In this document: in pieces, positions 1 to 37,136 of the stretch
Numbering within the stretch: position 1 is the stretch's first letter
Layout: each line of letters starts with the position of its first letter
Assembly (NCBI GenBank): GCA_903920005.1
Contig: CAIXKI010000126.1
Location: forward strand, 1-37,136
Reading direction: 5' to 3'
DNA from: an uncultured delta proteobacterium
GTDB taxonomy: Bacteria; Bdellovibrionota_C; UBA2361; OMII01
DNA: 37,136 bases
Program-made: the position numbers and the translations under genes
The notes under the pieces: generated by a model
Seen by the model: only the letters and a program-made list of their open reading frames with translations
Told to the model about the DNA's origin: nothing
Databases searched by the model: none

Positions 1-921
1 GCTCAACAGCGCTCCATACACACATGAGATAGCCCCGACCACTCCAATCGCGAGCAGGACCCCAACTGGAATCTCGAACTCACTCCTCAAACGGAGGAGA
101 AGGAACACACCCGCATGAATCGATAACCCACCGTAAAATATGGCGCTCGACGACGTCGGGCCTTCCATCGCGCGAGGAAGCCAGGAGCAGTAGGGAAACT
201 GTGCTGATTTACCCATCGCGGAGAACAGAAAAAGGAGCGGAACAACAACAGCCAATTCTTGAGGCAAAAGAGAAAGCTGATTGGGGTGTCGCCCAAAAGA
301 CAGCGTTGGTAAAACCGCCGCTACGAGAAAGGATCCGAGTAAGAGCCCGATATCGGAGACGCGATATGCCCAGAAGGCGTGCAACGCGTTATCAATAGTT
401 TCTCGTCGCAGAGTAAAAAATGAGATGAGAAGAGCGGAGGTAATTCCCATGAATTCCCAACCCATAAAAACAACCGGGAAGGCGCTCCCCATAAATACGA
501 TTAACACGCCATTAAGGAACAACACGATCAGGTAAAAAAACCGAAAAAATCCTGGGTCTCTATGGAGGTAGTGTCTCGAGAACACCCCTACGATATTCGA
601 GAGAATGGATGCGACCACTACAAACCAAATGTTCAGGCTATCGAGCTGTAAAACAAAATCCACCGCATGGTGATCAAAAGAGAAGAGATGCCGGTGGATT
701 ACGGTTAGAGGAACTATCTCTCCGGATTGAAGATAGTTTCGAACGAACACCACGAGCATAGATATCGCCGCGACCAGTGTTATTGTTTGGCCTGTCGCGA
801 CTACTAGTTGCACCAGCCTCTCCTTTGACCGATATGGTGTCAGGCCAAGAATCGACATCACACCCAGGGTAATGAGAGGTGCTATAAAAACCAGCGCGCC
901 GAACGTTCCTATCAGATTCAT
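1..921 (-). CDS. dabB: DabB/NuoL-like proton-conducting membrane subunit (partial, C-terminus beyond window)
   Basis: Manual reverse-strand translation from ATG at 921 is open to base 1: MNLIGTFGALVFIAPLITLGVMSILGL...VFMGWEFMGITSALLISFF...NALHAFWAYRVSDIGLLLG...GKSAQFPYCSWLPRAMEGPTSSSAIFYGG; NuoL/MrpA-type motifs. Lies 8 nt after the dabA stop. Missing from the ORF track because it is edge-truncated. Confidence 0.88.
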   Translation of the reverse strand, partial: MNLIGTFGALVFIAPLITLGVMSILGLTPYRSKERLVQLVVATGQTITLVAAISMLVVFVRNYLQSGEIVPLTVIHRHLFSFDHHAVDFVLQLDSLNIWFVVVASILSNIVGVFSRHYLHRDPGFFRFFYLIVLFLNGVLIVFMGSAFPVVFMGWEFMGITSALLISFFTLRRETIDNALHAFWAYRVSDIGLLLGSFLVAAVLPTLSFGRHPNQLSLLPQELAVVVPLLFLFSAMGKSAQFPYCSWLPRAMEGPTSSSAIFYGGLSIHAGVFLLLRLRSEFEIPVGVLLAIGVVGAISCVYGALLS

Positions 922-929
922 AGAGGGCC

Positions 930-3900
930 TTACCGTATCCGCGCGAATTCAAGATGTTCTCTCTTTCCTACCACCCACGACAACGATGATGTGGTGACCG
1001 GCGGCTTATCGCCATCGTCTTCAAACTCTACAAAGGCACCAGTCGGGTTCAGATAGTAGAGTTTATTTACCTCGGCGGAATAGGACATCAACGTGACCCA
1101 ATGATTCTTCGCTACCTTGCGGAGCTCTGGCTCGGACTCAAGAAGACGAGTTAAGACCACAGGGTCTTGATCGATCACTAACATAAGCCTCACAGGCTCA
1201 TGAATCTCCACCATCTGAGCGGGCAAACCAGTACGTAGATCACTACAATATCCCGTCATCAATCCGAGCAGAGACGTAACATTGTGTGGAAGTTTCGTCC
1301 CAGCGCCGTATTTTTGGTTATCGAGCACGGAGAAGAAATATTGGAGGTTAATTCCCATGCATACCGGGACGACGACTCGTAGAAGGTTCCGAAGTACACC
1401 ACTATCAGGATCCACCTCTTTATCATACGAAACAAGAAAGGCTCTCCGATCAAGGAACAATCCTTTTGTAATGCCTCGATGCCCCACAAAACACATCGCG
1501 TTCGTCGCGTGACCATATTCGGGTCGAGGCTGCGCGATGTGATGCGCTCTTGATTCAACGTGAGCGATGGCCTCTTGCACTGTAGAAACCCTCGTATCAT
1601 CGAATCGCCGGCATCTTTCAAGAGCATTTTGCGCCCGGGCGATCTCAACATCTGCTTTGAACTCCTCAAACAGCCTCTGAGTATCATTCGAGAGCTGAGC
1701 AACATCGAAATATTCGACTTCATCCGTGCATGTATTATGAAAGGCTCCAATAAAGACAGTATTTTCTGGTACCGTAAGACCAAGCTCCGTGACCTTGAGG
1801 CGAACGTCCTTCCTGTTGGCCATCATAGCGAAAACCCGGGGATTCATTCTACCGGGCCGCCCACCACACGCGCCGCAATCATACGCGGACCGAAAAGGAT
1901 TATTGGTGCTATACGACCCATGACCCATGATGAAAACTATTTGCGCTAAGTTCTTTGAAAGGCCTGTAGATACCAAAAGAGTCTTAACTCGGTGCGCCAT
2001 TTCGTCCACGGTGAAGCGTCCCTCTCCAACAGAGTCATCTTCCTCTGCGAAAACGATAGCGCTTTCATCGGTCGGATTGATAAGCACCCGTTTCAGGAAA
2101 AGAGACACCCTATGGGTCCATCGAGGGGCTAGGGTCGATAATGATAGTGGGAAAAGTGCAAGCAGCCCGCCGAGAGCGAGCACCCAGCCTCGCACTATTG
2201 AGCGTGACTTGCTCTCAATGAACATATCTAAATCGGAATACAGAGTAATAAGCTTTTGAAGTCCAATCAATCGTTGCTCGGAACCCTCCTTGGGTCGTAC
2301 TTCAATGTGATGCGTGGGAACCACGTTCACCGGACAAAACGGGGCTGGTCGCTCGTACAGACTATGAAATTCGGCATCAACTCCGAAGAACCCCGCGGTT
2401 CCAAACGTTTCGTAATTCGGATTAATCTCCTCAATATATCGGCGAAAGCTCTCCTCCCTATCGTCAATACAGCATACAAGCTGACACGTCGGACTATGAC
2501 GACGTCCCGAGACCTCCCCTTTTTTATTGTGATGCAGAAGCGCAGAAGCTGCGCGCGAATAGAGGTTCCATTCATATGCCTTGTGCCACACCCGACCGCG
2601 AAGCGGCGCATCGAACCGACTCAATATGTTGACCAATTCCTCGTGATCTGGCCCCGAAAGACCGAGAAGCTCACTACCCGAGCACGGAAACAATTGAAAC
2701 GCGTGAAAGAAATGGTACGCGGTCGTTCGAATTCTGGTCTCCTCATCTTGCAGATCAGCCATGCCTGGCTGATTGACGTCGAAGGGGCGTTCCTTGTCAC
2801 TCTCCGCGAATAGGTCGGGAGTCTTGTCAAAATAATGTTCGGCAAGAGACTCGAGAATCATCCGAACCGCGAGAAATTCGGCGACTGACGTCTTCGCCGT
2901 AATACCGGGCACCCCAAGCTCACTTTGGTGTACAAGTCCGCCCCATCCTTTAAGTACTAACACCTTGGCGAGAATAAAAGCCCGCCAACTCTCTGATGAT
3001 ACTCCCTTCTCCGTTAGAATTGTCTCAATGACCTGCTCGGGAGATAGCCCGACGAAACTCTTAACTGTTCCTTTCGCCCACGTAGGTCGCGCAAACGAGG
3101 ACGTCTGCATATGGGCCAAGAACGCCTCCAGTAATCCATGAGATCGATCTACGGGCCCTAAGTGAGCCAATCCTGTATCAAGAAAGGAGCTCGTAAACTT
3201 GATCAAGTAAGGATTAATAACTTCCTCAATTCGGGAATTTTTTCGTTGGCGGTGGTTGATATGGCCGTAGGAGGGATTCGTCACCAGAACATCGCGAGCG
3301 AATCGCACCGCGGCGATCCAGAGTAACTTCAAGGAATCAGTGATAGACCAAGTCTGAGCGGGGTTATGGGCCAATTCGTTCGTTTTCACCAACTCGTGTA
3401 GCCACGGCTGATTCCAATCACGAATGAACTCTTCATAACTCAATAACCAACCTCGAAGAATATTCTCAGGAGTCGAACAATCGGTCTCTCGAATGTACTT
3501 AATCTTGGCAGCCGTAACCTCTTCATGAAATCGGTCCAGATATCTCTTCTCTACAAGCCGCCAACGAAGGGTCTCAGCGGTGAGAGGGATCGGCGCCGAG
3601 AGCATCAGAGACCGGGCGATTTTTCTCTTTGAGATTCCAAAAATCCAAGGGATTGACGGGAGGTCATACTCACCAAGAGCGCGATTCATGTCCGCATAGG
3701 CTATACGCTTTTGTTCCCAATACCCTTGGTATACCGACTCCGGAAGAGAGGTCGCCGCGCCATAGATGTCAGCAGCCGCGTCAATCGCGTCAAAGAATTC
3801 TTGGTCTTCAAAATAATGCAGGGTGTTGTGACTGACGAAGGTCTTTATAGGGCCTTGTGATGGGAGGTAATGCGAGACCTCCTCTATAATCCCCTTGATG

Positions 3901-3947
3901 GAAGACGTTCCATCGGCTGCTTTTTCTGAACCTCGTAAAGAACACAT
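930..3947 (-). CDS. dabA: DabA (DUF2309) inorganic-carbon transporter subunit
   Basis: 1005-aa ORF with DUF2309-like motifs VSHNTLHYFEDQEF, CCIDDREESFRRY, HGSYSTNNPFRSAYDCGACGGRPG; followed directly by a NuoL-like partner. Confidence 0.92.
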   Translation of the reverse strand: MCSLRGSEKAADGTSSIKGIIEEVSHYLPSQGPIKTFVSHNTLHYFEDQEFFDAIDAAADIYGAATSLPESVYQGYWEQKRIAYADMNRALGEYDLPSIPWIFGISKRKIARSLMLSAPIPLTAETLRWRLVEKRYLDRFHEEVTAAKIKYIRETDCSTPENILRGWLLSYEEFIRDWNQPWLHELVKTNELAHNPAQTWSITDSLKLLWIAAVRFARDVLVTNPSYGHINHRQRKNSRIEEVINPYLIKFTSSFLDTGLAHLGPVDRSHGLLEAFLAHMQTSSFARPTWAKGTVKSFVGLSPEQVIETILTEKGVSSESWRAFILAKVLVLKGWGGLVHQSELGVPGITAKTSVAEFLAVRMILESLAEHYFDKTPDLFAESDKERPFDVNQPGMADLQDEETRIRTTAYHFFHAFQLFPCSGSELLGLSGPDHEELVNILSRFDAPLRGRVWHKAYEWNLYSRAASALLHHNKKGEVSGRRHSPTCQLVCCIDDREESFRRYIEEINPNYETFGTAGFFGVDAEFHSLYERPAPFCPVNVVPTHHIEVRPKEGSEQRLIGLQKLITLYSDLDMFIESKSRSIVRGWVLALGGLLALFPLSLSTLAPRWTHRVSLFLKRVLINPTDESAIVFAEEDDSVGEGRFTVDEMAHRVKTLLVSTGLSKNLAQIVFIMGHGSYSTNNPFRSAYDCGACGGRPGRMNPRVFAMMANRKDVRLKVTELGLTVPENTVFIGAFHNTCTDEVEYFDVAQLSNDTQRLFEEFKADVEIARAQNALERCRRFDDTRVSTVQEAIAHVESRAHHIAQPRPEYGHATNAMCFVGHRGITKGLFLDRRAFLVSYDKEVDPDSGVLRNLLRVVVPVCMGINLQYFFSVLDNQKYGAGTKLPHNVTSLLGLMTGYCSDLRTGLPAQMVEIHEPVRLMLVIDQDPVVLTRLLESEPELRKVAKNHWVTLMSYSAEVNKLYYLNPTGAFVEFEDDGDKPPVTTSSLSWVVGKREHLEFARIR

Positions 3948-3979
3948 ATACGCCTTTCGACGTTACTACAATTGTACGG

Positions 3980-5653
3980 TTACCCGTGAGCCAACGCACC
4001 CCTAACAACACGCTGACCACCAGCGTGTCGACGAGTGGCAGCATGATGATCACTTACAGGCACCAACTTCTCGAAGTCCCTTAATATGACTTTTCGCCCT
4101 TCTTGGCCCAAATTACACTCCAGAGCGCGAACCTCATGCATGAAGGTGTGATCCACATGGACCGTTTGTCTAAAGTCAATTTCGATGTCCCCTTCGGAGA
4201 CCGTAAGGAGGCATCGCTTAAAGGCGATCACATTTCCAAAGAAAGCCGCTCTCGGAAGGGAAATTTTAATTACTCCCACCTGTTTGGTCCGGGCTTGTAT
4301 CCGCCCCTTCAGGAGGGACCCAGCGGGAGCCCCAAGCCACCAACAGCTCACGTACTGCGCGACCACACCAAGAAAAACGCCGACAAGAAGGTCTGTGAGG
4401 AGGGTTCCAATGATAGTTACGAGAAATACAAAAAGCTGCTCCGTGCCAATCCGACGACACTCGCGGAAATGCTGCGGTGCCGCTAGCCGATATCCTGTCA
4501 CACAAAGCACTCCAGCCAACGCGGCAACTGGAACAAGATGGATGATATCTGCCAAAACAACCGCGAAAAGAAGTAGCCATGCGCCGTGCGAGAAGTTAGA
4601 CCAGCGGGTCTTCGCCCCGTAACTCACATTCGCGTACGATCGAACGACCTCAGAGATCATGGGCAATCCACCAACCATCGCCAAAACGAAGTTACCAAAT
4701 CCCACTGCGGCGAGATCTTTGTTTAAATTCGAACTTCGCTTGTAGGGATCGACGGAGTCCACCGCCTTCACCGTCAGGAGGGACTCAATAGATCCTATAA
4801 GGGCGAACATGATAATGAATTGGATTGAATGAGAGGAGAAAACCTTCGAAAAATCTGGGAAGGTTAGCCCGGCGGTAAAGTTGCTCGGAAGGTTCACCAA
4901 GAACTTTTCATCAAGGGGATACTCCACTGAGTACCACGTGTACTTGTGGGGATGCGCAAAGTCGAAGAAGAGGCAGAACGAAATACCACCCAACACAGCC
5001 AAGAGCGGAGCTGGCAAGAACTTCGAGAGCCGACCGAGGATCTTCGGTGCCAAGAGCACAATGAGAACGCTCGTTACACCCACAAGCGCGACTCGCGGAT
5101 TCATAACGACCAAAGAGTGCGGGATTTCTAGCAAAAGATCGATCGGATTTTGACTAAGAGGCTTTACGCCAAGAAGCGGATGAATTTGCTTAGAAAAGAT
5201 AATCACGCCGATAGCAGCGAGCATTCCGTGCAATACCGACGCGGGAAAGAAGTCTCCGAAGCGACCAAGCTTACAAGCGGCGAATACGACCTGTAAGAGA
5301 GCCGCAGCCGCGAGCACCGCCAACGTGTAGCGATATCCTGCGAAATCATCCCCTTGCCCCAAGGTTTCTACTGAAGCGATCGCTATGGCGATCAGGCCAG
5401 CTGCGGGTCCTTTGATTGACAGTCTCGACCCGCAAAGTGGGCCTACAACCAGGCCACCTACTATGGCGGTAATGAGCCCCCCGAATGCGGGAAACCCACT
5501 CGCCATCGCGATTCCGAGACAGAGTGGTAACGCAATAAGCGAGACCAACAGACCAGAGGTTATTTCGTGAAGAAAGTTTTCTTTGAAACCTTTCAATCCA
5601 TCAGCAGGAACGGACGAAGGCACGGGGGTACAAGTCCCCGAACGGCTTAACAT
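3980..5653 (-). CDS. SulP-family inorganic anion (probable bicarbonate) transporter with C-terminal STAS-like region
   Basis: 557 aa; LIALPLCLGIAMASGFPAFGGLITAIVGGLVVGPLCGSRLSIKGPAAGL is SulP-like; co-oriented 32 nt upstream of dabA. Confidence 0.88.
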   Translation of the reverse strand: MLSRSGTCTPVPSSVPADGLKGFKENFLHEITSGLLVSLIALPLCLGIAMASGFPAFGGLITAIVGGLVVGPLCGSRLSIKGPAAGLIAIAIASVETLGQGDDFAGYRYTLAVLAAAALLQVVFAACKLGRFGDFFPASVLHGMLAAIGVIIFSKQIHPLLGVKPLSQNPIDLLLEIPHSLVVMNPRVALVGVTSVLIVLLAPKILGRLSKFLPAPLLAVLGGISFCLFFDFAHPHKYTWYSVEYPLDEKFLVNLPSNFTAGLTFPDFSKVFSSHSIQFIIMFALIGSIESLLTVKAVDSVDPYKRSSNLNKDLAAVGFGNFVLAMVGGLPMISEVVRSYANVSYGAKTRWSNFSHGAWLLLFAVVLADIIHLVPVAALAGVLCVTGYRLAAPQHFRECRRIGTEQLFVFLVTIIGTLLTDLLVGVFLGVVAQYVSCWWLGAPAGSLLKGRIQARTKQVGVIKISLPRAAFFGNVIAFKRCLLTVSEGDIEIDFRQTVHVDHTFMHEVRALECNLGQEGRKVILRDFEKLVPVSDHHAATRRHAGGQRVVRGALAHG

Positions 5654-6032
5654 AAAAAAAGAACTCCAAACTTAACTTTTGAGAGCTAATAAATAAATTT
5701 ATCAGGCCTTAAGTCGAGTCTAGTCGTTCGCTTTATTAGGCTATGGCTCGGCTGGGTCGATATCGAGACGCTACGCCTCTCTCCCACTCTAGTCAACGCA
5801 CCCTGTCGGCATTTCCTACGAAAAACATCACCATTAGTATTTTTTTGTAATCCTTCTAAGAGCTTGGTCATACCTCGGAAATAGCACGACATCTTGCGTA
5901 ATAAGACACGGAGAAAGATATCACGATGGTCGTTTCTACAAGGCTCTTTCCCAGAACAAACAATACCAAACTAAACCGAACCACCGCGTAAAGGTCCTTC
6001 CCTATAATAAAAACTTCACACCTGGTAGCGTT

Positions 6033-6419
6033 GTGAGGCTAATTTTTCTAAGGGTAGTAGAGAGGCCGATGACAGAAGCGTCGAGCATTGCTGGACGCTT
6101 CTGCCAAACGGTAGAGGTTTTTAACAAGGAAATTATGACTGGTTGGGAAATGACCATTGGAGTTATCGGCGCATCCTTAAGCGTAGGATGCGTACTAACA
6201 AGCGGGTTCATTCTGCTAGACGAAAGAGCAACAGCCGATGACGAGCTATACTCCCTGCGGATTTTCGCGGCTGCGTTACTGTCGGTATTCCACTTGCCTA
6301 TCGCCTTCTGGGTACCCGGAGAGGCGTGGGTATTGGTATTAACATCAACCCTCGCCCCGGGATTCCTGCTGTTCGTTCGTCGAATCTTTGAATCCGAACC
6401 GAACGCACGCACGGTATAA
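6033..6419 (+). CDS. small hypothetical membrane protein
   Basis: 128 aa with two hydrophobic segments; ends just before a strong intrinsic terminator. A 136-aa antisense ORF (6002-6412) overlaps and is less plausible. Confidence 0.45.
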   Translation: MRLIFLRVVERPMTEASSIAGRFCQTVEVFNKEIMTGWEMTIGVIGASLSVGCVLTSGFILLDERATADDELYSLRIFAAALLSVFHLPIAFWVPGEAWVLVLTSTLAPGFLLFVRRIFESEPNARTV

Positions 6420-6423
6420 TCAA

Positions 6424-6466
6424 CCCGGCGGTTTTAGCTCACTCTAAAACCGCCGGGCTTTTTCTC
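6424..6466 (+). terminator. intrinsic terminator
   Basis: CCCGGCGGTTTTAG-ctcact-CTAAAACCGCCGGG followed by ctttttctctct. Confidence 0.85.
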
Positions 6467-6708
6467 TCTACTAGCCCTTAGGAACTTTAGGTCATAACGA
6501 CGCGATGAGTCACACAGGGTGCGATGGAAAGACAACTTTCCACCTCTGATAACGCCGGACACAATCGAGCCACCTTACACATACTCAACCTGCCGCGTAT
6601 AAACGAACACGTCCGGAGCGGCCGGCGATCAGACGATCTGATGACGAAGAAACTTTGAGCAAGGGACCATAAAAAGCAACGTTCGGAGAATCACGCCGAA
6701 AGTAGGAC

Positions 6709-7248
6709 ATGCAGTTTGTTTACATTCTTCGAAGCATCAGCAATCCGGAATATCGGCATTTCGGAATTACAAGCGATTTGGGGCAGCGGCTCAGCTACCA
6801 CAACCAAGGACAATCTAAACATACGTCCAAGTTTATACCGGGGCACCGCCCCCTGGGCTCAAATGCCGAATGGAAAGATTGGACGTGGAAGCAACCAATT
6901 CGAACCAGCCTGCGGGGTGAAGCGAGCTATGGCGAGCGAGAGGGGCAGCAGCCCCTGGGCCAAAGCGCCGAGCGGAAATGGTGGACCCGGTATACGCAGA
7001 TTCGAACCACTCCGCGGGGTGAAGCGAGCCATGGCGAGCGAGAGGGGCAGCAGCCCCTGGACTCAAGCGCCGAGCGGAAATGGTGGACCCGGGATACGCA
7101 GATTCGAACCACTCCGCGGGGTGAAGCGAGCCATGGCGAGCGAGAGGGGCAGCAGCCCCTGGGCTCAAGCGCCGAGCGAGAAAAATGGAGGTGGGGGGAA
7201 TCGAACCCCCGTCCGAGAAGCCGCGAGAAGAGCTCTCTACACGTTTAG
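6709..7248 (+). pseudogene. GIY-YIG endonuclease N-terminal fragment fused to tandem-repeat translation
   Basis: First ~45 aa MQFVYILRSISNPEYRHFGITSDLGQRLSYHNQGQSKHTSKFIP match the GIY-YIG motif layout; the rest is translation of 102-bp repeats and antisense tmRNA 3' end (WRWGESNPRPRS). Confidence 0.55.
6912..7180. repeat. 102-bp tandem repeat array (2.6 copies plus a divergent partial copy from ~6841)
   Basis: gcggggtgaagcgag recurs at 6912, 7014 and 7116 (period 102). Each unit has cgagc(c/t)atggcgagcg, aggggcagcagcccct, and in the first two units tggtggacccgg..gcagattcgaacc. Confidence 0.93.
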
Positions 7249-7611
7249 TACGTTGAAAATCTCATCGGCATAGCGTCAACGTACACAGCTATTACCGACC
7301 AGCTTCTGTTTGTTTCCCCATCCACCCCGCAGCGCGAGTGGATGAGTAGCCCGAGAAAGTTAAGCTTTTAGAGAATTACGGGCGCGTTCCCTATCAGCCG
7401 ACTAGGCACTTGTGGTGGCTAGTCTAGTTGCCTCTTTCATTAAGCAGCGATAGCTACAGGCTCGAAAGCCTGAGTAGCACGAGCTGCGAAACGAGCAGAA
7501 GCGTCAATAACGTTTTTAGCAGTTATTGGTTTCCGATTTTTTACCAGGCCATCGGAACCCTGGACGTGCAAACTTATCCTTTGTGAATCCCGTCGAAACC
7601 TTTACACCCCC
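7186..7611 (-). ncRNA. ssrA: tmRNA
   Basis: 5' GGGGGTGTAAAGGTTTCGACGGG...; 3' GGACGGGGGTTCGATTCCCCCCACCTCCA; acceptor GGGGGTG pairs with CACCTCC; internal tag reading frame ends ...VAIAA-TAA at 7440. 3' CCA does not appear encoded (CTCCA followed by TTTTT). Confidence 0.95.
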
Positions 7612-7619
7612 GTAAAAAA
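7583..7619 (-). repeat. 37-bp direct repeat, copy 1 (tmRNA 5' end plus upstream bases)
   Basis: gtgaatcccgtcgaaacctttacacccccgtaaaaaa, identical to 7710-7746. Confidence 0.95.
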
Positions 7620-7709
7620 TTAAACTCCTGAAGGTCCAGGGTCGAGAGAATCGAGACCTTGGCCGTCATTCACATAATGGCGCAGCCATTTGTGAATAGG
7701 AACAAGACC

Positions 7710-7746
7710 GTGAATCCCGTCGAAACCTTTACACCCCCGTAAAAAA
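7710..7746 (-). repeat. 37-bp direct repeat, copy 2 (orphan tmRNA 5' end)
   Basis: Exact copy of 7583-7619, 127 bp upstream with respect to tmRNA. Confidence 0.95.
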
Positions 7747-7891
7747 GAGTTCAAAAATGTAAGATGCGGGCGTAACCCACATCTATCCACTAAGTAGTGT
7801 ATCATAGCCGATTCAAGACTGGGTGTCGAAAATTGTGTAGGGCCGATACCACGCACAGGATCTTCGTCCCTGGAGGGCCGGCGAAGCCGCA

Positions 7892-8347
7892 TTATTTCTT
7901 CGACATGGCGCGCGCGATCTCTCTATCAGTCTCACGCTTCTTGATATCCTGCCGTTTGTCGGGCGCGGCCTTACCTTTTCCTAAGCCGATCTGGACCTTA
8001 GCTCTACCTTTGTTGAGATGGATCTGGAGGGGAACTATCGTTGTCCCCTTCGTCTCAAGCTCAGAGATGAGCCGATCGATCTCCTTACGGTGCATAAGGA
8101 GCTTTCTAGGTCTTCGTGGATCGTACTCCTTATCACCACTGTGTGAGTACGGTTGGATGTGCGCATTCAAGAGGTAGAGGTCTCCCCTATCCGGACGTAC
8201 GTATGCTTCGCTAATCGACATCTCACCGCCGCGCATCGACTTGATCTCAGCGCCGGTGAGGACGAGTCCCGCCTCAAAAGTGTCCAAAATGTGGTAGTCA
8301 AAGCGGGCTTTTCTATTCGCCGCTAAGATCTTTACCTCTTCGCTCAT
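7892..8347 (-). CDS. smpB: SsrA-binding protein SmpB
   Basis: ILAANRKARFDYHILDTFEAGLVLTGAEIKSMRGGEMSISEAYV...HIQPYSH...DPRRPRKLLMHRKEI is SmpB-like; adjacent to tmRNA. Confidence 0.97.
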   Translation of the reverse strand: MSEEVKILAANRKARFDYHILDTFEAGLVLTGAEIKSMRGGEMSISEAYVRPDRGDLYLLNAHIQPYSHSGDKEYDPRRPRKLLMHRKEIDRLISELETKGTTIVPLQIHLNKGRAKVQIGLGKGKAAPDKRQDIKKRETDREIARAMSKK

Positions 8348-8445
8348 ATCCAGAAATTCCTACACGAAACTGCCAAACACTACCACAAGAACCACGCTCT
8401 GGATATCGGCCCGCATGAGGCTGATCAGCAAGGAATTACAGGGAT

Positions 8446-9252
8446 ATGGGTAAGGTCGCCTTCATGACACATCTCTCTTTCCTTGATTATCTCCCTCTAT
8501 GGGCTGTGTTCATTGCCACTGTCGCGATTATAGCTCTCTCGATGGAAGTGGGATTCCGCCTGGGGTCTTGGCGACGTCGACGCTCAGGTCTTGAAAAGGA
8601 CGCTCCCGTGGGCGCGTTAGTTGGGGCAACCCTAGCCCTCCTAGGATTTATGCTCGCGACAACCTTTGGCATAGCCGTTTCCCGTTTCGACCTCCGATTA
8701 AACACCTTTCTCGATGAAGTCGACGCGATCAGCACCGCACTTCTACGAGCTGAATTCTTGTCAGAGCCTCTTCAAAGAGATGTGAACAAAACCCTGGGAG
8801 AATATGTCGACGCGCGCCTCGTCGCCACAGATCCAACCAAGCTGACGATCGCCATCGCTCGTTCAGAAGAGCTTCATAAGGTGCTATGGGACCTCACGAT
8901 CGCCGCAGAGCGCTCGACAGCAAATCAGGTCGCCGCAGGCCTTTTCATCGAATCGATAAACGAAATCATCGACCTTCACACCAGACGGATTATCGCGGCG
9001 GTGGGGGCACGCATACCCGGCATCGTGTGGATGGCCCTCTACGCCGTTACAATATTTGGCATGGGCGAGCTAGGATATCAGGCCGCTCTTGCTGGTTCCG
9101 CACGATCTCCAGCCACGCTAGGTCTTATACTCTCATTTACTCTGATTCTCTGGATCATAGTCGATCTCGACAGGCCATTCGAAGGATCCCTACAGGTAAG
9201 TCAAAAAGCGATGCAAGACCTACGACTCTCAATTGGTAACAATCTCCCCTAA
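8446..9252 (+). CDS. DUF4239-like (bestrophin-like) membrane protein
   Basis: 268 aa; GALVGATLALLGFMLATTFGIAVSRFDLRLNTFLDEVDAISTALLRAEFL and C-terminal DLDRPFEGSLQVS are typical of this family. Confidence 0.75.
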   Translation: MGKVAFMTHLSFLDYLPLWAVFIATVAIIALSMEVGFRLGSWRRRRSGLEKDAPVGALVGATLALLGFMLATTFGIAVSRFDLRLNTFLDEVDAISTALLRAEFLSEPLQRDVNKTLGEYVDARLVATDPTKLTIAIARSEELHKVLWDLTIAAERSTANQVAAGLFIESINEIIDLHTRRIIAAVGARIPGIVWMALYAVTIFGMGELGYQAALAGSARSPATLGLILSFTLILWIIVDLDRPFEGSLQVSQKAMQDLRLSIGNNLP

Positions 9253-9378
9253 GGACGTGAAACACCCTTTACGTTATTCTGTCGGTTGTTCTGTGGTAGG
9301 TTTTACCTCTCGTCCCCACCACTTGCGCGCCAGAGTGTTACCGCAGTAAAACACTCGCTGACTGACGCGCAGGGAATA

Positions 9379-10008
9379 ATGACGCCAAAAAAGAGAGCCC
9401 TTCTCATTGCAACATTAGCGGAGCTCTACCCAGAGCCACGCTCAGAGCTCGACTTTCAGAACGAGTATCAACTCCTCATCGCGGTCATGCTCTCCGCGCA
9501 ATGCACCGACAAGAAGGTGAATCAGGTAACCCCCAATCTCTTTAAAGCGTATCCATCATTTAAGGTACTCTCACAGGCGAAGCTCTCTGAGATCGAAAAA
9601 ATCATTCGACCTATCAACTACTACAAAACGAAGTCGAAGAATCTGATCGCGTGCGCGGAGCGCGTTGTTGAACAATTTAAATCAAAAGTTCCTGATTCGC
9701 ATACAGATCTCACCTCGCTTCCTGGCGTAGGAAACAAAACCGCCAACGTTATCCTCTCAGAAAAAGGGGTGATACCAGCCTTTCCCGTTGATACACACAT
9801 ATTTCGATTAGCCCATCGACTTGGACTGTCTAAGGGGAAAACTCCGGACCTTGTGGAAGTGGACCTACGCAAGGCCTTTCCATCCGTTGAATGGCGAAAC
9901 TTACACCATCGGATAATCTTTCATGGTCGACGAGTCTGCGGCGCGAGAAATCCCCAGTGCGCGGCATGCGAGCTACGCTCAATATGTCCAAAGATTGGAG
10001 TGTCCTAG
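9379..10008 (+). CDS. nth: endonuclease III
   Basis: LLIAVMLSAQCTDKKVNQVTP...LPGVGNKTANVILSEKGVIPAFPVDTHIFRLAHRLGL...CGARNPQCAACELRSICP (HhH-GPD plus Fe-S Cys cluster). Start taken at internal ATG 9379. Confidence 0.96.
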   Translation: MTPKKRALLIATLAELYPEPRSELDFQNEYQLLIAVMLSAQCTDKKVNQVTPNLFKAYPSFKVLSQAKLSEIEKIIRPINYYKTKSKNLIACAERVVEQFKSKVPDSHTDLTSLPGVGNKTANVILSEKGVIPAFPVDTHIFRLAHRLGLSKGKTPDLVEVDLRKAFPSVEWRNLHHRIIFHGRRVCGARNPQCAACELRSICPKIGVS

Positions 10009-10048
10009 CCCGCATATGGCAAGAAGTCCGACAACAGGGGCTCCCCCA

Positions 10049-10291
10049 TCATCCATTCGCGGCTCTCTTTGATTCTAGAAGGAAAGCCAGGGCCCACTCC
10101 TGGAGCTCATCAAGCTCATCGTCACTCTCAAAGGGGAATTCCTCTCCGTCTGCCCAGCGGCCGATCCCTTTGTAGCCTTCAGGTGTCCGCTCGATAGAGA
10201 GAACGCGAGCCTCTTCACCAAATCCTAGAGAGCCAAGGATAATGTCCTCAGCGCGGACGTTCGGTGAGAGGTCGTCGCTCTCCTTCCCCAT
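10049..10291 (-). CDS. small conserved-type acidic hypothetical protein
   Basis: 80 aa, 3 bp from fabF and co-oriented; no family recognised. Confidence 0.55.
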   Translation of the reverse strand: MGKESDDLSPNVRAEDIILGSLGFGEEARVLSIERTPEGYKGIGRWADGEEFPFESDDELDELQEWALAFLLESKRAANG

Positions 10292-10294
10292 GCA

Positions 10295-11548
10295 CTATGC
10301 CTTGTAGGCACCAATGATTACGGAAGCGTTTGTGCCCCCGAAACCGAAGCTATTTGACATCGTGATCGTAACCTTTTGCTGGCGCGCCTTGTGCGCGACA
10401 TAGTCGAGGTCACATCCCTCTTGAGGATTGTCGAGGTTGATAGTTGGGGGAACAACACTATCCCGAATCGCAAGCGTACAGAACGCCGCTTCAATCGCTC
10501 CGGCAGCCCCAAGAAGGTGTCCCGTCATCGATTTGGTTGAACTAACCAAGAGTCCGTTCTTTGCCCACTCACCGAATACAGTCTTAATTCCGGCGGTCTC
10601 AGAGATATCGTTCGCTGGGGTCGAAGTTCCGTGCGCGTTTAGATAATCCACCTGGCTCGGCTTAATGCCCGCCGACTCAATGGCTTGCTTCATGCACGCT
10701 ACAGCACCTTCACCACCCTCACTCGGCGCGGTCATGTGGTATGCGTCGCAGGAGAATCCGTATCCGAGAACCTCTCCATAGATCTTCGCTCCACGCTTCA
10801 CCGCAGATTCAAGATCCTCAAGTACTAGGATTGCGCATCCCTCGCCGAGTACAAATCCGTCACGATCCTTATCGAATGGACGGCTCGCTTTCTCGGGAGC
10901 GTCATTGCGAGTTGAGAGCGCCTTGAGGGCGTTAAATCCACCGATACCGATCGGGCATACCGTGCTTTCGGATCCTCCCGTAACAACAACGTCCTGGAGA
11001 CCGTCAGCGATCATGCGGAACGCTTCACCAATAGCGTGCGTTGAGGAGGTGCACGCGCTCGTTACCGTGTAATTCACACCTTGGAGCCCGTACTTAATCG
11101 CCACATTACCCGGCCCGAGGTTGCTGATCATGCCGGGGATAAGAAACGGTGATATCTTTCGCGGTCCACCTTCAAGATATGCTTTGTGGTACTTTTCAAG
11201 AATATTGAGACCACCAATGCCAACACCAAGAATACACCCCATCTTAGGCTTCGAATATGCAGTCTGCTCACCGAGGAGCTTCGCATCCTCAAGAGCCTCA
11301 TGCGTTGCCGCGATAGCATACTGAGAGAAGAGGTCCTGCTTTTTTTGGTCCTTCGGCTCTATGAACGCGTCAGCGCTAAAGCCCTTAACCTCTGCGGCGA
11401 TATTTGTCGCGAACGCCGAAGCGTCAAATCGGGTGATCGGTCCGACTCCAGACTTTCCCTCTTTGGCCGCAGACCATGTGGTCTCACGGGTGTTTCCGAG
11501 AGGACTCACGATTCCGATACCAGTAATAGCAACTCTTCGCTTTTGCAT
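10295..11548 (-). CDS. fabF: beta-ketoacyl-ACP synthase II
   Basis: MQKRRVAITGIGIVSPLGNTRETTW...VTSACTSSTHAIGEAF...NAHGTSTPANDISETAGIKTVFG...STKSMTGHLLGAAGAIEA (Cys-His-His). ORF extends to 11659 but ATG 11548 starts the conserved domain. Confidence 0.96.
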   Translation of the reverse strand: MQKRRVAITGIGIVSPLGNTRETTWSAAKEGKSGVGPITRFDASAFATNIAAEVKGFSADAFIEPKDQKKQDLFSQYAIAATHEALEDAKLLGEQTAYSKPKMGCILGVGIGGLNILEKYHKAYLEGGPRKISPFLIPGMISNLGPGNVAIKYGLQGVNYTVTSACTSSTHAIGEAFRMIADGLQDVVVTGGSESTVCPIGIGGFNALKALSTRNDAPEKASRPFDKDRDGFVLGEGCAILVLEDLESAVKRGAKIYGEVLGYGFSCDAYHMTAPSEGGEGAVACMKQAIESAGIKPSQVDYLNAHGTSTPANDISETAGIKTVFGEWAKNGLLVSSTKSMTGHLLGAAGAIEAAFCTLAIRDSVVPPTINLDNPQEGCDLDYVAHKARQQKVTITMSNSFGFGGTNASVIIGAYKA

Positions 11549-11716
11549 CTTTTTCCTTTCAAACGCGCTCGTTACGCCGCGGCGACCGCAGCTCTGATCT
11601 CTAGCGGGCTCATCAATGCCCCCGAGCGCGCGTTTCTTCTTACGACCCAGGTCGTTCAAGGTGGTATTCTTACCACACTGAATCAGCCCGGAAAAGCAAG
11701 CCTAACATATTAATTT

Positions 11717-12469
11717 TTATGCGGTTTTACGCTCAAAAAGGGGTAGCGTCGCGTTCTCCTGGGCAACCGCATCCGCCAATATAGTAAAGGAGGTTCGAGA
11801 GCTTGAGAAATCTCCGGTCTCCTCAACCTTCTCAACACACTCAACGAGCGCCGGAAGCGTACGGGTAACCCGACGAAGGAGATATGACCGCTTCGACTCT
11901 GTAAGCTGCAAGCCCCGCTGCTTGGTAATGGTATTGAGGAGCATGTCGAGGTCAGTTTCAGCCGGCCCGCCCATTACGAGATGAAGTCCCGAATTGAGCC
12001 TACTCTTAATTTGCTTTGTACAAGCGAGCTGGTCTGGACCGCACGCCCCTAAGATAACTAAGGTTCCGTCTACTCGATGTAACTGCTCAGTGAGATCCAT
12101 GAAAATCCCCGACTGACTACTCTTTGAGATCTTTTCAAAAAAAACATCTCCATCATCTATGACGATAGTCTCCCCTTCTTGAAGTGGCTCTCCATCAAAT
12201 CCGCGCGCATACCAATCAGCGATATCCTCAGAGGCGATCATGCGTGCGGACCGTCCTCTACTTTGAAGATGCCCAACAAGATAGACACCAAGGTGAGTCT
12301 TCCCTGCTTTCGCAGCACCTTGGATATACATCAGCGAAAATACGCGCTGATACGAGAGGGTCTCTACTGAAGTGACGAGATCCGCCACACCTCTGTGGAC
12401 AAGAAATGAGCCTGACGAATAGCGAAGGGGTTGCACCAACTGAAGTGGTATCTGCGCCGCCATAGTCAC
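11717..12469 (-). CDS. Hda/DnaA-like AAA+ ATPase
   Basis: Walker A-like IQGAAKAGKTHLG, Walker B-like IVIDDGDVF, C-terminal helical DnaA-domain-III-like layout. Confidence 0.75.
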   Translation of the reverse strand: MTMAAQIPLQLVQPLRYSSGSFLVHRGVADLVTSVETLSYQRVFSLMYIQGAAKAGKTHLGVYLVGHLQSRGRSARMIASEDIADWYARGFDGEPLQEGETIVIDDGDVFFEKISKSSQSGIFMDLTEQLHRVDGTLVILGACGPDQLACTKQIKSRLNSGLHLVMGGPAETDLDMLLNTITKQRGLQLTESKRSYLLRRVTRTLPALVECVEKVEETGDFSSSRTSFTILADAVAQENATLPLFERKTA

Positions 12470-12482
12470 TACTCTTTACGGC

Positions 12483-13772
12483 TTAACAGCCCGCAAAAAT
12501 AAAATCATCAGGATCGCTCACGCGCGACCAGACACGAGCCCCAAGCGCTCCCATTTTTCTTTCGAAGTGCTCGTAGCCTCTTCGGAGGTGATGAGGCTCG
12601 TGCACCTCACTACGACCATCAGCCGCAAGCCCGGCGATAGCAACCGCCGCCGCCGCACGAATATCCAGACCATCGACTGGAGCTCCGGTGAGCTTATCAA
12701 CTCCCTCAATGGTCACTATACGATCCTGAATGTGTATTGAGGCGCCCATGCGAGCGAGCTCAGAAACGTGACCAAATCGACCTTCGTACACGGTTTCCTC
12801 GATCGTACTTGATCCCTCCGCAAGGGTAAGAGCCGCCATGAGAGGCGCTTGGAGATCAGTTGCAAGCTCTGGAAACGGCCCCGTCTTCACCTTTACGGCT
12901 TTTAGCCTTCCACGACTCTTCACGGTGACCGATTGATCTCCGCACGACACCTCGAGCCCCATCTCAGAGAGGACCGTCAAGAAGGAGCCGAAATAAAGAG
13001 GATCTATCCCTTCAACGGTGACGCACCCTCCGGTGATAGCACCGGCAAGGAGGTATGTTCCAGCCTCGATTCGATCTCCTATGAGATTTGCCGTAACACC
13101 ACCAAGCTCGCTGCGACCGTTAATCTCGATAACATCACCACCAGCGCCCTGTATGTCTGCGCCCATACCGTTTATGAAATGAGCAAGCGCTACGATCTCT
13201 GGCTCTCGCGCTGCGCCTTTAATGATTGTGCGGCCCGGCGTGAGGCTCGCCGCCATAATCAACTGGTGCGTTGCTCCGACTGACGGGAAGCGAAGATCGA
13301 TCAACGCGGGCTTCAAGCCATCAACCGCTGTCGCGTAAACAACGCCATGCTTAAGAGAGATATCCGCGCCCATTTTCGCGAGACCTTCCAGGTGAAGATC
13401 TACCGGACGAGCTCCAATAAGATCTCCTCCCGGAAGCGCGACACGCGCGGCGCGACCTCGCGCAAGAAGAGGTCCAAGAACCCAGAAAGAGGCTCGAAGC
13501 GCTTTGACTAAACTGTAACTCGCCTCTGTCGCGAGGAGCTTCTCAGTTCGCACACGGGCTGTATTTCCATCGTACGAAACGGTTGCGCCGAAGTGCTCTA
13601 AGAGATGAAGACAGAGACTCGTGTCGGTAAGATTGGGAACATTTGAGAGGACACACTCCTCTCCGGTGAGAAGTGTCGACATCAGGATAGGAAGGCCCGC
13701 GTTTTTCGCTCCACCTGCTACCACCGTTCCGTGAAGCGGTTTGCCCCCAACTATCTCGATATACTCAGACAT
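12483..13772 (-). CDS. murA: UDP-N-acetylglucosamine 1-carboxyvinyltransferase
   Basis: MSEYIEIVGGKPLHGTVVAGGAKNAGLPILMSTLLTGE...LRASFWVLGPLLARGRAARVALPGGDLIGARPVDLH...GPFPELATDLQAPLMA; start at ATG 13772 rather than 13901. Confidence 0.96.
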   Translation of the reverse strand: MSEYIEIVGGKPLHGTVVAGGAKNAGLPILMSTLLTGEECVLSNVPNLTDTSLCLHLLEHFGATVSYDGNTARVRTEKLLATEASYSLVKALRASFWVLGPLLARGRAARVALPGGDLIGARPVDLHLEGLAKMGADISLKHGVVYATAVDGLKPALIDLRFPSVGATHQLIMAASLTPGRTIIKGAAREPEIVALAHFINGMGADIQGAGGDVIEINGRSELGGVTANLIGDRIEAGTYLLAGAITGGCVTVEGIDPLYFGSFLTVLSEMGLEVSCGDQSVTVKSRGRLKAVKVKTGPFPELATDLQAPLMAALTLAEGSSTIEETVYEGRFGHVSELARMGASIHIQDRIVTIEGVDKLTGAPVDGLDIRAAAAVAIAGLAADGRSEVHEPHHLRRGYEHFERKMGALGARVWSRVSDPDDFIFAGC

Positions 13773-13915
13773 TACACCCCCCGAAAGCCGATACCGAATC
13801 AGACACTCAAGGTACGGCAGACGACCAGGCAGAACAATAGCAACTATCCGCTTTAAAGTCCGATTGAGAAGAAAAATCGCGCCCTCAACCAGGGCTCTCA
13901 TACTTAAGGAGACTT

Positions 13916-14221
13916 ATGCCAAATCCTGTAGCTTCGAATGTCGACCAGGCCGCCCTTCAGGTCGGCTCTAACTTTACCAAATCTGAGAACAACCTCCTTG
14001 CGGCCTACGCGCTCAAAGAAGGGGCTACAGCCTCGCAGATCAAAGCCTTGGCAAAAGAACTCGGTATATCAGTGACCAAAGATACCAACCTTCGGTCCTT
14101 GCAACTCATCGCTGAGCAGAGGTTCCAGCACTCCTCTCAGGTGCTCAATCTCTTCTCTGGACTCCTCGACAAGATAGACCAGCTTAAGCAGCGGATTATC
14201 AGTAAGTTCTCGAATGGTTAG
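13916..14221 (+). CDS. hypothetical protein
   Basis: 101-aa ORF preceded by aaggagac (SD-like); no family recognised. Confidence 0.5.
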   Translation: MPNPVASNVDQAALQVGSNFTKSENNLLAAYALKEGATASQIKALAKELGISVTKDTNLRSLQLIAEQRFQHSSQVLNLFSGLLDKIDQLKQRIISKFSNG

Positions 14222-14231
14222 TACGTAATCC

Positions 14232-14455
14232 CTTGGAGGGGCACCGTGGCAGGTGCCCCTTCACCATCATTGAGGGTTGCGGCAAGCCCGCTAGGCCCCG
14301 CCTCGGCTAGCCTCCGGTGAGACGGGCCGCCGGCCCTCCAGGTACAAATGTCGCGGGTTCGATGGAGGGCCGGCGGCCTCGCCGGCCACAGGTACAAATG
14401 CAACGCGGAATTCAAGTGGAGGGGCACCGGCCCCGGTGCCCACAAGTACAGGTAT
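14232..14455. repeat. cluster of REP-like GC-rich palindromic repeats
   Basis: Modules TGGAGGGGCACCGTGGCAGGTGCCCC, inverted GGGCCGCCGGCCCTCCAggtacaaatg, TGGAGGGCCGGCGGCCTCGCCGGCCacaggtacaaatg, TGGAGGGGCACCGGCCCCGGTGCCCacaagtacagg. Confidence 0.85.
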
Positions 14456-14462
14456 CCCTCCC

Positions 14463-15389
14463 CTAACGTCGAATCATCCTCAAAACAGTGAAACGATCCA
14501 GGGGGGTATCATCACCGAGGTAGGAGGTCTCAAAGCTTTGTTCAAAGGGCGCAAGGAAACTTGGAAGACGCGCGCGCTTCCCTGCCCCTACCTCAAGCAG
14601 GAGAGCTCCACCTGGTCGAAGCATCTGAACGGACTGCTCAATAATAATGCGAGCCTCTCGAAGTCCGTGCTCTTCCGCGAACAGCGCGCCAGCTGGCTCA
14701 TACGAAAGATCAACCGGAACTTTTTCAGCTCGATCTACGTAGGGAGGATTCGCGACTATCAGATCGTATGGGGGATTGAACTGATCGCGTCTATCGAACC
14801 AACTACCAAGCACGTACGAAATTCGCTCTGAAACGCCTAACTTCTTTGCGTTCATCTGTGCGACGGTGAGCGCCGCGTCACTAATATCGACACCAACGCA
14901 CCGCACATCGCAGCTTTTTTTTACAAGCTCCGACACAAGCGCGATTGAGAGACAACCCGAGCCAACACCTAGGTCGACAAACTTTAGTGATGTACTGTCG
15001 CCAACAAACTTCAGAGCTTCCTCGACGATAAGCTCAGAATCGGGTCGCGGCACCAATACGGACCGATTCACCTGAAAGTCCAAGCCCCAAAATTCGCGAC
15101 ACCCAAGAATATATGCGGCAGGCTCTCCCTGCTTCCTGCGCTCAATCAATACCCTGAACTTCTCGATATTTTCTGGAGATATCTCACGATCGCTGTTAAC
15201 CAGAAGAACTGTTCGCGAAACTCCCATCACACTCGCAAGAAGAAGCTCACTGTCGAGACGCGCTGAAGATGAAACGGATGATACCGTTATGGCACCACGG
15301 TGTAGAATATCCCCGACTGTGTGCTTATCAGTTTCGTTACTGGACAACGGTTTCTCCGCGAAGCGCCTCAGCTTGGTAATGTGCCACAA
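14463..15389 (-). CDS. prmC: release factor glutamine N5-methyltransferase (true start uncertain; ORF overlaps prfA 3' end)
   Basis: VLVPRPDSELIVEEAL...VDLGVGSGCLSIALVSEL...YDLIVANPPYVDRAE: HemK/PrmC NPPY motif; adjacent to prfA. Confidence 0.95.
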   Translation of the reverse strand: MWHITKLRRFAEKPLSSNETDKHTVGDILHRGAITVSSVSSSARLDSELLLASVMGVSRTVLLVNSDREISPENIEKFRVLIERRKQGEPAAYILGCREFWGLDFQVNRSVLVPRPDSELIVEEALKFVGDSTSLKFVDLGVGSGCLSIALVSELVKKSCDVRCVGVDISDAALTVAQMNAKKLGVSERISYVLGSWFDRRDQFNPPYDLIVANPPYVDRAEKVPVDLSYEPAGALFAEEHGLREARIIIEQSVQMLRPGGALLLEVGAGKRARLPSFLAPFEQSFETSYLGDDTPLDRFTVLRMIRR

Positions 15390-16419
15390 TCGGATCGATT
15401 AGCTGATCAATATCTCCCCCAAGTACCGCGTCTAAGTCACTCACAGAGAGCTTGATACGGTGATCTGTTATTCGAGATTGTGGGAAATTGTAGGTGCGGA
15501 TCTTTTCTGAGCGATCCCCCGTACCCACTTGGCTACGCCGATCATCTCGTCTCTCCGCATCCAATTCAGCCTGTTTCGCCTCGTAAATACGCGCTTTCAG
15601 GACTCGCATCGCCTTTTCTCTATTCTTGATCTGCGACTTCTCATCCTGCATCGCCACTACAACCCCGGTTGGAAGGTGTGTAATACGAACAGCGGAGTCC
15701 GTAGTGTTAACCGACTGTCCCCCCGGTCCACCGGAACGATAGACGTCTATACGAAGATCCTTATCATGGATCTTCACTTCGACATCCTCTGCTTCCGGAA
15801 GCACCGCTACTGTAACAGTGGATGTGTGAATGCGCCCCGCAGCTTCAGTCGCTGGAACGCGCTGTACGCGGTGCACTCCCCGCTCATACTTAAAACGACT
15901 AAACGCCCCCTCGCCCGTAATCATCGCGATTACTTCTTTGAGCCCACCTGGGCCAGCATCACTCAAGCTCATCACCTCAACCCGCCATCCACGAGTCTCC
16001 GCGTAGCGGGAATACATACGAAAGAGCTCACCTGCGAAGAGAGAAGCTTCATCACCACCCGCTCCCGCGCGGATTTCAAGGATAACGTTCTTCTCATCGT
16101 TAGGATCTTTTGGAAGGAGCAGAATCTGGAGCTGCTTCTCAAGGTCCTCTACAACACTTGAGAGAACTCGGAGCTCTTCGAGAGCCATCTCACGGATATC
16201 AGGGTCAGACGAAGAAGCAAGGAGCTCCTTGCTCCCCGCCAACTCTTCACTTGCTTTACTGAAAGAGCGATATACGGTCACGAGCTCAGTGAGCGACTTA
16301 TACTCTTTGGAATACTTGTGGAAGAGATCTCGGTCTCCAATAATCTCTGGCTTAGAGAGCTGCTGCGCGAGCGACTCATACCGATCTTCGACCTCTTTTA
16401 ACTTGTGCCACATGCTCAT
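15337..16419 (-). CDS. prfA: peptide chain release factor 1
   Basis: EIRAGAGGDEASLFAGELFRMYSRYAE...RVHRVQRVPATEAAGRIHTSTVTVAVLPE...RSGGPGGQSVNTTDSAVRITHLPTG (GGQ). Confidence 0.97.
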   Translation of the reverse strand: MSMWHKLKEVEDRYESLAQQLSKPEIIGDRDLFHKYSKEYKSLTELVTVYRSFSKASEELAGSKELLASSSDPDIREMALEELRVLSSVVEDLEKQLQILLLPKDPNDEKNVILEIRAGAGGDEASLFAGELFRMYSRYAETRGWRVEVMSLSDAGPGGLKEVIAMITGEGAFSRFKYERGVHRVQRVPATEAAGRIHTSTVTVAVLPEAEDVEVKIHDKDLRIDVYRSGGPGGQSVNTTDSAVRITHLPTGVVVAMQDEKSQIKNREKAMRVLKARIYEAKQAELDAERRDDRRSQVGTGDRSEKIRTYNFPQSRITDHRIKLSVSDLDAVLGGDIDQLIDPIVAHYQAEALRGETVVQ

Positions 16420-16810
16420 AATAAGAAACCTTTCGTAGCCCGTCGTGCAGCCCTGTGCGCCCCGCCTTCGCAGCGTCCTCGAAGAGGCTGCCTAAAGGAA
16501 GAAGAGTGAAACTGGGGGGTCCGCTAACCCTAAGAACCCACGGGCAAAATGCGCACAAAAGTATACCCTGACTTAGATCAGGAAGCCAGGACACCCCTTC
16601 CCGCTCACGGGCAGGGCTGCTCGCCCTGGCGTGCCTTTCGATCCAAAGAAGTTAAACAACCATCTGTAATATCAAGAGAATCTGAGTCTCTTCTTCGCAA
16701 AAAACACCTCACGATTCAGACGACGTATCCACGGAATCCAAAAATCGAGAACGGAAAAGGGCTCGGGAGTTCTCCGCACGAAGCTGGATCGCAAAAAAAG
16801 TACTACCCTC

Positions 16811-16842
16811 CCCTTGAAATGATACAGCTCAGTGCGCATTAA
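16811..16842 (+). promoter_or_regulatory. candidate sigma-32-type heat-shock promoter for groESL
   Basis: CCCTTGAAA (16811-16819), 15-nt gap, then CGCATTAA; close to CTTGAA...CCCATNT consensus; about 185 nt upstream of groES. Confidence 0.5.
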
Positions 16843-17028
16843 CAAAACGCACTTGGTGCCGTGTTGCGAACCCCCTGCTTTGGGGTATTGTCGCGCGGCA
16901 GCCATCCCCCGCAAGCACATACATGCTTACGTTGGTGGGAGGTGCAAACACTATAAGAGTAAGTAAGGGAACCGTAGACGGCTTTACTACGAAGCCGCGT
17001 CCTTATTCTACATTCGGAGGTAAAGGTA

Positions 17029-17331
17029 ATGAGCAGCAAGAAGAACAAGATTCGGCCGTTGCAAGACCGCATCATCGTTGAGCGTTTGGCTCCAGAAGAG
17101 AAATCGCTCGGTGGAATTATCCTTCCAGACAACGCACAAGAGCGCCCACAGCGCGGACGTGTTGTTGCCGTTGGCAAGGGCAAGGTTCGCGAGGATGGCT
17201 CTGTTCATCCTGTAGACGTTAAAGAGGGAGACGAGATCCTCTTTGGTAAGTACAGCGGCACCGAAGTTAAGGTCGAAGGCGCTGAGCTTTTGATCATGCG
17301 TGAAGACGATGTTCTTGGAGTTGTTCTCTAA
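17029..17331 (+). CDS. groES: co-chaperonin GroES
   Basis: [46 protein letters not shown]...[33 protein letters not shown]. Confidence 0.98.
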
Positions 17332-17368
17332 TCGGAACAACCCTGAGCTAAACGTTTTTAACTAATAA

Positions 17369-19024
<1,656 letters not shown>

Positions 19025-19032
19025 CCCGCTCC

Positions 19033-19110
19033 CCTTCATCCGCCCCCTGAGGGGGGCGAGATGAAGGGAACGAGGGTATCTCGCCCCCTTCAGGGGGCGG
19101 ATTATCCGTC
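19033..19110. repeat. inverted pair of GC-rich palindromes (BIME-like)
   Basis: cttcatccgccccctgaggggggcgagatgaag and atctcgcccccttcagggggcggat. Confidence 0.7.
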
Positions 19111-19152
19111 GGAGCGAAAGCAAAGGCGGATAGCTTCGCTAACCAAACCATA

Positions 19153-19184
19153 AAGCCTCGCACGAAAGTGCGAGGCTTTTTTAT
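19153..19184 (+). terminator. intrinsic terminator downstream of groEL
   Basis: aaGCCTCGCACgaaaGTGCGAGGCttttttatt. Confidence 0.92.
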
Positions 19185-19227
19185 TCCACTACCCTCCTTC
19201 ACTTTCCGCACTTCCGCTACCTTCTCC

Positions 19228-19567
19228 AAGGAACTCCCACTTGTAAGCAAAGTGCTACCCATATTCAGAGCCTCATACTACTTCTGCGCGTGCAGCGACT
19301 TAACACTTTTGTACGAGGCTTATAATTTCAGTTTTCAGTGTGAAGTGCCCCTTGTACGGGGCCTCTTCCTTAAAACTCACCGATGACGCCTAAGGCTTAT
19401 CGTCTCTCGTTCGAGCGGTAATCATAACCCATCGACCAATACTCGGCTTCTCAAGCCGGTCCTCTCGGTAATATTAGTGGAACTTGTGAGCAGTTTTGAT
19501 GGGTTAAAAAATGGGTCGTACGCTCAATCGGACATTTGCATCTCGGACACAGGTAGAATCCCTATCT
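19228..19567 (+). repeat. dispersed repeat family, copy A (left inverted repeat of Lrp unit)
   Basis: aggaactcccacttgtaagcaaagtgctacccatattcagagcctcatactacttctgcgcgtgcagcg...caccgatgacgcctaaggcttat...tcggcttctcaagccggtcctct...ttttgatgggttaaaaaatgggtcgtacgctc; imperfect reverse complement of copy B. Confidence 0.9.
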
Positions 19568-19585
19568 CAAAAAGTCTCGGAGGCT

Positions 19586-20530
19586 CTACACGCCGGAGCG
19601 TTTCACGATGACTTTTTCGCGGATGTACATAGAGTGCTTGAGCACTCGTTTTCCGAGGGCCATTACAAGCGCGTCCTCCACTTCAAGCAGCTCCCGCAAC
19701 GACTCGGCGGCTATCAAGATTTTGAAGTCCCAATTTCCGACTCCTGAGATTAATCCCTCAACATTCGGGTTCTTCGCGCATATCGATACGATACCGTCTT
19801 CTATTTCGCGAGTACGAGACCTCAGCTGAATCACAAGTTGAGCCTGAAAGAGATTTAGGGGGAGACGAAAGAAGTACCCTTCATCAGATATCACCCCGTC
19901 CGCGCGCAATCTCTCGAATCGGTATTTAACGGTCGACGCAGACACACCAAGCTTCGTTGCCAAACTCCCAAAAGAACTCACGTTCGGCGACCCGAAAGCG
20001 TGGATAATTCTGCGATCCAGCAGATCAATAGAGACGTTTTGCGACACGGTGGTAAAGTGCGCGATCGGCGACGAAGAAAACGTTTCCGTGAGACATCGCA
20101 ACCCCCAATGCATTACCTCGCCTTCGACCGCTATAACTACATTCCGCGGAGTCGTTCCAACTTCATCACCCAAGGCTCTAAACAACTTCCACATCGTCGA
20201 ATAGTCCTGAACGGCAAGCGTCATTTCGTACTTCTGTGCACCGATATTTTTGGTGAGCCATGCTACCTCCTCTTTATTTTTGAGAAACTCCTCCCCTTTT
20301 CTCGCTCGCGACGCTGGAAGGTCAAAAAAAAGATTAAAGATCTGGTATCCGAGGGCACGTTGATTCACCAAAATCGATTTTTCAAGACTCTTTGACTCAA
20401 CCAATTTATCGAGCTGATATCGTACCGAGTGTGGGCGAACGCGGAGACGCTTCGCAAGTTGCGAAACTGTCACATTGCCCTGTGTGGTTAGTATTCCGAC
20501 GATCTTTTTCTGCAACTCATTACCATCCAT
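19586..20530 (-). CDS. Lrp/AsnC-type regulator with two HTH plus ligand-domain modules
   Basis: N-terminal ELQKKIVGILTTQGNVTVSQLAKRLRVRPHSVRYQLDKLVE and second LLDRRIIHAFGSPNVSSFGSLATKLGVSASTVKYRFERLRADGVISDE, each followed by an AsnC-like alpha/beta segment. Confidence 0.78.
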   Translation of the reverse strand: MDGNELQKKIVGILTTQGNVTVSQLAKRLRVRPHSVRYQLDKLVESKSLEKSILVNQRALGYQIFNLFFDLPASRARKGEEFLKNKEEVAWLTKNIGAQKYEMTLAVQDYSTMWKLFRALGDEVGTTPRNVVIAVEGEVMHWGLRCLTETFSSSPIAHFTTVSQNVSIDLLDRRIIHAFGSPNVSSFGSLATKLGVSASTVKYRFERLRADGVISDEGYFFRLPLNLFQAQLVIQLRSRTREIEDGIVSICAKNPNVEGLISGVGNWDFKILIAAESLRELLEVEDALVMALGKRVLKHSMYIREKVIVKRSGV

Positions 20531-20572
20531 AATTCATTCTTCCTAGTTCCGAGATTGCGCCCCCCCACTCTT

Positions 20573-20945
20573 TCATAAGGAATCTTCTTGTGTCGGAGAT
20601 ACAAGAATTCTACCGAGCGTACGCCCCATTTTTTAACACATCAAAACTACTCATACGTTCCACTAGTATAACCTAGAGGACCGGCTTGAGAAGCCGAGTA
20701 TTGATCGATGGTTTATCGATGACCGCTCGAACGAGAGACTATAAGCCTTAGGCGTCATCGGTGAATTTCAAGGAAGAGGCTTATAATAACGGGGGCTTGA
20801 GAAACGAAGCCCCTAAAGACTCAAGCGGACCGCCTCGAGAACTGAAAGCATAAGCCTCATACAAAGGGGTTAAAACGCTGCACGCGCAGAAGTGGTATGA
20901 GGCTCTGAATATGGCAAGCACTTTACTCATACGTAGGTGTTCCTC
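20573..20945 (-). repeat. dispersed repeat family, copy B (right inverted repeat of Lrp unit)
   Basis: Reverse complement begins GAGGAACACCTACGTATGAGTAAAGTGCTTGCCATATTCAGAGCCTCATACCACTTCTGCGCGTGCAGCG... and ends ...TTTTGATGTGTTAAAAAATGGGGCGTACGCTC. Confidence 0.9.
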
Positions 20946-21144
20946 ATCAACGCTAGCACCTGTTCTTGTAGACGGGTCTGCTGCTTAGGACGGGTTCGCA
21001 CAAGGGGTCACCACGCAACTTTCCCTTCCCCGTGGCAGGTTACATTAAAAGGAACCCGGAATGCGCGATGCGACTTAGCGGAATGCATGATTCCATCCGA
21101 GCGATTTCAGTTCTATACTAAGAGCAGATATCCCGATTTAATAG

Positions 21145-21732
21145 ATGCGTATGAAGCCGCTTGATTCCGAATCAGCCAACATCGACCCTGAGATCTCAGT
21201 GTTCCTTCTTCTCTGCGCAGAACATCAGCGACTCGTGGAAGGGATTGCGGTGAGATGTCGCGAGGTAGTTCCTTCAGATCCCTTTATCCCCCACATGACA
21301 ACATATTTCGGTCTAGGAGCCCCGGTCCTCGGTAGGCAGGGTCTCGTTGAGCGTATTGCTCACGTGACGGGGCCTGTCTCTCAACAGATCGATGGGATTG
21401 GCGGTGAATCAAGGTTTTGGAGAGCCTCCTACATAGCGCTCCGCGGGGGACCTCAGCTTGAGGCGATAGATGCCGCTCTTAAACGAGAGATTACTCCCTA
21501 TGGGCCCTATTCCCTCTTCCCGCACCTTTCTCTCGTCTACTCGAACGAGATAACGAGTTTTCAACAGGCGACTTGTAGACTCATTGCTGAGAGCGCCCTG
21601 CGGGAGGCTAGAGTTAGTGAGCTGATTTTTGATAGAGTCGGTCTCTTCCAACGCCACTCTCCTGACGGGGCATGGGAAGACGTGAGCCGCTGGCGCGAGA
21701 TATGCTCCGCATCTTTTCACGGCGCGCGGTGA
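21145..21732 (+). CDS. 2H phosphoesterase superfamily protein (LigT/CPDase-like)
   Basis: Two HxT/S motifs in expected spacing: FIPHMTTYFG and LFPHLSLVYS. Confidence 0.72.
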   Translation: MRMKPLDSESANIDPEISVFLLLCAEHQRLVEGIAVRCREVVPSDPFIPHMTTYFGLGAPVLGRQGLVERIAHVTGPVSQQIDGIGGESRFWRASYIALRGGPQLEAIDAALKREITPYGPYSLFPHLSLVYSNEITSFQQATCRLIAESALREARVSELIFDRVGLFQRHSPDGAWEDVSRWREICSASFHGAR

Positions 21733-21750
21733 GGAGCAGACAGGATAATC

Positions 21751-22629
21751 ATGATGGTTATGAAAAAGAATAGCATGGTCGATAACGCAACGCTGTCGAC
21801 AGAGCGTTCTCAAGGGCTCTCTCGAAAGCTTGAAGCGTGCCTTATGACACTCGCGCCAACGCTTATGGCGAACGTCCCCGAAAACGCGAACTTTTCTCAG
21901 AACCCCGATAGCGTTGAAGAGCACCACGTCGATTGGCACCAATACGGCATCATCACGCACACGAAAAAGGTTCGCGAGGCGTATACCAGCGAGCTGATGC
22001 CGCTTCTTCAGTCCTGGGGCCTTGGTGAAAAGGTGGCAGCCCACCTCTCACAACGCGCCCCGTCAGGATGGTCCCGTGGTGAATTACTAGAAGTCAGCAT
22101 TCCTGTGCACGATCTTGGAAAGTTTTCTCGAACGCACTATTGGAAGGATGGCAAGGCCTATCCCGATTATGTGGGGCATGAGGCACTCTCGGAGAAGATC
22201 GTTCTTACACAGAATACAGTAAAGGAGATCTTAGCCAGCGGTGGTTTAACTCCAGCAGACATTGCGCACGTTGCGGCACTTGCCGGCCTGCACTTCGAAC
22301 TTGGAAAGGTTCGAGATGTTGCGCGAAGTCGGGAAGGATACAATCTTGCGTTCTCAAAGAGCGTTAGCGCTCGCGAAATCTTCGATGAATTACAAGCTCG
22401 CCATCCGGAGTATGCGCCTGAAATCGGCCTCTGGTACATCGTAGATTCGATGGGAAAGATCTCTCTACGTTGCGACGCCGATACGGATGAGGCGCTCGCC
22501 GCTTCTCGCCCGCAGCGAGAGGCGGAGATCGCTTCATCAGGCCTACGCCCCACGCTCGTAAACGCGTTGATGCAGTTCCCGGTAAACCTGCACGTAGCGC
22601 GAGAATACCTCCAGGCGGTTCTCAAATAG
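21751..22629 (+). CDS. HD-domain phosphohydrolase
   Basis: HHVDWHQYGIITHTKKVREAY...SIPVHDLGKFSRTHYW...GHEALSEKIV...AGLHFELGKVRD: H...HD...H arrangement. Confidence 0.75.
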   Translation: MMVMKKNSMVDNATLSTERSQGLSRKLEACLMTLAPTLMANVPENANFSQNPDSVEEHHVDWHQYGIITHTKKVREAYTSELMPLLQSWGLGEKVAAHLSQRAPSGWSRGELLEVSIPVHDLGKFSRTHYWKDGKAYPDYVGHEALSEKIVLTQNTVKEILASGGLTPADIAHVAALAGLHFELGKVRDVARSREGYNLAFSKSVSAREIFDELQARHPEYAPEIGLWYIVDSMGKISLRCDADTDEALAASRPQREAEIASSGLRPTLVNALMQFPVNLHVAREYLQAVLK

Positions 22630-22744
22630 TCGCTTTCTGTCGCTTTTAGCTCTGATCGGAACACCCCAATCAGAGGGGCAAAACCAAGTCGGGCACCCGT
22701 TTTGCTTACCACGGACAACACAGCTACCATGCGGTCGCCTAGAC

Positions 22745-23827
22745 TTGAAATGGAGTATTCCGGACATGGATCCACGCACCGCTTCAGATCCCGCTCTCAG
22801 TAATCAAACAGCCCAACAACTGACCGAACAATTGAAACCGCCGACCCGAACAGGCGAAGCTGTTACTGGCTCCGAAGAGTCATTTCAGGCAAAGATCCTT
22901 ACCGTGAACGGTGGGACTGAAGTAGCGAAGGTCTACGAGCGAATCCACCTCTTCGATCTCGTTGATTTGCGCGATGAGGCTCAACGCGACGCTCTCATGA
23001 ATCGTGAAGTGGCATGCCTCAACGCGCTCTCTCCCTCCATGAATGCACGCGTAGAGACAGTGATGTTAGACGACGGGAGCACTGAGAAGGCCATTGTGAT
23101 GAAGCGGCATGACGCACAAGGGTTTCTCTTTAGACGGATAGCTAACGAAGAGACTCTAAACCCAGAGCAGCTCGGAAAATTAGCTGAGACGATTGCGAAC
23201 TTCCACTTTAATCCGGAATCGTGCCCTGTTCAGACCGAAGGCTTAATCAATTTTCTGACAGAGCTCTTGGCAACTGAGAAGAATCTTCTCTCCGCTCGCG
23301 TGGCGAATGATCCCAAACTGCTTGACAAGGTTCAGCGTTGGTTTGCGACCATGGACGAATTCATCGCTGACAACGCCGACAAGTTCGATGTTGTTGGACA
23401 GTATCTCCGCGAGCCGGTACTCGGACACGGCGACCTCAAATCACTCAACATGGTGTTTGACGAAGCGGGAGGTGTGCACGTTCTTGACGTTGCGCCGTTG
23501 ACGCTTTGGCAGGTAAATACTCGCCGAATGGACGCGATGTTCTTCGCCGCGGAGATGAGGTTAGTCGGACGAGAGGCGGAGGCAACCGCCTTCTTTGAAC
23601 GGTATGACCAGGAGTACAGAGATCGACAAGCTAATGCGGGACGGAGATACAACAACGACGATGTCGTAGGCAAGACGGTAGAGCACCTCGATACGATATC
23701 GGAGTTCTATCGGTACATCATCTTTTTCCGTCTCACCTTCTTGGGTGTAAACCCTGAGCGAGCACCGCGTTGTACGGAACTTCTCGATAAGGTGGTGGAT
23801 CGCGCAGCCAAGAGCCTATACCAATAA
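22745..23827 (+). CDS. aminoglycoside-phosphotransferase-like small-molecule kinase
   Basis: Catalytic-loop-like VLGHGDLKSLNMVFDEAGGVHVLDVAPLTLWQVNTRRMDAMFFAAEM (HGDxxxxN...D). Confidence 0.75.
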   Translation: MKWSIPDMDPRTASDPALSNQTAQQLTEQLKPPTRTGEAVTGSEESFQAKILTVNGGTEVAKVYERIHLFDLVDLRDEAQRDALMNREVACLNALSPSMNARVETVMLDDGSTEKAIVMKRHDAQGFLFRRIANEETLNPEQLGKLAETIANFHFNPESCPVQTEGLINFLTELLATEKNLLSARVANDPKLLDKVQRWFATMDEFIADNADKFDVVGQYLREPVLGHGDLKSLNMVFDEAGGVHVLDVAPLTLWQVNTRRMDAMFFAAEMRLVGREAEATAFFERYDQEYRDRQANAGRRYNNDDVVGKTVEHLDTISEFYRYIIFFRLTFLGVNPERAPRCTELLDKVVDRAAKSLYQ

Positions 23828-23839
23828 AGGGCAGTTCAT

Positions 23840-25216
23840 ATGGGAGCTAACGACCTTTCAGTGAGTGTTCAATGTGGTCGGGCAACCCGTGGTCAAGCAG
23901 ATGCGGCACTCGGTCTCTCCGATCTCGCCCCGACGGGAGTTCAGGAGGCTAGGCTCTCCCTTCTTCGCCCAGTAACAACATCAGACATACGAGACGCGCT
24001 TAAGGATTTCGATATCTCGTTCATTTGGCGCTCGGATAAGTATGAGCCTGAGCGACGGGGAATAAGAACCTGCCTGAGCCAGCGAGACGGTCTCGGTTCA
24101 GATCTTAAGATGACCTATTCAGCAGCGTATCTTGCGGTTACCACTGGATCCACTCTGTACCTCCCAAGTGAGGGGGACCCAACTTTGATGGACTACCTCC
24201 AACGAAGCGGTCTACTTCCGGGAGGATTCGTCGCGAGCGGAAACTTCGACGAAATGATGAAGAAGGCCACTGCCAGAGGGAAGAAAGTGTATTCCGTGGA
24301 CGATCTCGGAGAACACCGTGACGCTATATCAGCGGTTTCCCAAGAGGCGATGGAGTTCGTAAATAAGAAATCGAATGTTGCTATCCTTGCCGGTCCGTAC
24401 GCCCCACCAGAGGAGATTATCTCGGTTGAGAGTCTCTCTGGGGATATCTATGACCGCATGAAGCCATCAAGCGGGATCCTGTATCTCAAGACGTGTACCG
24501 GAGAAGGAGCAGGTATCGGCGTTATCCGTGTTACGAGCGCTCAAGAGATGGACGCCACGATCGCTAAGCTACAGGCAACACGTCCTTCCGACGAGTCGAT
24601 CATCGTTCAGCCCGAGATTAAGGGTAAAAACTTTCGATTCCAAATCTTCCTCAATCCGAACAAACTCGACTCCGTTCCCGTGGTATCGCTTACGGAGCAG
24701 ATCGTTGCGGATGATGGGATCCAATACACGGGGAGTCGCCCCATTCCAGTCACTTCGGCTAATCTCGCCATTATCGGCGATGCAATTGTAGAGTTCGCTC
24801 AAAACATCCGCTCTCGTTTTCCTCACGCCGTAGGGTTCGCATCGTGCGATTTCTTCCGAACGGAGAGTGGTAAGACGGTCTTATTCGACCCGGCGCTTCG
24901 TCCGACCGGCAACACTGCGTCATTTATGATTCGACTCAACCTTGAGGAGCGAGGGGTGGCGGCTATTGTCGCAGACTATAAGCGAATCAAGTTGAAGGCT
25001 CCGGGCCTACCATTTTCAGAAATTGAGAGAGTTTTGGGCCCCCTCGTTGACGCTCAAGCTGTGCTCAAGAGTGGCGTTGGTGTGCTGCCATGGGGATACA
25101 ACCAGTATCAGGGAGAAGGCACCTTCATGATCGTGGGGCGTGATCAGGTGCAGGTCGATCTCTTATGGGAAGGCGTCCAGAACACTCTTCGCGAGAATTT
25201 CCCACCGCAGGCGTAA
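23840..25216 (+). CDS. ATP-grasp ligase-like protein
   Basis: Central GILYLKTCTGEGAGIGVIRVTS, IIVQPEIKGKNFRFQIFL and late VGFASCDFFRTESGKTVLFDPALRPTGNT follow ATP-grasp order; 12 nt after the kinase gene. Confidence 0.72.
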   Translation: MGANDLSVSVQCGRATRGQADAALGLSDLAPTGVQEARLSLLRPVTTSDIRDALKDFDISFIWRSDKYEPERRGIRTCLSQRDGLGSDLKMTYSAAYLAVTTGSTLYLPSEGDPTLMDYLQRSGLLPGGFVASGNFDEMMKKATARGKKVYSVDDLGEHRDAISAVSQEAMEFVNKKSNVAILAGPYAPPEEIISVESLSGDIYDRMKPSSGILYLKTCTGEGAGIGVIRVTSAQEMDATIAKLQATRPSDESIIVQPEIKGKNFRFQIFLNPNKLDSVPVVSLTEQIVADDGIQYTGSRPIPVTSANLAIIGDAIVEFAQNIRSRFPHAVGFASCDFFRTESGKTVLFDPALRPTGNTASFMIRLNLEERGVAAIVADYKRIKLKAPGLPFSEIERVLGPLVDAQAVLKSGVGVLPWGYNQYQGEGTFMIVGRDQVQVDLLWEGVQNTLRENFPPQA

Positions 25217-25218
25217 CC

Positions 25219-26223
25219 CTACCGAAGAAGTTCGTTCGCCGCCGTTCGCAGTGCGCCTTTTAAGAGCTGAACGTTTTCCACGAGCTGAAGTTGGAGACGA
25301 CTACGCACGTCGTTGGGCGTTTGTTCCGTGAAAAAGGTAGCTAGAGTTGAGTCGTCAATCTTTGCCAGGCTCTCAGCCAGCCGCGCCGTGAGCGCAAGCT
25401 GTTTTAGTCCTGAACCTGAAAGAGTCCATAAAGGGGCCATGCTCCCCTCGGCGACCAATGAGGTGTGGCGCATCGACGCTGCGATAGCCTCGCGACGACT
25501 CGTCGGGAGGTCAGAGCCATCAAAAGAATCGCGGTGAGTTTGTTGGGCTATCACGCTGGCAATGGCGCTTGACGAAACCGGGCCAATGGCGAGAAGGAGC
25601 GCTGAGTCTACGATGTCGAATTTGTTCATATCAGAACCACGACCGAGACCGAGCTTCTCGCACAGGATAACTTCTCGCGAATTTAACTTTACCCCTTCGA
25701 ATGGCGCTCTCGGCGTCCTTGTCGGGTCCTGTGATGCCTCTAGCCCAAATTCGTACATATAATGACTCTGGTCCGGCGCAAAGCGACATATCGGAATTAG
25801 GTCAAGTTCAACATAGGCCTCAGCGAGCTTCATCTTTCCACGCCCTATCTTTGACCCGAAGGTGATGTGGCGATACTTCTCAAAGCTTTCGGTGAAGGTA
25901 GCAACCTGTTCACTCGCAAGGGTCAGTATTGCTAGGTGCTTGTTAGAACCAATGGGGTCAGATGTACACGTCCAGTCGATGTCGAGCGAAACGGGACGAA
26001 GCGCTAGGTGTTTTGCGTTATCACCAAGGTGTAGAAGGGTGTGATAATAACATGCAACCCCTCCCTTGACGTAGACCTCTTCATTAAGACGCGCAGCGAT
26101 AGCGCCGAGGCTTTTCAAAGCCTCTTCCACCACATGCGGCATCGGGTGTTGAACGGGAGCTAGCGCATCGCCAACGTTTTTTTGGGGGGAGGCTGAAAAC
26201 GGAGGCATTCGTCCCTCGCTCAT
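25219..26223 (-). CDS. nucleotidyltransferase-like (AbiEii/MNT-like) protein
   Basis: VYVKGGVACYYHTLLHLGDNAKHLALRPVSLDIDWTC (KGG...DID layout) and later LNSREVILCEKLGLGRG. Start at ATG 26223 supported by ATGA overlap with the upstream ORF. Confidence 0.5.
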   Translation of the reverse strand: MSEGRMPPFSASPQKNVGDALAPVQHPMPHVVEEALKSLGAIAARLNEEVYVKGGVACYYHTLLHLGDNAKHLALRPVSLDIDWTCTSDPIGSNKHLAILTLASEQVATFTESFEKYRHITFGSKIGRGKMKLAEAYVELDLIPICRFAPDQSHYMYEFGLEASQDPTRTPRAPFEGVKLNSREVILCEKLGLGRGSDMNKFDIVDSALLLAIGPVSSSAIASVIAQQTHRDSFDGSDLPTSRREAIAASMRHTSLVAEGSMAPLWTLSGSGLKQLALTARLAESLAKIDDSTLATFFTEQTPNDVRSRLQLQLVENVQLLKGALRTAANELLR

Positions 26224-26483
26224 CTTGATAGCCAATAACCGATAGTGTGCCCGCACTCTACACTCAATTCAACAGCGGCTCCTTGGAAAACGGTGCCAAT
26301 GAAGCCGGCTTTCCCATGATTATATCGGTAGTCCGCGTAGAGGAGGTTAGCGTTCGTGGCGTATTCAGAGAAAAGGAAGAAAATAGGTATCCGTTTGCCA
26401 GGAGAACGTTTTGCGATGACTTTTGAGGTAATGCACCGAAACTCCTCAGACTGGTGCGAGGGACAAGCCTCTATATCATCCAT
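26220..26483 (-). CDS. small hypothetical protein translationally coupled to the NTase-like gene
   Basis: 87 aa; its TGA (26220-26222) overlaps the ATG of the next gene (26221-26223). Confidence 0.5.
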   Translation of the reverse strand: MDDIEACPSHQSEEFRCITSKVIAKRSPGKRIPIFFLFSEYATNANLLYADYRYNHGKAGFIGTVFQGAAVELSVECGHTIGYWLSR

Positions 26484-26967
26484 ATACCCTGCCCCCCCCT
26501 GCGGAATGGGAGCGTGAACGCGGGCGGCTATTTTCGCAACTTACCTCGCCCTCCTCCGCTCGTCTTGAATCCTTGAAATCCTACGCGGGGGCTCGAGACT
26601 ACCCATTTCGACCCTTATCTGATCGCATTCGGGAGATGGCGATTCGGCCGCCTACCGCAGATAAGCTACTTATAAAACGCGATCGATCTGCCTATCGTTA
26701 TGAACCTCCTAATCCACCCCACATAGCTCTTTTCCGTTCTGTAGCTGGCGTGCTTGAGCCAAATACGCTCCCCCACTAGATCTAAGGAATTTAATTTGCC
26801 CTCTACTTGAGTGCTTGAGTGATGAATCGAGCGGAGTTTGAAACGGTTTCACTCTCTCCAATCACAGATCCAGAGATCTACATCCTCAGGTGTCCACACC
26901 GGATAAGGTCCCACGGTGAATGACGATGCTAACCGATTGCATTTATGGGGATTTGATCGTGGTTGAG

Positions 26968-27033
26968 GTGCCCCTAGGGGGCACAGTATACTAACAACGG
27001 GTTTGAATAAGGTGTAGATCACAAGATCTGCAC
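26968..27033. promoter_or_regulatory. two palindromes upstream of the 27046 gene
   Basis: GTGCCCCTAGGGGGCAC (26968-26984) and GTGTAGATCacaaGATCTGCAC (27012-27033). Confidence 0.5.
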
Positions 27034-27045
27034 AATACTTATGTT

Positions 27046-27399
27046 ATGGCGCTTAAGATATTCGGAACATTTTTGATTTTGTGTGCCTTTACGGTTAACA
27101 CACCCAGCATGGCCGAGGAACCGGCGCACCTTATGATTGATCGCGCATATTTTTACTGCGAAAAAGATCATGCGATGCGTGGGGGTATATTTGGCAAGGG
27201 CCCAACTGTAAGTTTTGGTCCCTCAAGTTCCACTTGCCGTCGCCCAGAATGGAAGCGGCTGACTCACAGCGAATTTATGGATCAAGCTACAGACAAATTT
27301 TCAATAAATTGGAACAAGGAACTTGTTTGGTGGAGAACGAATTATTCGACACCAGGCGCCATAACCAAAGACGGAAGCGGACAGAAGACCGCGAAATGA
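27046..27399 (+). CDS. small secreted hypothetical protein
   Basis: Signal-peptide-like MALKIFGTFLILCAFTVNTPSMAEE; no family recognised. Confidence 0.6.
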   Translation: MALKIFGTFLILCAFTVNTPSMAEEPAHLMIDRAYFYCEKDHAMRGGIFGKGPTVSFGPSSSTCRRPEWKRLTHSEFMDQATDKFSINWNKELVWWRTNYSTPGAITKDGSGQKTAK

Positions 27400-27468
27400 A
27401 TTAGTAATTTGAACGACAAAGTGGTCTTCTGCCGCTTCGTCAAGACATTAACCCGTCAGTAAGATTGT

Positions 27469-28083
27469 ATGAATAAGCGATGGCTAATCACTGGTGTGCC
27501 TCGGGCAGGTAAAACAATCCTAAGCTCCCGCCTCTCTTGCGAGACAGGAGTGAGCCATATTCACATCGATAGTCTGGTAGATGCGTTCGAGAGGGTATTT
27601 CCGGAAACGGGAATTTCTCACGATGGTGAGTCACATGCACAATTGGCCCGAGCCCTGGAACCGTTTCTGTATTGCTGGCTCGAGCGGCTCTGCCATTACG
27701 AGATTAACTTCGTGGCTGATTCTTACCACGTTATCATCGAGGATGCTGTTGCGTTGCGGGATCGATTGGGAATTGAACTTGTTTACGTAGGATATCCATA
27801 TACGGAACCTGCCGAAAAGTTAGCGCTGGTACGCTCGAACTCTACGCCTTCGGATTGGACCCGGAATAAGTCGGATGAGTACTTGCTGGATTTTCTCGGG
27901 CGCTGTCAGGAGCGGAGCTCTGCGATGTTAGATGTATGCGCAAAGCACGGGGTGAAGTATGTGAACACCAGCGGTGACTTCGGGGCAGCAATCGAGGGCG
28001 CAGTTGGCGAGCTTTCCCGTGGCATGCGGGTTAACAATCCGCTGCTCAGGGATGCTCGCTCGCGGGAGCACCAAAGAGCTTAA
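27469..28083 (+). CDS. P-loop kinase-like protein
   Basis: Walker A WLITGVPRAGKTILSSRLSCETGVSHIHIDSL. Confidence 0.75.
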   Translation: MNKRWLITGVPRAGKTILSSRLSCETGVSHIHIDSLVDAFERVFPETGISHDGESHAQLARALEPFLYCWLERLCHYEINFVADSYHVIIEDAVALRDRLGIELVYVGYPYTEPAEKLALVRSNSTPSDWTRNKSDEYLLDFLGRCQERSSAMLDVCAKHGVKYVNTSGDFGAAIEGAVGELSRGMRVNNPLLRDARSREHQRA

Positions 28084-28117
28084 CGTTATCCGATATTTGT
28101 AATTGGAGTGATCAAAC

Positions 28118-28963
28118 GTGATTGATGTAATTGCTCATCGAGGTCTTCGTCATGAAAAGCCTGAAAATTCTATAGACGCCATATCAGCCGCCCTTCAATT
28201 GCCCGCAATTCACGGTGTCGAATTCGATGTTGAATTAACGGGTGATGGACTACCAATTGTTCTTCATCAAGAGACAGTCGTCCCAAGCGCTGATTTTACT
28301 CGGGTCGAGCCAGCCGCTAGAGACTATACTTCACGCGACTGGGTCATCGAGCATTCAGCATATGACGTTGCACAGCTTGATGTAGGCAGCTGGATGGGCG
28401 CGGAATTTGCTCACCTTAGGGCACCAACACTCAAACAGGTCTTAGAACTTCCCTGGCGAAGTACCGTAGCCTACATAGAACTGAAGGATGCTACCTATTG
28501 GGCACAAGAGCGCGACGCCACGCGCCCGGCACGGATAGTAGAATCTGCTCTGGCAGATTTTCTGGCATTCAAAGGATCTGTCAATGTCATTTCATTTAAC
28601 CCCGAGATTCTCAGTACACTACGGGAGCGCGTACCTCACATTCCAACGACGCTAGCTTTATGGACCGAGTGGCGATCTCGGGCTGGCGAAGCTGTGACGG
28701 AAGCACAACGCTGCGGCGCATCGACAGTGAGCTTGCCCGATATCGTTGTGCTTCAAGAACCGGCGTGGGTGCAGATAGTTCACCAGCGCGGAATGAAAAT
28801 CCATGTATATCCAGTATCTCCAGCTCGCGGAGAACCGGAGTTCAACAATTGGACGCCCGACTCTCAAAGTAAGAAATGGACGGAACTCCAGCTGCTCGGG
28901 GTGGACGCCATCATTTCTGATTTTGCACGTGAAACCGTGGCCGAGGTGGCCGGTGGGGGATAA
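28118..28963 (+). CDS. glycerophosphodiester phosphodiesterase family protein
   Basis: GTG start; VIAHRGLRHEKPENSIDAISAALQLPAIHGVEFDVELTGDGLPIVLHQETV: GDPD HRG / E-D / HD-region pattern. Confidence 0.9.
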   Translation: MIDVIAHRGLRHEKPENSIDAISAALQLPAIHGVEFDVELTGDGLPIVLHQETVVPSADFTRVEPAARDYTSRDWVIEHSAYDVAQLDVGSWMGAEFAHLRAPTLKQVLELPWRSTVAYIELKDATYWAQERDATRPARIVESALADFLAFKGSVNVISFNPEILSTLRERVPHIPTTLALWTEWRSRAGEAVTEAQRCGASTVSLPDIVVLQEPAWVQIVHQRGMKIHVYPVSPARGEPEFNNWTPDSQSKKWTELQLLGVDAIISDFARETVAEVAGGG

Positions 28964-29202
28964 CACGTCGATGGAAATGATTACCTTGCGCTACCACTCC
29001 AGACAACATTTCATCGAAATGTAGATCTCTTACGGAATCAGAGCGCGAGATCCTTGAGGCCGGCGATCTTGGCTGTAATACATGGAGCGAGAGCTCCAAA
29101 GAAATAGTGAGCAGCTTGGAGTTTAAAAACCTTGTCTAAAAACCAAGCTACCACGTAAGGCGAACGTTCATGGGGTTTTAAGCCATCAACGTCCGTTTGT
29201 GT

Positions 29203-30138
29203 TCATGGCTGGGTTACCGGAAAGCGTAGATCTTCGCCGGTAGCCTCAGTCAATCCTCCTGGCGTTAATCGCAGGAGTGCCCCCTCACCAATCGCGGAAA
29301 AGTTGGCCTGAAAGCCATACTCGTTACCGAAGGTGGGGTGTGTCGACAAAATGCAAATGCTCTTGTCTCCAGGCTTGGTAATTTTTGTCCAAGTGGTAGA
29401 CGAAAGCTCTTTCATCTCCACCGTGTAGTCTGGATACGTGGAGGTCCAATTCACCCAGGTATCATCTCCAAAACGCCCAATTGAGAGTTTTGGTATGAGC
29501 CTGAGCTGATGCGGAAGTGGCCGCTGAAGGCGGCTGATCTCGACGGTTGCAGCGACGGAATATCTGCGTTCCGTTTCTCCGTTGGCGTTCACCACGTAGG
29601 AACTGTCGGTGTTGTTCGCGGCATTGAACCAATGCGTCCCCCGCGGCAGAACCTCCGACACAGTAATGCCCGCTCCCGTCACGTCGATGAAGGCGAAGAC
29701 TTGGTACCTTCCCGGAGGAAGGTATCGGTCAAGCCTGAATACGGCGGTGTCCACGAACTGCATCGCCACCCCATGATCGGCATTTATGACGCGGGGCGCG
29801 GCGAACGCTACAGCTCGAGCACCTTGCGGCGATCGAGCGACAGCATCCCTCTGATGCCCCTCATCGTAGATAACGAAGGTGGTGTGTATTGAGATAGGAA
29901 TCTTGTCCGCTCTCCCCCAGACCGTGGTGAGATACTTCACTTTGGCCTGACCGGGGACGACCCCGTCTGGATAGCTTGCGGCATCAACGGTGAGCTCCAC
30001 CACAGGAGTTTTCCCATTAAGGATGAGGTCGTAACCTAACAGGGTTCCCACCGACTTCTTCCCCAAGGACACTAGTGGTTCAGCGGCATGGATCACATGG
30101 ACCATCCACAGCAGCGCGACTAACGAGCCAATTTTCAT
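29203..30138 (-). CDS. secreted hypothetical protein
   Basis: 311 aa with signal-peptide-like MKIGSLVALLWMVHVIHAAE; no confident family. Confidence 0.6.
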   Translation of the reverse strand: MKIGSLVALLWMVHVIHAAEPLVSLGKKSVGTLLGYDLILNGKTPVVELTVDAASYPDGVVPGQAKVKYLTTVWGRADKIPISIHTTFVIYDEGHQRDAVARSPQGARAVAFAAPRVINADHGVAMQFVDTAVFRLDRYLPPGRYQVFAFIDVTGAGITVSEVLPRGTHWFNAANNTDSSYVVNANGETERRYSVAATVEISRLQRPLPHQLRLIPKLSIGRFGDDTWVNWTSTYPDYTVEMKELSSTTWTKITKPGDKSICILSTHPTFGNEYGFQANFSAIGEGALLRLTPGGLTEATGEDLRFPVTQP

Positions 30139-30204
30139 ACGTTTTGCAAGTACTGACTTTTAATGATGTTTTTTAGCTATCGGCAGTCAAAACAGGACTG
30201 ACGT

Positions 30205-30229
30205 AGACCGAACGACGATCGTTCGGTCT
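30205..30229. promoter_or_regulatory. perfect palindrome AGACCGAACGA-cga-TCGTTCGGTCT
   Basis: 11-bp perfect arms about 70 bp upstream of the 30138 start; could be an operator. Confidence 0.6.
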
Positions 30230-30491
30230 GCGCCAGTTAACCTTGCTCCAAGACTGCTACGAGAGGGCACTGTGGCGCAGTGCGACTTCTGTTAGCAGCC
30301 TGATAGCGTCTTCTACCCAAGATAGATTGTGCCTATGAGAGAGGAGAAAGATTAGTCCTCCCTCACTGTCTCTCTCAGCGTACCAACCTTTCAGAACGTT
30401 ACGCAAAATAGGGCTAACCAGGCAATTTCTTACCGTCCAATACTGTCGGGTCTAGATATATAAGGCTCGTTATAGATGCTCCACGTAACCT

Positions 30492-30699
30492 GAGGAACAC
30501 CTACTTGTGAGTAAAGCGCTACCCCTATTTAGGCCCCACACTACTTCTACGCTTCTAGCGACTTATCCCTTTTGCATGAGGTCTATAGTTCCAGTTCTCA
30601 GGCTGAAGTTTGAGGCGTTCCGCTTCAAGTCTTCTGGCCTTCGTTTCTCAAGTCTCCGTTAGTAGACTTCTCTTCCTTGAAATTTACCGATGGCCCCTT
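30492..30699 (+). repeat. dispersed repeat family, copy C (3' truncated)
   Basis: gaggaacacctacttgtgagtaaagcgctacccctatttaggccccacactacttct...cttccttgaaatttaccgatgg. Confidence 0.92.
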
Positions 30700-30714
30700 C
30701 TCTGGTCCCCCTCT

Positions 30715-30809
30715 CTGGTACAGGGCAACTCTCGATCTCACTGACTTATCCGCACAACAAGCGAAAACCACACAGAAAAATGAGCCGGTCCAGAGTTGCC
30801 CTGTACCAG
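30715..30809. mobile_element. 95-bp MITE-like element, copy 1
   Basis: 18-bp terminal inverted repeats CTGGTACAGGGCAACTCT / AGAGTTGCCCTGTACCAG; no coding capacity. Confidence 0.8.
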
Positions 30810-31048
30810 TGGAGTCAACCAGTGGAGTCACGAAACTATTGTCTGAGCATGCGTGCGAGCGCCCGACACCCACGGGTCGGAAATGTGAGAACCTCCTGGT
30901 GGGATGCATTCAGAATCCGCTGACGGCCTATCTGCCGAGGGCTCGTTCTTCGGCTCTTCGTACCTGTTCCTGCAGCCCCATATGGCGAACCTCTTCCTCC
31001 CTTTCAGTCGCGAGGCAGTGTCATTTTTGTCGCCTCGACACCACAGAT

Positions 31049-32272
31049 CTACTTCACATCCCTCGCCCTGTGCGACACCGTAAGCCGAACATGACCATCG
31101 ACTCCCTTAACCTTCACATCGAACCCCGCGTCCCGGATCTCTGCTAGAGCTTCTCCAAGTGAGCCTGGCCCGCTACCTTTGACGACCTTATTTACACATG
31201 CTGGGTGGAGCCTCATAGCCAACTGGACACCGGACAAGAAGCCACCAAACAAGCCGATAGTCGCCCCCATTGATCCAATAACAATGCCCGCCATCAGGCT
31301 CCCTTCCACCCACGCCCCGCAAAGAAACCCTACTGCCGAAAACGAGACTATTGAGATCAACTTCGCCGACTCTAGCAAATTGGAATATTGCTTGTGAGGT
31401 ATAATCTTGAATGGGTAATCCTTATTAATAACAACTAAGGAACCATCTCGCCCTCTCGAAAGTTCCGTCGTACTTAGCTCGCCTCGACACAACTTCTCAG
31501 CATCGTGTCTCACCTGTGTTACCAGCGACTTCAATGCCTCAATCTGCACCTGCGATGCATTCGACGGCAGGCCAAGACGTTTTGCTGTGTCAAGCTCCGC
31601 ATCCGCCCGTTGCAAAGCGCACGCTAGTCGCGGGTTGGCAGCCGCTTGTATATCCGTGATTGGAGAGCGATCGCCCTCCTGAACAGTGCTCGCATGCTTC
31701 GCACCCAATGCGGCCAAAACTTTAGGCGCTACGCTTTCGCCTCCCTCGTAATGAGTGACCTGAACTACCACCCCGTCAGAGAGGAACCCTTGGGAGATTC
31801 TTACGTGACACAGAGGCTTCTGGTCTCCAGCTCTCGTAGTATCTGAGATGTCATATGCGTACACGGGACATTTCTCTCGCAACCATGCAACGAGAGAGAG
31901 CTGGCTTAACCACCGAGAGATAGCCCCACCACCCAGCGGGCGCGACGAGACCTGCTCGACGGTGGTGCCGGTATCACTTGCATATCTCTCCAATTTTCTC
32001 TCTAGCTCATTCACCGCATCAACGAACGACTGTCGTATCGCTGGTATATTGGTACCTGTTAGGGCTCTGCCGCCTAATTTCAATGCGACAGGGAGTCGTT
32101 CGACGTGACCAACGTGCCGCAGCGCAAACGCTTCACGACTCAGCTCCTCTGATGGCCGGCGGGGACCAACATCGGCTTCCGGCACTCGACCGCGCGCCGC
32201 TGTCGCAGTTTTGTCGACTACATCAGGCGTATCCTCGGCAACCTCTCTTCGTAGCTGTTCGTGACAACCCAT
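31049..32272 (-). CDS. hypothetical membrane protein (paralogue 1)
   Basis: 407 aa; C-terminal two-TM region followed by GPGSLGEALAEIRDAGFDVKVKGVDGHVRLTVSHR, resembling the divergent gene at 32827. Confidence 0.6.
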   Translation of the reverse strand: MGCHEQLRREVAEDTPDVVDKTATAARGRVPEADVGPRRPSEELSREAFALRHVGHVERLPVALKLGGRALTGTNIPAIRQSFVDAVNELERKLERYASDTGTTVEQVSSRPLGGGAISRWLSQLSLVAWLREKCPVYAYDISDTTRAGDQKPLCHVRISQGFLSDGVVVQVTHYEGGESVAPKVLAALGAKHASTVQEGDRSPITDIQAAANPRLACALQRADAELDTAKRLGLPSNASQVQIEALKSLVTQVRHDAEKLCRGELSTTELSRGRDGSLVVINKDYPFKIIPHKQYSNLLESAKLISIVSFSAVGFLCGAWVEGSLMAGIVIGSMGATIGLFGGFLSGVQLAMRLHPACVNKVVKGSGPGSLGEALAEIRDAGFDVKVKGVDGHVRLTVSHRARDVK

Positions 32273-32502
32273 ACGAGAACTCCTGATAGGGTGAAATTCT
32301 TTTGGTCACCCGCATAGTATGATGATAACGAGGAGCGAATTCTTAATCCAAAGGATCGCTACCGATCGCCCGGGTTTCTACTTTAAGTAGACTACTAAAG
32401 ACCTTCGTTTTTTCTACATCGGATAGCCACGTACAAGACGCAGCTCACTACACCTATCTGGACTTATAAGAGACTATGAATCGAATGTTCATCTCCCCCT
32501 CT

Positions 32503-32597
32503 CTGCTACAGGGCAACTCTCGATCTCACTGACTCATCCGCACAACAAGCGAAAACCACACAGAAAAATGAGCCGGTCCAGAGTTGCCCTGTACCAG
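32503..32597. mobile_element. 95-bp MITE-like element, copy 2
   Basis: Differs from copy 1 at two positions (CTGCTACA vs CTGGTACA; gactcatcc vs gacttatcc), same orientation. Confidence 0.8.
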
Positions 32598-32826
32598 TGG
32601 AGTTAGATTGATTTAACTATCCATATTCCCCTCTCATTTCTCCTCGGTTCGATCCTGGTCGTTATCTGCGATCTTCTCGGAAGGATCGTGCGTCCACCAT
32701 TCGAGGTTCCCGCCGGAGTCTTCACTGCGATCGTTGGTGGGCCGGTTGTTATCCTCTTGGTGGTGCTCTGGTATCGGCGGTTCAGGTAAAGGGCCGCCTA
32801 ACCCCAATTTCCACTTAACGTAGAAA

Positions 32827-33846
32827 TTGGCGTGGATCGTTGCGGATCGCGCGACTAGCGCCGAGGAAACTCGTACCCTCTGGTCGGACTGTGAAACACA
32901 CGTTGGTGTGCCACATTGTTCGGGGGATATGATGATAGAGGGAACTGGGCCAAGCAATCAGGATAAGGGCAGACAGGCTGTCGGAGTGGATGGAGCGACG
33001 GTGGCGAGTGGAGTGGACACTCAGTTCCCCCGTAGGCCATCGGATGAACTCAGCGGCTCGAGCCTTCGTGCTGATTCGAGTGCTGCTCCAGTCGGGCAAG
33101 AGCACTCGGCACCTTCTGCGACTGCGACCGCCAACGTTTCTTCACGTCCCCCCCGTAGCCCCCTAGCCGAGACATTGGATAGGAAAGATCAAGAGATCCG
33201 AGCTGAAGAGGCTAGGCAAGCAAGTGACCGGGCGAAATTCGGACTTTCCCCGCGCGCCTCCTCAGCAGCGGTGTACGACATGATCGAGCTTGTGGGCAAA
33301 ATGGAGAAAGACCTCCGCAAGTTGTTCGATGGAAAGGAAGACAGCGCGAGCTTCGAGAGATCTCCTGATGGATCGGTCACTGTGTTCCACGGCTTCTATG
33401 ACCTGCTGCACGGAACGCTTCGGCAGCCGGAGAGTACGACTTTTTCCAGTGCATGCAAGACGATATGCACATTTGCTGCTGTATTAATCATTTTTAGCAC
33501 AACCACGATAGCGGTGATGGAGGCCACGTATCATTCGCTCCTTGCCATTTTTGGAGAGATGGATCCGGCCCTAGGATGGGTGGTCAGCTATGGGGCTGGC
33601 ATATTCGTTGCACCACGTCTCGCAACGGAAGGGCTGGAGTGGGTGAGATCCGTTGTGGGGTTCTCACAAGCTAAAACTTTTCTTAACCGAGCACTCCGAG
33701 TAAAAGAGCCCGGTTCCCTTGGCGGCGTTATCGAACAGATCCATGCCAACGAGGGGTTCCGGGGAGAGATCTCTATTTCTAAACCGTCTATATTTCTAAA
33801 CCGTATACACCTGAAGGTCACTTACACACCGAAAGCAGACGCGTAG
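32827..33846 (+). CDS. hypothetical membrane protein (paralogue 2; true start may be downstream)
   Basis: 339 aa; Ser/Pro/Ala-rich N-terminal part, RSPDGSVTVF, two TM segments, EPGSLGGVIEQIHANEGF. Confidence 0.6.
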   Translation: MAWIVADRATSAEETRTLWSDCETHVGVPHCSGDMMIEGTGPSNQDKGRQAVGVDGATVASGVDTQFPRRPSDELSGSSLRADSSAAPVGQEHSAPSATATANVSSRPPRSPLAETLDRKDQEIRAEEARQASDRAKFGLSPRASSAAVYDMIELVGKMEKDLRKLFDGKEDSASFERSPDGSVTVFHGFYDLLHGTLRQPESTTFSSACKTICTFAAVLIIFSTTTIAVMEATYHSLLAIFGEMDPALGWVVSYGAGIFVAPRLATEGLEWVRSVVGFSQAKTFLNRALRVKEPGSLGGVIEQIHANEGFRGEISISKPSIFLNRIHLKVTYTPKADA

Positions 33847-34202
33847 GGTAGGGAGGGCCACCATTCCTGGTCGCCGAGATATCGCGCGAGGCACCTGGAT
33901 TTCGCCTTAGGCAACGTGGCGGTAAAGGCTGGATGGCAGTACGAACAGTATAATAGACTCCGCCCAAGGCGGCTCAAGCTGCACGAATACGGCGCCAAAA
34001 TACTCCATGAAGCCCTTTACCCTCCAAGCCACACTAAGTGGGCTCACGCCCGGCGTAGTGTATAACTTGTACGAATATACTTTCTCTCTGTAGCCGGGCT
34101 ACTCGAAAATCCTTGGAGTATCCACCAGAGGGACATTTATTTTGAGCTATATCGCCTTGCAATAATTCTTGAGTAGCGTGAACTCAGGCTATAGGCTGGG
34201 GT

Positions 34203-35396
34203 ATGAACACCGATCTCTCAAATATCGAACCGAATCGGGATAAGAAACCTGATTCACAAATCCTCGCCCGTGGCGAGAGCGCTCTCACGTTTTTCGGAGA
34301 AATCAGCCTCGTTCAGGCAAGGGGCTTGATTCTGCCGCTGATACCATCAGCAACAGCTTTCTTTGACTATCTGGCATCCGTTACGATCTCTGCGCAGATT
34401 GTTCTGAGCCGCGAAGCTCCCCCGGTATTGATTGCTCATGGAGACTTTCAGAACACGAGCGGCCCCTTCGTTACCATCATGAGCAAGGACAGCAGTCGCG
34501 ACCATTTCGATATCCTTAGCTTCTCGCTGGACGAGACATCGCTATGTGCCGTGATCCGCACAAGAGACGGAGGGACCGGTGGGGGCACGAGAATAGAGCC
34601 GACGGAGATTCATAGCTGGTTTGCAGATGCGGAAAACTATCGGAATCTTATTGAAATCTTCAATGAGGAACTCAATCGAAAACCCCAGGAAGCAGAGGCC
34701 TGCTACCCGACCGCAAACGCGGAACAACTGTTAGTCGGCTTCATTAACCCCTTAGAGCACTATCCGACGTATGTTTTACCGGTTCTCGGAACACCAGCGG
34801 GGTTCGCCTGTCCATTCTTCAAAGAGCGGGGTACCCCGCCCCAATATCTACCGATTTCTGGCCGAACCTCATTTGTGCCCCTTTCGGCAGGACTGTCGAA
34901 CTCAACTTTCCCATTTAACCCTGAGACGGACTGGCTATTTGCGGCGTCCCCTTCGGAATTGATCTTTTTTGATCACTCCTTACACAGTGCACTCTGCACA
35001 GCGATCTGTCTGGCGGCGGAAGCAGACGCGGGCATCGATGGCTTGGAGCGTGTTTCGGAATTCTCTTCGTCCTCCGGCGATATCGGTCTGCACCTGCGTG
35101 TGCTCCAGGCGTACTATCGACACTGGACATCTGGGAATAGCGAAGACGAAGGATCTCTGAAATATATAAGCGATCATTACAAGCGTAATGAAAGGCAGGC
35201 CGTTTCTGACGGTTTTGTTCCCGAAGATGTTTCTCTTATCCCCGAGACGCTTGAAGAGTTGCTGAACCTCACGCAGTTTCCGGACTTGAAGCCGTTTGAT
35301 ACATCATTTTTCCCCCTCGTATCCGTTACAAGCGACCGGGGAACATTTATTTCGCGGTGGCCAGAGGACTTCAGGAACCGTTTACTGGCTTGGTAA
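34203..35396 (+). CDS. hypothetical protein
   Basis: 397-aa ORF with balanced composition and no competing ORF of similar length; no family recognised. Confidence 0.6.
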   Translation: MNTDLSNIEPNRDKKPDSQILARGESALTFFGEISLVQARGLILPLIPSATAFFDYLASVTISAQIVLSREAPPVLIAHGDFQNTSGPFVTIMSKDSSRDHFDILSFSLDETSLCAVIRTRDGGTGGGTRIEPTEIHSWFADAENYRNLIEIFNEELNRKPQEAEACYPTANAEQLLVGFINPLEHYPTYVLPVLGTPAGFACPFFKERGTPPQYLPISGRTSFVPLSAGLSNSTFPFNPETDWLFAASPSELIFFDHSLHSALCTAICLAAEADAGIDGLERVSEFSSSSGDIGLHLRVLQAYYRHWTSGNSEDEGSLKYISDHYKRNERQAVSDGFVPEDVSLIPETLEELLNLTQFPDLKPFDTSFFPLVSVTSDRGTFISRWPEDFRNRLLAW

Positions 35397-35441
35397 AACC
35401 TCCGGTTCGTGGGACTTACTGTTCGGAATATTTTATCGCGA

Positions 35442-35563
35442 GAGGAACACCTACTTGTGAGTAAAGCGCTACCCCTATTTAGGCCCCACACTACTTCTGC
35501 GCCTCTAGCGACTTATCACTTTTGTATGAGGTCTATAGTTCCAGTTCTCAGGCTGAAGTTTGA
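35442..35563 (+). repeat. dispersed repeat family, copy D (truncated, ends in long hairpin)
   Basis: gaggaacacctacttgtgagtaaagcgctacccctatttaggccccacactacttctgcgcctctagcgac..., same orientation as and nearly identical to copy C. Confidence 0.92.
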
Positions 35564-35593
35564 AGCGGAACGCCTCAAACTTCAGCCTGAGAA
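35545..35593. repeat. perfect 19-bp-arm hairpin
   Basis: TTCTCAGGCTGAAGTTTGA-agcggaacgcc(t)-TCAAACTTCAGCCTGAGAA; no following T tract. Confidence 0.9.
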
Positions 35594-35722
35594 GTAGACG
35601 CGTGGCTCGCTCTGCAATAACATGGCACTCGAGCGGAGCGCTTTGCCGCGGCCGCTCATTGCAACGTTACGCCCGGGTAAATCTCCACTTATTGACGCCT
35701 CCGTGCCAACGCAATCGGATAT

Positions 35723-37136
35723 GTGATTTTTGGCCCCTACTCATACTATCTCACGAGAGTGGATGCCGGATTTCAACTACTTGGGCAACTTGAGTTGATC
35801 TTCTCAGCAATAGTGGGTCAACTACGGGGAGGGTGTGGTTACGGGGCAGTAAAAGTGCAGATTAAGAGCGCTTCACAGACACAATCGCGCGATTCTTCAG
35901 AGCTAACGGACCTTTCTATCGGTGCGACGACGTCCCGCATTCCGCTCAAATCTGACCCATACTTCCAGGCCGTATGTGAGGTTGTCGCACTGCGAAGAAC
36001 CCTTCTAGCAAGGTATCCGGATGTAAAACCAACTAGAGAGCAGGACATTTGGCAGGGAGTTCCTAACATTGTCCGCCAGCGAGCTGATTCGGGAAAAGGA
36101 ATATCTCCCGCCTATCCCGATTATTCGCCGCAAACATGGCAGGAGAGAATTTTACCCTATATTCCTATTACGATCTCTGATGCTTGGGATGAGATAGAGA
36201 GGACCCGTGTAAACCTACTTGAAGAGGATGGTCGGGTTGGAAGATATGAAAGCTTGACCGAACTACTCGATATCCTCGCGAGCAACGTTGCTCATGTAAT
36301 AGCGAATGATAAAGAGCTGCTCCCCACCATCGAGTCTTTCCTTGCACAAAACGCTGATGCGATCAGTGAAATATCTAAGGAGTTCCTGGATAGTTTCAAG
36401 GCAAGTATAGATACCTTGGGACGTCACATCTTTGAGCTCAACACGCAGCGGGTTTCTGTGACCGACATTGCAAGACGCTATGGGATCGAGAAAGACGACC
36501 CACGTTTTCCTGACTACCTACGAGAGCCTGCGACGCTCGAAGAGGCAACGGCTACTGCCCGCCGTTTCTTCACAATCGACGAACCATCTAGTCCACTCCA
36601 CCGTGCCGCGATCGGTACTCTCATGTTGCTGGAACAGATGCCGCGAATACGGGAAAGGTATCCCTATAACGGGGGCTTTTTATCACAATCCGATTCCGAC
36701 GATATCGATGACGTCGAGACGACGGCATGGCTCACGATCCGCGCAGGCGTGCCTATGCCCTACAGCGTTTTAGGCGAGAAACAAGTAAGGGAATTCCTGA
36801 GGTGGGAGACCTGGTGGGACGAGGATATTGACTGTCCAGCGATAAAGAATCTCGTTCGGCGAATGGCCGAAACTTTCATTCATTCAGCGCCGGTCTCACG
36901 AAGATATGGCTTAACAGTTATCAAAGAGATGTATCGCTCTTGGGTAAGAGATCCTGAGGATCCTTTAAATGAGCGACCTTTCCCGATACCGACATCAATT
37001 GAGCTCGCTTCCTTCGATTCAGAGTATCATAGACACATTAAACGTAAGCTCTTACCCGAAGCACAAGAAGCCAGTGATACCCTATTTCGGGATCCAGAGT
37101 TCCAGTCAATGGCTCTACTCAGTGCTACCGACTTCA
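35723..37136 (+). CDS. large hypothetical protein, partial (runs off right edge; start uncertain)
   Basis: Manual translation is open from the TGA near 35694 to the window end: ...GKGISPAYPDYSPQTWQERILPYIPITISDAWDEIERTRVNLLEEDGRVGRYESLTELLDILASNVAHVIANDKELL...; absent from the track because it is edge-truncated. Confidence 0.7.
   Translation, partial: MIFGPYSYYLTRVDAGFQLLGQLELIFSAIVGQLRGGCGYGAVKVQIKSASQTQSRDSSELTDLSIGATTSRIPLKSDPYFQAVCEVVALRRTLLARYPDVKPTREQDIWQGVPNIVRQRADSGKGISPAYPDYSPQTWQERILPYIPITISDAWDEIERTRVNLLEEDGRVGRYESLTELLDILASNVAHVIANDKELLPTIESFLAQNADAISEISKEFLDSFKASIDTLGRHIFELNTQRVSVTDIARRYGIEKDDPRFPDYLREPATLEEATATARRFFTIDEPSSPLHRAAIGTLMLLEQMPRIRERYPYNGGFLSQSDSDDIDDVETTAWLTIRAGVPMPYSVLGEKQVREFLRWETWWDEDIDCPAIKNLVRRMAETFIHSAPVSRRYGLTVIKEMYRSWVRDPEDPLNERPFPIPTSIELASFDSEYHRHIKRKLLPEAQEASDTLFRDPEFQSMALLSATDF

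Follow-up and report, generated by a model that had tools for sequence, protein, structure and literature searches.

Four co-directed genes in a 37,136-nt contig from an uncultured delta proteobacterium (the entire stretch that we analyzed, hereafter the window) may encode a lineage-specific, NRPS-independent pathway that makes an amino-acid or peptide conjugate by way of phosphorylated intermediates. We assign this reading, in which we infer both the directions of the reactions and the nature of the product, a probability of about 0.45. If correct, the cluster would give a poorly known bacterial phylum a compact way to make an amide or peptide metabolite without a thiotemplate, using a ligase subfamily that is barely reached by current models. 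With four genes, it is small enough for all of its enzymes to be expressed and assayed together.

Organization of the gene cluster

The genes for proteins resembling 2H phosphoesterases, HD phosphohydrolases, APH kinases, and ATP-grasp ligases are arranged head-to-tail (Table 1). The initial annotation, made without database searches, had described four co-oriented genes separated by gaps of 18, 115, and 12 nt, and the corresponding open reading frames are indeed found at these positions, with the 115-nt gap assuming a TTG start at 22745; the gap is 136 nt if translation begins at the downstream ATG. A terminator scan revealed no plus-strand terminator-like site in the gaps between the four genes, which may be expressed as one transcription unit spanning 21145-25216. 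The nucleotidyltransferase (NTase)-like gene is convergent with the ligase gene, as had been described, and lies 2 nt from it, but it does not reach position 26483: its start is the GTG or the alternative ATG listed in Table 1, and nucleotides 26220-26483 form a separate open reading frame of 87 codons in a different frame, with no family match. All open reading frames of the window are full length, their GC3 is close to the groEL value, and catalytic motifs are present in the 2H, HD, APH, ATP-grasp, and NTase proteins alike. No transporter or precursor-peptide gene was identified for the cluster.

Table 1. Positions of the cluster genes and of neighboring features within the window.
Feature	Position	Strand	Remarks
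Two-HTH AsnC/Lrp-like regulator gene	19586..20530	-	bracketed by inverted element copies
411-bp dispersed element copy	20576..20944	-	200 nt upstream of cluster
2H phosphoesterase-like gene	21145..21732	+	195 aa; HxT at H50, HxS at H127; PF13563 7.7e-6
HD-superfamily metal-dependent phosphohydrolase-like gene	21751..22629	+	292 aa; weakly Cas3-HD-like; ligand pattern kept in paralogue
APH-like small-molecule kinase gene	22745..23827	+	353 aa from ATG 22766; PF01636 1.4e-5; HGDLKSLN, LDVAP
ATP-grasp amino-acid/peptide ligase-like gene	23840..25216	+	458 aa; predicted structure and Foldseek
Distant AbiEii-like nucleotidyltransferase gene	25219..26256	-	345 aa from GTG 26256; alternative ATG 26223; motifs

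The 411-bp element upstream of the cluster has terminal inverted repeats and is dispersed across the genus. Its neighbors are mainly Lrp-like genes (four places), with P-loop ATPase-like genes near three copies, and the two-HTH AsnC/Lrp-like family is itself expanded in the genus. A search of Rfam gave no match at gathering score, the sub-threshold matches nearby all falling outside the element. A structured RNA was considered and is rejected for now, given the absence of an Rfam match, of a supported consensus fold, and of compensation for changes in the terminal inverted repeats; we favor for now a mobile or recombining DNA element.

Enzyme classes and a proposed pathway

The enzyme classes originally proposed hold up, as does the operon-like layout. 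The 2H protein carries the two HxT/S motifs of its superfamily (H50-M-T and H127-L-S); its PF13563 score of 26.5 bits misses the cut-off of 27 by 0.5 bit, and its match to CPDase is marginal (0.076). In the HD protein, the H...HD...D metal ligands of the superfamily occur within the pattern T-H / HDLGK / GHE / LH / VD..GK (H70, HD120-121), which a paralogue retains. Profile support for this protein is weak: no Pfam family covers the full-length sequence, and the Cas3-HD matches of the protein (PADLOC, 4e-4) and of its paralogue (Pfam Cas3_HD, 0.007) are both weak. The APH-like protein scores 25.5 bits against PF01636, above the cut-off of 23.2, and contains an HGDLKSLN loop and an LDVAP motif; its paralogue keeps the catalytic residues.

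Sequence matches of the ligase are weak (Dala_Dala_lig_C, 5e-4; LdmS profile, 8.4e-6). Structure prediction, one of the checks that had been suggested, yielded a good model (pTM 0.83), and a Foldseek search with this model confirmed the ATP-grasp assignment, the best PDB matches being 7r8q LdmS (2.1e-16), 8ynd (1.7e-14), 3wvq (2.8e-14), and 8yi6 BesA (3.4e-12). The LdmS profile match agrees with this ranking. The modeled protein combines an ATP-grasp fold with whole-length similarity to characterized amino-acid and peptide ligases and, because its Foldseek neighbors are such ligases, ATP-driven amide bond formation would be its likeliest activity. Residues K217, E222, Q257, D337, D350, R354, G357, and N358 are invariant in its family. 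Among the metal/ATP residues expected near the C-terminus (D ... E/D-x-N), D350 occupies a position where many ATP-grasp enzymes carry Glu, and the family has Ala or Gly in place of the Asn usual in the E-x-N motif; owing to these two replacements, the chemistry cannot be assumed. The window ligase is also unusually divergent, with an end branch of 2.2 in the family tree.

In the pathway that we propose, the ATP-grasp enzyme would convert a carboxylate to an acyl-phosphate and then join it to the amine of an amino acid or short peptide, and the APH-like kinase would phosphorylate a hydroxyl of a building block or of the product. The HD hydrolase might remove or open phosphoester groups during maturation or turnover, or in reversal of the kinase step, and the 2H enzyme, in the window copy only, might act alongside it. 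Among the products originally envisaged, a peptide-like small molecule is favored by the nearest folds of the ligase and by the tandem ATP-grasp pairs found in its relatives.

Recurrence at a second locus and distribution

The best evidence that the HD, APH, and ATP-grasp proteins work together, from which we infer a shared pathway, is that their genes recur elsewhere in this genome, at a second locus. This locus is split across two contigs (C85 and C149), which presumably join. Its HD paralogue, on C85/C149, is 46/43% identical to the HD protein of the window, its APH protein (C85) 39%, and its ATP-grasp protein 34%, with motifs kept. Gene order and orientations are rearranged relative to the window, 2H and NTase genes are absent, and the locus holds an ATP-grasp copy with an internal deletion, along with an alpha/beta-hydrolase gene that has decayed. 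A further copy of the 411-bp element lies 17 nt after the HD gene. In the tree, the two ATP-grasp copies of the genome do not pair, so a simple recent duplication of the set does not account for them.

Co-occurrence of the genes in other genomes had been named as a check on their association; the set is absent from sibling genomes, and it is only within the window's genome that HD, APH, and ATP-grasp genes recur. Indeed, the HD gene is confined to this genome among the 46 of the phylum surveyed, and the gene set, known from a single MAG, is not widespread. The 2H gene has a single weak relative elsewhere in the class. Direct relatives of the ligase (31-33% identity) occur in three myxobacterial or deltaproteobacterial MAGs (L023, L026, and L027), whose tandem ATP-grasp pairs are an arrangement to be expected where small amides or peptides are made. 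A search of the window's genus, run without a positive control, did not detect the second ATP-grasp gene of those loci. Ligase relatives in other phyla have neither HD nor APH genes in their neighborhood; the enzyme can thus function in their absence. Literature searches for a cluster of ATP-grasp, APH, and HD genes, and on LdmS, found nothing related to the former and nothing on the latter.

A broader proposal would put HD, APH, and ATP-grasp at the center of a hitherto undescribed natural-product or signaling pathway of the phylum that yields a phosphorylated amino-acid or peptide conjugate. Each genome would keep two diverged versions of it, controlled by the genus's expanded, element-associated two-HTH regulators; we consider this rather unlikely.

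The convergent nucleotidyltransferase gene

The NTase has no match in Pfam or in the further family profiles searched, and its single-sequence model is unusable (pLDDT 32). Its KGG, DID, EKL..R, and K-x-D-x-x-D motifs resemble those of AbiEii, but with different spacings and no profile match. Besides the ligase gene, its neighbors are two unmatched open reading frames (26220-26483 and 27046-27399), and family profiles found no AbiEi wHTH antitoxin gene, as occurs in AbiE systems, beside it. In sibling genomes, its relatives make up the C-terminal half of proteins in which they are fused to a P-loop kinase; two of the three adjoin glycerol-3-phosphate dehydrogenase-like and HAD genes, a setting that looks metabolic. 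The NTase is most likely a neighbor of the pathway rather than one of its components.

Alternative explanations

A less probable but still plausible account is that the APH and HD proteins act together as a reversible phosphorylation switch, or as a resistance or salvage pair for a small molecule, with the ligase making a separate product and the grouping reflecting a region that collects accessory genes. In its favor, several 411-bp elements surround the cluster, and every sibling has a different stretch downstream of groEL, including one whose groESL DNA is 99% identical (G005). The window and the second locus also differ in how the genes are ordered and oriented, and relatives of the ligase found elsewhere have no HD or APH genes beside them. 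Against this account stand the joint recurrence of the three genes at the second locus and the absence of the HD gene anywhere else among the 46 genomes. That the genes are a decayed or non-functional set of horizontally acquired origin seems improbable: occurrence in one genome, the deleted and decayed genes of the second locus, and the very long branch of the window ligase would fit decay, but the window's full-length reading frames, its catalytic motifs, and a GC3 near that of groEL argue against it.

The initial annotation had also entertained RNA-end repair or defense, and cyclic phosphates or RNA ends are indeed substrates of some 2H and HD enzymes. In such a system, or in one for nucleotide-signal defense, the 2H enzyme would open 2′,3′-cyclic ends, the HD enzyme would strip phosphates, the kinase and ligase would reseal, and the NTase, with its AbiEii-like motifs, would modify tRNA. 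We judge this very improbable, as the ligase fold is that of peptide and amino-acid ligases rather than RNA ligases, the kinase is of the APH type rather than a polynucleotide kinase, and the cluster encodes neither an RNA ligase nor a polynucleotide kinase. PADLOC 2023 defense profiles gave nothing beyond generic Cas3-HD and HTH similarity, PHROG gave zero matches for all five proteins, and no relatives were found in viral contigs (queried with ligase, APH, HD, and NTase), plasmids (all five proteins), or phages (NTase); an AbiEi partner is also lacking. Most doubtful of all is a toxin-antitoxin system in which the AbiEii-like NTase is the toxin and the APH-like kinase a phosphorylating antitoxin, as in M. 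tuberculosis Rv1044-Rv1045. The four NTase motifs and the published precedent of an NTase toxin neutralized by phosphorylation (PMC7205606) accord with this idea, but the NTase and kinase genes are convergent with the ligase gene between them, the second locus has no NTase, and the sibling NTases are kinase-fused, mostly in the metabolic-looking setting described above.

Comparison with known systems

The NTase motifs resemble motifs I-IV of AbiEii/DUF1814 toxins (hGGx15DhD, KLxAxxxR, +DxxD; PMC3985639), but its spacing is x25 where the published value is 15, it has no Pfam AbiEii match, and its counterparts in sibling genomes carry a fused P-loop kinase domain. The APH-like protein shares with family PF01636 an above-threshold score, the HGDxKxxN loop, and a downstream Asp, but no named aminoglycoside kinase is a close match to it (APH(3′) profile, 13 bits versus 205). 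The loci of the three MAGs noted above carry direct relatives of the window ligase; they differ in that this relative comes after a second, PF13535-type ATP-grasp gene, with an alpha/beta-hydrolase in at least two loci and no HD, APH, or 2H genes found.

The proposed amino-acid or peptide conjugate pathway finds its closest parallels in characterized ligases. The ATP-grasp protein of 3wvq/3wvr, which we take to be PGM1, the Streptomyces ligase 8ynd, and BesA (8yi6) are peptide or amino-acid ligases with whole-length fold similarity to the window ligase (TMq 0.58-0.63), but they are only 13-14% identical to it, their kinase and HD partners differ, and no precursor-peptide gene was seen near the window ligase. 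To our knowledge, LdmS, the L-aspartate--L-methionine ligase of S. aureus (SAOUHSC_02373, PDB 7r8p/7r8q), is not part of any HD/APH/2H set. With 14-16% identity and 24.8 bits against an NF047900 cut-off of 475, the window ligase is not a member of the LdmS family. LdmS is nevertheless its best fold match (E = 2e-16, TM 0.62/0.72) and its top family profile, and the two proteins have a common ATP-grasp layout, in which DLNFRQNGST aligns with DPGLRPTGNT.

Gene organization and encoded proteins

Four co-directed genes and a convergent fifth had been proposed in the initial annotation, with gaps of 18, 115 and 12 nt, and reading frames occur at precisely these places. The 2H and HD genes are 18 nt apart (21733-21750) and the APH-like kinase and ligase genes 12 nt apart (23828-23839), while the HD-APH gap is 115 nt with a TTG start for the kinase, or 136 nt with the ATG at 22766. 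The ligase stop lies 2 nt from the end of the nucleotidyltransferase (NTase) gene, which does not extend to the proposed upper limit of the cluster; position 26483 is instead the end of a separate 87-aa ORF that has no family match. A terminator scan revealed no terminator-like site in the + strand gaps, and promoter-like sites occur in the region at chance level only.

Coordinates of the genes, repeats and related loci
Feature	Location	Coordinates	Strand	Remark
2H gene	window	21145-21732	+	
HD gene	window	21751-22629	+	
APH-like kinase gene	window	22745/22766-23827	+	TTG/ATG start
ATP-grasp ligase gene	window	23840-25216	+	
AbiEii-like NTase gene	window	25219-26256	-	
Lrp gene	window	19586-20530		
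411-bp element piece	window	19229-19570	+	
411-bp element piece	window	20575-20944	-	
411-bp element piece	window	30493-30697	+	
411-bp element piece	window	35443-35584	+	
110-nt direct repeat	window	30706-30815; 32494-32603		98% identical
Large ORFs	window	31049-32272; 32827-33846; 34203-35396		
26-nt-unit tandem array	L015 (second locus)	3913-4057		near C85 end
ATP-grasp remnant	L016 (second locus)	2066-2500		
Tandem ATP-grasp pair	L023	124-2809		
Tandem ATP-grasp pair	L026	to 9248		
Tandem ATP-grasp pair	L027	6470-9248		
P-loop kinase-NTase fusion locus	L018	5584-10418		proteins of the three fusion loci, 650-768 aa
P-loop kinase-NTase fusion locus	L021	604-5425		
P-loop kinase-NTase fusion locus	L020	8961-11264		

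The 2H protein contains two HxT/S motifs and matches PF13563 slightly below the family cut-off (7.7e-6). The HD protein displays the pattern H70 / H120-D121-LGK / GHE142 / LH180 / D232, which is conserved in a paralogue of 43-46% identity, and a profile search reveals weak similarity to Cas3-HD. The APH protein exceeds the PF01636 cut-off and carries HGDLKSLN; it shares with its paralogue HGDLK..N, LD.AP and a C-terminal RLTFLGV.PER block.

A structure model of the ligase, built on an alignment with six relatives (pTM 0.83, mean pLDDT 82), most closely matches S. aureus L-aspartate--L-methionine ligase (LdmS), the ATP-grasp peptide ligase 8ynd from Streptomyces, 3wvq/3wvr (PGM1) and BesA, with L-amino-acid ligases, GAR synthetase and PurK next in rank. 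Sequence profiles agree weakly with this fold (LdmS, 8.4e-6; D-Ala-D-Ala ligase C-domain, 5e-4), and the subfamily is outside the reach of current curated models.

Recurrence of the gene set

Two further contigs of the same genome carry related genes. The N-terminal half of an HD gene opens C85 (4073 bp); beyond it come APH, encoded on the opposite strand, then a stretch of decayed alpha/beta-hydrolase, and ATP-grasp. C149 (3633 bp) begins with a C-terminal HD half, followed by a copy of a 411-bp dispersed element, a HAD-like gene, an internally deleted ATP-grasp remnant and an alpha/beta-hydrolase. The remnant has lost a large internal portion, its N- and C-terminal parts remaining in one open frame. 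The two HD pieces complement each other, one covering query residues 21-149 and the other 159-291, so the contigs are probably adjacent, with a short assembly gap between them, a join that we infer from sequence. HD, APH and ATP-grasp, at 33-46% identity to the window copies, therefore recur together, and 2H and NTase do not recur there. In a tree of eight ligases, the two copies of this genome are not paired and the window ligase has a very long branch, which fits older divergence or separate acquisition better than recent duplication.

Among 46 genomes of the phylum, all of one class, HD is found in the window's genome alone, APH and 2H there only, bar weak matches in one distant genome, and the ligase there and in one congener (G009); the gene set is nearly private to one MAG. 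A pattern-based search of GTDB species genomes found at least six ligase loci, including that of G009, a lower bound because the search detects only relatives retaining short conserved stretches.

In three myxobacterial/deltaproteobacterial MAGs (L023, L026, L027) a second ATP-grasp gene precedes the ligase, assigned by Pfam in L023 and L027 and by the same ending sequence in L026. An alpha/beta-hydrolase gene follows the ligase in L023 and L026, and a Ser_hydrolase-type one directly follows it in G009, where a two-HTH Lrp-like gene, split between frames in the assembly, lies upstream. Thus alpha/beta-hydrolases, of differing subfamilies, recur near the ligase, and the tandem pair, with such a gene nearby in at least two of the three MAGs, is a candidate small peptide/amide pathway.

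Genomic setting

The stretch downstream of groEL differs in every congener examined, even one whose groESL DNA is 99% identical (G005), so the cluster sits in a variable region. The nearby Lrp gene is bracketed by inverted arms of ~340 nt, each a copy of the element of about 411 bp, which occurs in 10 of 12 genomes of the genus and as 23 matching pieces in this one. An alignment of 26 near-complete copies reveals sharp ends (AAGGAACaCcTACTTGTG...CACAAGTAGATTCcTT) forming terminal inverted repeats; it shows no covarying RNA fold, and no target duplication is evident. The element contains an internal direct repeat of ACTTGTGAGTA, has no Rfam match or visible coding capacity, and appears to be a non-autonomous DNA element, either mobile or recombining.

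Genomes of the genus carry as many as 11 matches to the two-HTH AsnC/Lrp-like family, a strong expansion, and copies of the element lie near some of its members. A reading frame similar to the 110-nt direct repeat occurs on contig C169, so this repeat would be a second, younger dispersed one. Three large ORFs, situated where the window is rich in element copies, lack Pfam matches above cut-off, and two have hydrophobic stretches.

Proposed function and comparison with known systems

Fold class, motifs and linkage only are established for the cluster, which is a predicted orphan metabolic gene set. In the most economical reading, whose substrates, step order and product we infer, the ATP-grasp enzyme would carry out a ligation, the APH-like kinase would phosphorylate, and HD, together with 2H in the window, would remove a phosphoester. 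Of the functions originally suggested, the broad metabolic option stands; RNA repair and defence find no support in the ligase PDB matches, PADLOC, PHROGs or plasmid/phage searches.

Weak NTase relatives occur in three congeners among the 46 genomes, as C-terminal halves of proteins that carry a P-loop kinase domain at the N-terminus, guanylate-kinase-like in one. In L018 and L021 the fusion genes come after genes resembling those for glycerol-3-phosphate dehydrogenase and HAD-IIA phosphatase, together an uncharacterised operon. The window's NTase contains KGG64-66, D92-I-D94, VELD, EKL..R and K-x-D-x-x-D, which approximate the four AbiEii motifs used for comparison (PMC3985639); it resembles AbiEii in these motifs but differs in their spacing, and lacks a profile match.
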